From NCBI RefSeq assembly GCF_000518085.1, contig NZ_JACX01000012.1, positions 1 through 64,000 on the forward strand: a stretch of DNA of 64,000 bases, in the 5' to 3' direction. Of this stretch, positions 1-64,000 are shown in pieces (within the stretch, counting starts at the first letter, position 1; every line of letters starts with the position of its first letter). The notes under the pieces were generated by a model. It had not been told where the DNA came from and searched no databases. It worked only from the letters and a program-made list of their open reading frames with translations. Position numbers and translations under genes: made by a program. Source of the stretch: Bartonella grahamii ATCC 700132 (lineage in GTDB: Bacteria; Pseudomonadota; Alphaproteobacteria; Rhizobiales; Rhizobiaceae).

Positions 1-164
1 AAAACGGAACGCCCGCGATACATTCCCGTTTTCAAATCAATGTGATGAGGACGACGTAATTCACCAGAATTTTTATCTTCGATATAAGTCGGCGCCTTCA
101 GAGCATCAGCCGAACGGCGCATGCCCCTCTTCGCTGGAGAGGTTTTTCGTTTAGGTACAGCCAT
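1..164 (-). CDS. rpmF: 50S ribosomal protein L32, 3' end cut by window edge
   Basis: The minus strand from the ATG at 164 encodes a short basic protein starting [20 protein letters not shown], the typical N-terminus of alphaproteobacterial L32, a structural protein of the large ribosomal subunit. About 54 codons are visible, and the last few codons and the stop lie outside the window. A GGAG-type ribosome binding site precedes the ATG. The alphaproteobacterial form lacks the zinc-binding cysteine set of some L32 proteins, and no cysteines are visible here. It is divergent from ispA. Confidence 0.95.
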
Positions 165-590
165 AAAAAGACACTCCAAATCCATTAAAACAGAAAAAGC
201 AATGTCAAAAATGACAATGCTTCATTTAAAAACACCATAAAATTTTAAGATGTTATACACTGATAAACAAGAAGAGGCAATGTCAAAATGCTCCTCCTCT
301 TACCAAAAATGACCTTCTTTTTATCAAAAATGATGTCAAAATGATCAAATGAATATCAAAAACACCGCAAAATTTGAAAATTTTATACGCCAATGAAAGC
401 ATTCTCATAAGACCTTCATTCAATTTTTATTTGGCTTAAAAAGGGATTTGCACATACAATAGAGATACGGATAAAAAGAGAAATTGATTTTTAATAAAAA
501 ACAGCGCCAATTTATGAAAACAAGAAAAAGCGACAACCTTTCTCTTCAAAACTTCATAATTTCATTTTTGTAAAAACAAAGGAAGCAAGA
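165..590. other. rpmF-ispA divergent intergenic region with a degenerate direct repeat
   Basis: This gap separates two divergent genes and must hold both promoters. It contains two imperfect copies, at about 229-270 and 357-400, of a unit that begins AAACACC(A/G)(T/C)AAAATTT and ends in TTATAC(A/G)C. Between them are several TGTCAAAA(A/T)TGA-like short repeats. No coding potential is seen. An AGGAAG ribosome binding site for ispA lies at the right end. Confidence 0.4.
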
Positions 591-1493
591 ATGCACGAAT
601 TTACCACCCTTCTTGCAAAACATGGACACACTGTTGAAAAGCGGCTTGATACCCTGTTAAGTGATCAAATCCAAAATGGTGAAATTTCACGCCCTAAAAA
701 CTTAATCAAAGCCATGCGCTATGGTGTGCTGAACGGTGGAAAACGCCTACGTCCTTTTCTTGTGATTCAAAGTGCTGCACTTTTTGATATCCCTGTCGAA
801 TATTCTCTTGATGTTGCATGTGCCTTAGAATGTATCCATTGTTATTCGCTCATTCATGATGATCTTCCCGCTATGGATAACGATATACTCCGACGTGGAA
901 AACCCACCGTCCATATAGCATTTGACGAAGCAACAGCAATTCTAGCAGGCAATGCTCTCTTAACATTTGCCTTTGAAATCATTGCCCATAAAGCCAGTAC
1001 TTTATCTACAGACATTAGAATCAAACTGATCACGTCTCTTGCACAATCGGCAGGACTTGGCGGTATGTTAGGTGGACAAATGCTGGACCTTGAAGCTGAA
1101 AAAAAACCGCAAGGAAGTAGTGACATCATCACTCTACAACACATGAAAACAGCAGCCCTGACAAGCTTTGCTTGCCAAGCAGGCGCCATTATTGGCAATG
1201 CATCTAAAGAATTAACCGAAAAACTTACTGATTTTGGTACCTATCTTGGTTTAGCCTTTCAATTAACTGATGACCTTCTTGATGTCACCGCCAACACACA
1301 AACCCTAGGAAAGACTGCTGGAAAAGATGAAACGGCACAAAAAGCAACTTTTGTTCATCTTTATGGCATTGAAGAAACCCAAAAAAAGCGAGATACACTC
1401 ATCAGTAAAGCAGAAGCATTCTTACATCCTTTTGGCGCTAAAGCACTCCCCCTCCAACAAGCAGCACACTTTAGTGCAATACGCAAAAATTAA
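591..1493 (+). CDS. ispA: Polyprenyl diphosphate synthase (farnesyl/geranylgeranyl type)
   Basis: This is a 300-residue trans-isoprenyl diphosphate synthase that condenses isopentenyl diphosphate with allylic diphosphates in the cytosol, feeding undecaprenyl, quinone and related isoprenoid synthesis. The first Asp-rich motif DDLPAMD starts at residue 90 and the second, DDLLD, at 227-231. The conserved GGKRLRP diphosphate-binding segment is at about 49-55, and GKTAGKDE follows the second Asp motif. Length and motif spacing fit IspA. The chain-length determinant cannot be read with certainty, so a geranylgeranyl synthase is possible. The start follows an AGGAAG ribosome binding site. It appears monocistronic, since the next kilobases hold only decayed DNA. 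Confidence 0.92.
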   Translation: MHEFTTLLAKHGHTVEKRLDTLLSDQIQNGEISRPKNLIKAMRYGVLNGGKRLRPFLVIQSAALFDIPVEYSLDVACALECIHCYSLIHDDLPAMDNDILRRGKPTVHIAFDEATAILAGNALLTFAFEIIAHKASTLSTDIRIKLITSLAQSAGLGGMLGGQMLDLEAEKKPQGSSDIITLQHMKTAALTSFACQAGAIIGNASKELTEKLTDFGTYLGLAFQLTDDLLDVTANTQTLGKTAGKDETAQKATFVHLYGIEETQKKRDTLISKAEAFLHPFGAKALPLQQAAHFSAIRKN

Positions 1494-2160
1494 ACTTCAT
1501 CCGCTCCATTGCACATAGTGTAAACCATCACCTTTGTTGAATGCATAATAGACTTTTCAAAGAAACGTTACCATTAATCTCCATTATAGTTCTTATCATG
1601 AAATGGGTGCGACAAATCTTGAGAGGGATTTCATTAAAACAAGCCGCGTGAATTTATAACACAAGTGCATTCTGGGCATTTCATTTTGCATGAAAAATAC
1701 CTTCCATTAAAGAATGAACGAAAGAAAATGTGAAACAATGCGCAATCACCATGCTTTAAAAGATATTACCGTGGATGCTTTAAAGCCGAATAAAAACGAC
1801 CGAAAAGAAGAAAACTCGTTTTCTCCTTCATGTCTTTAATCTTCTAACGATAAGGCAAAAAATAAACAGGATAAGTATCAAACAAGGCATTTTATAAACC
1901 CGTAAAAAACAATAAAAGAAGTACAATGCCCTAAGTAAATGCCCGCAGTAGAGAATCGTAATTTTTATGCCTTTCCACGCTATCTTGTTGTAGAAGATCA
2001 AATATGGTTACATTCTGTAAATTCACTCGTGTATTGCTTGATCTCTAAAAACACTTTTACAAAAGTACTCGTTGTTTAGTTCAAGCATCATTTTTTTGAA
2101 GCCCATATTTAAAATATCAGAAAAAAATGAACACAATGGCTATTTTGATTTTTATGCCAC
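1494..2160. other. Non-coding, decayed stretch after ispA
   Basis: No supported gene is seen. The part around 1650-1775 resembles, at low identity, the segment at 17450-17560. Both contain a GCATGAAAAAT-like start, a run like CCATTA(A/G)AGAA, and GAAACAATG/GAAGCAATG. It therefore looks like an old copy of the distal part of the dispersed repeat. The rest shows only very short open frames without ribosome binding sites. Confidence 0.35.
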
Positions 2161-2760
2161 CCTCAAAGAACAAAGTTTTTTAACCCAATCTGCTCTGTAA
2201 ACAGTCTAGATTCTTAACCGAGTAGTTTCCTCTAGCTTTCCACGCATGCGATTCACTTAAACTAAAGACTCGATAAACAAGACTTAAGAATATTCACCAT
2301 GCAATTTTTAAAATATTTAATGTGTCAAACAGACAACCTTCACCTCCCCTCAAATGACAGTGTATTACGGCATAATAGGATAAATAAAGTCATCAATTTC
2401 AACAGAACGAAAGACCAAAGCAATATTATTACTGATCTCTCTTTTCTTCGCAAAAAAGCTACAAATAATTTATTTATAATGATAATTCAGCGTTATTCAT
2501 ATTGAATTAGAACTCTGAATACCGTAGGATTCTTTCATTTCAATCTGTGTATGTTGAATCAATCAAAATCATTTGCTTGCACCTCACAAACGGAAAAAGC
2601 CGCGTAGGGCAAAACATCAAAGAAAGGATTAAAAAATACCTCTTATGAATCGTCTCAAGAGCCAGGAGCTGTAGCAACATTGGGGAACAGCAAAGTGAAT
2701 GATAGTGTCGGCGTACTCCTTCAAAAGTAGAAACATTTTTACAAAACTATGGAATAACTT
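2160..2760 (+). repeat. Composite dispersed repeat, copy 1
   Basis: Three modules lie in order. Module 1 (about 2165-2300) contains CTGTAAACAGTC and GACTCGATAAACAAGAC. Module 2 (about 2515-2600) contains TTGAATCAATCAAAATCATT followed by TGCTTGCACCTCACAAAC. Module 3 (about 2650-2720) contains CTCAAGAGCCAGGAGCTGTA and AGCAAAGTGAATGATAGTG. The same modules in the same order recur elsewhere in the window. A short open frame at 2299-2505 lies inside the repeat and is not regarded as a gene. Confidence 0.7.
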
Positions 2761-3294
2761 CAATTTAATAATAATCACGATCACTGTAGAACTTTAATTC
2801 GTCACGCCCTTTATCTCGTTTATTCAATTCATCGCATAAAAAGAGAATTGATAAGGTTAAACAGAGAATGATCATTGAAACAGAAAGATAAAAAAGTCCT
2901 TATTATTAATATAATAGCGCAATTTAATTTATGATAGGTACTTTTTTCAAGCTAAGTGTAAATTTCCTCCTTTAAGTGAAATTTTCTTATTAAGATGAAG
3001 AGCATCATTGTAAGTGAACCTATGCCTATTGCCAAAGCTGGAAAATATGCCCACCTTTTGAAGGCATAATAAAAAACACGCAACATAGCTAAGAAAATAT
3101 CGTGATGATCAATAAAGTATTATAGCCATTTAATATCTTTCGAGAGAGTTTTGCCCATTACCCATTAAATGTCATTTGTAAGTTTTTCTTGGTTTCATCA
3201 TGTCATATATCGTATTGAGCTCTATACAAAAACGCGCTATTTGTTTAGTGTTTTCATTATGACAAGCTTCCATACTAGACACAAGGTCAATAAC
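2761..3294. other. Non-coding stretch before the interrupted lipoprotein gene
   Basis: This stretch is AT-rich. I see no open frame with a ribosome binding site, no RNA gene and no clear terminator. Confidence 0.3.
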
Positions 3295-3750
3295 TTATGT
3301 TGTTGGGCTAATGCCATTTCCGCTTGAAGAATTAAGAAATTTTTTCGCATAATCAATCATGGGATCCGTAGAGTTCATAGACATATTATATGCCCAAATA
3401 GAATTGTTTTCTCTCCAATCATAGTCATAACGCAAACTGCTTATGACATTAGGGAACATTGCCCATGACATCTCCTCATTATAATCCACCGCGCAATAAA
3501 TTAACAAAGCGTCCACATAAAACAATAAGTATGTAATGATGCCATATAATATCAAATTTGGGCGCTATATTCTGATACCACGGCTATATACGAAGTTTCT
3601 TGCTTGCTCTTGTTTTTGAAAATGTTCAAAAGCCTCGTATTTTCCATTTATGTATTCTTCGTAAAGTTTATTGTACTTCTCTAGACTATCCACGCGAGTA
3701 CATCCCAACAATACCAATACAGAGACCACAACCAAAGAGAAAATACTCAA
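3295..3750 (-). pseudogene. Small lipoprotein gene interrupted by an in-frame amber codon
   Basis: The minus-strand frame starts at 3750 with MSIFSLVVVSVLVLLGCTRV, a signal peptide ending in a lipobox (LLGC, Cys at residue 17). After 61 codons it meets TAG at 3565-3567. The same frame then runs on without another stop to 3295 (NLILYGIITYLLFYVD..., ending SSSGNGISPTT). Both halves look protein-like, so I read this as one gene of about 151 codons broken by a single nonsense mutation. Alternatives are a genuine 61-residue lipoprotein followed by an unrelated frame, or amber readthrough. I do not recognise the family. Without the stop, the second half would have one hydrophobic stretch near its start. 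Confidence 0.55.
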
Positions 3751-3879
3751 AAATAAGAATGAAAGATGCCGTTATCTCAACAAGATGATTTATATTTTAA
3801 AGGAAACAGGAATAAAACGCGTTAGATATATCAACAACAAAATCGGTCATGAGGAAAGCCTTTTTGAACAGGCTATAAA

Positions 3880-4205
3880 TTGTCCGACTGCTTAATGAGC
3901 TCTAATGAGATAAAGTGTTACCAGGCAAGTAGCCAATGAAAATGGGAAAACTGCTCCATCACCATTCCTTAATAAGCATATGATCCGGCACAATCATTTT
4001 CTTTATCAGCGTCCAATTTTGTCAGCAACTCTTGGTGCAATATTCATGAGAAGCATTTTTATTTTTTTAATGATTGTGATGCCACGCCCATTTATAACGT
4101 ACAAGCAGATGACTTTGATTGCTTCAACATACATAGATTTGAAATAAGAATAACGGATAACATTCTGCTTTCCCATTCAACATGCAAAAACAATGATGCG
4201 CCTTA
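3880..4205 (-). repeat. Composite dispersed repeat, copy 2 (reverse)
   Basis: Read on the minus strand from 4205, this holds module 2: a stretch ending in TTATTTCAAATCTATGTATG, then TTGAAGCAATCAAAGTCATC and TGCTTGTACGTTATAAATG. A weak module 3 follows. It lies between the interrupted lipoprotein gene and the MFS transporter. Confidence 0.6.
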
Positions 4206-4267
4206 ATAAATAAAAGCCTTGATCCACTATAAACCCCATGAAACACACGTGAAATACGTTACTATTT

Positions 4268-5419
4268 TCACTGAGATTTCTTTAGGGCTCCTTCTAAAAA
4301 AAACATTGCCAACAGATAAACCAATAAATAGATACCCAAAATATAAACGAGTGAGAAAAAGCCAAATATATCGACCATATACGCACTCATGTAAAAAAAT
4401 ACCAATAAGCTAAATCTCCCAACGGTTGACAAGAAAGATTCATATGTAGCCCTGAAATGATCACTAATACTATCATGCAAAACAACTTCTACACGAAGAT
4501 ATGTATACTTAATTAAGTAAAAAATCATACAGACTAAAATAACAGCGATTTCTTTTTTCGGCTCAAAGAAAACCATTGTAAAAATCAGTGAACCCAAAAG
4601 AAACAGCAATAAAATAAAATTCACTCTTTCACTTAGTTTTGTAAAGAGAAAACTAGCCAAGAGCTGAGAGAGCAATATCAGTGAAAATGTCACACCAAGA
4701 TCAAAATAAGTGACATTAATATGATGATCTTTAAATATCCACTGCCAATACTGCGAGAATATATTGAAAAAGATCAGTGAAAAATAAAAGCATAAAGAGA
4801 TATAAGGAACTTTAATAAAAATAGACAACATCTCCTTAGCATCATAAATGAAAGAATTCGCTTTATTTGTTTTTTTCTCTCCTTTCAGGTCATCAAGAAA
4901 AAACAAACCAAATAGTGTTGTCATCAACATTAAAAACGCCGCGATATACCATATATATTGGCTAGAATAATCAGCAAAATATGCGCCAATTAAACTGAAT
5001 ATAAACATGCCGATGTAATTATATTGAGAGCTGGAACCAAGCACTTTTTTAATCGATGTCAATTTTGCTTTTGCATATTGAACAAGTAAAGCATTATAGG
5101 CCCCAGCAATCAATGTCAGCGATAAGGCATTAAAAGATTCTGCCAAAAGAAAACCATAAAAGCTTGTAGAAAATCCCATGAGACATAGCCATGTAGCAGC
5201 AAAAGCCGCTGCCAAAACGATAGATATTTTATAACTTTTTCTATCAGCAAAATATCCCAGAGGAATGTCTGTAACCATCATAATAAAAGCCTGAAACGAC
5301 TTAATGATCCCGATATCAATAAGAGTTAGCCCTTTTTCAAGCATATAAAATACAATAAAGGCACCTGTTAAAATTCTTATACCGTTAAACAAAAATCCAA
5401 ACGCTAATATATTTGTCAT
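4268..5419 (-). CDS. MFS transporter, substrate unknown
   Basis: This 383-residue, very hydrophobic protein has about 12 predicted membrane helices. The loop between helices 2 and 3 carries the MFS motif A equivalent GYFADRKSYK (about residues 55-64). There is a central cytoplasmic loop at about 176-190 (DDLKGEKKTNKANS), as expected between the two six-helix halves. It is a proton-coupled carrier or exporter of the inner membrane, but the substrate cannot be inferred. The gene stands alone, flanked on both sides by decayed or repeat DNA, and is more AT-rich than the ispG gene downstream. That is compatible with acquisition by transfer or membership of the accessory genome. Confidence 0.75.
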   Translation of the reverse strand: MTNILAFGFLFNGIRILTGAFIVFYMLEKGLTLIDIGIIKSFQAFIMMVTDIPLGYFADRKSYKISIVLAAAFAATWLCLMGFSTSFYGFLLAESFNALSLTLIAGAYNALLVQYAKAKLTSIKKVLGSSSQYNYIGMFIFSLIGAYFADYSSQYIWYIAAFLMLMTTLFGLFFLDDLKGEKKTNKANSFIYDAKEMLSIFIKVPYISLCFYFSLIFFNIFSQYWQWIFKDHHINVTYFDLGVTFSLILLSQLLASFLFTKLSERVNFILLLFLLGSLIFTMVFFEPKKEIAVILVCMIFYLIKYTYLRVEVVLHDSISDHFRATYESFLSTVGRFSLLVFFYMSAYMVDIFGFFSLVYILGIYLLVYLLAMFFLEGALKKSQ

Positions 5420-5759
5420 CTATTCCCCAATAACGCCACGAAAGGTGTCAATACATCCTTTTATATAAAGATAAAAGCTTAAATTTTATGACAAATATGG
5501 CAATAGCCGCTATGCGGATCTCCAATCCTATCAATTTGATATCCTGAAAATTGCTGGAAATAATGTCACGTTTAGTTTGCTATTGGATCTGTTTGAAAAC
5601 AGTATTATCAAGGAGAAATGCTTGAAACCAATGAAGAAGCGCCTCAATTTATGAATAATCATCTTGTTCTCAACATGCAACCACAATGAAGACTGAATAT
5701 TGATTTACAAGCAAAAACACAGCCTTTAATGAAGAAAAAATGCACTCCAAGAATTTATT
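5420..5759. other. Gap between MFS gene and ispG with a possible gene relic
   Basis: On the minus strand at about 5487-5570 a short open stretch encodes a protein-like tail containing GYQIDRIGDPHSGYCHICHK followed by a stop. It has no start codon and is cut upstream by a stop, so it may be the 3' end of a lost gene that preceded the MFS gene. A 23-codon plus-strand frame at 5618 is not convincing. Nothing else is seen. Confidence 0.25.
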
Positions 5760-7004
5760 TCAACCCTGTCCAAAGCGTGTATGAATATAATCACTCAAAA
5801 GCGCTTCAAATTCTTCAGCAATGTGATCACCTCGCAAAGTTTTTACCTTTTGTCCCTCAATAAAAACAGGTGCCGCAGGACTTTCCCCCACTCCAGGCAA
5901 AGAGATTCCAATATCCGCATGTTTTGACTCTCCCGGTCCATTGACGATACATCCCATCACGGCAACCTTCAAACTTTCAACGCCAGGATATTTTTCACGC
6001 CAAACAGGCATATTTTTGTATAAATCTGCTTCAATTTTTTGCGCCAATTGTTGAAAGACCGTTGAGGTTGTGCGCCCACAACCAGGACAAGCCGCAACCA
6101 CAGGCAAAAATTGCCGAAAACCCATCACTTGCAAAAGTTCTTGCCCCACCTTTACTTCTCGTGTCCGATCACCACCAGGTTTTGGTGTTAAGGAAATTCG
6201 TATCGTATCGCCAATACCTTGCTGTAATAAAATACCCAAAGCCACCGAAGAAGCAACAACGCCTTTTGTTCCCATCCCAGCTTCCGTTAATCCCAAATGA
6301 AGAGCATAATCACAACGTGCCGCCAAGGTGGTATAAACAGCAATAAGATCTTGGACATCACTCACTTTAGCAGAAAGAATAATTTTATCACGTCCCAATC
6401 CCATCTCTTCAGCCCAAAGAGCCGATTGCAGAGCAGACTGCACAACAGTTTCCCGCATCACTTCAGCAACCGATAAAGGATTTTCTTGCTGTGCATTTTC
6501 ATTCATAAGCCGTGTTAATAACGCATTATCAAGAGAGCCCCAATTCACGCCAATGCGAATAGGTTTATGATACCGACAAGCAATCTCAATAATTTCTGCA
6601 AATTGACGGTCTTTTTTTGCGCCAAAACCAACATTTCCAGGATTGATGCGATATTTTGCAAGCGCCTCAGCACACGCAGGATGCTCAGATAAAAGCTTGT
6701 GTCCAATATAATGAAAATCCCCAACCAATGGTACAAAAAATCCTAACCTCTCCAATCGCTCCCGTATTTTTGGTACAGCTGCCGCCGCTTCATCACGATC
6801 AACAGTAATCCGAACCAATTGTGAACCAGCTTGCCAAAGAGCAGCCACTTGAGCAACAGTTGCATCAACATCAGCTGTATCTGTATTGGTCATTGACTGT
6901 ACAACTATCGGGCTCTGCCCCCCAACGATCACATCACCAACAGCAACACCAATAGACTGACGACGCTCAAGTGGTTTAGATAAAAAATAGGTCGTACTCA
7001 TCAA
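5760..7004 (-). CDS. ispG: 4-hydroxy-3-methylbut-2-en-1-yl diphosphate synthase
   Basis: IspG/GcpE catalyses the penultimate step of the non-mevalonate (MEP) isoprenoid pathway: the reductive opening of methylerythritol cyclodiphosphate to HMBPP by a 4Fe-4S enzyme. The 414-residue product has the expected N-terminal TIM-barrel ([19 protein letters not shown] near residue 35) and the C-terminal cluster ligands in ACPGCGRTT and [11 protein letters not shown]. Together with ispA in the same window it supplies prenyl precursors. The start used follows an upstream GAGGA-like sequence. The gene is single and is followed by an AT-rich gap. Confidence 0.95.
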
Positions 7005-7049
7005 GTCCTCAAATTTTTAAAACCTGCGCTATCAATCATCATTTACATT

Positions 7050-7690
7050 GACTTCCTCCGCGCTTCAAAGGACGAAAATTACACCGCCCACCAATCTTAA
7101 CAGATTGCTCTCAAAAGGTTCCACCTACTAATACAATTCATAGGTGGATTCATCCTATAGACGCACCGGATAAGTTTTACTACTTCTGTTCAAGTTTATA
7201 CTTCTACACTTGGGTGATTCAAAAAGAAACTGAAACCAAACAGAGACAATACTGCATTTTTAAGTTGCATGCCTATACCGTACACCCACGTCATCGCAAA
7301 ACAGTGTTTTACAACACAACAGATAACGCCTATTAAAGCGCAATTTTTAAAAATGCATGAAAGACACCGCCAAATTAATCCAACACATTGATTTATAATA
7401 ATCTATTTTTTACAAATTTGAATAGAAAACCAAAATATCGTAAGATTTTCTCATTTTAAATCTTCTTAATTGAATCAATCAATACCACTTCCTAAAGCCA
7501 CAAGAGAACATGTAGATAAAAACTTCTTATAAACTATTTCAAGTGTCAAAAGCTATCCCAACACTTAAACAAACAAAAAATGAAGACACCGACTTACATC
7601 TTTATGAAATAAAGATGATAGAATGAATTCTACACCATTTTGTAAAAATTTTTACCTCACATCCTTAACAAACACCATCATGAAATGAAT
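7050..7690 (+). repeat. Composite dispersed repeat, copy 3
   Basis: A weak module 1 lies at about 7050-7110 (TTGACTTCCTCCGCGCTTCAAAGGACG). Module 2 lies at 7388-7510 (TTGATTTATAATAATC, then TTGAATCAATCAATACCACT). Module 3 lies at about 7540-7640 (TTTCAAGTGTCAAAAGCTAT, then GACACCGACTTACATC and TTATGAAATAAAGATG). No gene is seen between ispG and the DUF883 gene. Confidence 0.6.
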
Positions 7691-7854
7691 TCAAGCACAT
7701 TAAGAAATTCCTCATTAAACCCAAACTCTTAACTCTCATCTCATCCACGCGCGGCATTATCAATGCAACCTTTCAATTTTCAAGCCGTTATAGCAAAACC
7801 CCAAACACAATTCCAACCGTCACGCAATAATTTAACACATGAAGGAGTCAATAA

Positions 7855-8139
7855 ATGTGTCTATTTTCACCCAACGCCAAAAATGCTAAAATTAAAAAAC
7901 GTATAGCACAATTAAAAAGAGAACTGGTCCCCGTAAATCATTGGAGTTCTCAAGATGATAGCTTTGAAAACATTTCTGAGCTGTTTAACACATGGAAACA
8001 AAAAGGCCGTCACGCGCTTTATCACCTCAACGAACATGCTACAGAATTAAAGAAAAAAGCGAAAGAAAATCCTAAAAAAACCCTCGCACTAGCAGCAGGA
8101 GTCGTTTTAGTAAGCTTCTTGCTGATCCGTAAAAATTAA
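7855..8139 (+). CDS. DUF883/ElaB-YqjD-like membrane-anchored protein
   Basis: This 94-residue protein has a charged, Lys-rich helical body (KNAKIKKRIAQLKREL, ATELKKKAKENPKKT) and one C-terminal transmembrane helix (LALAAGVVLVSFLLIRKN). That is the architecture of the ElaB/YqjD/DUF883 family, whose Escherichia coli members are inner-membrane, ribosome-associated, stationary-phase proteins. The KENPKK(T/S)LALAAG junction is typical of the family. A strong GAAGGAG ribosome binding site precedes the ATG and a rho-independent terminator follows, so it is a monocistronic unit. The role in this organism is not known. Confidence 0.8.
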   Translation: MCLFSPNAKNAKIKKRIAQLKRELVPVNHWSSQDDSFENISELFNTWKQKGRHALYHLNEHATELKKKAKENPKKTLALAAGVVLVSFLLIRKN

Positions 8140-8166
8140 CAATACAACCAACAACCTTCCCTTTTA

Positions 8167-8194
8167 ATGCCCGACTCAAAGCGGGCATTTTTTA
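8167..8194 (+). terminator. Rho-independent terminator after the DUF883 gene
   Basis: A perfect stem ATGCCCG / CGGGCAT with an eight-base loop is followed by a run of T residues, 27 bases after the stop codon at 8139. It is the clearest intrinsic terminator in the window. Confidence 0.9.
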
Positions 8195-8616
8195 TAGTTT
8201 ACAAAATATAAACTTTACGTCTTTCCCCCTAACTTTACACTTTCCTCCAAAAGATAAGTTTTCCATCCATCCCACCAGTCTATTATCCAATTTTTTATCT
8301 GGCAGTAGTCCCCCACCCCTGTCCTCAAAACACGCGGTGGCACCACATCTCAAAGGACAGTGTTGTGAGAAATTATAAGAAAATTTTTCAACATTGCATC
8401 CATCCCGCAACTGAGTTATTTCAAAAGAAGTGGAAGTGAGTAAAGATGCATGCGCTTTAATATTCTAAGGAACATTATTTACATCATGATATAGAAGTAT
8501 AAGAAGCCTAAGAGCTTTAAAAGATGTATTATAAAAAACCAAACGAAATCTTCCAATGTGAATACCCATTTGCTATAAGTAAATGACACAAGAATTAAAC
8601 TGAAAAAACCCAAAAT
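8195..8616. other. Gap with CTCAAAGGAC-type repeat sequence
   Basis: The part 8310-8370 carries CACATCTCAAAGGACAGTG and related words that recur at 35170-35235 (CAACATCTCAAAGGACGATG) and, weakly, near 7070. It appears to be a fragment of the dispersed repeat. A 72-codon minus-strand frame at 8192-8410 overlaps the terminator and is not supported as a gene. Positions 8420-8616 hold nothing I can recognise. Confidence 0.35.
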
Positions 8617-9624
8617 TTATCCTCCAGAATCGACCCGCTGCGAAGTATCCACGTACGTAACCACAGACATCCCAGGAATGAGCTTTTCAATCCCCTCCTG
8701 CCCAGGATCTAAAGAAATCCGTACTGAAATACGTTGCGCAATTTTGATAAAATTACCAATTGTCGTATCTGTTTTTAACAATGAAAACTCCGAACCTGTC
8801 GCTGGAGCAAAACGAACCACACGCCCTGTTAACTTTTTGTTGTTCAATGCATCAACAGAAAAAACAACCGGTTGTCCCACACGCATCTGAGAAAGTTGCG
8901 TTTCCTTATAATTAGCAATAATCCAAATGTCATCAGAAATAACAGAGACCAATTGCGTACCCGGCATAACATATTGCCCTACCCTAGCGCCAACCAACCC
9001 AATATAGCCTGTTCTAGGAGATAAAATCTTTGTATGATCGAGATTAAGTTTTGCCAACTCAACACTCACCTTTGCTCCCGAAACTTCTGACTGTAAACTT
9101 TGTTTTTCAAGATTTAATTGTTTTTGCAATTGTCGTTTTGTTTCTAGGGCTGCCAAGAGTTGTGAAAGAGGGCGAGAAACAGAAATTGCCGCATCACCAA
9201 AGCCTAACTTTTTACTATCAGGAACAACATTAGAGAATGCTCGTGAACGCGCTAATTCTGCTTCTGCAGCATTAACTTCTCCCTGTAAAATCTGAGCTTG
9301 CAATTCAATACTTGCCAGTTTTGCATTTTTTGAATCGAGAACAGCCTGTGCCCGTGCAAGCTGCTGACGAAAAAGAGAATCATCAAGCTCAAAGAGCAGC
9401 ATTCCCTTTTCAACACGTTGATAATCTTGCACATAAATCCGTGCAATTACCCCAGAGATCTGTGAACTAACCAGAGTAACATTGCCCTTAATGGAAGCAT
9501 TATCCGTTATTTGAATGTTATTTACAAAAGGAGGAAGTCTCCAAGCCCACAAAATTAGCAAAACACCCGTAATACCTGACAGAAATGCAACAATCGTAGC
9601 TTTTGACCGTAATGCTTTTATCAT
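8617..9624 (-). CDS. HlyD/EmrA-family membrane fusion protein
   Basis: This periplasmic adaptor of a multidrug efflux system has about 335 residues. One N-terminal membrane anchor (ATIVAFLSGITGVLLILWAW) is followed by a lipoyl/barrel-sandwich half (NASIKGNVTLVSSQISGVI), an alpha-helical hairpin (about 85-190) and a beta-barrel (TGYIGLVGARVGQYVMPG). The start is taken at the ATG at 9624 because GAGGGG sits eight bases upstream; a GTG at 9633 would overlap that site. It lies about 30 bases downstream of an EmrB-like MFS gene on the same strand, so the two probably form an EmrAB-type pump. An outer-membrane partner is not encoded beside them. Confidence 0.85.
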   Translation of the reverse strand: MIKALRSKATIVAFLSGITGVLLILWAWRLPPFVNNIQITDNASIKGNVTLVSSQISGVIARIYVQDYQRVEKGMLLFELDDSLFRQQLARAQAVLDSKNAKLASIELQAQILQGEVNAAEAELARSRAFSNVVPDSKKLGFGDAAISVSRPLSQLLAALETKRQLQKQLNLEKQSLQSEVSGAKVSVELAKLNLDHTKILSPRTGYIGLVGARVGQYVMPGTQLVSVISDDIWIIANYKETQLSQMRVGQPVVFSVDALNNKKLTGRVVRFAPATGSEFSLLKTDTTIGNFIKIAQRISVRISLDPGQEGIEKLIPGMSVVTYVDTSQRVDSGG

Positions 9625-9653
9625 TTTTTGCACCCCTCTTCTATACCATCACT

Positions 9654-11282
9654 CTACTTTTCTAACGCCCGCAAAGAGCATGACTTAACAACTATTGTGA
9701 CAAGAAAGATAATGAATACAACCATTGAAATATAAAAATAAAGCCGAAAAACGTCATCATAAGCAAAAATATTTGCTGTTAACTTAAATTTTTCTATCAA
9801 CAGAGAAGTCCCCTGTTCACTCCCCAAGCCATGAGGGACAGAAGTAGCATAAGAAGGCGAAAACAAAGTATTCATCTCACCAGAAATAAGCGGATCAGTC
9901 ACAACAATATTTTGTGTTAAGGACTCAAAGTTTTTATGGGCAAAATAAAACTGCAGGCTGCCAAAAAAAGCCGATCCCATCAATCCCCCTGTCACTTGCG
10001 TTAGCAAAAAAACCGCAATAAAACTCAAAACATAACGCGGTCCTCGCTCACCAGCGATCACAAACCCTTTGAAAAGAGCAGGAGGCAAAAAAAGTGCATA
10101 ACTAAAACTCACCAACCCTTGGCTCAACATCATATCTTTCGGACGTGTTAAATAGTTTACACGACTGTCTAAATAAGCTCCCAGCGCCAAACAACCTAAA
10201 GATAACAAATAAAAATAATCTTCACGCCCCGCCCGTAAAAAAAAGACACAAACAGCCCCCCCTAACAGAATACCCAATGTCACCGCAAGATACATGGGCG
10301 CCATCTCACGATTAAGCAAACCAAAAAGATTAAAAAAACCTACGGGCAAATTTGACCGCTCTAACAAAAAAACATGAAAGATCAATAAAATAAAAACAGA
10401 TTGGACCATTTCTTTACTGAAAATCCAACGTAAATCAATCAACGGTTTTTCTCTATTAAGCTCAATAATAATAGCAATAGCCAACGAGAAAATAGCAAGT
10501 GCAAGCCCCCAACCAATCCATGGTGCTTCATACCACCAATACAATATGCCAACAGACATAATCACGGCATTTAATCCAAGACCAAGAGCAATCAAACCAT
10601 AACTTATCCAATCTAACTTTTGAATAACCTTACTGCGGACAACTGGCGTTAGAGGCAAAGTATAGATACAGACCAAGCTGATGAGAACCAACCCCATTTC
10701 CAGAGCGGAAAGACTGGAAAAGCCACCATTTTCCAGCAAATCAGGAGAAATCAAACGTGATAAAGGCGCCGCTAAAGCCGCATTCATATAATTCAAACTA
10801 AGACCAACAGTAAACTTCTTTGCTGGAGCAAAAGCCTCCATCATATAAAGCAGCGCAAGCGAAGCCAAAGGCGCAGCAGCAATCCCAGCAAAAAAGCGAA
10901 TAATCAATGCAGAACGCAAATCCGTAACAAAGAGTTGCAACACGCAAACCAAAACGAAGCCAAGGATTGATAATTCAGCAAAAGCACGCAACCCAAATTG
11001 ATAGCGGATTTTGATCAACATAATCGCTACACTCACATTTGGCGCCATATAAGCCGCTACCAACCATGTTGTCTCGGTTAAAGTTGCGTGAAAATCACCC
11101 GTAAGATGGACAATGTTAGACTGAACAATATTAGCCCCTAAACCATAAGCCCATTGCAAAATAAGAGAAGCAAAAATATAAACAAAACATTTTGGCAAAG
11201 GTCCTGCAAAAATACGACCAGGACGAGGAAAAGGTTTTCCACCCCTTTTAGCAAACACAACCGTACTCTTTTTTCCGCTCAT
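9654..11282 (-). CDS. EmrB-like MFS exporter (DHA2 type, about 14 helices)
   Basis: This 542-residue inner-membrane protein has about 14 hydrophobic helices. It shows EmrB-like features such as the opening helix with QWAYGLGANIVQSNIVHL, a TTWLVAAYMAPNVSVA segment (compare the family's WVITSYLLANA) and a large C-terminal periplasmic loop at about 430-500. Proton-driven drug or metabolite export is the family role; the substrate is unknown. It starts only 24 bases after atpC on the same strand and is followed by its HlyD partner, so it may be co-transcribed with the ATP synthase genes. The GGTGAC before the ATG is a reasonable ribosome binding site. Confidence 0.8.
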   Translation of the reverse strand: MSGKKSTVVFAKRGGKPFPRPGRIFAGPLPKCFVYIFASLILQWAYGLGANIVQSNIVHLTGDFHATLTETTWLVAAYMAPNVSVAIMLIKIRYQFGLRAFAELSILGFVLVCVLQLFVTDLRSALIIRFFAGIAAAPLASLALLYMMEAFAPAKKFTVGLSLNYMNAALAAPLSRLISPDLLENGGFSSLSALEMGLVLISLVCIYTLPLTPVVRSKVIQKLDWISYGLIALGLGLNAVIMSVGILYWWYEAPWIGWGLALAIFSLAIAIIIELNREKPLIDLRWIFSKEMVQSVFILLIFHVFLLERSNLPVGFFNLFGLLNREMAPMYLAVTLGILLGGAVCVFFLRAGREDYFYLLSLGCLALGAYLDSRVNYLTRPKDMMLSQGLVSFSYALFLPPALFKGFVIAGERGPRYVLSFIAVFLLTQVTGGLMGSAFFGSLQFYFAHKNFESLTQNIVVTDPLISGEMNTLFSPSYATSVPHGLGSEQGTSLLIEKFKLTANIFAYDDVFRLYFYISMVVFIIFLVTIVVKSCSLRALEK

Positions 11283-11306
11283 GTCACCTTTTTCCTGTAT
11301 ACGCTG

Positions 11307-11723
11307 CTACGCTTCTATCAACACAGCACCATCAGCTGACAATTGCTGGAAAAAAGCCTCTATTTTATGATTATCCTCATCTCTTGTCCCCCCTTCTAAT
11401 GTCGCTTGGACCTGCAAAATCCGCTGTTCCAATACATCAAAAGAAAGATGCTCTACAGCCACAACGTGCTCTACCAATAAAGAGCAGCCCGAAAAGGTAA
11501 TATTTGCAACGCCCCCGCATACAGCAAATAATTTTTCACCCAAAGAGGTGCGAACACGCACACTACCCAACACAATGCTTGCCACTAATGGCGCATGATG
11601 CGCCATAACTGTCAAAGAACCTGAGGCTGAAGGAAGAACAACAGACACTACCTGCTCTGAAAACACAATTTTTTCAGGCGATACAAGCTCAAATAAAAAA
11701 TGCTCTTCTCTATTGTTTTCCAC
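11307..11723 (-). CDS. atpC: ATP synthase F1 epsilon subunit
   Basis: This is the epsilon subunit of F1Fo ATP synthase, part of the central stalk and an inhibitor of ATP hydrolysis. The N-terminal beta-sandwich is evident (FELVSPEKIVFSEQVVSVVLP, then GSLTVMAHHAPLVASI) and is followed by a C-terminal region of roughly normal length (138 residues). I place the start at GTG 11723, with GGAG six bases upstream; an alternative GTG at 11735 would add four residues. It is the last atp gene of the operon. Confidence 0.92.
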   Translation of the reverse strand: MENNREEHFLFELVSPEKIVFSEQVVSVVLPSASGSLTVMAHHAPLVASIVLGSVRVRTSLGEKLFAVCGGVANITFSGCSLLVEHVVAVEHLSFDVLEQRILQVQATLEGGTRDEDNHKIEAFFQQLSADGAVLIEA

Positions 11724-11828
11724 AAAAGTCTCCACAATACCCGATATAAGGACTCTCTGTTTTCTTCAACGACTTGTCCTTTTTAACGAAAAATATTCAT
11801 GACAGTTTTCTCTTGAACAAGAAGCTTC

Positions 11829-13463
<1,635 letters not shown>

Positions 13464-13476
13464 TTACCTTTTCCAT

Positions 13477-14388
13477 TTAAAGCGCTTCAGCGCCCGCAAT
13501 AATTTCGATCAATTCTGTCGTAATCTGTGCCTGACGTTGACGATTATAAGCTACCGTCAATTTATTAATCATTTCACCTGCATTGCGCGATGCATTGTCC
13601 ATAGCTGTCATCTTGGCACCCATCTCACCAGCAATATTTTCTAGCAAAGCCCGAAAGATTTGCACCGAAAGATTGCGTGGCACAAGCGCCTCTAAAAGAG
13701 AAGCCGCATCAGGTTCATACTCATAGACAATTGATTGTGAACCTTTGCTATGATCTGTTTGCTCCTCAACATCTATTGCCTCAACAGCTGCTTTTGGAGC
13801 AATCATCGGAATCAAGCCAAAAGCTGTTGGACGCTGATTAATCACAGAAATAAATTCAGAATAAAACAGCGTACAAACATCGAAAGCGCCTTCATTGAAT
13901 AAATCAACAATCCGTTGACTAATCATCACCGCCTCTGCAAAACCAATGCGCTTTACAGCATGCAAATCGATATGATCAATTATCAAGCCTTTGTAATCAC
14001 GCGATAAAATATCCGCACCTTTTTTGCCCACAGTGATAATTTTCACTATTTTACCAGATGCCAACAATGCCTTAATCTGTTCACGTGCACGACGAGCGAT
14101 TTGCACATTAAAAGCACCACACAAACCGCGCTCAGCAGTACACACCACCAAGAGATGCACATCATCTCGCCCCGTACCACGCATAAGAGCAGGCGCATCA
14201 ACACCATCTACATCAGCAGCAACACTGGTCAAAATATCAGCCATCTTCTTCGCATAAGGACGCGCAGACTGCGCTGCCTCTTGAGCACGCTGCAACCTTG
14301 CCGCTGCAACCATCTGCATAGCTTTGGTGATCTTTTGTGTTGCTTTAACCGAAGCGATACGGTCTCTAAGATCTTTTAGTGAGGCCAT
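13477..14388 (-). CDS. atpG: ATP synthase F1 gamma subunit
   Basis: This is the gamma subunit of F1, the rotating coiled-coil shaft. It has 303 residues, with the N-terminal helix [20 protein letters not shown] and the C-terminal helix ending [22 protein letters not shown], both diagnostic. The internal [12 protein letters not shown] segment and the [19 protein letters not shown] motif are typical. It lies 20 bases downstream of atpA in the same operon. No anomalies are seen. Confidence 0.96.
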
Positions 14389-14408
14389 TCAAGCATTCCA
14401 TCAATTCA

Positions 14409-15944
14409 TCACGAGAAATTTTTCGCATAAGTATTAAGAACAGTTATCAACTTATCTTTCAGCTCGTCTGTTATTTGCTTTTGCTCAGCAATTGCCTTTA
14501 AGAGATCTTGATAATCACTACGCAAAAGCACCAAAAGTCCCTGCTCAAACCGCGCAACATCAGAAACCGCCAAAGCATCAAGATAGCCATTCACACCCGC
14601 GAAAATAACCACCACTTGTTCTTCTGTTTTGAGTGGAGAAAATTGTGGCTGCTTCAACAACTCTGTCAAGCGCGCACCCCGATTCAACAGACGCTGGGTT
14701 GACGCATCCAAATCAGAGCCAAACTGCGCAAAAGCTGCCATTTCACGATATTGTGCCAATTCACCTTTAATCGAGCCAGCAACTTGCTTCATCGCCTTAA
14801 TTTGTGCGGCAGAACCAACACGCGACACAGAAAGACCAACATTTACAGCAGGACGAATTCCTTGATAAAATAAATTAGTCTCTAGAAAAATTTGCCCATC
14901 AGTAATCGAAATCACATTTGTAGGAATATAGGCAGAAACATCATTTGCTTGCGTTTCAATAACCGGCAAAGCTGTCAGTGACCCAGATCCATTTTCCGCA
15001 TTCAACTTCGCAGCCCGCTCTAAAAGACGCGAATGAAGATAGAAAACGTCTCCCGGATAAGCTTCACGACCTGGAGGACGACGCAACAAAAGAGACATCT
15101 GACGATACGCCACCGCCTGTTTTGACAAGTCATCATAACCGATCAAAGCATGTTGCCCATTATCACGGAAATACTCACCCATAGCACATCCAGCAAGAGG
15201 TGCAATAAATTGCAGTGGTGCTGGATCAGAAGCGGTCGCTGCAACAATAATAGAATATTCCAACGCTCCACGTTCTTCTAAAACTTTAACGAATTGTGCC
15301 ACCGTCGAACGTTTTTGACCGATAGCCACATAAATACAATAAACTTTGTCTTGCTCTCGTCCAGCCCCTTTTTCATGAAAAGGTTTTTGGTTTAAAAATG
15401 TATCGAGCAAAATTGCTGTTTTTCCTGTTTGGCGATCACCAATCACCAATTCACGCTGCCCCCGTCCAATAGGAATAAGTGCGTCAATCGCTTTCAATCC
15501 GGTCGACATCGGTTCATGCACTGACTGACGCGGAATAATTCCAGGAGCCTTAACATCGACACGACGACGCTCCGTTGCTTTAATGGGCCCCTTACCATCT
15601 ATAGGGTTTCCCAACGCATCAACCACACGCCCCAGCAAAGCGGGCCCCACAGGAACATCGACGATAGCGCCTAGCCGCTTTACACAATCACCTTCACGAA
15701 TATCGCGATCTGAGCCAAAAATGACCACACCAACATTATCAACTTCCAAATTGAGGGCCATACCACGCACACCGTTTGGAAAAGCAACCATTTCCCCTGC
15801 TTGGACATTATCCAAACCATAAACGCGAGCGATACCATCCCCTACAGAGAGAACCCAACCAATTTCTGAAACCTCAGCCTTTTGGTCAAAGTTTTTGATT
15901 TGCTCTTTTAGAATTTTTGAAATTTCAGATGGTCTAATATCCAT
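14409..15944 (-). CDS. atpA: ATP synthase F1 alpha subunit
   Basis: This is the non-catalytic nucleotide-binding alpha subunit of F1, 511 residues. The starting sequence [19 protein letters not shown] and the P-loop GDRQTGKT (169-176) are typical, as is the [15 protein letters not shown] segment ([19 protein letters not shown]) and the C-terminal helical domain. Its ATG overlaps the TGA of atpH by one base (TGATG), which suggests translational coupling. Confidence 0.97.
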
Positions 15945-16528
15945 CAGCTGACCTCTTTTTTCAATGAAAGCTTAAGCGAAGACAATTTTGTGAGAAGAGA
16001 CGTATCAATTTGAGACGACCCCACACGAACGATTAATCCACCAAGAATTGTTGGATCCACAATGCTGTGTAGTAAAACTTTTCCTCCAACGACACCTTCC
16101 AAAGCCTCACACAACTCTTGTCTTTGTTGAGAACTTAAGGGGCGCGCAGAAATAATTTGCGCAGTCACCTGCCTACGAGCGCGTGCAACACAACGCTGAA
16201 AAGCATGTAAAATACCAAATACGGCACTAAGCCTACGGTTTGTTGCAATAACGCGTAAAAAATTACCAATAATCTGACCTGCGTTTTTATCAGCAAATTG
16301 GATGTTTGCACAAACAGATTGCATCACCTTAATTTGCTCTTTAACTGAAAAGAATGGACTAAGCACAAAGCGTTTTAAATCTTTATTTTGCTCCAAAACA
16401 AGCAAAAGATCTTCCACTGCCTTTTCAACCTTTTCAACGTTTCCAGCTTCTTGAATGCAATCAAAAAGCGCTTGCGCATAGCGTTGATCTACCAACGGCA
16501 GCGGTATGAGAGAAAATGAATCCGACAC
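15944..16528 (-). CDS. atpH: ATP synthase F1 delta subunit
   Basis: This is the delta subunit (OSCP homologue) that joins the F1 head to the peripheral stalk. I start it at GTG 16528, giving [20 protein letters not shown]. This matches the usual start of alphaproteobacterial delta subunits, gives about 194 residues (the family length), and has AGAGGCGG about eight bases upstream. A longer frame to 16597 adds 23 unlikely residues. The C-terminal part shows [20 protein letters not shown], the conserved end of the family. It is the first gene of atpHAGDC; the Fo genes are elsewhere, as is normal in alphaproteobacteria. Confidence 0.94.
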
Positions 16529-17060
16529 GAAATACCGCCTCTTTCCCTTGAGCGACTCTCTGATAGTTATCAGATGAAATGAAACAGACATTCTCAATCT
16601 TAAGAATCTTCTTCTTAAAACCTAGAACAAAAACCTCTTGGTTTCTAGCATAGACATAGCCGACTCGCAACACCACAAATCGCTGCTTTTTAAAAATTTT
16701 AATAAAATATTCAAAATATTTTTGAAAAGAATTTTTTTTAGATATACAGGATGGCATCACAGTTTTTTTATGCCTCTTTTTGACATTCTCTGAGCAATTT
16801 TTTCACTCTCTTTGATTTTGCTTCAAATGCTCTTGCCACCATAACAAAACACTTCTTCTCTAAAAATCACTCCCTTTATCACCTCAAGACCTTTAACAAG
16901 ATGCGACTGCAACTGAAAAAGTCTATTATTGAAAACTGGTAAGAAAGAAAAAATAATGAATATCCTCCTAAAAACTAAAGAAAAAATTGATCTTTTTTCT
17001 TCAAATACCCACACCTTTTAAAAAAATTCACCAAGTATATTTTCTTGTAAACACACTCTT
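16529..17060. other. Leader and gap upstream of the ATP synthase operon
   Basis: This region should hold the atp operon promoter, but I cannot point to reliable -35 and -10 boxes. Weak minus-strand frames (16461-16760, 16823-17014) have no family features or ribosome binding sites. Confidence 0.3.
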
Positions 17061-17400
17061 TAAGCATACAATGCATTGATTTATAATGATAATGTATCAT
17101 TTTTCATACCAGATGAGCCCCAAACATCGAAAGATTCTCTTATTTCAAATCTTTTTATCAAAATCACTCCCTTGCTCCATCACAAACAAAAGAGGAAATG
17201 ATTAAAGAAAAAACACCTCGTATAAACGCTCTCAAGTACCAAGAGCTTTCGTAATCCTAAAAGCTAAATAATAAATGGCGCCATTTTATACCTTTATGAA
17301 ATAAAGATGGGGAGCCTTAACGCGTTTTTTTCATTCATGAAAGCTTTTACATTCTACACTCGAGAAACATCGTAAAATGAATTCGAGCATGCTGAGAAAG
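17060..17400 (+). repeat. Composite dispersed repeat, copy 4
   Basis: Module 2 lies at about 17085-17210 (TTGATTTATAATGATAATG, then GATTCTCTTATTTCAAATC and TTGCTCCATCACAAAC). Module 3 lies at 17232-17320 (CTCTCAAGTACCAAGAGCTT, then CTTTATGAAATAAAGATGG). It converges tail to tail with copy 5. Confidence 0.65.
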
Positions 17401-17890
17401 ATTTACTTAAACAAGCATATGAATACAGTAATACAATAGATGTTCTGTAATATTCCGTTTTGAGCGTTCTGCTTTACATGAAAAATGTGCCCCCATTAGA
17501 GAACGAAAGTAACAAAAGCATGAAGCAATGGATAATCTCCATTTCACGACAGCACCCATAAATGCTATAATGAGAACTCCATTGAGCAGCCTTATCTTTA
17601 CACTTATGAAAGAACAAGCCGGCACCATCACATACTTTGCCATCTCCCAATTTTACGACAGCCCTTAACACTTGAGATGATGAGGTATTTTAGTCCTTTC
17701 TTATATAGTTTCACTCGACACAGGCTCCCCCATCTGTAACATGCAAACGAATGGTTTTGATTGATCAATATAAATAGATTTGAAATAAGAGAATCCTACA
17801 ATAGTAGAGATTCTAAAGCGAATAACGGCATATTATCACTATAAATCAATATGTTATTATTTATAAAATTATAATTACGGGCGCTTTTGA
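17400..17890 (-). repeat. Composite dispersed repeat, copy 5 (reverse)
   Basis: Read on the minus strand from 17855, this gives TTGATTTATAGTGATAATAT, GATTCTCTTATTTCAAATC, TTGATCAATCAAAACCATTC, and then module 3 (CATCTCAAGTGTTAAGGGCT, AGTATGTGATGGTGCCGGCT). A further 230-base tail runs to about 17405. Two overlapping minus-strand frames of 65 and 78 codons lie in the tail. They contain protein-like but unrecognised sequence, and I read them as parts of the repeat. With copy 4 it forms an inverted pair. Confidence 0.65.
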
Positions 17891-18132
17891 AAATTCTAGA
17901 GCCCATAAATAAGGACGACAACGATAAATGCTCATTTTAACCTTTACGCTCCCAAATGAGTCTATGTTCTCGTCAAAGATAAATAAAATAGATATATGCA
18001 ATACTCTTGCCCTAATCTAACATACAAAAGCAAGTACGACTCGTACAGCACTAATACATCTTATGAACGCTGCTTCATAAAGTTTTAAGGTCAAATAACA
18101 TCAAAAACACGACCTTCATTAAGCCCACATAG

Positions 18133-18455
18133 CTTCACTTTATATGGCACTATATTGCACTGATTTTAGAAAAAGCATAGATCAATATCAATTTGAACCC
18201 GTATAAAATTGGATATTTTGGGTGTACAGCTAAGCATTTTCAGCCCCTATAATCAGCCATTATAAAAAAATCCGCCTATCAAAAGGATACTGTCCCTAAA
18301 ACAAAAAAGGAGTAAAAGCCGAAATGATAGCGCCCTCGAATAAGAGAGACGCTTCTGCTGGTTCCAAAACAAAGATATTTTTTCCCGTGGCTCTGCTTAA
18401 TGCAATGCACATGTATCATATTCTGCTGCTTGGATGCTTATTCTGAATAGATAGT
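18133..18455 (-). pseudogene. Decayed tandem copy of the priA 3' end
   Basis: This segment aligns along its length with the last part of priA and its 3' flank at 18486-18795. Shared words include CTTCACTTTAT, TTTTAGAAAAA, TATTTTGGGTGTAC(A/C)GCTAAGCATT, CGCTTCTGCTGGT and ATATTCTGCTGCTTGG. Many substitutions and small indels destroy the frame. Copy and parent lie about 350 bases apart in direct orientation, so this is an old tandem duplication of the gene's 3' end together with the sequence just past its stop. Confidence 0.8.
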
Positions 18456-18509
18456 ATTAAAGTAAAGCACCTTAAGCTAAAGGGACCTTCACTTTATGCG
18501 ATACTGGTT

Positions 18510-20717
18510 TTAGAAAAAACTTTGCGGATCAATATCGATTTGAACCCGAACGGAACTGGGCATTTTGGGTGTACCGCTAAGCATTGCACGTATAAACCCT
18601 TGTATATCAAAAGAGCGCTGTCCTTGCAGCAAAAGCCGAAAACGATAACGCCCCCGAACTAGAGCCAAAGGCGCTTCTGCTGGTCCCATAACCGAGATAT
18701 TTTTCTCCCGTGGCGCTGCTTGACGCAATGCACGCGCATAATATTCTGCTGCTTGGCGCTGCTGTGCAGATACAATCAAAGAGGCAAGCCGCCCATAGGG
18801 AGGCAAATGATAATGCTGACGCGCTGCAATTTCACGTGTGTAAAAATCTTCTGGCTGGCATGAAAGTAAGGCTTTGATGACCGGATGATCTGGTTGATAA
18901 GTTTGCAATAATCCTAAACTTTCCAATCCCACACGCCCTGCTCTTCCGGTAACTTGAGAAAGCAGCTGGTAGGTACGTTCACTTGCGCGTAAATCGCCAT
19001 TGGCAAGACCAAGATCAGCATCAATAACGCCAACCAAAGAGAGCTTGGGAAAATGATGTCCTTTAGCGACCAACTGTGTTCCAATAATAATGTCCACATC
19101 GCCATTTGCAATAGCTTGTAATTCGCTTCGCAATTGCCCAATCCCTCCTTTGAGATCTGTTGAAAGAATCAATGATCGCGCTTGAGGAAAAAGCATTTGT
19201 GTTTCTTCTGCAATTCTTTCCACACCCGGTCCACAAGCCACGAGATGATCTAATGTCCCGCATTCAGGACAGGCTTGAGGAAGTGGTTCATGATATCCAC
19301 AATGATGACATTTCAATTGCCCTTGCGCACGATGTTCTACCAACCAACTTGAACAATCAGTACAATGAAAACGATGTCCGCAAATTCGGCATAAAGTTAA
19401 AGGTGCATAACCACGACGATTAAGAAAAAGAAGAGCTTGTTCGCCCTTATCAAGCGTTTGTTTTAAAGCCCTTTCAAGAGCAAAGGAAATAAAGCGCCCC
19501 TTTTGCACCCCTCCTTGGCGCATATCAACCACCCGCAACTGTGGAAGTGCTACTTCTTTAAAACGGGAAGGTAAATGCACCTTTTGATAACGCCCTTTTA
19601 AAACATTGGCTTGGCTTTCAATCGACGGTGTAGCTGAAGATAAAATAACAGGAAAATGCTCAAAAGAGCCCCGTGCAACAGCCATATCACGCGCATGATA
19701 AAAAATGCGCTCTTCTTGTTTATAAGCGCTATCATGTTCTTCATCGACAACAATCAAGCCAAGCTCATGAAAGGGAAGAAAAAGCGCTGAACGAGCCCCC
19801 GCAACGACACGCACCCGCCCTTCTGAAACTTGCCGCCAGACGCGTTCTCTACGACGTGGCGTCAAATCAGAATGCCATTCTGCTGCCGCAGCTCCAAAGC
19901 GTGCATAAAAACGATCTAAAAACTGCTGTGTTAAAGCAATTTCCGGTAATAAAATTAAAACCTGCTTGCCCCCTCTGAAGGCTTGAGCAACCGCTTCAAA
20001 ATAAACCTCTGTCTTTCCTGATCCCGTAACACCATCAAGCAAAAAAACTTGAAACTGAGAAGATAAAACACCTTCTCGCAACATTGTTGCTGCTTCATTT
20101 TGCGCTCCCTGCAACTGAGGGGGACAAAAGTCAGGATCAGGCATTGCCACAAGATCAGGAGCAGGAACTATAACATCTTCAAAAACCCCTAACGCTTTTA
20201 AACCTTCAACAACAGAAACCGAAGTTCCAGCCGCATGCGCAAGACCAGAACGTGTCCATATCTTCTCATTACGCACCAATTCCAAAACCCGTGATCGCGC
20301 TGGTGTAAGACGTTCTACATTTCCACCACAATATCGCAAACCCAACATCTGTGCTTCCGGCTCTAAAGCAGCCGGTACAGACAAAACCAATCGCGCCACA
20401 AGACCAAAAGGCGCCATTGTATAGCGACTAACAAAACGCAAAAATGTAATCATTTCTGCCTTTAATGGGGGACAATCAAAAACATGAAGCAGAGAGCGTA
20501 ATTTTTCACGCGCCACCGAACCAGCCCTTTGCCCATCTGCTGCCTTCTCTCCAACATCCACAACAAAACCGCAAAGCTCACGCCCCATCACCGGAACCCG
20601 AACAAAGGAACCAACGTTCACCTCCATAGAAGATGGAACTTTATAACTATAAGCGTGAGCAACAGGAAGAGGAACCAATACGGATACAATCTCTTCCTCT
20701 ATCACGTTTGAATGCAT
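18510..20717 (-). CDS. priA: Primosomal replication restart helicase PriA
   Basis: PriA recognises stalled forks and reloads the replicative helicase. The 735-residue protein has the N-terminal DNA-binding half, Walker A GVTGSGKT (229-236), the DEEH box (325-328), and the zinc-binding insert with eight cysteines (442, 445, 451, 454, 469, 472, 482, 485). A C-terminal helicase half includes GTQLVAKGHHFPKLSLVGV. The length matches the family. The start MHSNVIEEEIVSVLVPL is the first ATG. Its 3' end has a decayed second copy immediately downstream. Confidence 0.96.
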   Translation of the reverse strand: MHSNVIEEEIVSVLVPLPVAHAYSYKVPSSMEVNVGSFVRVPVMGRELCGFVVDVGEKAADGQRAGSVAREKLRSLLHVFDCPPLKAEMITFLRFVSRYTMAPFGLVARLVLSVPAALEPEAQMLGLRYCGGNVERLTPARSRVLELVRNEKIWTRSGLAHAAGTSVSVVEGLKALGVFEDVIVPAPDLVAMPDPDFCPPQLQGAQNEAATMLREGVLSSQFQVFLLDGVTGSGKTEVYFEAVAQAFRGGKQVLILLPEIALTQQFLDRFYARFGAAAAEWHSDLTPRRRERVWRQVSEGRVRVVAGARSALFLPFHELGLIVVDEEHDSAYKQEERIFYHARDMAVARGSFEHFPVILSSATPSIESQANVLKGRYQKVHLPSRFKEVALPQLRVVDMRQGGVQKGRFISFALERALKQTLDKGEQALLFLNRRGYAPLTLCRICGHRFHCTDCSSWLVEHRAQGQLKCHHCGYHEPLPQACPECGTLDHLVACGPGVERIAEETQMLFPQARSLILSTDLKGGIGQLRSELQAIANGDVDIIIGTQLVAKGHHFPKLSLVGVIDADLGLANGDLRASERTYQLLSQVTGRAGRVGLESLGLLQTYQPDHPVIKALLSCQPEDFYTREIAARQHYHLPPYGRLASLIVSAQQRQAAEYYARALRQAAPREKNISVMGPAEAPLALVRGRYRFRLLLQGQRSFDIQGFIRAMLSGTPKMPSSVRVQIDIDPQSFF

Positions 20718-21080
20718 CTTTTAAACCAATCTACGACCTCTTGAGCACCAACAGGTCTACACCTTATCTTTAAACACTCTTATAAAATTCATTGCGGGAT
20801 TCAATCTCTCCCCCTATCACAACACTTTTCTCACAAAAATTCTTTTTAATACTCATTTCATCACCAAAGTGCCAATAAAAGAACCAATCTCATCCTCTAT
20901 AACAAAAAACTTTATAGCAAAAAAACCAGCGCCATTCTTCTGTGTAAATAAAGCTCATCACTATAAGCATTCAACATGATATTGTAAGTGCGCTCTTCAA
21001 CAAAGCTATCCCATACTGTAACTTCTTCCCAACACACACGTTTATTTTTTTACCGTCTTATATCTCAATTTATCTTCAAC
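20718..21080. other. Gap upstream of priA
   Basis: It must contain the priA promoter. I see no genes and no strong hairpins. Short AT-rich frames without ribosome binding sites are ignored. Confidence 0.3.
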
Positions 21081-21185
21081 AAACTGATTTATAAAGATAT
21101 AATCATCATTTTACCTATTGTAATAAAAACCCTCAATACGATGAATTTTTCTCATTTCAAACCCATCGAGGAACATTTGTAAATC
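21080..21185 (+). repeat. Composite dispersed repeat, copy 6 (module 2 only)
   Basis: It contains CTGATTTATAAAGATATAAT and TTCTCATTTCAAACCCATC. A module 3-like segment appears only at about 21525-21640 (CTCTCAAATATCAAGAGCAAT, AGCAAAGTGTGTGATAATGC). The repeat therefore seems split by about 340 bases that carry a small open frame and a palindrome. Confidence 0.5.
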
Positions 21186-21240
21186 CTTATTGATGAGAGA
21201 GTCTCCCATGATTTGAATTACAGGGAGAATAGTATTGCAA

Positions 21241-21393
21241 ATGGAACCGTTACAATATTCACCTTGGCTTTGTGCCAAAACGTGGAAACACGTGCGTACA
21301 TCTTTCAGCTTGATTGAGAATCAAGCAACAATACAAGCAGCACAAAAGCGTACTGTTGAAGAATGGGTAGCACAGAATAAATCAATGTATTGA
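21241..21393 (+). CDS. Possible small protein or 3' gene fragment of 50 codons
   Basis: ATG 21241 opens a 50-codon frame with protein-like composition (starts MEPLQYSPWLCAKTWKHVRT, ends TVEEWVAQNKSMY). No family is recognised. GGGAGA lies 13 bases upstream, which is too far for a strong site, and the frame is open for a few more codons upstream. It may therefore be the surviving end of a decayed gene that lies inside a split repeat copy. Confidence 0.3.
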   Translation: MEPLQYSPWLCAKTWKHVRTSFSLIENQATIQAAQKRTVEEWVAQNKSMY

Positions 21394-21397
21394 CCAT

Positions 21398-21450
21398 AAA
21401 AAACACTTCATGTGTAAAATTTTACATGCCTTCTTCAATGGTGTTTTATG
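21398..21450. repeat. Short palindromic repeat, copy A
   Basis: AAAAAACACTTCATGTGTAA followed by AATTTTACATG forms the near palindrome CATGTGTAAAATTTTACATG. The same element occurs at 51655-51685 (CATGTGTAAAGTTTTACATG). Both are followed some bases later by GTGTTTTATG- or GATGTTTTTTA-like sequence that can pair back, so a hairpin is possible. Confidence 0.5.
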
Positions 21451-21854
21451 ATAAAATAAATCCATTCGCTTCTATTAAAAATGAGGTTAAACCTACCCCC
21501 TGAAAAAGGGAGGTATCTTATGATGCACTCTCAAATATCAAGAGCAATCGCAAATAGGAAATGAGCAAAGTGTGTGATAATGCTAGCTTATTTTCATAAG
21601 TATAAAAATACCGCTACGCAAAGATGCCAATACGCAAAAATGTTGGTACGCAATGAACTCTATGCCTTATCACGAGCAACGATATAAAATAGGTATAGAA
21701 ACAATAAGTAATATTTCTTTACTGAAAACGAGTACATGGTTAACATCATAGCATTCTTGTTCTTTACACAGAGATTAATTCTTTCTCTTGCTTTTGCAGT
21801 CAACAATAGCGCATAACAAAAAGTAGGATAAAAGCTAAAAAGAAGAGGTTAGAT

Positions 21855-22508
21855 ATGAAATTTTTTGTGGATAGCGCCAATATCGAAGAAATCCAAGAGT
21901 TACAGAATTTAAGCCTTGTTGATGGTGTCACCACCAATCCCTCTCTTATCCTAAAATCAGGACGCAATATTCTTGATGTTACAAAAGAAATTTGTGCTCT
22001 CATTAGCGGACCTGTTTCTGCTGAAGTTGCAGCAACAGAATTTGAAAGCATCATGAAAGAAGCGGCTGTTTTAGCAAAGATTGCTGACAATATTTGTATC
22101 AAGCTTCCTTTAACACTCGATGGATTAAAAGCCTGTAAAGCCCTTACAGAAGAAGGACTAAAAACAAATCTCACACTTTGCTTTTCTGCCAATCAAGCCT
22201 TACTTGCAGCCAAAGCAGGCGCGACATTTGTTTCGCCTTTTATTGGTAGACTTGATGATTGCGGAAATGATGGAAATGAATTGCTTCATGAAATTCGCAC
22301 AATCTATGATAACTATAACTTTAAAACACAAATCTTGGCCGCTTCAATCCGCACCGTTAATCATGTCAAAGAAGCAGCACTCAGTGGTGCTGACGTTGCA
22401 ACAGTTCCACCAGCAATCTTAAAAGCACTGGTCAAACACCCTCTCACTGATAAAGGGTTGCAAATATTTCTCAACGACTGGAAAAAAACAGGACAAAATA
22501 TTGCTTAA
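21855..22508 (+). CDS. tal: Transaldolase, small TalC/Fsa-like type
   Basis: This is a 217-residue member of the small transaldolase family of the non-oxidative pentose phosphate pathway (transfer of a dihydroxyacetone unit). The N-terminus [13 protein letters not shown], the [11 protein letters not shown] motif and the Schiff-base lysine in [10 protein letters not shown] (Lys83) are present. [20 protein letters not shown] and SPFIGRLDD are also conserved. Fructose-6-phosphate aldolases share this fold, so activity could differ. The stop codon overlaps that of the convergent lptE. Confidence 0.93.
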
Positions 22509-23101
22509 TATCTAGAATTTTTATTGGAAAGATCTTTTGAAAGTAACAAAAAAATCTGTTCAGCCAACTCTTCAGCAACACGTTTTTTTGCGTCTTCTTC
22601 TGCTTGCATCGTTGCATATTCTTGACGAAGTCGGTCAAAAGATGCATTCATCATTGCTGTTCCTTTTGCAACAAGAGTATTTTTCATATCCTGCAAAGTG
22701 TAAGAAGCTCTGCTCATAACAGTTCCAACAGAAGGTCGTCCTTTTCGTTTTTTCTCGAAATCAACCTCTATCTGCATAGATTCTCTTGTAGATACGGATA
22801 TCTGCAATGCCAATCGATAAACCGGCGCAAAAGGTTTACCACCATTTCCATACAAAAGAAACAGCAGATGATTGCGCACCATTTGACCAAAACGATCCGA
22901 AGGCTCTTCCACAACAATAGAGGCAAGCTTTTGCGCAAGCCCCAAAGAAGCTTGCCCAGAAACAGGATTCCTATAGGAAGCAGAATTCATTGTCATTGCA
23001 CTCTGCAACTCTTGACGATAAAGCGGTTCAACTTTGCATCCACACAACAGTGTGAATACACCAGCTAAAACGACAAGAATCAAACTTTTAAAAAACGACA
23101 T
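22505..23101 (-). CDS. lptE: LPS-assembly lipoprotein LptE
   Basis: This 198-residue lipoprotein has signal peptide [19 protein letters not shown] and a lipobox ending at Cys22, followed by KVEPLY. In alphaproteobacteria the gene just after leuS commonly encodes LptE, the plug of the LptD outer-membrane channel that inserts lipopolysaccharide. The body is divergent, as is usual for LptE, so the call rests on the lipobox, size and position. Its start overlaps the 3' end of leuS by 14 bases, and its stop codon (22505-22507) overlaps the stop of tal on the other strand. Confidence 0.8.
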
Positions 23102-25754
23102 TTACAATCCTTTGTGGAACAATAATGATTTTTTTCACAGGCTTTTCAACCAGCTGTGCCTTTACAAAATCTAAAGCCAAAACCGCTTCTTTAATCATCG
23201 TTTCATTTGCTGTTGCTGCAACGCTCACCTCACCGCGTTTTTTACCATTAATTTGTACTGGCAAAGTATAGCATTCCGCAACGGTTAACGCACTGTCATA
23301 AACAGGCCAAGCAAGCGCAGACATTAAAGTTTTTCCCCCTAAAGCAGCATGACATTCTTCTGCTAAATGAGGCATCATCGGTGCAATCATGGCAAGAAAA
23401 AAATCCATGGCTTGACGTAAAGAAGCTTTCATTTCATCGTCAACACTTGCTATCTTGTTGAGCAACGGTGCCATAATATTCAAGAATTCATAAAGGCGTG
23501 CAATAGCCCGATTAAAAGCAAATTTTTCCAAATCATCTTCTACAGCGCAAAGCGTACGATGTGCAGCCTTTGAGAGTTCCAAAGCCGCCCCCTGATGCCC
23601 TGCACAAGGCGCTACATCCTTTAAAACAGAAGCACTCAAAGCTACACAACGCCAAACACGCTGTACAAAGCGATGAGCTCCTTCAACACCAGATTCTGTC
23701 CAGATGACATCCCGATCAGGGGGAGAATCTGACAACACAAACCAACGCACAGTATCAGCGCCATAGGATGCGATAATATCATCAGGATCAACGACATTCT
23801 TTTTGGATTTCGACATTTTTTCAATCGAACCAATCATCACTTCACTTTGATCGGTCAATTTGTAAGCCTGTCGTTTTCCATCTTTTTCAACAATGGAAAT
23901 TTCTGCTGGAGAAACCCACCCTTGATCATCCCGATAGGTTTCATGAACCACCATACCTTGGGTAAAAAGCCCCTTAAAAGGCTCATCAACAGTCACATGA
24001 CCGATCAATTTCATGGCACGCATAAAAAAGCGTGCATAAAGAAGATGCAAAATGGCATGCTCAATTCCACCAATATATTGTTGCACAGGCAACCATTCAG
24101 AGATTGCTTGTTTGTCGACAGGTTCCTGCGCAAAAGGGGCCGTAAAGCGTGCATAATACCAAGAAGAGTCAACAAATGTATCCATGGTATCGGTTTCACG
24201 TTTGGCAGGTTGACCACAGGAAGGACAAGTAACATTCTGCCATGTTCCATGCCGTGCAAGAGGATTTCCAGGTTGATCAAAAGTAACATCATCAGGCAAC
24301 ACAACCGGTAAATCAGTACGCGGTACTGGAACCACTCCGCAAGATGTACAATGGATCATCGGAATGGGGCACCCCCAATAACGCTGCCGCGAAATCCCCC
24401 AATCACGCAAACGAAATTGCACTGTTTTTTTCCCTTGCGGTTGCCCATTGAGCATTTGTTTTTCAAGCCTTTTGGCTGCTTCTTCAAAAGCTTGTTTAGG
24501 TGTCAAACCATCCAAAAAGCTAGAATTGATCATCACACCATCACCCGTATAAGCTGTTTCAGCAATGACAAGATCTTCTGCTTGCTCTCCTTTTGGCAAA
24601 ACCACCGGTTTTATTGGAAGATCATATTTACGCGCAAAATCGAAATCTCTCTGATCATGAGCCGGACAACCAAAAACAACCCCTGTTCCATAATCCATAA
24701 GCACAAAATTCGCGATATAAACAGGAATATGTACTGTTGAATCAAAAGGATGAACTGCCAAAAGGGGCGTGAGAAATCCTTGTTTTTCAGCTGTTTCAAG
24801 TGCTGCCGTTGTCGTTCCACCACACCGACAGTTTTCGATAAAAGCACTCAACGCTTTATCTTTCTTTGCCAAAGCTTGTGCAATAGGATGATCAACAGAC
24901 AGAGCTAAAAAAGAGGCGCCAAAAAGTGTATCAGGACGTGTTGAATAACAAACAACCTCATTAAACATCTCACAAACATCATCAACACCACTTGCATCAT
25001 CAGCATCCGCACTCGTCTTTAAAGCCCAACGAATCAGCAAACCTTGTGATTTTCCAATCCAATTTTTTTGCATCGTGCGAACTTTTTCCGGCCATTGTTC
25101 CAGCTCCTCAAGCCCAGCCAAGAGATCTTCACTAAAATCGCTAATTTTGAAAAACCACTGCGTCAATTCACGCTGTTCCACCAACGCACCAGAACGCCAT
25201 CCCCGCCCATCAACAACCTGCTCATTTGCCAAAACGGTGTGGTCAACAGGATCCCAATTCACCTTAGCCACTTTACGCGCAACCAAACCCTTTTGATAAA
25301 AATCAAGGAACAACATTTGTTGACGATGGTAATATTCCACATCACAAGTCGCAAATTCACGCGTCCAATCTAGTGAGAGCCCTAATTGCTTTAATTGCCC
25401 ACGCATCACAGCAATATTCTGATAGGTCCAAGTTTTAGGATGCACTTTACTTTGCAGAGCAGCATTTTCAGCCGGCATACCAAAAGCATCCCAGCCCATA
25501 GGATGAAGCACATTAAAACCCTTTGCCCTTTTATAGCGTGCCACCACATCCCCCATGGCATAATTGCGCACATGCCCCATGTGAATACGGCCTGACGGAT
25601 AAGGAAACATTTCTAAAACATAATATTTTTCACGAGCATCTTCTTGAACAGTCTGAAAAATTTTCTTTTCATCCCAAATTTCTTGCCATTTTTTTTCTCT
25701 CGCACGTGGATTATAGCGTTCGCCTATATTATAATATCCAATCGTCATTCCCAT
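23088..25754 (-). CDS. leuS: Leucyl-tRNA synthetase
   Basis: This class I aminoacyl-tRNA synthetase charges tRNA-Leu. Its 888 residues are of normal length for the bacterial enzyme. The HMGH signature is at 58-61 ([18 protein letters not shown]) and KMSKS at 646-650. The editing domain inserted between them contains [20 protein letters not shown]. The C-terminal anticodon-binding helices end in [15 protein letters not shown]. The exact start is uncertain, since two ATG codons lie close together; the first is used. It is co-transcribed with lptE. Confidence 0.97.
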
Positions 25755-25913
25755 TATACTCTTTTAATAAAACAGAACCAAAAACTTGTTTTATTATGCT
25801 TGACCATGGATTAACCTCATCGTCAACATTTTCGTGAAATATTTCCCTAAGTATTTTATAAAACTCTTAAAAAAACGACCAACTCTTGAACAAAAAAGGT
25901 AAAGCACAAAAAT

Positions 25914-26603
25914 ATGAATACACAAACGCCCCTCGATGCCCCTTCCATTGAAGCATGGCAAAACCTTCAAAAAGACATTGCTGAAACATGTCAAGAGCTA
26001 CAACGCCCTGTAGAAGAAATTGAACTTATCGCTGTTTCAAAAACTGTTTCTGCCGCTGATGTACGTCCCCTTTTGCAAGCAGGCCAATCTTTGTTTGCAG
26101 AAAACCGCGTACAAGAAGCGGCACAAAAATGGCTCGGGTTACGTCAACAATTTGAAAATATTAAACTTCATCTCATTGGTCCCCTACAATCAAATAAAGC
26201 CGCTGAAGCTATCAAAATTTTTGATGTCATTCAAACGGTTGATCGTGAAAAAATAGCCAAAATTTTGGCGGAAGAAATGCAAAAACAAAAAAGGCATCTT
26301 CCTTGCTATGTTCAGGTTAACATTGGCTTAGAACCGCAAAAAAGTGGTGTCGCACCGCAAGAAGTAATCCCTTTTGTCAACCAATGCAAAAACAACTATG
26401 GACTTGATATCATCGGTCTTATGGGCATCCCCCCTGTCGATGAAAACCCCGGACCCTATTTCGCGCTCTTAGCAAAATTAGCAAAACAAGCAGATCTTCC
26501 AAAGATTTCCATGGGTATGTCCAGTGACTTCAAAACCGCTCTACAGTTTGGCTCTAACGTCCTTCGCATTGGCTCTGCTTTATTTGGAAAACGCCCTGTG
26601 TAA
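25914..26603 (+). CDS. YggS-family pyridoxal phosphate homeostasis protein
   Basis: This 229-residue PLP-binding protein with an alanine-racemase-like barrel belongs to the YggS/PROSC (PLPBP) family, which buffers vitamin B6. The PLP lysine is Lys43 in LIAVSKTVSA. FAENRVQEAAQKW, LHLIGPLQSNKA and the C-terminal ISMGMSSDFKTALQFGSNVLRIGSALFG are hallmarks. It is divergent from leuS. A decayed copy of its 3' end lies about 150 bases downstream. Confidence 0.93.
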   Translation: MNTQTPLDAPSIEAWQNLQKDIAETCQELQRPVEEIELIAVSKTVSAADVRPLLQAGQSLFAENRVQEAAQKWLGLRQQFENIKLHLIGPLQSNKAAEAIKIFDVIQTVDREKIAKILAEEMQKQKRHLPCYVQVNIGLEPQKSGVAPQEVIPFVNQCKNNYGLDIIGLMGIPPVDENPGPYFALLAKLAKQADLPKISMGMSSDFKTALQFGSNVLRIGSALFGKRPV

Positions 26604-26610
26604 AGCAATT

Positions 26611-26651
26611 TCCCCTCATATAAATTCATTCCCCCTTCATATAAATTCCCA
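26611..26651 (+). repeat. Short tandem repeat after yggS
   Basis: Two direct copies of a unit like CCCTTCATATAAATTC lie immediately after the yggS stop, ahead of the decayed 3' copy. Confidence 0.5.
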
Positions 26652-26734
26652 TTGAAAATTCTACGAACAAGCCAAAAACAGCAGAAATGAGAAAAAATAT
26701 TTCCTCCAATATCAATAAAAGAGCAATTCTAGCA

Positions 26735-26885
26735 AAAAAGATTCCAGTCCCTCTTTCATCCTGTTAGCAAAATTAGCAAAAAAGCTGGTTTCTCAAATTT
26801 CTCACTGGCTCATCCACAACACGTACAATAGCTTCAAAATAGCATTGCAATTTGGCTCTCATATTCTCGCATATTGGCTCTACTT
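26735..26885 (+). pseudogene. Decayed second copy of the yggS 3' end
   Basis: This segment aligns with 26440-26580 of yggS. The first shared word is TTAGCAAAATTAGCAAAA; later, the gene's CTACAGTTTGGCTCTAACGT corresponds to TTGCAATTTGGCTCTCATAT, and GCATTGGCTCTGCTT to GCATATTGGCTCTACTT. Substitutions and indels remove the frame. It is the third example in this window of a partial 3' duplication lying just after its parent. Confidence 0.75.
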
Positions 26886-27480
26886 CCCCTCCCCTCTGAC
26901 CGCCTCTCCAGCAAAAGCAACATAAAAATAAATCCTTATATAAAGGCAAAATGATAAAAGAGGCATTGCGCATTCATGAAAAAACTGTCGCAAAATCAAT
27001 AATTGTAAAAGAATATTCAGCCTCAGCTTCACAAAGGCTCTTATTAAAAACACGAATTCTCTTAAACTTCTCCAACACGCGTAAACAATTTCCCCACATG
27101 CCAATGGTGTAAAGCAGGCAAAAAGAGGCTTATGGCTGCATAATACAGTAACAAAACTCTTTCATGTAAGCCACTTGAGCAAAATAAACATCTAAAATGC
27201 CCAATAGAGCACCAAGAACCGCGCTAAATAACATGATAGTAATCTATAAGGTCCAACGATAGCATAAAGGCTTTCTATGCTTTACAGAGCGTAACATACG
27301 TTCAATATTCTCCTGAAAAATAAAAGAACGAATCCCGTGCATATGCGCATAATATATGCAGGCAAAACAATGGCAATGAGACCGATTTCAATAACGATAT
27401 TTCTTTATCATTATTCCTTTATCGTTCGCATAAACAAAGAGAAAAAACTTCAACTTTTCAGATGCACATTTTTCTAATTT
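26886..27480. other. Gap with a possible decayed membrane-protein gene (minus strand)
   Basis: Read on the minus strand from about 27420 to 27130, three short open pieces in different frames look protein-like. One contains IEIGLIAIVLPAYI, the next SFIFQENIERMLRSVKHRKP, and the last MLFSAVLGALLGILDVYFAQ. Together they suggest a membrane protein broken by frameshifts. No family is recognised. The remainder is featureless. Confidence 0.3.
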
Positions 27481-27719
27481 TAAAATTTAATTAAGAAAAA
27501 ATATGGTGTAATTTATTGTATTTTAAAATATTATAAATAATATTATTATCTTATTAAGAATAATAATTTCATATATACATAATTTATATATTATTTATAC
27601 ATTATTTTTATTGTTATTTTTAAAGTTTATCTTTGATATTTCTCTAAAATACGTGATAGCCATTTGAAATGTATCATTGTGATACTACTTTTAATGTAGA
27701 TAATTCAAGGAGGATTAAA

Positions 27720-27990
27720 ATGAGAAATTTTGCTTCAGGTTTAACTTATACGATAAATGATTCAACACCTATCATTTATGGAAATGCATGTAGTACTAAT
27801 GATTTTATGTATCACATAGGTGCAGGGGGGGGTGCATGGAGCTTTTGATGGAGGAATAGGCGGGGCATTTGGCGGTATGTCTGGAGGACCAGCGGGGGCG
27901 CTTTCAGGTGGACTCTTAGGTGCCGCAGGTGGATTCTTAGCAGGTGGTCTTTGGGCTTTTGGAGAAAAAGCTTGGGAGTGTTGGTTCTAA
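27720..27990 (+). pseudogene. Gly-rich hydrophobic peptide gene interrupted at a G8 tract (bacteriocin-like, possibly phase-variable)
   Basis: A strong ribosome binding site (AAGGAGG) precedes ATG 27720. The frame reads MRNFASGLTYTINDSTPIIY and continues to a run of eight G (27825-27832), after which it ends early at TGA 27846. If the run had seven G, one 89-codon frame would run to TAA 27990. Its second half is GAFDGGIGGAFGGMSGGPAG and more of the same Gly-zipper type. A short leader-like part followed by a Gly-rich amphipathic or membrane part recalls unmodified class II bacteriocins of the double-glycine type. This is inference, since no leader consensus is firmly matched and no exporter lies next to it. 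It could equally be a dead gene. Local base composition is far more AT-rich than that of the core genes. Confidence 0.5.
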
Positions 27991-28010
27991 TTTATAGAGA
28001 ATAGCGACAA

Positions 28011-28096
28011 AGATATCTCTGAAATTAGTATTTTTGTAAATATATTCGAAAGAATATACCAAATATCTATGGACAAAATAATTTTCAGAGATATCT
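28011..28096 (+). other. Long inverted repeat between the Gly-rich peptide gene and the next small gene
   Basis: AGATATCTCTGAAATTA at 28011 pairs with TAATTTTCAGAGATATCT ending at 28096, a stem of about 17 base pairs with one bulge. Within the loop, TATATTC and GAATATA form a second hairpin. It could act as an attenuator, a processing site or a transcription barrier between the two reading frames. There is no clean T tract, so a standard terminator is less likely. Confidence 0.55.
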
Positions 28097-28131
28097 AATA
28101 TATAAAATATTATAATCAGGATTTTTCTATA

Positions 28132-28314
28132 ATGGATATTCTTTATAAAGTTGCAAGATTGTTCTTAATACTTGTTGTATTTATCCCTATATATGCTACT
28201 TTTGTTAAAATATTCGGTGGTTGGAGTTGGAAACTATCTATAATAACAGGATTATTTGTGGGAATTCTATTTTTTATTTCTGATAGTTTATGTAGATATT
28301 TTGGGTTATATTAA
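28132..28314 (+). CDS. Small two-helix membrane protein, immunity-like
   Basis: This 60-residue, very hydrophobic protein has helix 1 in LFLILVVFIPIYATFV and helix 2 in IITGLFVGILFFISDSL, with GGWSWKL between them and the end CRYFGLY. No family is recognised. Size and topology match the small membrane immunity proteins that often follow bacteriocin genes, and it lies 140 bases after a Gly-rich peptide frame. A frameshifted relative follows at 28388. A weak AGGA site lies upstream. The function is unproven; a toxin of the small hydrophobic type is an alternative. Confidence 0.5.
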   Translation: MDILYKVARLFLILVVFIPIYATFVKIFGGWSWKLSIITGLFVGILFFISDSLCRYFGLY

Positions 28315-28387
28315 TATTTATTGGATGAGTTCCGAGCACGCTGAATAAAGTAGCAACGATACTATTAATGAGAAATTATCATTTATA

Positions 28388-28589
28388 ATGACAGATTTTG
28401 CTTATAAAATCATTGAATCGCTTATAGCAACATTTTTTTGGTTTAATATATCTTTTTTATTGTAATTTTATTTCTTATAGTTGGAAAGATTCTCTAAAAA
28501 AATCATTATTAATAAGCTCAATATTCTTTCTTGTTAGTCTTTTATTTAATTATATTGGGTTATATCAACTTTTGAGAAATATTTTATAA
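28388..28589 (+). pseudogene. Frameshifted relative of the small membrane protein at 28132
   Basis: ATG 28388 begins MTDFAYKIIESLIATFFWFN and stops at 28463-28465. The next frame then carries SYSWKDSLKKSLLISSIFFL and, a little further on, NYIGLYQLLRNIL with a stop at 28587-28589. The second part resembles WSWKL...IITGLFVGILFFIS...YFGLY of the gene at 28132. A single-base slip in one of the T runs (28433-28439 or 28453-28458) would join the halves. I read it as a broken paralogue of the same peptide family. Confidence 0.45.
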
Positions 28590-28700
28590 TGTATATTTTT
28601 AAATATTAATATTATGTAGATACATATTTACAAATATGTATATTTAAGATAGTATTCAACGCTGTATGTTACAATCGCAACTTTTATGAAGGTACTTATA

Positions 28701-28814
28701 ATGGATCCTATGTCTGTTAGCAATACTCTTATGACTATTAGTGATACTCTTTTCCTTATTTATTTTTTAGAAAAAATTTTGTTACATTTAGAAAATATCA
28801 TAACGGCATTATAG
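28701..28814 (+). CDS. Possible 37-residue hydrophobic peptide
   Basis: ATG 28701 opens a 37-codon frame (MDPMSVSNTLMTISDTLFLI, then YFLEKILLHLENIITAL). A GAAGG-like site lies ten bases upstream. It has one amphipathic or hydrophobic helix. It lies in the same AT-rich islet as the other small peptide genes, but nothing more can be said. Confidence 0.25.
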   Translation: MDPMSVSNTLMTISDTLFLIYFLEKILLHLENIITAL

Positions 28815-29006
28815 TCAGTTATTATGTTCTTTATTTCTAATAACTTATTTATATATTTGTGTTTATATTAATTAAAAAACAGTCAAATCGATAAATTACC
28901 CAGCATGTTTATAACACTGCTTTAAAGGATGATATTTTTAGGGCGTGCACAATCGGATAGTTAACTTGATTTTTTCCTTTCCCTAAAAAATAAGCAAGAA
29001 TTAATT

Positions 29007-29102
29007 TTAGATTTTCAATGCGTTCCTAGCCTTAGGTGGATCTTGAAGAAACATTTGTCCTTTCTCCCAATACCATTTCCTAGTATAATCAGTGAATGGC
29101 AT
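29007..29102 (-). pseudogene. Short gene fragment, 31 codons
   Basis: On the minus strand, ATG 29102 opens MPFTDYTRKWYWEKGQMFLQ and continues DPPKARNALKI before a stop. The composition is that of a real soluble protein, but the frame is far too short and has no ribosome binding site, so it looks like the end of a lost gene. The family is not recognised. Confidence 0.3.
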
Positions 29103-29562
29103 AACGCAAAACACTAAGTGTCAGTATTTTACATTTATGGAAGTAATAAATCTGTAGTGTGGTAATATTCGCCCTTCGAAAATGACTTTACAAATAATGC
29201 CGATAATCTACGAATCCCCATCTCCTTTTAACTTTTATATGAATTTGTTTTTAAAATTTAATTTCTTATCGGCACATAAAGAGCTCTCTCACAACAATAC
29301 GATCTTTTTGTATTTCTATACAATTTACAGCTCTTTATGACGATATACTTTGTCACACGTTACCCCCTAAAACAGCATAAAAAAGCTCTCTTAAAATATA
29401 AACGTAAAGACAAACACAGCTGATTTTAAAAATTGACTATTCTAATCTTTGTCATTTAGTCTAACCTCACAATGAAAAGCTTTTGGAAAACTCTGCCAAA
29501 AATATAAACATACGAAAGTATAGAGGCAAATTTTTCCAAACAATAAATTAAAAGAGGGACAC
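29103..29562. other. Gap upstream of acs
   Basis: The stretch is AT-rich and should hold the acs promoter. AGAGGG precedes the acs ATG. I see no gene, RNA or strong hairpin here. Confidence 0.3.
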
Positions 29563-31506
29563 ATGACTGAAAAAATTTATCCAATATCAGAAGAAATCAA
29601 AAAAAATGCGCTTATCAATGAGGAGACCTATCAACAATGGTATCGAGAAAGCATCAATGATCCAGAAAGCTTCTGGGCAAAACATGGACGATGCATTGAA
29701 TGGTTTAAACCTTATACAAAAGTAAAAAACACTTCCTTTAATGGAGATGTATCAATAAAATGGTACGAAGATGGAATAACAAATGTTGCCTATAACTGCA
29801 TTGATCGCCACCTGAAAACCCATGGAGACAAAATCGCGCTTATTTGGGAAGGAGATAATCCTTATTTTGATAAAAAAATAACCTATAACGAGCTTTACGA
29901 ACATGTTTGTCGTTTTGCCAATCTTTTGAAAAGTCGTGGCATTAAGAAAGGCGATAAAGTAACCATTTATCTTCCCATGATTCCCGAAGCAGCCTATGCT
30001 ATGCTCGCCTGCGCCCGCATTGGTGCTGTTCATTCGGTTATCTTTGCTGGCTTTTCTGCTGAGGCAATAGTAGGACGCCTTGTTGACTGCGAATCAACCT
30101 TCATCATTACAGCTGATCAAGGCTTGCGTGGCAGCAAACGAATCAACTTAAAAGACAATGTTGATCATGCTATTGAGATAGCAGCGCGCCAAAACGTGCA
30201 TGTGGACCAAGTCATGGTTATACGGCGGACTTGTGGACCCATTCAATGGATAAAGGGGCGTGATTTTTGGTACCACGAAGAGATAGCTCATGCCAAAACA
30301 GACTGCCCACCAGAACCAATGAACGCTGAAGATCCGCTTTTTATTCTTTATACTTCAGGCTCAACCGGCACACCCAAAGGTGTTTTGCATACCACAGCGG
30401 GCTATCTTGTTTATGCCGCGATGACACATCAATATGTTTTTGATTACCACCCCAATGAAGTTTACTGGTGTACAGCTGATATTGGTTGGATTACCGGTCA
30501 TTCTTACTTGGTTTATGGACCTTTATGCAATGGTGCGACTACTTTAATGTTTGAAGGCACACCAACCTTTCCTGACAAAGGAAGATTTTGGGAAATTGTC
30601 GACAAGCATCAAGTCAATACACTCTATACCGCACCAACAGCTATCCGCGCTTTAATGGGAGCAGGAAATTCGTTTGTTGAACACTCAAACAGGACATCGT
30701 TGCGTCTTTTAGGCACGGTAGGAGAACCTATTAACCCAGAAGCATGGGAATGGTTTTATCATACAGTTGGAAATGACCGTTGTCCGATTCTCGATACATG
30801 GTGGCAAACGGAAACAGGAGGGCATATGATCACGCCCTTGCCTGGTGCAACCCCCCTCAAAGCAGGATCAGCCACACGTCCTTTTTTTGGTGTTCAACCC
30901 CAAATTGTTGATGCTCAAGGCAATATTTTAGAAGGTGAAGCAGAAGGCAATCTTTGTGTTATCGACTCATGGCCAGGACAAATGCGTACGCTTTATAAAG
31001 ATCATGAGCGCTTTATTCAAACTTATTTTTCCTCCTATAAAGGAAGATATTTTACAGGCGATGGTTGTAGGCGTGATAGTGACGGCTATTACTGGATTAC
31101 AGGGCGGGTTGATGACATTCTCAATGTCTCGGGGCACAGGTTAGGAACTGCTGAAATTGAATCAGCCCTTGTTTCTCATCCCGCTGTATCAGAAGCAGCC
31201 ATTGTGGGTTACCCGCATCCCATTAAAGGACAAGGAATTTATAGTTTTATCACCTTAATGGAAGGGACAGCTCCAAATGAAGAGTTGCAAAAAGAGCTTA
31301 TTAAACATGTAAGACAAGAAATAGGCTCCATTGCCATATTGGATAAAATTCAATTTGCCCCACAGCTTCCCAAAACGCGATCAGGAAAAATTATGAGACG
31401 TATTTTACGAAAAATCGCCGAAAACGATTTTGATACTCTCGGAGATATCTCAACTCTTGCCGAACCACAAGTTGTTGAAGATCTGATTGCTAACCGACAA
31501 AATTAA
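29563..31506 (+). CDS. acs: Acetyl-coenzyme A synthetase
   Basis: This is an AMP-forming acetate:CoA ligase that activates acetate to acetyl-CoA through acetyl-AMP. The 647 residues match the family. The adenylation P-loop [11 protein letters not shown] is at 263-273, [10 protein letters not shown] precedes the hinge, and [20 protein letters not shown] and [18 protein letters not shown] are the A8-type core motifs. The catalytic, acetylation-regulated lysine lies in [10 protein letters not shown] near residue 609. It appears monocistronic and follows the AT-rich islet. Confidence 0.97.
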
Positions 31507-31532
31507 AGACCCCACGAAGAAATATAACATAC

Positions 31533-31585
31533 GGTGGTTTTTGTTTTTCTGCTAAAATTATCCTAGCATTGTTACGAAAACCACC
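31533..31585 (+). other. Nested hairpin downstream of acs
   Basis: GGTGGTTTTTG pairs with CGAAAACCACC with one mismatch. Inside the loop TGCTA pairs with TAGCA. It lies 27 bases after the acs stop. It may end or stabilise the acs transcript, although no T tract follows. Confidence 0.4.
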
Positions 31586-32062
31586 CATGAGAATAAAAAA
31601 CAAAACAATTCATGGGAAGCTCAACAACTCTAACAACAAACGCCTTTCTTCATAACAATCAGAAACAATAGAAGAAAAAGCTTCACGGTTGGAAGATGCT
31701 AAGATTGGAATATAAATGCGAATAGGAATAAGAAAGTGAGATAAAAAGAGCAACATAGCTTTTTAAAATCGCCCAGTACCCACTCAATGCAAAAAAGCCT
31801 CTGAGAAAGAAGGAAAAATAGTTCTGATGTTTATGCTAGAATCACTTTGAAATTCCTGCTAAAATCATAAATAAAGCTAAAAAGAGAAAGTATAAGTGAT
31901 AATATTTTTGAGCAAAAATATTTATCTATAACGAGGGTGTGTAAAAAATATTGAAAACCATGAAATCTAAAATAACCAAGCTTACAACAAAAATCTAAAG
32001 CAATGAAAGTAAGAGTTCTTAGAATAAATGATGCAATATAAAATCAGGAGTAATAATAAAAA
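31586..32062. other. Gap between acs and ftsE
   Basis: I see no gene or repeat here. An AGGAG site 17 bases upstream of ftsE is compatible with its GTG start. Confidence 0.25.
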
Positions 32063-32722
32063 GTGATTCATTTTGAAAATGTCGGTCTACGCTATGGAAT
32101 GGGACCTGAGGTCCTTCGTGATATTAGCTTTCATATTCCTCCTGGATCATTTCAATTTCTCACTGGCGCCTCTGGAGCAGGGAAAACGTCGTTGATGCGT
32201 CTTATGTTTTTGGCAATCAAACCCACCCGCGGTCATATTGATTTATTTGGAACAGACACAGCGTTACTCAAACGACAAGAGCTCCCTGCGCTACGACAAC
32301 GTATCGGTGTTGTTTTTCAAGATTTTCGTTTACTCGACCACATGACCACTTATGAAAATGTCTCCTTACCTTTACGCATTAAAGGACAAGAAGAGGCAAC
32401 CTATCGCAGTGAAGTGGAAGATCTTCTCTGTTGGGTAGGTCTTGGAGATCATATTCATGTTTTACCACCAGTTCTTTCCGGCGGAGAAAAACAAAGGGTA
32501 GCCATTGCACGCGCGCTCATTGATCAACCTGAAATTCTACTTGCCGATGAACCCACCGGAAATGTCGATCCGCCCTTAGCAAAACGCTTACTCCGTTTGT
32601 TTATTGAATTAAATCGTTTTGGAACAGCTGTTATCATTGCTACCCATGATATTGCCTTAATGGAACAAGTTGCAGCACGACGTATGCTTCTCCATAACGG
32701 ACGGATGACGATTCATGAATAA
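32063..32722 (+). CDS. ftsE: Cell-division ABC transporter ATP-binding protein FtsE
   Basis: FtsE is the ATPase of the FtsEX complex, which regulates peptidoglycan hydrolases at the septum. It has 219 residues: Walker A GASGAGKT (35-42), Q-loop VVFQDFRLLDHMTTYENV, signature LSGGE (138-142) and Walker B ILLADE followed by PTGNVD. It starts with GTG. The last 8 bases overlap ftsX, so the two are translated together. Confidence 0.93.
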   Translation: MIHFENVGLRYGMGPEVLRDISFHIPPGSFQFLTGASGAGKTSLMRLMFLAIKPTRGHIDLFGTDTALLKRQELPALRQRIGVVFQDFRLLDHMTTYENVSLPLRIKGQEEATYRSEVEDLLCWVGLGDHIHVLPPVLSGGEKQRVAIARALIDQPEILLADEPTGNVDPPLAKRLLRLFIELNRFGTAVIIATHDIALMEQVAARRMLLHNGRMTIHE

Positions 32723-33668
32723 GTCTTTCCCCATTTTTACAAGCAATAAAAAAAATACAACAGCGATTATTCCCAGTGGCAATATTTCTGGAAAAGCATT
32801 GGTTGCCGTGATTGCTATTATGACGTTTCTTTCAAGCCTCACCTTAATCGGTGTTGATTTAGTCCAACGTGCCGCCCAAAATTGGAGTAATCAAATTAGC
32901 TATGAAGCAACAATACAAATACGCCCCATAGACAATGTTGATATCAACAAAGCACTCCGTGATGCCGTACAATTGGTTAAAACATTTTCTGGTGTACAAG
33001 ATGCAAAAATTGTTGACCAAAAAGCTACCGAAAAGTTACTGGAACCATGGCTTGGAACAGGCTTCAATGTCAATGAACTACCCCTTCCCCGCCTTATCAT
33101 TGTGACCCTGAAGAGGGATGAAAAAATCAATTTTGCAGCCATTAATCACGCCATTAAAACCCAAATTCCAGGAGGTCAATTTGATGATCACCGTGTTTGG
33201 GTCCATCGTTTTGCGACCATGGCACACACCACTGTTTTTATCGGTTTTTCAATTTTAGCATTGGTTCTAGGCTCTCTTATTCTTACCATCATTTTTACCA
33301 CCCGCAATGCATTGGCAGAAAATGCGCATATTATCAATGTCTTATATTTCCTTGGTACTGAAACTCTTTTCATTGCCCGCCAATTTGACTGGCATTTTTT
33401 TAAAACTGCGCTGCGTGGTGCTTTATATGGTGGTCTCACAAGCATATTTCTGTTTTTAGCCTTTTGTCTCTGGACGAATTATAACTTGGGAAGAGTGGAA
33501 GCTAGCCAAGTAACAGCTTTGTTTGGACATATTTCCATAAGTTCCGTTCCTTACGGAAAAATCATTTTTCTTATTATTTTCGTTTCTTTTCTTACCACTC
33601 TTACAAACCGCATGACTATTTTAGCGCAACTGAAAAAAATCGATCAATGTGAAAATGGTTTATTTTAA
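32715..33668 (+). CDS. ftsX: Cell-division membrane protein FtsX
   Basis: This is the membrane partner of FtsE, 317 residues. A short cytoplasmic N-terminus is followed by helix 1 (about 30-52), a periplasmic domain (about 55-170) and three more helices in the C-terminal half, which is the FtsX fold. Sequence conservation in FtsX is low; identification rests on topology and the overlap with ftsE. Its 3' end overlaps the following DUF218 gene by about 20 bases. Confidence 0.9.
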   Translation: MNKSFPIFTSNKKNTTAIIPSGNISGKALVAVIAIMTFLSSLTLIGVDLVQRAAQNWSNQISYEATIQIRPIDNVDINKALRDAVQLVKTFSGVQDAKIVDQKATEKLLEPWLGTGFNVNELPLPRLIIVTLKRDEKINFAAINHAIKTQIPGGQFDDHRVWVHRFATMAHTTVFIGFSILALVLGSLILTIIFTTRNALAENAHIINVLYFLGTETLFIARQFDWHFFKTALRGALYGGLTSIFLFLAFCLWTNYNLGRVEASQVTALFGHISISSVPYGKIIFLIIFVSFLTTLTNRMTILAQLKKIDQCENGLF

Positions 33669-34344
33669 TTTTATGACTTACCACTCCTACCTTTCCAACT
33701 CGTTGAGGCAAAACAATTTAGAACGTCCTCTTCCAAAACGACCCCACTATCGTTGGTCTGTGTGCTTTTTATTTCGCTATTTTCCACCGACAACACTTAC
33801 TCTTGCAATCATTGTTTTCATTTTCTGGGGCGGTTTTATTGTTTTTTCTGAAAAAACTGAACGACTTTCTCCCCCAAAGCCTCTCCCCAAAGCTGATGCC
33901 ATCATTGTGCTGACAGGCGGGGAAAACCGAATAGAGACAGGACTCCATCTCTTACAAAAGGGGCTTGGTTCACGACTCCTTATCAGTGGCGTAAACACCA
34001 CAACCAATCTGAAAGGTTTCATGCATAACAGGCATATTACCCCACGGCTTGTCTCATGTTGTATTGACATTGGGCATCAAGCGATTAACACCAGAGGAAA
34101 CGCTAAAGAAAGTGCTACTTGGATCAAAAAACACCACTTTAAAACCCTTTATATCGTCACCCATGATTACCATATGTGGCGCTCGATGCGAGAACTTAAA
34201 TATTTAATGCCTGATATCCATTTCATTGCCTATCCTGTTAAAAAGAGCAATGCTGAAAGCGCAATACAACAGATCAATCAAATCCGCATTCTTCTATTCC
34301 AATATATTAAAACGCTCCAAGTCTATCTCAGAACCGCTTTCTGA
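33649..34344 (+). CDS. YdcF/SanA-like DUF218 membrane protein
   Basis: This 231-residue protein has one N-terminal membrane helix (TTLTLAIIVFIFWGGFIVFS) and a DUF218 domain: KADAIIVLTGGENRIETGLHLL, then SRLLISGVN, then NTRGNAKESATWIKKH and TLYIVTHDYHMWRSM. The family (YdcF, SanA, ElyC) is linked to cell-envelope and lipid-carrier homeostasis, but its chemistry is not settled. It overlaps the end of ftsX, forming an ftsE-ftsX-DUF218 operon as seen in related alphaproteobacteria. GTG 33649 or ATG 33655 may be the start. Confidence 0.85.
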   Translation: MKMVYFNFMTYHSYLSNSLRQNNLERPLPKRPHYRWSVCFLFRYFPPTTLTLAIIVFIFWGGFIVFSEKTERLSPPKPLPKADAIIVLTGGENRIETGLHLLQKGLGSRLLISGVNTTTNLKGFMHNRHITPRLVSCCIDIGHQAINTRGNAKESATWIKKHHFKTLYIVTHDYHMWRSMRELKYLMPDIHFIAYPVKKSNAESAIQQINQIRILLFQYIKTLQVYLRTAF

Positions 34345-34559
34345 TCTTTCCCCCTAATCTTTATCCTTCTGACTTTTTTAAAACCTTGCCATCTTCTGAC
34401 CGCTTCATACCGTTCTTTCCATAGCCTTCCACACGAGGTTGCCTCTATAAAAGCTCGACAGAGCTTACCCTCATACAAAACAGAATACCCCAATACACGT
34501 ATCACTGTATTGCACATTCACCCAAAGACATCTCTTACATCCAAAACATATCTTACAGC

Positions 34560-34985
34560 ACGGATTTGTATATGCCATCCCAATATATAAGCTCTTGTAA
34601 ATAAAGCCCCCAGACAACTATAAGATCTCCCGACTTGTTATAGAGATATATTGATACCACCCTCTGCTTCATAAAAAAGACAAACCGCCCCCTATATTTT
34701 ACCGCCCCGCCCAATATTACGATAGCTCTTAAGCCACTTGGGATGATTGGTAAGAGACATGCTTTACGCCTTTTTTCAACACGAATATACCAACCTCATA
34801 TGACATGCAAAGAAGTAATTTTAATAGGTTTAAAATAAGAAAATTTATGATAATTAGATTTCTCATTCAACAGAGAGAAGGTTAAACGATCATTATAAAT
34901 CGATACATTAGTAATAATCTCTTCATTCAACAAAGCATCTTCATAAGAGCATTTTAGATCACAGATAGGAATAAGCTCAAAACGC
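34560..34985 (-). repeat. Composite dispersed repeat, copy 7 (reverse)
   Basis: On the minus strand from about 34910 this gives ATCGATTTATAATGATCG, CTGTTGAATGAGAAATCTAA, TTCTTATTTTAAACCTATTA and TTTGCATGTCATATGAGG, followed by a decayed module 3 (CATCCCAAGTGGCTTAAGAGC). A 63-codon frame at 34796-34987 lies within it and is not considered a gene. Confidence 0.55.
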
Positions 34986-35049
34986 ACACCGCCACGAACA
35001 TCCCACGTTCTTTATCGCAATCTTTTTTGAAATCATTTCCCTCTAAAAA

Positions 35050-35703
35050 CACTTTTTGTTTGGCTGCCTCCCCAAAAAAGAACGAAAATTTTTAAACTCT
35101 AGCGATCTGTAAACAATAACAATCCAGCTTCTTGCCTAACGCGTTCTCCCTGCTCACTTCCGATCACCCCTGCTCAAAGGACAGATTTCATAAGAGTTGT
35201 GATTTCCTCCCAACATCTCAAAGGACGATGATTCCTATCAGCAACGGTTTGTAAACAATCCTACTTCTCTGGGCAGATTCCTCTCTGCTTCCCCATTTAT
35301 ATGGTTTACTCACATAAGGCTCAACGAACAAGCTCTGCTTAAAGCTATTCATCACGGTCGCTAAAGCGCATGCGTCATCATTTTATCCGTCTACTACCTA
35401 AGATGTTTTATCACATGCAACATATTGATTTATAAGGAAAGTTTATACACTACAACTTGAATGAGATCTCTCAATATCATCAGATTCTCTCATCTTAAAT
35501 CTCTTCTCTGTTGAATCAATCAAAACCATTTGCTTGCACATCACAAAGGACTTGCACATCACAAGGGAAGAGAGCTTGCGTGGCGTAAAACTGTACAAGA
35601 AAGGCATGCCTCTTATGGACTTGTCTCAAGTGCCAAGGACTGTCGCAACACCCACGAGCTGGCAAAGTGTATGGATAGTGCCAGTTTGTTACGACACGCT
35701 GTT
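35050..35703 (+). repeat. Composite dispersed repeat, copy 8
   Basis: This is one of the fullest copies. Module 1 (35080-35350) has CTGTAAACAATAACAATCC, two CTCAAAGGAC words and TTACTCACATAAGGCTCAACG. Module 2 (35425-35570) has TTGATTTATAAGGAAAG, TTGAATCAATCAAAACCATT and TGCTTGCACATCACAAAGG. The last part is locally duplicated as GGACTTGCACATCACAAGGG. Module 3 (35622-35700) has GTCTCAAGTGCCAAGGACTG and GGCAAAGTGTATGGATAGTG. Its end abuts the 3' end of the type ISP gene. Confidence 0.75.
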
Positions 35704-38700
35704 TTACGACACAATGGATAGCTTAACATTTTCAGTATCTCTCACTTCCAATTTTGGCAAACTGCGAACAATTTTCATTGTTTCCAAGCTTACCGTAATA
35801 ACCCGCTGAAACAATTCCAAAGGATAGGCCGGATTACCCACCGTTTCAACAGCATAGCGATTAGCATCATTCACAATCCCACTCGCTTTATCCGTTTTGA
35901 CAATCTGGCGCTCCATAACCCATTCAAGAGCAGACCGGCCATTGACCACATACTCATAAGCTTCAAGAGGAATATTCTGCATCGTAATATTTGCGTTATA
36001 AACCACTGTGCTCTTGTCAATAGCGCCACGCTTACCAGCAAATTTCATCGCTTCAACACGATAGAAACTCTTCTCATCAGAAATCATCCAAGTTCTTGGA
36101 TCACCCTGTTTATAGGTAACGGGATAGGGTTCAATCTCTTCATAATTCATATGCAAATCACCAAGCTTTCGCCCCGCTGTTACAAAAGCCCAAAAATCCT
36201 CTACCTTTTTAACTGTTGGAATTCGTGGCAATTCTTTAGACAAATTATGCGCATAACGCGCACGGTAATCTTCAGAATGCAAAATCCCATAAACATAATA
36301 AAACAAATCATCCTTTGTTATCATTTCACCAGGATATGCTGCCTTAAAATATGCCAACCCTTCATCCGTGAGTGCATCACGCCGCTGCAAACCAGTTTCT
36401 TTGCTTTCCTCTGAAAAATTTGCAAACAAATGAACCTGATCCTTCTCTTTATCTCCTAAGTACTCAGCATCCTCATAAACATACCGTGGAAAACACTGAC
36501 CAGTATCCATTGTATGAAGATTGGGTAAACTCTTAGTCATAAGGACAGAAAAGCCACTGCTTGCTCCAACTCCCGTAACTTGTATTACTCTGTTTTCAAC
36601 CGCTTGCTCCATAGGGAATATACGCGGCATTTGATATACTCTTTCATTAAAAGTACGGTTATAATAGAGCCATTGTTGTGTAAAAGGACGATAAAGACTT
36701 TGAACTAAGCAATTACTTTCAAATTCAGAAAACTTTCCTCTTACCAATTCTTCTTTAAGGCTACTACTCCAGCTGATTTTCCTTGCATCTAAATTTACGA
36801 AATCATTCACAGCATTTGCACGCACTTTGCGGTCAGAATGCGCATAAACATTATTAAAACGTTCCACTTCATTGTTATAGAAAGTTATCGTGTTACGCAT
36901 ATTCTTCGCTAGATCTTCACGGTTTGAATTATATGCCCAGGCATCGCGAGTAGTTATAATCCCACGAGAAAACGTTTCAAAGAGCTTTTTATCACTGCCT
37001 TTCTTATCACCTAAGGCCATAAATTTTTTAAAATCATTGTTGCGCTGATTCAACCAATCGCCATGCTCATCTGGTGTAATCATCTGCCAGCCGTGTTCAC
37101 GCTTGATCCCACCAACATTACTCAACCGCTGAAGTTGAGATAATTTCTCTTTTGTCGTGAGATTATCACCAATATCGTAATAGTAAATTTTGCAATGCTC
37201 CGTGACATTTGGATTTTTAATAAATAGTGTCACAGCAATTCCTGCCATACTTCCACTTCCGAAAACATTTTGCCCTTCTCGAGCACGTCCTTTGCTCATC
37301 ATATTTTTGCGAATATCACCACGCAAATTGAGAACATAAATGCTCGAAAATTCTTCATTCAATTCTTTTCGTAAGCCATTCGTAGAATATCCATTGATAA
37401 AACCTGAATTTGTCACAAAACCAATAACACCACAGTCTTTTATGCGATCACTTGCCCAGCGAATGGCACGAATATAACTGTCATAAAGTCCGTTAACATT
37501 ACTCGCTTTAGATTGAGCAGCATAGGTTTCACGGATACGACGGTCCAATTTAGGATAGCCAATATTTTTAGCATTGTCGTTTTCGCTTTTTTGTCCCGAA
37601 GAATAAGGGGGGTTGCCAACAATAACACGAATATCCAGTTCCTTCTGGCGTGACCGACGTGTGCTGTTATCCACCAGCAAATCACTGATCAGATCCTTTT
37701 CTTGCTCATAAAGCTGGAATGTATCGGTTAAACAAATTCCCTCAAAAGGAACATAACCTCCCCCCATCAGACCATGATAGGTCATCTCAATATTAATGGC
37801 TGCAATATAATAGGCTAAAAGCATGATTTCATTGGCATGAATTTCATGACAAAATTTGTGTTTCATCTCCTCTGGTTTTATCAAACCCGATTGTAAAAGC
37901 CGCGTGATAAAAGTCCCCGTTCCTGTAAAGGGATCCATGATGTGCACACCCGATGAGCCAAGCGTTTGCCCAAATTCTTGCTCTAAGACATCATTAACAG
38001 AGTGCAAAATAAAATCCACAACCTCAACGGGGGTATAAACAATGCCTAGTTTTTCTACAGTACGTGGAAAAGCATAACGAAAAAACTTATCATAAAGCTC
38101 TACAATCAACCTCTGTTTTGCTTTTTGATCCGTAATTCCACTGGCGCGTAATTTTACACTTGCGTAAAATTTCTCGAGATCTTTGGATTCCTTATCAAGG
38201 TTCGCCTCATCAAGCACATCAAGCATACGTTGCATAGCACGCGAGACAGGGTTCTCACGTGTGAATTGATACCCCTCAAACAACACCTGAAAGACAGGAC
38301 GCGTGATAATATGCTGTGCCAACATCTCAATCGCATCAGCTTCTGTAACAGCATCATTTAAATCATCACGCAGTTCTGCCACAAACCTGTCAAAGGCTCG
38401 ACGCGCCTCAGTATCTGGCTCTGCCAGAATACCTGTTAACCGCGTGATATGATTCTTAGCAATCTCAGCAATATTGCTCGCCCAATCTTCCCAATAATCA
38501 CGTGTCCCACATTTCTTGACAATCTTTGCTAGAATCGCACGAGAAAGTTCATCCACTGGGAAAGAAAACTCCTTGTTTACCTGCTCTGTAAGAGTGAAAT
38601 CATATTCCGGTGCTCCAATTCCCGCTCGTGCCGGTTGTGCGCGTAGTGGAAGATTGTCTACAACAGCTGTAACAGCCTGTAACTCAGTACTCTGCGTGAC

Positions 38701-40662
38701 ACCAATAATCTCAACCACATTGCTGATATCCTGCCCCAAAGATGCCTTATTAATCGTCGCATCAAAACGATCATCATGCGCACGCAAAGCATTTAAAATT
38801 TGCCAAACAACCCGATATTTATCATTGTTGTTCAAAGCCTGTTCCACTGGAATCCCAGAGGGAATGCCAATTGGCAAAATGACATACCCCATCTTTTTTC
38901 CTTCAGAGCGACGCATCACCCGTCCAACGGATTGCACAACATCAATTTGGCTCTTGCGTGGATTTAAAAACATGATCGCATCAAGAGCTGGAACATCCAC
39001 CCCCTCAGACAAACACCGTGCATTGGTCAAAATACGACAAACATCCTCACCACTATCCGCTTTCAGCCAATCAAGTAATGCACCACGATCCTTCGCATTG
39101 AAAGTGCCATCAACATGCTCAATTTCACACTTCAGAAAGTGCTCATTTTCCGTATTCTCTTTCGTATAATCAAGATATTCTCTAACAACCGCAGAAAATT
39201 CACCACACACCAGTTTAGAACTTTCAATAGTCTTGCAAAACGCCAAAGCACGACGCATGGGGTGTGGATCCGCACCAACATCAGCCTTCAGATCTTGTTT
39301 TGTGAGCGCCTTATAACAGCCAATAATCTTCGTTGCATCATCAAGAACAAGTGAAGACTGGTCATCACTAAGACGCTTCTGAACAGCGGAACTGACCAAT
39401 TTTTCATCCATTGCTAAGACAATAACCTTATAATCCGTTAAAAGATCATTTTGTACTGCCCAAGAAAACCCCCGATAAAAAAGTGTTTTACCAAAAAGCT
39501 TTTCATCATCCATCGAAGCAAGAACAACATTGGCTTCATTCGCGCGACTTTTTGCGTTATCACCAAAAATACGTGGTGTCGCTGTCATATAAAGGCGCTT
39601 CTTGGCACGAATAACATCATTAGAATGCACCTTAACAAAATTGGATTCATCCTCTCCAACCAGCGTTGCCCCTGTTGTACGGTGCGCCTCATCACAAATG
39701 ATAAGATCAAATATTGGCAAACCATACTTTTTCTGAGCATCCGCAACCACCTGAATGGATTGATAGGTTGCAAATACAACGCTCATCCTATCTGCAACAC
39801 TCTTACCCGCCTGTTCTGCAAGTTTAGCAGCATCGGTTGTCGCCGGAAAAGCAAGATCAAACACATCAATTTCAGCAACATCATCACTATTTTTACGACG
39901 CTTTCCCACTTGTGTATCGGAACAGACAGCAAAGGAGCGCAATCCGATTTCTGCATCCGTTGTCCATTCACGCACCGTCTGTGATATCAACGCCAAGGAA
40001 GGAACAAGAAACAGAACAAACTTGCCTTCACCCGCCAAATCCTCAGCAATTTTAAGACTGGTAAATGTCTTACCAGTACCACAAGCCATAATAAGCTTAC
40101 CTCGATCTGCTTGAGCAAACCCAGCACGCACATCACGCAATGCATCCTGCTGATGTGGACGAATTTTCTTTTTATCCTCCAACACAATTTTGCCCTGGGC
40201 TGCAAAAGTTTCCCAACGGATTGGGCTTTGTTGTATATCGGAAAGATTAATCCGTATAACAGGAATATCCTGCCCCCGTATCATTGTTTCAGCGTTATCA
40301 CTCCAAGCACTTTCAGTACTATCTATAATAACACGCCGCTTAAATGGAGCTTTCCCTGATGCCGAAATAAAACTATCAATATCTGCTTTTCTAATCCGAT
40401 ATGCTGCATCATAAAATTTACATTGGATTGCCGCAAAACCCTCTTCATTACGAATCTTTGCCACAAGATCGATGCCAGTATCATGACCATTCCAATCATT
40501 TTCACGAGCCCAATCTCTAAAGGTTTGAACCTTTTCATAACACCCAAACTGAAGAGGATCATGTGTCAGATAAGCAAGAGCAAAACGCTCAAAATATGTA
40601 CCTTTGTCCCGTTCGGTACGCGCTTCGTCACGATATGTCTGTAAAAGCGATTGCAGCGTCAT
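35704..40662 (-). CDS. Single-polypeptide type ISP restriction-modification enzyme (Mrr nuclease-helicase-methylase)
   Basis: This 1652-residue protein joins all parts of a restriction-modification system in one chain. An N-terminal Mrr-like nuclease (GHDTGIDLVA near 60-68, IQCK near 79-82) is followed by a superfamily 2 helicase (Walker A ACGTGKT 193-199, DEAH 324-327). An N6-adenine methylase comes next (DPFTGTGTF from 910, NPPY 1017-1020), then a C-terminal region of about 550 residues that should recognise the target. This is the order of type ISP enzymes such as LlaGI and LlaBIII. The ATG at 40662 is preferred because GGGGGAAGC lies just upstream. No frameshift is seen, so it may be active. 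It stands alone between repeat-filled gaps, as expected for a transferred defence gene. Confidence 0.9.
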   Translation of the reverse strand: MTLQSLLQTYRDEARTERDKGTYFERFALAYLTHDPLQFGCYEKVQTFRDWARENDWNGHDTGIDLVAKIRNEEGFAAIQCKFYDAAYRIRKADIDSFISASGKAPFKRRVIIDSTESAWSDNAETMIRGQDIPVIRINLSDIQQSPIRWETFAAQGKIVLEDKKKIRPHQQDALRDVRAGFAQADRGKLIMACGTGKTFTSLKIAEDLAGEGKFVLFLVPSLALISQTVREWTTDAEIGLRSFAVCSDTQVGKRRKNSDDVAEIDVFDLAFPATTDAAKLAEQAGKSVADRMSVVFATYQSIQVVADAQKKYGLPIFDLIICDEAHRTTGATLVGEDESNFVKVHSNDVIRAKKRLYMTATPRIFGDNAKSRANEANVVLASMDDEKLFGKTLFYRGFSWAVQNDLLTDYKVIVLAMDEKLVSSAVQKRLSDDQSSLVLDDATKIIGCYKALTKQDLKADVGADPHPMRRALAFCKTIESSKLVCGEFSAVVREYLDYTKENTENEHFLKCEIEHVDGTFNAKDRGALLDWLKADSGEDVCRILTNARCLSEGVDVPALDAIMFLNPRKSQIDVVQSVGRVMRRSEGKKMGYVILPIGIPSGIPVEQALNNNDKYRVVWQILNALRAHDDRFDATINKASLGQDISNVVEIIGVTQSTELQAVTAVVDNLPLRAQPARAGIGAPEYDFTLTEQVNKEFSFPVDELSRAILAKIVKKCGTRDYWEDWASNIAEIAKNHITRLTGILAEPDTEARRAFDRFVAELRDDLNDAVTEADAIEMLAQHIITRPVFQVLFEGYQFTRENPVSRAMQRMLDVLDEANLDKESKDLEKFYASVKLRASGITDQKAKQRLIVELYDKFFRYAFPRTVEKLGIVYTPVEVVDFILHSVNDVLEQEFGQTLGSSGVHIMDPFTGTGTFITRLLQSGLIKPEEMKHKFCHEIHANEIMLLAYYIAAINIEMTYHGLMGGGYVPFEGICLTDTFQLYEQEKDLISDLLVDNSTRRSRQKELDIRVIVGNPPYSSGQKSENDNAKNIGYPKLDRRIRETYAAQSKASNVNGLYDSYIRAIRWASDRIKDCGVIGFVTNSGFINGYSTNGLRKELNEEFSSIYVLNLRGDIRKNMMSKGRAREGQNVFGSGSMAGIAVTLFIKNPNVTEHCKIYYYDIGDNLTTKEKLSQLQRLSNVGGIKREHGWQMITPDEHGDWLNQRNNDFKKFMALGDKKGSDKKLFETFSRGIITTRDAWAYNSNREDLAKNMRNTITFYNNEVERFNNVYAHSDRKVRANAVNDFVNLDARKISWSSSLKEELVRGKFSEFESNCLVQSLYRPFTQQWLYYNRTFNERVYQMPRIFPMEQAVENRVIQVTGVGASSGFSVLMTKSLPNLHTMDTGQCFPRYVYEDAEYLGDKEKDQVHLFANFSEESKETGLQRRDALTDEGLAYFKAAYPGEMITKDDLFYYVYGILHSEDYRARYAHNLSKELPRIPTVKKVEDFWAFVTAGRKLGDLHMNYEEIEPYPVTYKQGDPRTWMISDEKSFYRVEAMKFAGKRGAIDKSTVVYNANITMQNIPLEAYEYVVNGRSALEWVMERQIVKTDKASGIVNDANRYAVETVGNPAYPLELFQRVITVSLETMKIVRSLPKLEVRDTENVKLSIVS

Positions 40663-41617
40663 GCTTCCCCCCAATGAAAAATACTTTCAATTATCGAGTC
40701 TAGCCAATTTGGTCAAATGCCTATTATTTCCCCAAAAGACTTTAGATAACTCGATTTACTGAATGAACCGATATTTATAATGGTATACGTACTAAGCAAA
40801 ACAAATGAATAAAGTTTTACTTATTAGCAAAAGAATAGAATCTGCTTCCTACTCATCTCTGATAAATATCATGTAATCACGCACAAGAATGTAGAGATTG
40901 GTGAGCTTCTTTTTAATATTTATCTATTGAAAATAGTTTAAGCTCATATTCAGGAGGTGCTAAACGCAATAAAAGCATAACGTAAAACTAACAACCAGCT
41001 ATACCAATACACATAATAATGAATACAGCAATTAACATTCCCAGCAACATGAGCCCATAAGTGTATTCATCTCGTTCTCCCTACAAAACTGGAGCTTCGT
41101 AAAAACCTATATCTCCGTCGCATAAAGCCATAAAGAATCTTAAAACCAAACGTTACCAATACCAACGCCCCTCCCTTTGCCATACAATTTGTGAGAAAAA
41201 ACAGGGTAACGAATAAACAAAAGGAAAAGAAAAACTATAGAAACCAACCCACCTCGTATAACCCGTTCGTTTTTTTTAGATATAAGCTGCTTTTCGTTTA
41301 AACTTGCTTCTTTTTTATCTTATTTGTTAACAGATATACACTCCACTTCCACGCCTATTTTTAGGTTAAAATCCTAAAGTTATCGCGCCTTGTCTTTTGT
41401 ATAGTTATAAAAATACAAAGGAAATTTATTCATGATACGTTGTGCCATAAAACTTCATCCTTTAACGTTATATAAAGCGCGCTCCACTTAACGAACAAAG
41501 CGTTTTCTAAAATAGAACAGCGAATAACGCTAAACTTTTCCCATCCATGTTTCGCTTCATAAACGCTTCATCCAAGTGGAAAACATCACAACAAACATGC
41601 CCCACAATTGATAAAGC
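40663..41617. other. Gap upstream of the type ISP gene
   Basis: No intact gene is seen. On the minus strand at about 40988-41065 a frame without a start codon encodes a membrane-helix-like piece (LMLLGMLIAVFIIMCIGIAG and a stop), preceded by an in-frame TAG. It is probably a relic. The remainder is AT-rich and featureless. Confidence 0.3.
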
Positions 41618-43627
41618 CTAATCGCGTGAAAGAGCGACAACAGGGTCAAGCCGTGAAGCTTGCCGCGCTGGAGAAAAACCAAAACAGATTCCAATGAGGG
41701 TTGAAAAAGTAAGGGATAAGATGATCGAATCAATCGTATAAACCAAGTGGATAGGCGCCTTAAACAGAAGAAATAAACCACCAATAGAAAGCCCAAGCAA
41801 GATTCCCAAACCACCACCAATCACACAAACCAACACCGCTTCAATGAGAAACTGCTGCAAAATATCACTTTGACGTGCACCAACTGCCATACGCACACCA
41901 ATTTCATTGATCCGCTCAGAAACGGTGACCAGCATAATATTCATCACCCCAATACCACCCACAATCAACGAAATAGCTGCAATTGAAGAAATTAAAAGTG
42001 TTAAGATATGTGTACTCTCCATGATACGTTCACGAAAGAATTCTGAATTTCTAATGAAAAAATCTTCTCCACCATGCCGCATAATGAGAAAACGTTTCAC
42101 CATGTTTTCCGCTAAATGTGAATCGACATCATCAGCAATCCTAACGGTAATTGCACGAACTTCTGTTGTGCCAAGAAAACGCGTTTGCACTGTTGTATAG
42201 GGCAAATAAAGCTGTAATGTATTTGATGTATTTCCATTTGCGTTATTTTGCGAATCAACAACACCAATGATACGTGCTGGAACATTACCCACATGCACCA
42301 CTTTGCCAAGGGGACTTTCATGGCTATGGGGGAAAAGAACAGACAATGCTTCTTTCTCAATCACGAGATCAACCGCCCGATCCTGCACACTTTTTTGATC
42401 AAAAAACTGTCCTTTGAAAACCTTAAGCCCCTGTGTCTGAAAGAATTGTTCTCCCACCCCCACAATGACGGCATTGACTTCAACTGCACCAAAACGCACT
42501 TTCGAGCTTGTTGAAATCTGAGGTGTTACACCAAAAACATAAGGTAACCCAGACAAGGCTTCTGCATCAGCTTCAACAAGACTTGTTATTTTCTCTGCTT
42601 GGGGATCAGAAAAACTTTTGCCAGGTAAAATTGTTAATGTATTAGCACCCAAGCTTTTAAAATTTTCCAAAATTTTCTCTCGTGTACCATTTCCCAAAGC
42701 CACCATAGCAATAATTGCCCCAATACCGATAATCACTCCAAGCATTGTTAAAAAAGTTCGCATTCGATGTGCATTCATTGCCAACAAAGCCATAATAAAT
42801 GCCTCACGAAACCGCTCAACAAAAGACCGAAAAGAGCCAAGCTGTTGTTTAACTTTTAGTTTCTGTTTTTCATAAAAAGATTGACTATCCGTTTTTATTT
42901 TTGCCCCCACTGCTCTTTTCTTTGCAACCTTTGTCATACTGTCAGCAATAATTTCTCCATCACTGATTTCGATAATACGCTCTGCTCTTTTGGCCACCTG
43001 CATATCGTGAGTTACAATGATAATAGTACGACCTTCTTGATGAAGCTCATCCAAAATACGCAACACTTCCTGTCCACTCTGCTTATCCAGTGCACCAGTT
43101 GGCTCATCGGCAAGAATAACCTCCGCATTATTCATCAACGCTCGAGCAATAGACACCCGTTGTTGCTGACCACCCGAGAGTTGATTTGGACGATGATTCA
43201 CCCGATCACCCATGCCCAAGCGCGTTAAAAGATCTTGTGCACGCTTTTTCCTTGCTTCCACGGCATATCCTGCATAAATAGCAGGAATTTCAACATTCCC
43301 AAGAGCTGTCAATTCATTCAACAAATGATAGCGCTGGAAAATAAAACCAAAATGATTGCGCCGCAAAGCCGACAATTCATCAGCTGAAAGAGAGGCTGTT
43401 TCTTTCCCTGCAATCCAATAACGACCAGAAGTTGCCCGATCAAGACAACCTAAAATATTCATCAATGTGGATTTTCCTGAACCAGAAGCTCCCACAATCG
43501 CTACCATTTCACCGCGCTTAATGGTAAGATTGATGTCCTTCAAAACAGTAACAAATGTTTCGCCCGCAGGAAATTTACGTACAATATTTTCCAACACAAG
43601 GACAGCATCTGCTTGGTTTGTGTTCAT
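41618..43627 (-). CDS. macB: MacB-type ABC transporter (ATPase fused to permease)
   Basis: This 669-residue protein is the inner-membrane motor of a MacAB-TolC type tripartite efflux pump. The N-terminal ATPase has Walker A GASGSGKST (46-54), signature LSGGQQQ (150-156) and ILADEPTGALD (171-181). Four membrane helices follow: one near 280-310 (MLGVIIGIGAIIAMVALGNG), then a large periplasmic domain, and three near the C-terminus. The last shows the family sequence IGGIGVMNIMLVTVSERINE-like, here VGGIGVMNIMLVTVSE. It lies three bases after macA in a tolC-macA-macB operon. Substrates in E. coli are macrolides and peptides; here they are unknown. Confidence 0.92.
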   Translation of the reverse strand: MNTNQADAVLVLENIVRKFPAGETFVTVLKDINLTIKRGEMVAIVGASGSGKSTLMNILGCLDRATSGRYWIAGKETASLSADELSALRRNHFGFIFQRYHLLNELTALGNVEIPAIYAGYAVEARKKRAQDLLTRLGMGDRVNHRPNQLSGGQQQRVSIARALMNNAEVILADEPTGALDKQSGQEVLRILDELHQEGRTIIIVTHDMQVAKRAERIIEISDGEIIADSMTKVAKKRAVGAKIKTDSQSFYEKQKLKVKQQLGSFRSFVERFREAFIMALLAMNAHRMRTFLTMLGVIIGIGAIIAMVALGNGTREKILENFKSLGANTLTILPGKSFSDPQAEKITSLVEADAEALSGLPYVFGVTPQISTSSKVRFGAVEVNAVIVGVGEQFFQTQGLKVFKGQFFDQKSVQDRAVDLVIEKEALSVLFPHSHESPLGKVVHVGNVPARIIGVVDSQNNANGNTSNTLQLYLPYTTVQTRFLGTTEVRAITVRIADDVDSHLAENMVKRFLIMRHGGEDFFIRNSEFFRERIMESTHILTLLISSIAAISLIVGGIGVMNIMLVTVSERINEIGVRMAVGARQSDILQQFLIEAVLVCVIGGGLGILLGLSIGGLFLLFKAPIHLVYTIDSIILSLTFSTLIGICFGFSPARQASRLDPVVALSRD

Positions 43628-43630
43628 GGC

Positions 43631-44857
43631 TTAAATCTCGTCTTCACTATGCACGTCAGAAGGTTCTGGCATCACCCCATCAGGCGAGCCGGTGATAACA
43701 ACATCGCCCTCATTAAGTCCTGAAACAATCTCTGCCATCACTTTATTATTCAACCCAACGCTCACCTGTTTAGTAACCACCTTGTTTCCCCCCACCAAAA
43801 CAGAAACCCATGCCTTATGTTCTTTTGTCTCATCGCGTAAAGCATCGCTTGGAACCAACAAGACATTTTGAGCACGCCCTAAGATAATATGAACTTGAGC
43901 AGTCATATAGGTTCGCAAAAAATTGTCCGCATTATCAACATGTAAAATTCCGTTATAATAAATAGCTGATGAGATTAAAGCACTAGACCCCCCTACCATA
44001 CCAGGATTAATACTCACATCAGCACGAATTGCTTCAGGAGCCGGCTCTATCTTTTCTAAAACGCCCTCATAACGACGCTGCGAATTCCCTAAAACCGTAA
44101 AATAAAGTGGTTGTCCAGCCTGAACTTTAAGAACATCAACTTCTGAGATTTGCGCCTTGATCGTCATCTTTGACAAATCGCCCAAAATAACAATTGTTGG
44201 CGCCGACTGAACCGCATTCACATTCTGCCCTTCTTCCACAACTGTTGCCAAAACCGTTCCCGCTGAAGGGGCAATGATGCGTGTATAACCTAAATTGACC
44301 TCTGCACTATCCACATCAATTTGTGCTTGCACAATCTGCTGTTGAAGTTGAGCAATTTGCGCCTCACGTATTTTTACTTGTGTCACAGCATCATCGAGAT
44401 TAGCCCGTGAAACCGCACGTGACTCGATCATTTTTTTCTGACGCGCTAAATTTTTCTGCGCAAGAGAAAGATGGGCTTCTTGTTCTACCAAACTCGCATA
44501 ATAGTGAGATAATGCTGCTTTTTTTCTTTTTAAATCATTTTCTTGATCTGTAGGATCAATTTCTGCCAAGAGATCGCCTTCTTTCACAACACTCCCAGGA
44601 GAAACGCGCATTGATACCACACGCCCTGTTGCACGCGCACCAACAGCCACCAACCGATAAGGACGTACAAGACCAGAAGCTAAAACACTTTCCTCAATAT
44701 CCCCACGCTTCACCACCGCGGTTATATAAGTTGGGCTAGATGTTCCAAAAACAACAGAACGCAACCATAAAAACAAGAGAAGAAGGAATATAGCAGCTAA
44801 AAAGAAGGAAAGTTTTTTGTGTTTTGTAATGAAATTTTTGAGCAGACTTTTTTTCAT
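43631..44857 (-). CDS. macA: MacA-type periplasmic adaptor (RND/HlyD family)
   Basis: This 408-residue membrane fusion protein has one N-terminal membrane anchor (LSFFLAAIFLLLLFLWL) and a lipoyl half, GDIEESVLASGLVRPYRLVA. A long helical hairpin spans about 105-190 and the second lipoyl half follows (PSAGTVLATVVEEGQNVNA). The rest is a beta-barrel and a membrane-proximal domain. Its ATG overlaps the stop of the upstream outer-membrane gene (ATGA), so it is translationally coupled. It links MacB to the TolC-like channel. Confidence 0.9.
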   Translation of the reverse strand: MKKSLLKNFITKHKKLSFFLAAIFLLLLFLWLRSVVFGTSSPTYITAVVKRGDIEESVLASGLVRPYRLVAVGARATGRVVSMRVSPGSVVKEGDLLAEIDPTDQENDLKRKKAALSHYYASLVEQEAHLSLAQKNLARQKKMIESRAVSRANLDDAVTQVKIREAQIAQLQQQIVQAQIDVDSAEVNLGYTRIIAPSAGTVLATVVEEGQNVNAVQSAPTIVILGDLSKMTIKAQISEVDVLKVQAGQPLYFTVLGNSQRRYEGVLEKIEPAPEAIRADVSINPGMVGGSSALISSAIYYNGILHVDNADNFLRTYMTAQVHIILGRAQNVLLVPSDALRDETKEHKAWVSVLVGGNKVVTKQVSVGLNNKVMAEIVSGLNEGDVVITGSPDGVMPEPSDVHSEDEI

Positions 44858-46335
44858 TTTCCTACCTTTGCACGCGAACGAGGTGCACCATCAACGACTT
44901 CCGGACGTGATACATCAACAACGCCATCCCAGCCCCCCCCCAATGCTTTCATCAACGTGATATATTGCGTAACCAAAGAAACACGGCTATCTTTAAGTGC
45001 CATTTGTGCAGAATAATAAGAGCGATCAGCATTTAACAATTCAAGAAAACTGGTATTTCCATTCTCAAAAAGACTCCGTGAAAGTTTTAAGGAATGAAGA
45101 GAAGCTTTATTCACAATGATTAGCTTTTCTAAGCGTTGATATTCTTTAGTTAATCTTACCAACGCATTTTCTACATCTTCTAAAGCTCCCAAAACAGCAG
45201 CCCGATAAGTAATAAAAGCTTGATCACGCTGTGCACGCGCAACAGCAATAGAAGCCTCAACCTGACCTCCATTAAAAAAAGGAAAACGCAGACCAGGTCC
45301 AAAAGACCAGCCAATCGTTGAATTTTTCCATAACTGATCTATCGCCGTTGCTGCTGTCGAAATATTACCTGTTAAAGTAAGTGATGGATAGCGATCTGCT
45401 TCACGCTGACCAATCCGCGCTGTTGCTTGCGCGTATTGACGCTCTGCCCGTCGCAAATCCGGACGTGTTAACAAAATATCGGCTGGAATTCCTGCTGGTA
45501 TCGGCCAGCGTGGTTGTGGAATCTTTGCATGCTTAGCATTTTTTTGTAAAAGATCCTTCAATGCCGTAGGCACACAACCAGTTAAGACAGAAAGGCGATG
45601 AACGCTCATTGCTAAATTCGCTTCCATCTGTGATATATCTGCTTCTGTATTTGCCATTTGTGCTTGCGCATTTGAAACATCGAGCTCAGAAACATCACCA
45701 GCTGTTAATCTAGCACGCATCAATTCATAGGTTTTACGTTGTGATACAGCAATTTGACGCACAATCAACAATTTCTGTTGCCAACCACGCATTTGTACAT
45801 AATTTGTTGCCACATCTCCTAACAATGTCACCATGGTAGCACGCATATCTTCCACAGCCGCATCAAGACCATAACGCGCTGCTTCAACCGCTCGTTTATG
45901 CCCACCAAAAAAATCAAGCTCCCAGCTTGCATCAAAACCACTACGGTATTGGTTTAACAATGCATCAGACTGTCCAGAATGACTACGGGTTCCTGAAATT
46001 GAATTGGACACATTTGGTAAAAGAGTTCCTACAACCTGCCCTAAACCCGCACGCGCCTCACGTACCCGAGCTTTGGCAACAGCAACATTATTATTTCCAG
46101 AAATCGCATAATCCATTAATGCATCTAGAACAGGATCATTCAAACGCCGCCACCATCCGGCAAGCGCAACTGGCTGTCCTGCAGTCTGTGCAGATTTTTC
46201 TCCCCAAACTGCTGGAACACGAAAAGATGTTTTCTGGTAATTAGGACCAACCATACATCCTGACAAAAGCAACCACAACAAGATACTAGAAAGTAATCCA
46301 CGAGAAGCGCCCCTTTTGAGATTTCTGATATACAT
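44854..46335 (-). CDS. NodT/TolC-family outer-membrane efflux lipoprotein
   Basis: This 493-residue protein has a lipobox (LLLSGC, Cys27) followed by MVGPNYQK, the standard start of NodT-type outer-membrane factors. The repeated alpha-barrel halves are visible (LDALMDYAISGNNNVAVAKA and the second half with LTRPDLRRAERQYAQATARI). It is the first gene of the operon with macA and macB and would form the trimeric exit duct. The gene-specific name is left open, because several families share this fold. Confidence 0.9.
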   Translation of the reverse strand: MYIRNLKRGASRGLLSSILLWLLLSGCMVGPNYQKTSFRVPAVWGEKSAQTAGQPVALAGWWRRLNDPVLDALMDYAISGNNNVAVAKARVREARAGLGQVVGTLLPNVSNSISGTRSHSGQSDALLNQYRSGFDASWELDFFGGHKRAVEAARYGLDAAVEDMRATMVTLLGDVATNYVQMRGWQQKLLIVRQIAVSQRKTYELMRARLTAGDVSELDVSNAQAQMANTEADISQMEANLAMSVHRLSVLTGCVPTALKDLLQKNAKHAKIPQPRWPIPAGIPADILLTRPDLRRAERQYAQATARIGQREADRYPSLTLTGNISTAATAIDQLWKNSTIGWSFGPGLRFPFFNGGQVEASIAVARAQRDQAFITYRAAVLGALEDVENALVRLTKEYQRLEKLIIVNKASLHSLKLSRSLFENGNTSFLELLNADRSYYSAQMALKDSRVSLVTQYITLMKALGGGWDGVVDVSRPEVVDGAPRSRAKVGK

Positions 46336-46402
46336 CTAGTCTCCCGCATTCTTTCAGAATCATTATTTAATATTAATACTTTATTTACTTCTTATTTCAA
46401 AC

Positions 46403-47212
46403 TTAACGTGAAAAATCAAATACAGTTTGCACAGGAATATGATCTGAAGGACGTTCCCATCCGCGCGCATCACGAAAAATCGAAAGATCTACAACAAAAG
46501 GTGCTAAATCAGGAGAAGACCAAATATGGTCAAGCCGCCGCCCATAATCGGTAAATGCCCAATCGCGTGCACGATAACTCCACCATGTGTAAAGCTTGGT
46601 AGGAACAGGGATATGTAACCGCATCAGATCAACCCATCCACCTTGACAACACAAGTCCTGTAAACGTTCGGTTTCAATGGGAGTATGGCTTACAACCTTC
46701 AACAACTGCTGATGAGACCAAACATCCTCTGCCAAAGGAGCAATATTTAAATCGCCCACCAAAAGAGAAGAAAGACCATCTCCTTGATCCGCACGTATGG
46801 AAGACATTTCTTCTAAAAAATCAAGCTTATGCCGAAATTTTTCATTCACATCAGCATCAGGAATATCTCCCCCAGCAGGAACATAAAAATTATGAATCCG
46901 CAAGTTTCTCCCATGGGCTTCCACAATAACTGAGATATAGCGACAATCTTGGTTTTGGCAAAAGAAACGCTTTTCTACCTTTTTAAAAGGCAAACGAGAA
47001 ACAATAGCCACCCCGTTATAAGATTTTTGTCCACTCAATGCGATATGCTTATAACCCGCTGCTTCAAAAGCCCCCACTGGAAATAAAGCATCTGGACACT
47101 TTGTTTCCTGTAGACACAAAACATCTGCGGAAAAGAGTTCCAAATACTGAAAAACCTGTGCAAGACGCAAACGAATAGAATTAATATTCCAAGTTGCAAT
47201 ACGAAATAACAT
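46403..47212 (-). CDS. xth: Exodeoxyribonuclease III
   Basis: This is an AP endonuclease and 3'-5' exonuclease of base excision repair, of the endonuclease/exonuclease/phosphatase fold. The ATG at 47212 gives MLFRIATWNINSIRLRL, matching the family start; a TTG 15 bases upstream would overlap the GGGA ribosome binding site. Active-site motifs are LCLQETK, NFYVPAGGD, LLVGDLNIAP and PSDHIPV. The length is about 269 residues. It follows lolA by about 30 bases in the same direction, so the ftsK-lolA-xth strand may share transcripts. Confidence 0.94.
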   Translation of the reverse strand: MLFRIATWNINSIRLRLAQVFQYLELFSADVLCLQETKCPDALFPVGAFEAAGYKHIALSGQKSYNGVAIVSRLPFKKVEKRFFCQNQDCRYISVIVEAHGRNLRIHNFYVPAGGDIPDADVNEKFRHKLDFLEEMSSIRADQGDGLSSLLVGDLNIAPLAEDVWSHQQLLKVVSHTPIETERLQDLCCQGGWVDLMRLHIPVPTKLYTWWSYRARDWAFTDYGRRLDHIWSSPDLAPFVVDLSIFRDARGWERPSDHIPVQTVFDFSR

Positions 47213-47242
47213 CCATTTCAATCCCAATGAAACAACACCGCA

Positions 47243-47851
47243 CTATTTCTTCGAAGGAAGTGCAAACATTCCATTAGCAAAACGGACGTCTGTCCGTACA
47301 TTCATAATCTGCACAGTAGTTTCCAAATTTTGTTGGTCAACAATTGTCCACTGCCGCAAAGCAGAGCCTTTAGAATCAAAAACCATCCTTATTTGCCCTG
47401 CCCCAATCGTTTTATCACGCAAAACAATCGTCACAGCCCCTGGATCTTCGCGAAATGCCAATAAACGCCCAGAAGATACATCAATTTTATCACCCAACAG
47501 AAACTTCATTGGCGTTTGCGAAAGTTGTGAAAAGTTCCAAGTATTCAAAGCCCGATTGTTAATACCTACAAATTGACCATCTGCAATAATCTGTAAGGGC
47601 ATTTTTTTGTAAATGAAACGAATTTTCCCTGGACGCTCTAAATAAAATGTCCCCTGAGACATTTTCCCCTTTGGACTAAACTGAATAAAATCACCTGTCA
47701 TTGTTTTGATTGCCGCAAAGTGATTTACAACATTTTGCGCCTTTATCACTTTATTAGACGCTTGCGAAAAAACAGGAAAAGTTAAACACCAAAAGATAAT
47801 AATTCCCACCAACCCAAAGACTCCTCTTTGCGGCAAAAAAGACGTTTTCAT
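47243..47851 (-). CDS. LolA-family outer-membrane lipoprotein carrier protein
   Basis: This 202-residue periplasmic protein has signal peptide MKTSFLPQRG...FWCLTFPVFSQA. The body has the LolA pattern: VVNHFAAIKTMTGDFIQFSP, QGTFYLERPGKIRFIYKKMP and GRLLAFREDPGAVTIVL. It would ferry lipoproteins across the periplasm. ATG 47851 is preferred over the upstream TTG because GGGAGC lies seven bases before it. The usual alphaproteobacterial order ftsK-lolA-xth is kept, but here about 1.1 kb of decayed and repeated DNA separates ftsK from lolA. Confidence 0.85.
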   Translation of the reverse strand: MKTSFLPQRGVFGLVGIIIFWCLTFPVFSQASNKVIKAQNVVNHFAAIKTMTGDFIQFSPKGKMSQGTFYLERPGKIRFIYKKMPLQIIADGQFVGINNRALNTWNFSQLSQTPMKFLLGDKIDVSSGRLLAFREDPGAVTIVLRDKTIGAGQIRMVFDSKGSALRQWTIVDQQNLETTVQIMNVRTDVRFANGMFALPSKK

Positions 47852-47954
47852 AAAAAATGCTCCCAAACAATACTTAATTGACTTTATAATTTATAACTTA
47901 AGTAATCAACGATGAATAAATACCCTTCTTTATAAGATAACGATATTGTTTGAA

Positions 47955-48250
47955 AAAACTATCAAAAGATTTTTAAAAGCATTCTTCTTCGACCGTCCCC
48001 AAAACTTTCCGCTTACCCACATCATTTGCTGGACTAATAATGCCTTCTCCTTCCATCCTTTCAATAAATGTTGCGGCACGGTTATAACCAATGCCTAAAC
48101 GACGTTGAATATAAGAGGTCGAAGCTTTACCATCACGAAGCACAATAGCAATAGGTTGACAATAGGAATCATCTGCTAAAGAAAAAACTAAAGAAACATC
48201 CTTCTTTATTTCTTGCGATCTCTTGCGGTATCATTTCCAAATAATCAGTC
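47955..48250 (-). pseudogene. Decayed second copy of the ftsK 3' end
   Basis: This aligns with 48965-49255, the ftsK 3' end plus its flank. Shared words include TTCTTCTTCG, GGACTAAT(A/G)ATACCTTCT-like, GTTATAACCAATGCCTAAACG and CGTTGAATATAAGAGGTCGA. The winged-helix gamma domain is thus present twice, but this copy has indels and stop codons. The two copies are separated by about 700 bases, most of it a dispersed repeat. Confidence 0.85.
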
Positions 48251-48479
48251 TGCGTTTAAGTTTCCGAAAGCATTCAAATTTCCCGCTTTTCTGCTGATTT
48301 TCTAAACGCATAATATATTCTTCCCACCCCTAATCTGTGAAGCAACATAGATTATAGTCAATACATAACGGATTAAGTACTAAACATATATTGCTCGCGA
48401 ACCTGAAAACTCTTTTAAGTGGCAAAAATGCTTTTTTGACTTCCTTCCAATCCAAAAGAATAAAAATTTTCACCCGAAC

Positions 48480-48965
48480 CAGCCTGTAAACAATTTGGAG
48501 TTTAGCAGATTTCACTTGGCTTCCCGCCCCATATGATTCATTTATATAAGGCTCGACAGATAAGCCTTGCCCTAAATATTTAGAGTGCACTTAAAAAAAC
48601 ACTTAAATATCAAGCCTTACATGCTTTTATACCCCTACACTCGCAATGACATTATTTTATACCAAGATATTGATTTATAATAAATTATCTTTTTAACTTA
48701 AATCATAACGCCAAATACAGGAAGATTCTCTCATCACATACTTTCTCATATCGAATCAATTCAAATCATTTGCTTGCACGTTACAAGCAAGGTTGGTGTG
48801 TGGATAAAAGTTATATAAGATAAAGAATCCTTTATAAAAAGAATCCTTTATAAAGAGTCTCAAGTGCCAAGGAGCTATCGCAAATCGAGAGCTGGTGTAT
48901 GAAAATGCAGAATTTCTACGATAAAGTGGAATAAACACTTGTTTTATAAGATATTATAAAAACAA
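48480..48965 (+). repeat. Composite dispersed repeat, copy 9
   Basis: Module 1 (48480-48575) has CCTGTAAACAATTTGG and TTATATAAGGCTCGACAG. Module 2 (48668-48790) has TTGATTTATAATAAATTATC, ATCGAATCAATTCAAATCAT and TTGCTTGCACGTTACAAGC. Module 3 (48855-48915) has GTCTCAAGTGCCAAGGAGCT. A small tandem duplication, AAGAATCCTTTATAAA twice, lies at 48824-48858. The repeat ends next to the ftsK 3' end. Confidence 0.75.
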
Positions 48966-48978
48966 CTATAAAGATTTT

Positions 48979-51420
48979 TCAAAAGCGTTCTTCTTCGGCA
49001 GGCACTAAGATTTCTCGTTTCCCTGCGTGATTTGCTGGACTAATGATACCTTCTTCTTCCATCCTCTCAATCAATGTCGCAGCACGGTTATAACCAATGC
49101 CTAAACGGCGTTGAATATAAGAGGTCGAAGCCTTACGATCACGAAGCACAATAGCAACAGCTTGACTATAGGGATCATCTTCTGAAGGAGAAGCCAAAGA
49201 AACATCAGCACCATCCTCTTCAACTTCTTGCGTAATTGTTTCCAAATAATCAGGTCGTGCTTGCGCTTTGAGATGCGCAACAACCTGCTCCACTTCATCA
49301 TCCGCAACAAAAGGACCATGCACACGTTGAACACGTCCTCCTCCCATCATAAAGAGCATATCTCCTTGTCCCAATAATTGCTCAGCTCCCTGTTCGCCCA
49401 AAATTGTTCGGCTATCAATTTTTGAACTCACAGAAAAAGAAATACGTGTAGGAAAATTGGCTTTGATCGTCCCAGTAATAACATCGACGGAAGGACGCTG
49501 GGTCGCCATAATCACGTGGATACCGGCAGCACGTGCCATTTGTGCCAAGCGTTGAACTGCGCCTTCAATATCTTTACCAGCAACCATCATCAAATCAGCC
49601 ATTTCATCAATAATAACAACAATATAGGGCATAGGACTAAAATCAAGTGTTTCCGTTTCATAAAGAGGCTCACCAGTTTCATGATCAAAGCCCACTTGAA
49701 TTGTACGCACCATTGTCTCTCCTTGACCTTCTGACTCCTTGAGGCGCGCATTAAACCCATCAATATTACGAACACCCAGTTTTGACATTTTACTATAGCG
49801 CTCTTCCATTTCACGAACAGCCCACTTTAAAGCAATCACGGCTTTTTTAGGATCTGTCACCACGGGCGTTAATAAATGAGGAATGCCATCATAAACCGAA
49901 AGCTCAAGCATTTTCGGGTCCACCATAATGAGACGACATTGTTCAGGTGTCATCCGATACAGCAATGATAAAATCATTGTATTGATAGCAACAGACTTTC
50001 CCGATCCTGTTGTACCAGCAACCAAAAGATGGGGCATTTTTGCTAAATCTGCAATAACAGCTTCCCCCCCGATTGTCTTACCCAAAGCAAGCCCTAATTT
50101 TGCTTTGCTTTCAATAAATTCCTGCGCCTGCAACATTTCTCGTAAATAAACCATCTCACGCTTTGCATTGGGCAATTCTATTCCAATCACATTACGTCCT
50201 GGAACCACCGCAACACGCGCCGAAATCGCACGCATCGAGCGTGCAATATCATCTGCCAAACCAATGATACGGGAAGACTTAATGCCGGCAGCCGGTTCAA
50301 ATTCATACAAAGTTACCACCGGTCCAGGACAAGCATCAATAATTTGCCCCTTGACTCCAAAATCTAACAAAACCCCTTCAAGTTCCTGAGAATTTGCTCT
50401 TAAAACAGCAGGAGAAAGTTTTGCCTCCCTAACAGACGGTGGTGGAACCGAAAGATAATCTACAAGAGGAAGAACAAAACCACCATTTGAAGAAGCTGTT
50501 AAAGACTTTCGATTTTTAACAGGAGAAACATAGGCTTTATTTTGATTTTCCTCACACTTTACTTTTTCACCCAAAAAAGTTGGCTCAATCCGATCAAATG
50601 ACTTTCCTTGCCCCTTACTCTGAAAACGGCTTTTGAAACAGAACAAACGAAAGAAACGCGCTTGTAAAAAATAAAAAAGATGTAAAAGAGCGCCAAAAGT
50701 TGTCGCAAAAAAACCATGATTTTCACGATCATCCTCTGCAGCATATTCCGTATCTTCTTCCAATTCAAAAACTGGATTAACGATTGCGTCTTTTGGAATG
50801 CTTTTTTCTTTTCTTTTCTTTGTTCGACGCCGCCATATCACATTGCCAGCAAAAGCAGCAGTGAAAAAACCTAAAAGAATAAAAACAACACTGAAAAACA
50901 CCGTGTAAAGAGGAGAAAGAAAAAGAGGAAAGACTGAAGAAGCAACACTTAAAGCTTTATCTCCTAAAACCCCTCCCAATCCCATTGGCAATGGCCAATA
51001 AGTAAAAGAAGCAACAGGTGACATAAGGGCAAAAGCAATTAAAAAACAAATCGTTGATAGCAACCATAAAAAAAAGCGCAAAGTCAAATTGTAGATATTC
51101 TTTTGCGCCAACAAGAGAAAAGACCAAAATAATGGCGGCAACAAAACAGCAAGACTTGCCAAGCCAAAAAACTGCATAATAAAATCTGAAAAAATTGCCC
51201 CCATCCACCCCATAAGGTTTGTAACCTCATTTGTACTTGCATGGGTTAAAGATGGATCCTCAACATTCCACGTCGCCAAAGCAAACACACAAAAAATAAT
51301 AAAGCCCAAAAGCCCAAGCCCAATAAATACCCCTATCTGACGTAAAAACATCTCAATAAGACGCGAACCTTGAGAATTTCGCACTTCTAATGAATCATAA
51401 GGAGAAGAACTTCGGTGCAT
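48979..51420 (-). CDS. ftsK: DNA translocase FtsK
   Basis: This septal DNA pump clears chromosomes and activates XerCD recombination at dif. Its 813 residues comprise four N-terminal membrane helices (about 20-195), a short linker (195-340), the alpha/beta motor with Walker A GTTGSGKS (469-476) and Walker B in YIVVIIDEMADLMMV, and a C-terminal gamma winged helix (STSYIQRRLGIGYNRAATLI). The linker is short compared with E. coli FtsK, as in related bacteria. The start MHRSSSPYDSLEVRNSQGSR is the first ATG. Confidence 0.96.
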   Translation of the reverse strand: MHRSSSPYDSLEVRNSQGSRLIEMFLRQIGVFIGLGLLGFIIFCVFALATWNVEDPSLTHASTNEVTNLMGWMGAIFSDFIMQFFGLASLAVLLPPLFWSFLLLAQKNIYNLTLRFFLWLLSTICFLIAFALMSPVASFTYWPLPMGLGGVLGDKALSVASSVFPLFLSPLYTVFFSVVFILLGFFTAAFAGNVIWRRRTKKRKEKSIPKDAIVNPVFELEEDTEYAAEDDRENHGFFATTFGALLHLFYFLQARFFRLFCFKSRFQSKGQGKSFDRIEPTFLGEKVKCEENQNKAYVSPVKNRKSLTASSNGGFVLPLVDYLSVPPPSVREAKLSPAVLRANSQELEGVLLDFGVKGQIIDACPGPVVTLYEFEPAAGIKSSRIIGLADDIARSMRAISARVAVVPGRNVIGIELPNAKREMVYLREMLQAQEFIESKAKLGLALGKTIGGEAVIADLAKMPHLLVAGTTGSGKSVAINTMILSLLYRMTPEQCRLIMVDPKMLELSVYDGIPHLLTPVVTDPKKAVIALKWAVREMEERYSKMSKLGVRNIDGFNARLKESEGQGETMVRTIQVGFDHETGEPLYETETLDFSPMPYIVVIIDEMADLMMVAGKDIEGAVQRLAQMARAAGIHVIMATQRPSVDVITGTIKANFPTRISFSVSSKIDSRTILGEQGAEQLLGQGDMLFMMGGGRVQRVHGPFVADDEVEQVVAHLKAQARPDYLETITQEVEEDGADVSLASPSEDDPYSQAVAIVLRDRKASTSYIQRRLGIGYNRAATLIERMEEEGIISPANHAGKREILVPAEEERF

Positions 51421-51489
51421 CTATCAATTCCAAATACAAAATTTTCATATTTTAAAGAGTTATAACTCTCTCTCTTAAAAAAAGGATGA

Positions 51490-51640
51490 AGCTTAAACTC
51501 TATACCGATCTGTAAACAAATAGCCTGTAAACAATCCGACGTCTTATCTAGCGCGTTCTACCTTCTAACCACTTCATATATCACCACCCTAAGAGACTAT
51601 CCTTCATAAGGCACACAAAAAGCTCTCCTAGGATATTTAT
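51490..51640 (+). repeat. Dispersed repeat, module 1 only (copy 10)
   Basis: It contains GATCTGTAAACAAATAGCC and CTGTAAACAATCCGACG, followed by TTCTACCTTCTAACCACTTC, matching 34385-34415 and 35110-35160. Modules 2 and 3 are missing. Confidence 0.5.
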
Positions 51641-51650
51641 CACACGACCA

Positions 51651-51685
51651 ACCAAAAAACACCTCATGTGTAAAGTTTTACATGG
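51651..51685. repeat. Short palindromic repeat, copy B
   Basis: CCAAAAAACACCTCATGTGT followed by AAAGTTTTACATG. It is the same element as at 21398-21430, with the same order of AAAAAACAC then the palindrome. Confidence 0.5.
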
Positions 51686-52001
51686 GTCCTATAGGCACCT
51701 TCCTAAACAGATGATGTTTTTTACGCTACATCATGATAACGGCAAAATATTAATACTGTTTTAACCATCACGAATGAACACAATTTTTTATCTATCATAC
51801 TAACTAAATATCCCCCTTCAGAACAGGCATACTAAAGTACACTCATACAACTTAAAAAATATACGACCATCTTTGTTTATTTTTAGTTTTCTTTTTTATC
51901 AACCAAGTGTAAAAAGAATTGAAGAGGACATTCAAAAAAGCTTATCCGATAAATCTGTAAAATGAATCACATAAATGATGAAGCAGAAGAACTCTGAAAA
52001 A

Positions 52002-52021
52002 CCAATCTGTCATCAGATTGG
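52002..52021 (-). terminator. Possible intrinsic terminator on the minus strand upstream of ubiH
   Basis: CCAATCTG and CAGATTGG form a perfect eight-base-pair stem with a four-base loop. Read on the minus strand it is followed directly by TTTTT. No minus-strand gene ends here, so it would end an antisense or small transcript, or it may be coincidental. Confidence 0.35.
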
Positions 52022-52142
52022 CGCCAAAAAAGAACCTCGTTTTTGTAAAGCAGAAAGAAAAGTAAACGTTAAGATATTTTAGGCAATTTAAAAAGATATT
52101 CTTTTTAAAAGAAAGCAAACTGTAAACAATGGAAGAAGTATT

Positions 52143-53420
52143 GTGTGTTCTAATCGCAATAAAGACGTACAACCCAATAAAAAAATTAAATCTCATAAAA
52201 CAAAACAATGTGATCTTCTCATTGCAGGGGGAGCGGCTGTCGGTTTAACCTTAGCGATAGCACTCAAGCAAACAGCCCCTAATCTGAAAATAAAAATCGT
52301 TGATGCTGCTCCACAAGAAGATACTCCTGCTTCTAACATACGAACCATTGCCCTTGCTGCTGCTTCTATTCGTATGTTAAAACAATTACAATGTTGGGAA
52401 CCTATAAAACCCTATGCGCAACCCATTCATTCAATGATCATCACAGATACAAGCACAAGTGACCCTGTCAAACCCACCCTTTTAACCTTTGAAGGCGACA
52501 TTAACCCTGGTGAGCCCTTTGCTGCTATGGTAGAGCAGAGAGAACTCATCAACACTTTAAAAAAACGTGTCAAAGATCTCAATATCCCTGTTATTGCAAA
52601 CACGCGTGTCATTGATTTTCATCAAGAAGACCAACATAAAACCGTCACTTTAAATAATGAAGAGGTTTGGCAAACAAAATTGCTTATTGCAGCCGACGGA
52701 GCCCATTCGAAATTACGCCAAAAAGCAGGTCTTAAAAACTTTTCTCATCCCTATAAACAAACAGCAATCATCTGTACAGTTGAACATGAAAAACCCCATA
52801 ATGGTCAAGCAATTCAACATTTTTTACCTGCCGGTCCTTTTGCTCTTCTCCCTCTCAAAGGCAACCGATCTGCCATTGTGTGGAATGAAGATCATAAAAC
52901 TGCGCAATATTATCTCAAAGCTAATGCCCTTATTTTTGAAACAGAACTCGAAAGACGCATTGGCCATCGATTAGGCAAACTCTCTTGGAATGGCGAACGT
53001 CAAGCTTTTCCTTTGAGTCTTTCTTTAACACGTCAATGCGTTAAACCACGTTTTGCTCTCGTTGGCGATGCCGCCCATACCATCCACCCCATTGCAGGAC
53101 AAGGACTCAATTTAGGATTACGCGATAGCGCTGCCCTCGCTGAAGTGATTATTGAAACAGCGCGACTAGGTCTTGACATTGGCTCCCTCACTGCTTTAGA
53201 GCGCTATCAAAGCTGGAGACGTTTTGAAGTTGTCCGTATGGCTTTAAGCAATGATTGGCTTAATAAACTCTTTTCTAATGATAGCCTTCTTTTACGGATG
53301 CTCCGCGATACCGGCCTTGGTATCGTTAATCAAACGCCAAAAATAAAAAAATACTTCATTCAAGAAGCTTCTGGTCTCACTCCCAATGCTCCACGTCTTC
53401 TACACGGCTTCCCACTTTAA
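52143..53420 (+). CDS. UbiH/UbiF/VisC-family FAD-dependent hydroxylase of ubiquinone synthesis
   Basis: This 425-residue flavin monooxygenase hydroxylates the aromatic ring during ubiquinone synthesis. The N-terminal FAD fold shows CDLLIAGGAAVGLTLAIALK, where the usual GxGxxG is GGAAVG. The DG motif LIAADGAHSKLR and the C-terminal GDAAHTIHPIAGQGLNLGLRD are typical. The GTG start at 52143 is the only upstream candidate, with GGAAGAAG before it, and gives a Lys-rich N-terminal tail of about 20 residues. Which ring position it acts on cannot be told. Confidence 0.9.
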   Translation: MCSNRNKDVQPNKKIKSHKTKQCDLLIAGGAAVGLTLAIALKQTAPNLKIKIVDAAPQEDTPASNIRTIALAAASIRMLKQLQCWEPIKPYAQPIHSMIITDTSTSDPVKPTLLTFEGDINPGEPFAAMVEQRELINTLKKRVKDLNIPVIANTRVIDFHQEDQHKTVTLNNEEVWQTKLLIAADGAHSKLRQKAGLKNFSHPYKQTAIICTVEHEKPHNGQAIQHFLPAGPFALLPLKGNRSAIVWNEDHKTAQYYLKANALIFETELERRIGHRLGKLSWNGERQAFPLSLSLTRQCVKPRFALVGDAAHTIHPIAGQGLNLGLRDSAALAEVIIETARLGLDIGSLTALERYQSWRRFEVVRMALSNDWLNKLFSNDSLLLRMLRDTGLGIVNQTPKIKKYFIQEASGLTPNAPRLLHGFPL

Positions 53421-53449
53421 GCAAAAATTCATCCTATTTCACTTTTTTA

Positions 53450-53965
53450 CAACCTTTGCCTCCCTCCTTCAAAGAACAAAAAATTCCTATCTCATCCAAT
53501 CTGTTTACAAACCAGATTCCTGTCGAGTAATTTTCTCTTGACTTCCTCCTCCCATATTTCACTTAACATAAGACTCGACAAGCGAGATACATTCTAAGAA
53601 TATTCACCACGCACTGAAAAATAATGTCTCAAAGAGGTTGCCTTATATCACCACACCTTAAAAGAAACCATTTCACGTCATAACGAAATAAACAAGACTT
53701 TTTAGCACACAACATTTTATTTATAATAATAAATTCATTGTTATCATATTGAGTGAGAAATCTAACGATCATAAAATACCCTTAATTCAAATCTCTCTCA
53801 TGTTGAAGCAATCAAAATCATTCACTTGCACATCACAAGCGGGAGTGTCGTATAAATAAAAACAGCAATAAAAAGCCTTACCCTCTCAAGTACTAAGGGC
53901 TTTAGTAACATTGGAAGCGAGTAAAGTGTATAATGACGCCGGCTTATATTTTTTATTGAAATAAA
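53450..53965 (+). repeat. Composite dispersed repeat, copy 11
   Basis: Module 1 (53455-53625) has TCAAAGAACAAAAAATTCC, CTTGACTTCCTCCTCCCATA and CATAAGACTCGACAAGCGAG. Module 2 (53712-53850) has ATTTATAATAATAAATTC, GTTGAAGCAATCAAAATCAT and TTGCACATCACAAGCGGG. Module 3 (53882-53960) has CTCTCAAGTACTAAGGGCTT and GTGTATAATGACGCCGGCTT. Confidence 0.75.
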
Positions 53966-54559
53966 AATGCTAGTGTACAAAATGGATTTTATGTAATTAT
54001 AGGGATTTTTACGTTATACTATTCACGAGAAGCGCCATAAAATAAGCTTCGTTGCATTGAAAAATTTTTCTTTTAAAAAAAGCGCGTAAATTGGTAACAC
54101 AACTGTATCCCGTTTGAGGTATTCTGTTCCTCAGACAAACCCTTTAACTTATTGTGGAATATCACACGATTTTAGAAAAAATATTCTAATATATAACAAA
54201 GTGTTCCGTACTCTATACCATCACACACAATTGTAAACTTGCATATCACCCCCTATTTCACACCATAAAAGAAGATAAACCGCAATAGAAATGACTCAAT
54301 CCTTTTATTTTCAAATATGCTCTTTATTCATTATTCATAAATGCTCATAAATGAATTTTAATCACAAGCGCTCAGAAATATGTCATAAATTCTATAAAAC
54401 CCATAACAGCCATAGAAATTTTTCATTTCCCACACACTCTATCATCTCAACAAAACGAACGATAAATAACGCAAATGCTTCATATATAATCTTATAGAAA
54501 AAAGACTAAACAAAATCTATAACATCAGGCTTATTCTACAGAACAATATTTCAAAAATA

Positions 54560-54780
54560 TAAGTATGCTAATTTATTAACATATTAATTGATAAAATTAT
54601 CATTTTACATATTGAGTGAAAATCCCTATGCAATAAATTATTCTCATTTCGACTATGTTTGTAAAGAGTCAATAAAACTATAAAAAGAAGTAAAATATCC
54701 CCCTCTCTCAAATGCCAAAAGCAATTACAATATTTTAATCCGGCATCATCATTATGCTTGCCAGATTATAACAACAAGAC
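54560..54780 (+). repeat. Composite dispersed repeat, copy 12 (worn)
   Basis: It has TTGATAAAATTATCATTTTA, ATATTGAGTGAAAATCCC and TTCTCATTTCGACTATG, then CTCTCAAATGCCAAAAGC. It lies between copy 11 and the H-NS-like gene. Positions 53966-54559 hold only AT-rich sequence in which I see no gene. Confidence 0.5.
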
Positions 54781-54946
54781 TTTTTCACTTAAATACATTT
54801 ATTCATGCCCCCTATCATTTTATTTGATCACTCAATACTTTAATATATTCGTTCAGTATGTTTATACAATCAAATTACCCAAAAGAGCATACTTCTTGCA
54901 TTTACATTCCTTGGTATTCCCTTATCTTGTAAATATCGCACACGTG

Positions 54947-55234
54947 TTATGTTACTTCAAGTTCATCAAGTGTATACCCATTCTCCAACCACTCTTTAAT
55001 CCATTTAGGTCTACGTCCACGCCCATTCCATAATTCCCATTGGTTATTGGGATTTCTATAATGGCGCTCTTTGCTCACAAGATCAGCGATATCAATTCCA
55101 TGGGCATTAGCAATTTCAAGAATTTTTCGTCGCGCATTTTGCTTTTCCTTTGCTTGCCGTTTTTTTAATTCCACATCGATTTGTGTACGCATCTCTTGTA
55201 GTTCATCAAAATTCATATTTTTGAGATCATTCAC
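54947..55234 (-). CDS. H-NS-family nucleoid protein beside the Trw locus
   Basis: This 95-residue protein has an N-terminal coiled-coil oligomerisation part (LQEMRTQIDVELKKRQAKEK). The C-terminal H-NS DNA-binding motif is present as RNPNNQWELWNGRGRRPKWI, then EWLENG. I start it at GTG 55234, with GGGGAG eight bases upstream; the longer frame to 55288 has no such site. H-NS proteins silence AT-rich, transferred DNA. It is transcribed away from the Trw genes and could regulate them from the shared 130-base promoter region, but this is inference. Confidence 0.88.
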   Translation of the reverse strand: MNDLKNMNFDELQEMRTQIDVELKKRQAKEKQNARRKILEIANAHGIDIADLVSKERHYRNPNNQWELWNGRGRRPKWIKEWLENGYTLDELEVT

Positions 55235-55362
55235 CTTAATTACTCCCCTTGCAAAAAAGAATCTTTTCTTGCCATATTTTAAACACAATTATAGACAATT
55301 TCTGTCTATTTATTATCGAAATTAAAATTACGATACATATATCACTTTGACGGAGATGTGCT

Positions 55363-55977
55363 TTGGACCAAAAAGAACTGTTTATTGGTACATCAATTAC
55401 CATCACTGCATCTTTTTTCAGCTCAATCGCTGGAACTACTAAATGCAGTGCTCAAACACCATCACACCTCTCTGACTCTCATGAATCAGTAGTCAAAAGT
55501 AAATATAAATCGTCACTCTATAAGTTATGGCAATACGCAACAAAGAACAAGCCCTCTCTGTATAATGATAGTGTAGTTCATTATGACAATAAAACCTTCC
55601 CTCATACACAACGGCTTTTTACTTCGTATAAATTTTTTTTGAAAAGATTTTTGCAACTAAAAAATTATATAAAACAAGCAACTTCAATACAGTATCAAAG
55701 ATTATTATTTTTTAAAAGCAGCACCTTTTTTCGTGGTTCCAATAATATTGGTTGGCGTAATGTGCTCTATTTTATCCCACACTTTTATCTTGTTGGTTGG
55801 ATATTCGCATATATTAGAAATATTCTTAGAAGAGAACAAAACAATAATCACAAGGAATATTCTAAGCTAAACAATCTTGTTCTGCAAATTTATAAAATCA
55901 AAAAGCAACGAGAAAAAGCACCACAAAGAATTAGCATTTGTATTAATAGAATTCTTCATAATAAGGTGTATTGCTAA
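55363..55977 (+). CDS. Unknown protein at the head of the Trw operon
   Basis: This is a 204-residue protein of unknown family. An N-terminal signal-like stretch (SITITASFFSSIAGTTKCSA) is followed by a basic, aromatic-rich middle and one probable membrane segment (VLYFIPHFYLVGWIFAYI), then a Lys-rich tail. The TTG start at 55363 has GGAG nine bases upstream; no better start is seen. Its stop overlaps the ATG of the trwN-like gene (TAATG), so it is translated together with the T4SS genes. It could be an accessory envelope protein of the secretion system. Confidence 0.6.
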   Translation: MDQKELFIGTSITITASFFSSIAGTTKCSAQTPSHLSDSHESVVKSKYKSSLYKLWQYATKNKPSLYNDSVVHYDNKTFPHTQRLFTSYKFFLKRFLQLKNYIKQATSIQYQRLLFFKSSTFFRGSNNIGWRNVLYFIPHFYLVGWIFAYIRNILRREQNNNHKEYSKLNNLVLQIYKIKKQREKAPQRISICINRILHNKVYC

Positions 55978-56609
55978 TGATTGTTCCAGATTTCACATTT
56001 TTTGCTGCTGCGTACATATCCAATACACCTCCCATAACATTTTCAGTTATCGCCGAACAAGAAGCGCGGGACAGTATCTATGTAACAGATGATAAAGATA
56101 ACTTCTTCTATCAATCATCTCAGCTTAAGGAAACAATCGCAACAACTGAACAGTTTGGACAGAGCAAACATAATTTTAACATAATTTTAGGGCAAATTGG
56201 TGTTGGAAATGTGAAATTGTTTTCTCTTTTTGATGCATTTGGTTTTTGTAGAAATCTTACAGCTGTGCAAAGCGCTTTGACTTACTGCTATGAACAAACA
56301 ACATCAAAGTGCATCTTTGAAAAAGCGACTTTGCAATCTGTGCTAAATTTTTACAACACAGAAAACTCAAACCACACCTCTATACAGAAAGTTACTTCAT
56401 ATATTGGAGTAAAAGCTGTCGTACAGGAAAATGAAGATTTGCAGGAGCCTGTAAAGCTTAAAAAAGAAGAACCAGAACAGACAACTAACGTAGATTCTCT
56501 TCCTCTCTCTTCAAAGGGAGAAGAAGATGCATTTACACATAAAGAAAGTGGTACCAGCGATGCTTTTTCGGTTGAAGATTCTTCTTCATCGAGAGGCTCG
56601 CTAGAGTGA
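55977..56609 (+). CDS. trwN: TrwN/VirB1-like lytic transglycosylase, divergent
   Basis: This 210-residue protein matches, at low identity, the pattern of VirB1 transglycosylases that open peptidoglycan for the T4SS. The candidate catalytic Glu lies in VIAEQEARDS. NIILGQIGVGNVKLFSLFDA corresponds to the family's GLMQIN segment, FGFCRNLTAVQSALTYCYEQ to its CxNLxxGA segment, and LNFYNT to SxYNTG. The normally conserved Asn after QI is Gly here, so activity is uncertain. An acidic Ser-rich tail follows (about 160-210). Position agrees with the plasmid R388 order trwN-korB-trwL. The ATG at 55977 overlaps the preceding stop. Confidence 0.65.
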   Translation: MIVPDFTFFAAAYISNTPPITFSVIAEQEARDSIYVTDDKDNFFYQSSQLKETIATTEQFGQSKHNFNIILGQIGVGNVKLFSLFDAFGFCRNLTAVQSALTYCYEQTTSKCIFEKATLQSVLNFYNTENSNHTSIQKVTSYIGVKAVVQENEDLQEPVKLKKEEPEQTTNVDSLPLSSKGEEDAFTHKESGTSDAFSVEDSSSSRGSLE

Positions 56610-56733
56610 CAGCTGATATTTTCACGAAACTCTAGAATTTTGATAGGATATTGTAATGAAAGGTAGATAAGAAAATGTTAAAGCTCTAATTAGTAAGATT
56701 TGACAAAATCTCTTCTAATTGAGGGCAAATATA

Positions 56734-57033
56734 ATGAAAATGATAGAACAAAACAGCGTTGATATAGCATTTAGTCAAAAAGCAGCACGTGAGATTACAG
56801 TTGTGATGCTTTCAGAAAGGGAATGGTATTTTACGTTTATTTCCGATGATCCAATCACCGGAAAGCCAAATAAATATACGTTACTTACACAAAGAGGAAA
56901 ATTAAGAACTTGGGCTGATCCAAAATATCTCTTTAAGTTTCTTCATGAACGAGGGGTCATTTGTGGGAGTTTTAATCTTAATCAGGATAAAGAACATGAA
57001 ACAATTAAATATTCTTCACACAACAGCTCGTAA
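56734..57033 (+). CDS. korB: Small plasmid-type protein at the KorB position
   Basis: This is a 99-residue protein lying between the trwN-like gene and the first trwL. In R388 that place is held by korB, a repressor of the trw operon; the symbol is given on position and size, not on a recognised motif. The sequence (NSVDIAFSQKAAREITVVML, then TQRGKLRTWADPKYLFKFLH) is that of a compact basic alpha/beta protein. GAGGG nine bases before ATG 56734 fixes the start; a TTG at 56719 overlaps that site. Its last 38 bases overlap trwL1 in another frame. Confidence 0.5.
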   Translation: MKMIEQNSVDIAFSQKAAREITVVMLSEREWYFTFISDDPITGKPNKYTLLTQRGKLRTWADPKYLFKFLHERGVICGSFNLNQDKEHETIKYSSHNSS

Positions 57034-57319
57034 TAAAATTGCTTTATTTTCTGCAGCTTTAACCGTATTTTTTATGGGTGATTCTGCTCATGCACAAGCC
57101 CAAGCAGCGGGTTTAGATCCTGCAAAAAAAGCTTTAGGGCTGCTTCAAACAGATTTAAAAGCGATTATCCCTATCGCTGCTGCCGTTATACTTTTGTGCT
57201 TAGCAATTGGTTATGCAGGGCGCTATATCGGAAGAGATACATTCGTACGGTGGGCAATTGGTGTCGTTATCGCTGGTTCAGCAACTGAACTTGCTGAGTT
57301 GTTATTTAAAAACCCCTGA
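56996..57319 (+). CDS. trwL: TrwL pilin-like protein, copy 1 (VirB2 family)
   Basis: This 107-residue pilus subunit precursor has a signal peptide cleaved at about AHA|QA. A short variable stretch (QAQAAGLDPAKKALGLLQTD) is followed by two membrane helices with the shared block AAVILLCLAIGYAGRYIG. The C-terminus is ELAELLFKNP. AGGA nine bases upstream supports ATG 56996. TrwL proteins form the surface pilus of the Trw system, which in Bartonella mediates erythrocyte attachment. It overlaps the korB candidate. Confidence 0.88.
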   Translation: MKQLNILHTTARNKIALFSAALTVFFMGDSAHAQAQAAGLDPAKKALGLLQTDLKAIIPIAAAVILLCLAIGYAGRYIGRDTFVRWAIGVVIAGSATELAELLFKNP

Positions 57320-57459
57320 TAAATCTATTAAAAAAATGAAATATTTCTTTAATGAAATAAAGAAATTTAGATTTCTGTTTTTTTATTTAGTGCAATAAAG
57401 AACTATATCGAAAAAAGAGATTATTTATACCAACTGTAATCTAAATTGGAATAAACAAT

Positions 57460-57774
57460 ATGAAACAATTAAAAACTCTTCAAACAATAATTTGGAATAA
57501 AGCTACTAAAACCTCTGCAGCTTTAACTGTATTTTGTATGGTCAATCCTGTGTTAGCCCAAGCAGTAGTTTTAGATCCTGCCAACAAAGCTTTAACTGCT
57601 CTCCAAACAGACTTGAAAGTGATTATCCCTATTGCTGCTGCCGTGATACTTTTGTGCTTAGCAATTGGTTATGCAGGACGCTACATTGGAAAAGACACAT
57701 TTGTACGGTGGGGTATCGGTGTTGTTGTCGCTGGTTCAGCAGCTGAACTTGCCAATTTGTTATTTAAAAGCTAG
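57460..57774 (+). CDS. trwL: TrwL pilin-like protein, copy 2
   Basis: This 104-residue TrwL has a signal peptide ending VLA|QA, the variable segment VVLDPANKALTALQTDLKVI, and the shared double-helix core with IGKDTFVRWGIGVVVAGSAA. It is closest to copy 3: both start MKQLN or MKQLK and are preceded by the same ATCTAAATTG(G/A)(A/G)ATAAACAAT leader. Confidence 0.9.
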   Translation: MKQLKTLQTIIWNKATKTSAALTVFCMVNPVLAQAVVLDPANKALTALQTDLKVIIPIAAAVILLCLAIGYAGRYIGKDTFVRWGIGVVVAGSAAELANLLFKS

Positions 57775-57852
57775 TAATGAGAATGACTATTAAAGTCATG
57801 CTGTATAAAATATTTTTTATTCTAAAGAGAAATCTAAATTGAGATAAACAAT

Positions 57853-58170
57853 ATGAAACAATTAAATATCATTCAGAGAATAATTCGTAATAAAACCATT
57901 AAAAGCTCTGCAGCTTCAGCTGTCTTTTTTATGGCCAATCCTATGTTAGCCCAAGCAGTAGTTTTAACTCCTGCAAATAACGCTTTAACTGCACTCCAAA
58001 CAGACTTAAAAACGCTTATCCCTATTGCTGCTGCCGTTATACTGTTGTGCTTAGCAATTGGCTATGCAGGACGCTACATTGGAAAAGACACATTTGTACG
58101 GTGGGGTATCGGTGTTGTTATCGCAGGTTCAGCAGCTGAACTTGCCAATTTATTATTTAAAACTACATAA
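57853..58170 (+). CDS. trwL: TrwL pilin-like protein, copy 3
   Basis: This 105-residue TrwL has signal peptide end MLA|QA and variable part VVLTPANNALTALQTDLKTL. The core is nearly identical to copy 2 at DNA level, including the stretch encoding AAVILLCLAIGYAGRYIGKD. Only a few residues differ between copies 2 and 3, so this looks like a recent duplication. Confidence 0.9.
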   Translation: MKQLNIIQRIIRNKTIKSSAASAVFFMANPMLAQAVVLTPANNALTALQTDLKTLIPIAAAVILLCLAIGYAGRYIGKDTFVRWGIGVVIAGSAAELANLLFKTT

Positions 58171-58294
58171 ATCTTTTGGAATATGAAATATTTTTTGTAA
58201 AAGAAACTTTGGATTTCAATGCCTTCATTACGCATCAATGAAATTGTTTCTTATTTCGTAGAAAAATATTTATGATAAATCAATGAAGCTAAAT

Positions 58295-58615
58295 ATGAGA
58301 AAATTAACTAATTTCCAGAAAAATAATAATCAAATTATCACAATTTCTGCTGCTATAACTGCATTTTTTATTAGCGATCCTGTGTATGCTCAAGTAAAAT
58401 TAACAAATGCAAAAACTGCTTTAGATGCTCTGCAGGATGATCTTGTTAAAAATATTATTCCTGTTGCTGCTGCTGTTATACTTTTGTGCTTAGCAATTGG
58501 TTACGCAGGACGCTACATTGAAAGGGATACATTTATACGATGGGCAATCGGCGTTGTCATCGCTGGATCAGCAACCCAGCTTGCTAAGCTGTTATTCACA
58601 GGTGCAGTTAATTAA
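58295..58615 (+). CDS. trwL: TrwL pilin-like protein, copy 4
   Basis: This 106-residue TrwL belongs to the second leader type, MRKLTNFQKN, with cleavage near VYA|QV. The variable part is KLTNAKTALDALQDDLVKNI. The core has the variant IERDTFIRWAIGVV shared only with copy 7. ATG 58295 is chosen by comparison with copies 5 and 6; an in-frame ATG at 58283 adds four residues. No strong ribosome binding site is seen. Confidence 0.85.
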   Translation: MRKLTNFQKNNNQIITISAAITAFFISDPVYAQVKLTNAKTALDALQDDLVKNIIPVAAAVILLCLAIGYAGRYIERDTFIRWAIGVVIAGSATQLAKLLFTGAVN

Positions 58616-58671
58616 AATTAAAGATGAAAACTATAATACAAAATGTTATTTATAATCTTAATGAGAGAAAT

Positions 58672-58992
58672 ATGCGAAAATTAATTAACCTTCAACCAAA
58701 AAGTAACAACAAAGTCGCAGCAATTTCTGCAGCTGTAGTTATATTTTTTATGGCTCATCCTGTACATTCCCAAGCGCAAGCTTTAAAAGCTAAAGATGCT
58801 TTAACAGCTCTACAAACGGATCTTACTACTCATATTATTCCTGTTGCTGCTGCTGTTATACTTTTGTGCTTAGCAATTGGTTATGCAGGGCGCTATATCG
58901 GAAGAGATACATTCGTACGATGGGCAATCGGTGTTATCGTCGCTGGCTCAGCAACCCAACTTGCTAAACTGCTATTCACGGGTCAAGCGTAA
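58672..58992 (+). CDS. trwL: TrwL pilin-like protein, copy 5
   Basis: This 106-residue TrwL starts MRKLINLQPK; GAGAGA six bases upstream supports ATG 58672 over the longer frame from 58624. Cleavage is near VHS|QA. The variable part is KAKDALTALQTDLTTHI and the core carries IGRDTFVRWAIGVIVAGSAT. Its 3' flank is almost identical to that of copy 6. Confidence 0.88.
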   Translation: MRKLINLQPKSNNKVAAISAAVVIFFMAHPVHSQAQALKAKDALTALQTDLTTHIIPVAAAVILLCLAIGYAGRYIGRDTFVRWAIGVIVAGSATQLAKLLFTGQA

Positions 58993-59117
58993 GTCTATAT
59001 AACGCATAATGTTTCTAATGTGAGAATTTATGTTTGATAAATTTAAAGATACAAGAATCTTATATGCTTTATAATGATAAATACAAAGTACTAAAGAGCA
59101 TTAATTAAGAGTAAGAT

Positions 59118-59429
59118 ATGAAAAAAATAATTAATTTCCAATTAAAAAATAACAACAGAATCACAGCAATTTCTGCAGCTATAAGTGTATTTTTTATAGC
59201 ACATCCTGCGAACGCAAAACTAAAAGCTGAAGATGCTTTAAAGGCTCTGCAAACAGATCTTACTACTCATATTATTCCTGTTGCAGCTGCTGTTATACTT
59301 TTGTGCTTAGCAATTGGTTACGCAGGCCGCTACATCGGAAAAGATACATTTGTACGATGGGCAATCGGTGTTATCGTCGCTGGCTCAGCAACCCAACTTG
59401 CGAGTCTGTTATTCAAGGGTCAAGTGTGA
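59118..59429 (+). CDS. trwL: TrwL pilin-like protein, copy 6
   Basis: This 103-residue TrwL starts MKKIINFQLKNN, with cleavage near ANA|KL. The variable part is KAEDALKALQTDLTTHI, shared with copy 5. The core is IGKDTFVRWAIGVIVAGSAT and the end is LASLLFKGQV. It is preceded by AAGAGTAAGATATG. Confidence 0.9.
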   Translation: MKKIINFQLKNNNRITAISAAISVFFIAHPANAKLKAEDALKALQTDLTTHIIPVAAAVILLCLAIGYAGRYIGKDTFVRWAIGVIVAGSATQLASLLFKGQV

Positions 59430-59543
59430 GTCTTTATAACACATAATGTTTCTAATGTGAGAATTTATGTTTGATAAATTTAAACATATTATGTGATATT
59501 TCGTTGATATTAAAAATATACAAAGTATTCATAAGAGTAAAAT

Positions 59544-59864
59544 ATGAAAAAAATAATTAATCTTAAATTAAAAAATAATAACAAAATTATTGTAATTTCT
59601 GCAGCTATAAGCGCCTTTTTTATAACACAGTCTGCATATGCAAATGCAAAATTAGGTCCTGCTGAAAAAGCTCTAAATGCTCTACAAAAAGATCTTATTG
59701 ATAACATTATTCCTGTTGCTGCTGCTGTTATACTTCTGTGCTTAGCAATTGGTTACGCAGGACGATACATTGAAAGAGATACATTTATACGGTGGGCAAT
59801 TGGTGTTGTCATCGCAGGTTCTGCAACCCAACTTGCTAAACTGCTATTTACAGGTAATGCATAA
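59544..59864 (+). CDS. trwL: TrwL pilin-like protein, copy 7
   Basis: This 106-residue TrwL starts MKKIINLKLKNN, with cleavage near AYA|NA. The variable part is KLGPAEKALNALQKDLIDNI. It shares IERDTFIRWAIGVVIAGSAT with copy 4 but has the leader of copy 6, so it is a mosaic of the two sequence types. Confidence 0.9.
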   Translation: MKKIINLKLKNNNKIIVISAAISAFFITQSAYANAKLGPAEKALNALQKDLIDNIIPVAAAVILLCLAIGYAGRYIERDTFIRWAIGVVIAGSATQLAKLLFTGNA

Positions 59865-59989
59865 ATTAGTATAATACGTAATGTTTTTAATATTCGTCGA
59901 TTATAGATTTGTACCAGTAATAATGTCGCTCATACTACAAAAAAAGGAATATTATTTATAGCAACTTTAATTAAAAGGGGATAAAAGAT

Positions 59990-60298
59990 ATGAAACAATT
60001 AAATACGCTTCAATCAAAAATATGTAAGATTAGTGCTATTTTTATCACTTCAGTTATGTTATTAATAATTCAATCTGCATATGCTCAGACGGAAACAAAG
60101 AGTTTAGATGTTTTTATAGGAATGCAATATGGATTAAGTATAATTATTCCTATTGTTGCTGCTGTCATTCTTTTATTACTTTTGCTTATTTATATATTTC
60201 GCATCATCGCAAGAGCTACATTTATGCGATGGGCCTTCAGTGTCATTATTGCTGGTGCAGCCTTTTATATTAGCCACATATTATTTCACCTCCACTGA
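59990..60298 (+). CDS. trwL: Divergent TrwL-like protein, copy 8
   Basis: This 102-residue protein has a signal peptide ending near AYA|QT and two hydrophobic helices in the TrwL places, but it is clearly different. The block is IIPIVAAVILLLLLLIYIFR instead of the shared GYAGRYIG sequence, and the end is FHLH. The frame RATFMRW keeps the loop motif seen as RDTFVRW in the others. A strong AAGGGGAT site precedes ATG 59990. It may have a role other than pilus shaft subunit, for example a minor or ancestral pilin. Confidence 0.75.
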   Translation: MKQLNTLQSKICKISAIFITSVMLLIIQSAYAQTETKSLDVFIGMQYGLSIIIPIVAAVILLLLLLIYIFRIIARATFMRWAFSVIIAGAAFYISHILFHLH

Positions 60299-60310
60299 CA
60301 AGAGCACTCT

Positions 60311-60619
60311 ATGAAATCACAAGAACAAAAAGAATTCCCCCTATTCAAAGGAGCAACACGTGTTCCAACTATATGGGGTGTCCCCATGATGCCATTTATC
60401 GTTATGGTTATGGGGGTCGCTGTTATTGCCATGACAGTAAGTATCTTTTTGTGGATTATAGCACCTCCACTATGGTTCATTATGGTGCAAATTACTAAAA
60501 ACGATGATAAGGCGTTTCGTATCTGGTGGTTATGGATCGATACTAAATTTCGCAATCGCAACAAAGGTTTCTGGGGCGCATCAAGTTATAGTCCCTCTGA
60601 TTATAGTAAAAGGAGATAA
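60311..60619 (+). CDS. trwM: TrwM, VirB3-family T4SS protein
   Basis: This is a 102-residue inner-membrane protein. The N-terminal EFPLFKGATRVPTIWGVPMM is the VirB3 start pattern (a short basic part, then helix 1), and helix 2 is IFLWIIAPPLWFIMV. The C-terminal part is cytoplasmic and basic. VirB3 works with the VirB4 ATPase at the base of the T4SS, and the next gene is exactly that ATPase, three bases away. Confidence 0.9.
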   Translation: MKSQEQKEFPLFKGATRVPTIWGVPMMPFIVMVMGVAVIAMTVSIFLWIIAPPLWFIMVQITKNDDKAFRIWWLWIDTKFRNRNKGFWGASSYSPSDYSKRR

Positions 60620-60621
60620 AC

Positions 60622-63093
60622 ATGACAGCTGTTGAAAGTAGCAAACGCCTTGCATCAGAGACACCTGTAAGCCTGTTTCTGCCTTATTCACATCATATTA
60701 CAGATACGATTATCTCTACTAAAAATGCGGAATATTTATCGATTTGGAAGATTGACGGGCGTTCACATCAAAGCGCTTCAGAAGAAGATATTTTTCAATG
60801 GATAAAAGAGCTTAACAATACTCTACGGGGTATTGCATCAGCCAATTTATCATTTTGGACACATATTGTGCGTCGCCGTGTTTATGAATATCCTGATTCA
60901 ACATTTGATCAAATGTTTTGCTATCAACTTGATGAAAAATATCGGCAAAGCTTTACTGGTTATAATTTGATGGTCAATGATTTATATCTAACTGTCATTT
61001 TTCAACCGATAGCGGATAAAATTATGTCGTTCTTTTCTAAACATGAACGTGAAACGCTTGATCAAAAAAAGATGCGACAAGACTCATGTATTAAAGAACT
61101 CAATGACATCAATCGTACTTTAGGCCAATCTTTAAACCGTTACGGTGCAGAACTTCTTGGTGCTTATGAAAAAAATGGGCATGCTTATTCTTCTGCACTT
61201 GAGTTCCTTGGAATGCTTGTCAATGGTGAATATCGCCCCATGCCAATTTGCCATGACCGTTTTTCTGACTATATGTCTATCAATCGGCCTTTTTTCTCAA
61301 AATGGGGTGCTCTTGGTGAATTGCGAACAACCAGTGGAATGCGTCGATTTGGAATGCTGGAAATTAAAGAATATGATGCAACAACCAAACCAGGACAATT
61401 AAATGTTTTGTTGGAAAGTGACTTCGAGTTCGTATTGACGCAGAGCTTTTCGGTGCTCTCCCGACATGCTGCTAAAGACTATTTACAACGACATCAGCGT
61501 AACCTTATTGATGCACGAGATGTGGCAACGAGCCAAATTGAACAAATTGACGAAGCACTAAACCAGCTTATTAGCGGGCATTTTGTCATGGGAGAACATC
61601 ACTGCACATTGACTATCTATGGTAATACAATTCAACAAGTTCGCGACCATATGGCTAAAGCAAGTGCAGCATTACTAGACGTTGCGGTACTGCCCAAACC
61701 TGTAGACTTAGCGATAGAGGCTGGCTATTGGGCACAACTTCCTGGCAATTGGAAATGGAGACCACGTCCTGCCCCGATTACATCATTGAACTTTTTGTCA
61801 TTTTCATCTTTTCATAATTTTATGTCAGGAAAACCCACTGGCAACCCATGGGGTCCAGCCGTCACAATTCTTAAAACAACCAGTAAAACACCGCTTTATT
61901 TCAACTTTCATGCCTCCAAACTTGAAGAGGACTCAACAGATAAACGTTTGCTCGGTAATACCGCACTTATCGGACAATCTGGTTCCGGTAAAACCGTATT
62001 ACTCGGCTTTTTGGTAGCACAAGCACAAAAATTTAAGCCGACAACGGTTGTTTTTGATAAAGATCGTGGTATGGAAATTGCCATTCGAGCGATGGGTGGA
62101 AAATATTTAACATTCAAGCCAGGCAGGAAAAGTGGTTTCAATCCTTTCCAACTCCCACCCACACAAGAAAATCTGATTTTTCTGAAACAATTTGTTAAAA
62201 AATTAGCAGAAGCTGGTGGTGAGGTCACGCATCACGACGAGGAAGAAATTAACAAAGCGGTTATGTCTGTTATGAGCAGTAACATTGACCAATCACTCCG
62301 TCGTTTGTCCTTTCTGATACAATTTTTACCAAATCCACGTTTAAGTGATTATAATGCTCACCCATCTGTTCATGCTCGCTTACTAAAATGGTGTGAAGGT
62401 GGTGATTATGGATGGTTATTTGATAATCCCCATGATGCTCTTGATCTCTCAACACATCAAATTTACGGCTTTGATATCACGGAATTTTTAGATAATTTTG
62501 AAACTCGCACCCCAGTGATGATGTATTTGCTTTACCGCACAGAAGGCATGATTAGCGGACAGCGATTTATGTATATCTTTGATGAGTTTTGGAAGCCTTT
62601 GCAAGATCCGTACTTTGAAGATTTGGCGAAAAATAAGCAAAAGACTATCCGTAAACAAAATGGTATTTTTGTTTACGCAACACAAGAGCCTAGCGATGCC
62701 TTGGAAAGTAATATTGCCAAAACACTCATTCAACAGTGTGCGACTTACATTTTTCTAGCCAACCCCAAGGCAAACTATGAAGATTATACAAAAGGCTTTA
62801 AACTAACAGATACAGAATTTGAACTCGTTAAAGGACTTGGTGAGTTTAGTCGCCAATTCCTCATTAAGCAGGGTGATCAATCTGCGCTTGCAGAACTGAA
62901 TCTTGGTAAATTCCATCTGACAAGCGGTGGAAAAACCATCGAACACGACTTTAGTGACGAGCTCTTGGTGTTATCAGGTACACCAGATAACGCAGAATTA
63001 GCCGAAAGCATTATCGCGGAAGTTGGTGATGATCCGGCAATATGGTTACCAATTTTCTTACAGCACGCAAAAAATGACAGGAGGGAAACATGA
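60622..63093 (+). CDS. trwK: TrwK, VirB4-family T4SS ATPase
   Basis: This 823-residue hexameric ATPase drives pilus and T4SS assembly. The N-terminal VirB4 domain spans about 20-420. Walker A is GQSGSGKT at 451-458, Walker B is YIFDEFWKP with Asp654-Glu655, and the ATQEPSD segment follows. Length and order match R388 TrwK. AAGGAG precedes the ATG. Its stop overlaps the start of trwJ (ATGA). Confidence 0.96.
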   Translation: MTAVESSKRLASETPVSLFLPYSHHITDTIISTKNAEYLSIWKIDGRSHQSASEEDIFQWIKELNNTLRGIASANLSFWTHIVRRRVYEYPDSTFDQMFCYQLDEKYRQSFTGYNLMVNDLYLTVIFQPIADKIMSFFSKHERETLDQKKMRQDSCIKELNDINRTLGQSLNRYGAELLGAYEKNGHAYSSALEFLGMLVNGEYRPMPICHDRFSDYMSINRPFFSKWGALGELRTTSGMRRFGMLEIKEYDATTKPGQLNVLLESDFEFVLTQSFSVLSRHAAKDYLQRHQRNLIDARDVATSQIEQIDEALNQLISGHFVMGEHHCTLTIYGNTIQQVRDHMAKASAALLDVAVLPKPVDLAIEAGYWAQLPGNWKWRPRPAPITSLNFLSFSSFHNFMSGKPTGNPWGPAVTILKTTSKTPLYFNFHASKLEEDSTDKRLLGNTALIGQSGSGKTVLLGFLVAQAQKFKPTTVVFDKDRGMEIAIRAMGGKYLTFKPGRKSGFNPFQLPPTQENLIFLKQFVKKLAEAGGEVTHHDEEEINKAVMSVMSSNIDQSLRRLSFLIQFLPNPRLSDYNAHPSVHARLLKWCEGGDYGWLFDNPHDALDLSTHQIYGFDITEFLDNFETRTPVMMYLLYRTEGMISGQRFMYIFDEFWKPLQDPYFEDLAKNKQKTIRKQNGIFVYATQEPSDALESNIAKTLIQQCATYIFLANPKANYEDYTKGFKLTDTEFELVKGLGEFSRQFLIKQGDQSALAELNLGKFHLTSGGKTIEHDFSDELLVLSGTPDNAELAESIIAEVGDDPAIWLPIFLQHAKNDRRET

Positions 63094-63848
63094 AAAAAAA
63101 GCTCATTCCAATAGTAGTTGTAATAACTTTAGGGATTTCAGACCCAGCCATGGCTTGGTTTTTTGGTGCTGGAGCGGCAGATTTGTCAGCAACAGTTCCA
63201 ACGACGTGGCCCAATTTTTTTGGAAAGTCACGTGAAACAACGCCTAAAGAACCTCCACAACAAAAGGAAGCGCCAGCTGACCCACTTCTCGAAACACTAA
63301 AAAAACAACTTGAGGAAGTAAAAAAGATACAGGAGTCTATAACGGGAAACCAAAAGTTCGACACTAAAAAACTTAAAAATGCACAAACAGATCAGAGCAG
63401 TTTTTTTCTCAAAAATCCGGAGACGCTCTACAATAGAAATAAATCTTCTGCTCTAACTACATCACTTAAAAATATTTTAAAAGAAGAAGAAATTCCTATC
63501 TCTGTCCATGAATCTAGCAGTTTTATCAACAAGCGTAGCCAATATGCAGCCATCACTGATAAAGCCGTAAGTCTAAAGACTTTTGAAGAAGCAAATAATC
63601 GTTTTCAGCAAATTGAAGAACTATTAAACGAAATTAAGACAACAAAAGATCTAAAAAGTATTGCTGAGTTACAAGCACATATAATTGGAATGCTCGCTAT
63701 GCTACAAAATGAAACAGCAAAATTACAAATGGTCACACATTTACGCAATGCTGAATATACACTTATCAAACAGCAGAAGGACAAACATAACATAAAAATT
63801 TTGAATAGTAAAAACACGAAAATGCCTACCATAAGATTTATTAGATAA
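63090..63848 (+). CDS. trwJ: TrwJ, VirB5-like T4SS protein
   Basis: This 252-residue secreted protein has signal peptide MKKKLIPIVVVITLGISDPA with cleavage near AMA|WF. A Pro-rich stretch (about 48-62) and a long helical part with coiled-coil character follow (LETLKKQLEEVKKIQESITG, later NNRFQQIEELLNEIK). VirB5 proteins sit at the pilus tip and help attachment. AGGAGGG precedes the ATG, which overlaps trwK. In Bartonella this gene is often repeated with trwI and trwH, so further copies may lie to the right. Positions 63849-64000 hold no recognisable gene start. Confidence 0.85.
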   Translation: MKKKLIPIVVVITLGISDPAMAWFFGAGAADLSATVPTTWPNFFGKSRETTPKEPPQQKEAPADPLLETLKKQLEEVKKIQESITGNQKFDTKKLKNAQTDQSSFFLKNPETLYNRNKSSALTTSLKNILKEEEIPISVHESSSFINKRSQYAAITDKAVSLKTFEEANNRFQQIEELLNEIKTTKDLKSIAELQAHIIGMLAMLQNETAKLQMVTHLRNAEYTLIKQQKDKHNIKILNSKNTKMPTIRFIR

Positions 63849-64000
63849 GGCTTTTTATAACAATATTTCGTGTATTATTTTTCCTATATGCTCGTAAAAA
63901 GCAAAGGTTAGTGCGTAATATTCAGTTCTCTCTCATAGACTGAAAAGATCTACGAAATTTAATTCTATCCTAAAAAACTCAACGAAAAATGCTTAAAAAT

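What the first reader, a model, noticed from the sequence alone, without database searches (positions are those of the whole stretch)
27720..27990. Gly-rich, bacteriocin-like peptide gene switched off by one base in a G8 tract
A strong AAGGAGG site leads a frame that breaks exactly at a run of eight G. With seven G the frame is open for 89 codons and encodes a GxxxG-rich membrane-type peptide. A homopolymer at the break point is the classic layout of slipped-strand phase variation, though a simple dead gene is also possible. The AT-rich islet and the small membrane genes behind it suggest a peptide antagonism cassette, which would be unexpected in an intracellular vector-borne bacterium.
Basis: partly seen in the sequence, partly recalled or inferred. 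Interest (0 to 1): 0.7.

Follow-up and report, generated by a model that had tools for sequence, protein, structure and literature searches.

The report
Broken bacteriocin-like gene in Bartonella
A small gene that looks like a bacterial weapon peptide, with guard-like genes beside it, is broken by a frameshift at a run of eight G in this Bartonella genome; relatives carry intact copies, and the break looks more like ordinary gene death than an on/off switch.

Summary
G8 (27825-27832) lies where the frame of a small gene breaks, behind AAGGAGG and ATG. Searched apart, the halves match positions 1-37 and 35-89 of one 89-position profile. All 18 named relatives of 23 are Bartonella. The gene encodes a Gly-zipper peptide followed by 60-70-residue, two-helix membrane proteins. 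Elsewhere in these genomes, related peptides lie beside a type I secretion ABC transporter and HlyD.

Phase variation is not supported, though not excluded. The G run is in 1 of 23 aligned copies. Of 32 genomes with the cassette, 24 lack an intact peptide gene, by unrelated lesions or absence. The own genome's HlyD and second peptide locus are frameshifted too. A cluster of the broken product spans three contigs.

The bacteriocin-with-immunity reading gains support. All 8 intact peptides have an intact membrane gene. Core type A is followed by membrane family I in 14 of 14 loci, type B by family II in 4 of 6 (p=0.003; 7 of 27 loci untyped). The types switch repeatedly on the acs tree.

The parts
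25914..26603 (+). yggS-like gene, left flank of the insertion site
   Evidence: ORF; match in 71 of 71 genus genomes; yggS named from recall of the family
27065..27148 (-). remnant of a type I secretion ABC transporter gene (residues 117-144 of the own genome's 570-aa transporter)
   Evidence: tblastn, (coordinates converted from the interval)
27255..27500 (-). remnant of the same ABC transporter gene (residues 7-81), divergent from the peptide gene
   Evidence: tblastn, (coordinates converted from the interval)
27519..27722 (+). AT-rich upstream element that recurs in front of other Gly-rich peptide genes
   Evidence: blastn 68-75% identity over most of its length at several places in the 6 other loci tested, among them the own genome's contig C6
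27707..27713 (+). ribosome-binding site AAGGAGG
   Evidence: sequence
27720..27848 (+). N-terminal half of the peptide gene (42 aa), profile positions 1-37
27825..27832 (+). G8 run at the frame break, at the junction of the conserved N-terminal region and the variable Gly-zipper core
27820..27990 (+). C-terminal half in another frame (56 aa, ends ECWF), profile positions 35-89
28011..28096 (+). inverted repeat, 14-nt arms 28011-28024 and 28083-28096, perfect, 58-nt loop, between the peptide and membrane genes
28132..28314 (+). intact 60-aa two-helix membrane protein, family I (putative immunity protein)
28388..28589 (+). family II membrane protein gene, frameshifted (halves 28388-28465 and 28428-28589)
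28433..28439 (+). T7 run at the break of the family II gene; T runs at this place differ in length between copies, and two other genomes break here too
29563..31506 (+). acs-like gene, right flank of the insertion site
   Evidence: ORF; used to bound the interval; acs named from recall of the family

Best explanation
The window carries an inactivated copy of a Bartonella-specific, secreted Gly-zipper peptide gene of the bacteriocin kind, followed by one intact (family I) and one broken (family II) immunity-like membrane gene. The unit 'ABC-transporter 5' fragment, upstream element, peptide, membrane genes' sits between yggS and acs and looks like a copy of units at the type I secretion locus, where the intact transporter is divergent from other Gly-rich peptides. 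In working relatives the peptide would be exported by that transporter with HlyD and insert into membranes of neighbouring bacteria, while the small membrane proteins protect the maker (inferred). The variable core appears to be exchanged together with its cognate membrane gene. Here the reading frame is lost at a G8 run, most likely by a recent, ordinary indel. In this genome the second peptide locus and HlyD are frameshifted too, so the attack arm seems lost while part of the immunity arm remains. Shown: the family, the break, the neighbourhood, the pairing statistics. Inferred: secretion, killing, immunity.
For: The halves match one profile end to end. Intact relatives, 17 used for the profile. 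Relatives at the transporter locus with ABC and HlyD; ABC N-terminal remnants in at least 23 of 60 yggS-acs intervals. Intact peptide with start codon in 8 of 32 genomes, all 8 with at least one intact membrane gene, against 10 of the other 24 (one-sided Fisher p=0.004). Core A with family I next in 14 of 14, core B with family II next in 4 of 6 (p=0.003), with 6 changes of core type on the acs tree, no more clustered than shuffled labels. N-terminal identity up to 95% between A and B peptides whose cores are at most 55% alike. Own HlyD split over two frames; own contig C6 peptide split over three frames. Only weak partial matches elsewhere in the own genome. 43 homopolymers of 7 or more lie in 24 long open ORFs of the window.
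Against: No activity, secretion or immunity is shown. No curated family reaches its cut-off for the peptide or the membrane proteins (PADLOC not searched). The two Fisher tests ignore relatedness; cassettes with several membrane genes are more likely to keep one, and decay may remove both genes together. Core types were set by a pattern of mine after looking at the loci; 7 of 27 loci were untyped, two B loci (G024, G052) have family I next, and type A cores are nearly as unlike each other (mean 0.48) as A is to B (0.41). One gapped or cut locus each (G030 with masked bases, G020 at a contig end) is counted as not intact. Both halves are otherwise free of lesions, which also suits a switch. Another protein cluster (P0026, 2 sequences, 10 contigs) ends in the same out-of-frame tail AWSF, so breaks recur near this place (its DNA could not be fetched).
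Confidence: 0.6

Rival explanations
1. Phase variation: slippage in the G8 tract turns the peptide on and off in a living population.
For: The break is exactly at a G8, the start site and both halves are otherwise intact. G/C tracts of 8 or more are about three times commoner in the genome than the window's first-order expectation scaled up (44 against about 13). A neighbouring gene breaks at a T run whose length differs between copies. P0026 breaks near the same place.
Against: The tract is in 1 of 23 aligned copies; other copies are disabled by start loss, deletions and frameshifts elsewhere; the broken product's cluster is in three contigs and no intact allele of it was found; HlyD of the own genome is frameshifted, with no run longer than five in the overlap of its halves.
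Confidence: 0.12
2. Sequencing or assembly error at a homopolymer in a draft of 66 contigs.
For: Two breaks of the window cassette are at homopolymers (G8 and T7).
Against: 43 homopolymers of 7 or more, a C9 among them, lie in 24 long ORFs that are open (these ORFs were picked because they are open). The broken product is also in another, 1.31-Mb contig at 90% identity or more. HlyD and the C6 peptide are broken too.
Confidence: 0.07
3. The peptides are not weapons but surface, envelope or host-directed Gly-zipper proteins, and the small membrane genes are partners of another kind.
For: Weak, below-cut-off similarity to outer-membrane Gly-zipper domains; no activity data; Bartonella lives largely inside hosts.
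Against: One-sided dependence on membrane genes and core/neighbour pairing, type I exporter beside related peptides, frequent loss of the peptide with retention of membrane genes.
Confidence: 0.2
4. Programmed frameshifting at the G8 yields the full product from this copy.
For: Homopolymers can promote slippage in transcription or translation (recalled).
Against: The tract is absent from the other 22 aligned copies; no supporting structure was sought.
Confidence: 0.02

Closest known systems
Cdz system of Caulobacter crescentus and Cdz-like systems (PMC5380434; abstract, passages and the section on Cdz-like systems seen)
   Same: Alphaproteobacterial; small (under 110 aa) Gly-zipper peptides, a type I secretion ABC and membrane-fusion pair divergent from the peptide genes (at the transporter locus), a small transmembrane immunity-like protein without known homologues.
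   Different: No leader ending in G[G/A/S]; several membrane genes per cassette, of two families; the yggS-acs cassette holds only a remnant of the transporter; sequence homology to CdzC/D and CdzA/B was not tested; contact-dependent killing unknown.
Class II microcins (MccV-like; PMC9746304 and PMC11494933 seen in a search listing only)
   Same: Gly-rich peptide of Gram-negatives, type I export, small immunity protein beside it.
   Different: No double-glycine leader seen, and the ABC transporter lacks an N-terminal peptidase domain.
Microcin C-like operons reported in Bartonella, inactivated in B. quintana and B. henselae (statement seen in passages of PMC10949449)
   Same: Another antibacterial system in the genus that tends to be inactivated.
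   Different: A nucleotide-peptide with modification enzymes, unrelated to the peptides here (recalled and from the passages).
Class IIb two-peptide bacteriocins with GxxxG motifs (recalled)
   Same: GxxxG-rich helix, small membrane immunity protein.
   Different: Gram-positive families with double-glycine leaders; no Pfam or NCBIfam bacteriocin model matched.

Membership tests
Cdz-like systems (criteria of PMC5380434) | peptide of 60-151 residues | tested here: met
   17 intact relatives of 85-104 aa
Cdz-like systems | secretion leader ending in G[G/A/S] | tested here: not met
   No such conserved site at the end of the 37-residue N-terminal region (by eye)
Cdz-like systems | one or two Gly zippers flanked, not interrupted, by proline or charge | tested here: inconclusive
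   GxxxG runs on either side of a proline by eye; Pfam zipper models only below cut-off
[quoted passage not shown]
   Tail is charged but ends ECWF
Cdz-like systems | type I secretion pair (homologous to CdzAB) within about 10 kb | tested here: inconclusive
   ABC and HlyD beside related peptides at another locus, only a remnant in the window; homology to CdzAB itself not tested
Cdz-like systems | contact-dependent killing with protection by the immunity protein | not testable with these tools
   needs competition assays
Class II microcins | double-glycine leader | tested here: not met
   alignment of 17 intact peptides
Class II microcins | exporter with N-terminal C39 peptidase domain | tested here: not met
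   own transporter: membrane region 45-309 and ATPase 371-519, no C39 domain among the listed Pfam hits; the HlyB model matches from position 121
Phase-variable gene by slipped-strand mispairing | simple-sequence tract at the frame switch | tested here: met
   G8 at the break
Phase-variable gene by slipped-strand mispairing | tract kept in related copies with varying length | tested here: not met
   1 of 23 aligned copies has a G run of 6 or more at the site (by eye)
Phase-variable gene by slipped-strand mispairing | on and off states within a clone or between isolates | not testable with these tools
   no reads or isolate genomes held; protein clusters show only the broken state

The most novel reading that the evidence does not exclude
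Bartonella carries a genus-wide toxin-immunity system in which a conserved N-terminal export region stays in place while the Gly-zipper core is exchanged, together with its cognate membrane immunity gene, at one chromosomal site (yggS-acs); lineages repeatedly lose the peptide and keep the immunity gene. The G8 break of the window lies at the N-region/core junction, where other indels fall as well (G018, P0026), so it may be a by-product of core exchange.
Probability: 0.35. Interest if true: 0.62.

Novelty: new variant of a known kind. Interest (0 to 1): 0.45.

Why it matters
If the family is a secreted bacteriocin with immunity genes, Bartonella strains that share a host or a vector would have a means to exclude one another, and the spread of intact, broken and immunity-only cassettes would be a ready record of that competition. 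The core/neighbour pairing makes specific cognate pairs testable. For the window itself the result is sobering: one more inactivated copy, not a shown switch.

Tried and rejected
Pfam, NCBIfam, PHROGs and PDB searches named no family at cut-off (the PDB hits at E 0.022 are stretches of a viral protease without a passing stretch and were taken as chance). Rfam gave one match below its gathering score in AT-rich DNA, taken as chance. No terminator-like site was found, and promoter-like sites were 16 against 10.6 expected (sd 2.8), which I did not use. AlphaFold2 on an intact relative (P0004 with A2) gave a disordered N-terminus (1-21) and one long helix (26-89), mean pLDDT 77; a fold search with one helix was judged useless and not run. 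The window's own species could not be named: the genome-contig scan returned 6 named relatives and may leave out the own genome. Order-wide search: 18 of 296 other genomes drawn matched weakly (best E 1.1e-6), 15 only in longer frames; three 86-aa frames (G191, G220, G267) were not followed up. Held papers: six searches, listings read, named no such Bartonella peptide family; most subscription papers are not held. The genus-wide count of intact transporters could not be made.

Counts of the census: 60 of 71 genus genomes were fetched (the other 11, G014, G043, G044, G045, G056-G062, were not); 32 had profile matches, 11 had an empty interval of 161-260 bases, 4 had no acs placed downstream in the stretch, 13 had a longer interval without profile matches. 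Some of these 13 still hold DNA-level or transporter remnants. Of the 24 not-intact genomes, 5 have no peptide match at all.

Full report
Where it is. The window is from a Bartonella-like genome of 2.2 Mb in 66 contigs: the named relatives of this gene, 18 of 23, are all Bartonella, and the yggS product matches in 71 of 71 genomes of the genus. The exact species was not identified. The finding lies between yggS (25914-26603) and acs (29563-31506).

The observation. ATG at 27720 follows AAGGAGG by six bases. The frame runs 42 codons to a stop at 27848; a second frame, out of register with it, is open to 27990. The frames meet at G8, 27825-27832. A profile of 17 intact relatives matches the first piece at positions 1-37 and the second at 35-89, both at about 1e-18. 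So one gene is broken there and neither half has a further stop. In the own genome these halves are the only clear matches; two weak ones lie on contig C6.

Relatives. A search with four intact relatives found 23 proteins; most are 85-104 aa, and several are truncated or shortened (P0016, P0021, P0023, P0024, P0025, P0026). B. tribocorum proteins include an intact one (P0004, 5 contigs) and a broken one (P0016, 2 contigs). One UniRef entry (B. jaculi) is called 'Bacteriocin', the other names seen are 'hypothetical' or 'uncharacterized'. In a draw of 297 genomes of the order only weak, partial matches to the Gly-rich part were seen outside the own genome. The alignment shows a conserved N-terminal region with a cysteine, a GxxxG-rich core and a conserved tail ending ECWF.

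Neighbourhood. Behind the peptide lie 60-70-residue proteins with two hydrophobic segments, of two families that I call I and II. In the window, I (28132-28314) is intact and II (28388-28589) is split at a T run. The same place in II is also the break in G051 and G054, and its T run differs in length between the 16 copies shown. In front, on the minus strand, are pieces of a transporter gene (residues 7-81 and 117-144). Such N-terminal pieces are in at least 23 of 60 yggS-acs intervals. The 200-base element before the start codon recurs at other loci between an intact ABC transporter and other Gly-rich peptides. There the transporter is followed by HlyD (L062, L063, L071, L074, L075). The transporter has membrane and ATPase domains but no peptidase domain. 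I read the yggS-acs cassette as a copied unit of that locus; this is inference.

Census. I fetched the yggS-acs interval in 60 of 71 genomes. Eleven have an empty site of 161-260 bases; 32 have profile matches. Of the 32, 8 have a peptide frame that is whole and starts with ATG; 19 have a damaged one and 5 none. Damage is varied: lost start codons (for instance G027, G050, G051, G064), frameshifts at other places (G039, G068, G023) and deletions (G018). G030 has masked bases and G020 ends at a contig end; both count as not intact. The G run is in the window alone among 23 aligned copies; the nearest relative, G039, has a shorter run there and is broken elsewhere. Thus the base rate of inactivation is high and does not need a switch.

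Is it a switch? For: the tract, and two clean halves; 44 G/C tracts of 8 or more in the genome against about 13 if the window's first-order expectation is scaled up; a second gene broken at a run; P0026, whose protein ends in the same out-of-frame tail. Against: no conservation of the tract; a cluster of the broken product, 2 sequences at 90% identity or more, in three contigs of which the longest, 1.31 Mb, is not the window's; no intact allele found; HlyD of the own genome split over two frames and its other peptide locus over three. An exporter without a whole HlyD could not serve a switched-on peptide, unless another one does. Sequencing error is unlikely: 43 runs of 7 or more lie in 24 long open ORFs of the window, though these ORFs were chosen for being open.

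Is it a bacteriocin with immunity? Three results favour it. First, all 8 genomes with an intact peptide have at least one intact membrane gene, while 10 of the other 24 do; no genome has an intact peptide alone (one-sided Fisher p=0.004). Second, by a pattern set after looking, cores fall into type B (PGALMGG) and the rest, type A (GGPAG-like): family I is next in 14 of 14 A loci, family II in 4 of 6 B loci (p=0.003; 7 of 27 loci untyped, 6 of them with a neighbour: 5 family I, 1 family II). Third, on an acs tree of these 20 loci the core type changes 6 times and the neighbour type 4 times, as scattered as shuffled labels; the sister pair G066 (B, II) and G068 (A, I) differ by 0.015 changes per site in acs. 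Peptides of types A and B share up to 95% of the N-terminal region with cores at most 55% alike. This is what exchange of core and cognate immunity gene would give. Weak points: the tests ignore relatedness, type A is diverse (mean core identity 0.48), the B loci G024 and G052 have family I next, and no activity is known.

Compared with what is known. The closest is the Cdz system of Caulobacter: small Gly-zipper peptides, type I export, a small membrane immunity protein (PMC5380434; abstract, passages and one section seen). Of its stated criteria length is met, the leader ending is not, zipper and tail are inconclusive. So I do not file it as Cdz, but it may work like it. Class II microcins fail on leader and peptidase domain. 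Six searches of the held papers gave no report of this family (listings only, with passages of PMC8386478, PMC9336547 and PMC10949449 seen).

Verdict. Observation confirmed; cassette reading upheld and widened; switch not supported. The window copy is most likely a recently inactivated peptide gene with one surviving immunity-like gene.

Noticed in passing
28433-28439: The second membrane gene breaks at a T run; T runs at the same place differ in length between species and coincide with breaks in G051 and G054. A better candidate than the G8 for a recurrent indel hot spot.
   Followed up: partly
L060 1047-4075: In the own genome the type I secretion ABC gene is open but HlyD beside it is split over two frames.
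   Followed up: partly
L060 4284-5139: A long Gly-rich, internally repeated peptide gene beside the own transporter is split over three frames; relative L071 has it as one frame of 281 aa.
   Followed up: partly
L063 4023-9167: Repeated units of transporter 5' fragment, upstream element, peptide and small membrane gene, as if copied in tandem.
   Followed up: partly
G000:C14:28860-30791: Five G/C tracts of 8 or more within 2 kb, one of 15; not examined.
   Followed up: no
44933-44941: A C9 run inside an open 493-aa ORF (44854-46335, minus) near its end.
   Followed up: no
28011-28096: Perfect 14-nt inverted repeat with a 58-nt loop between the peptide and the first membrane gene; role unknown.
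   Followed up: no
G191, G220, G267 (order search): Three 86-aa frames in another family of the order match positions 18-78 weakly (E about 3e-4 to 8e-4); possible distant small Gly-zipper peptides.
   Followed up: no
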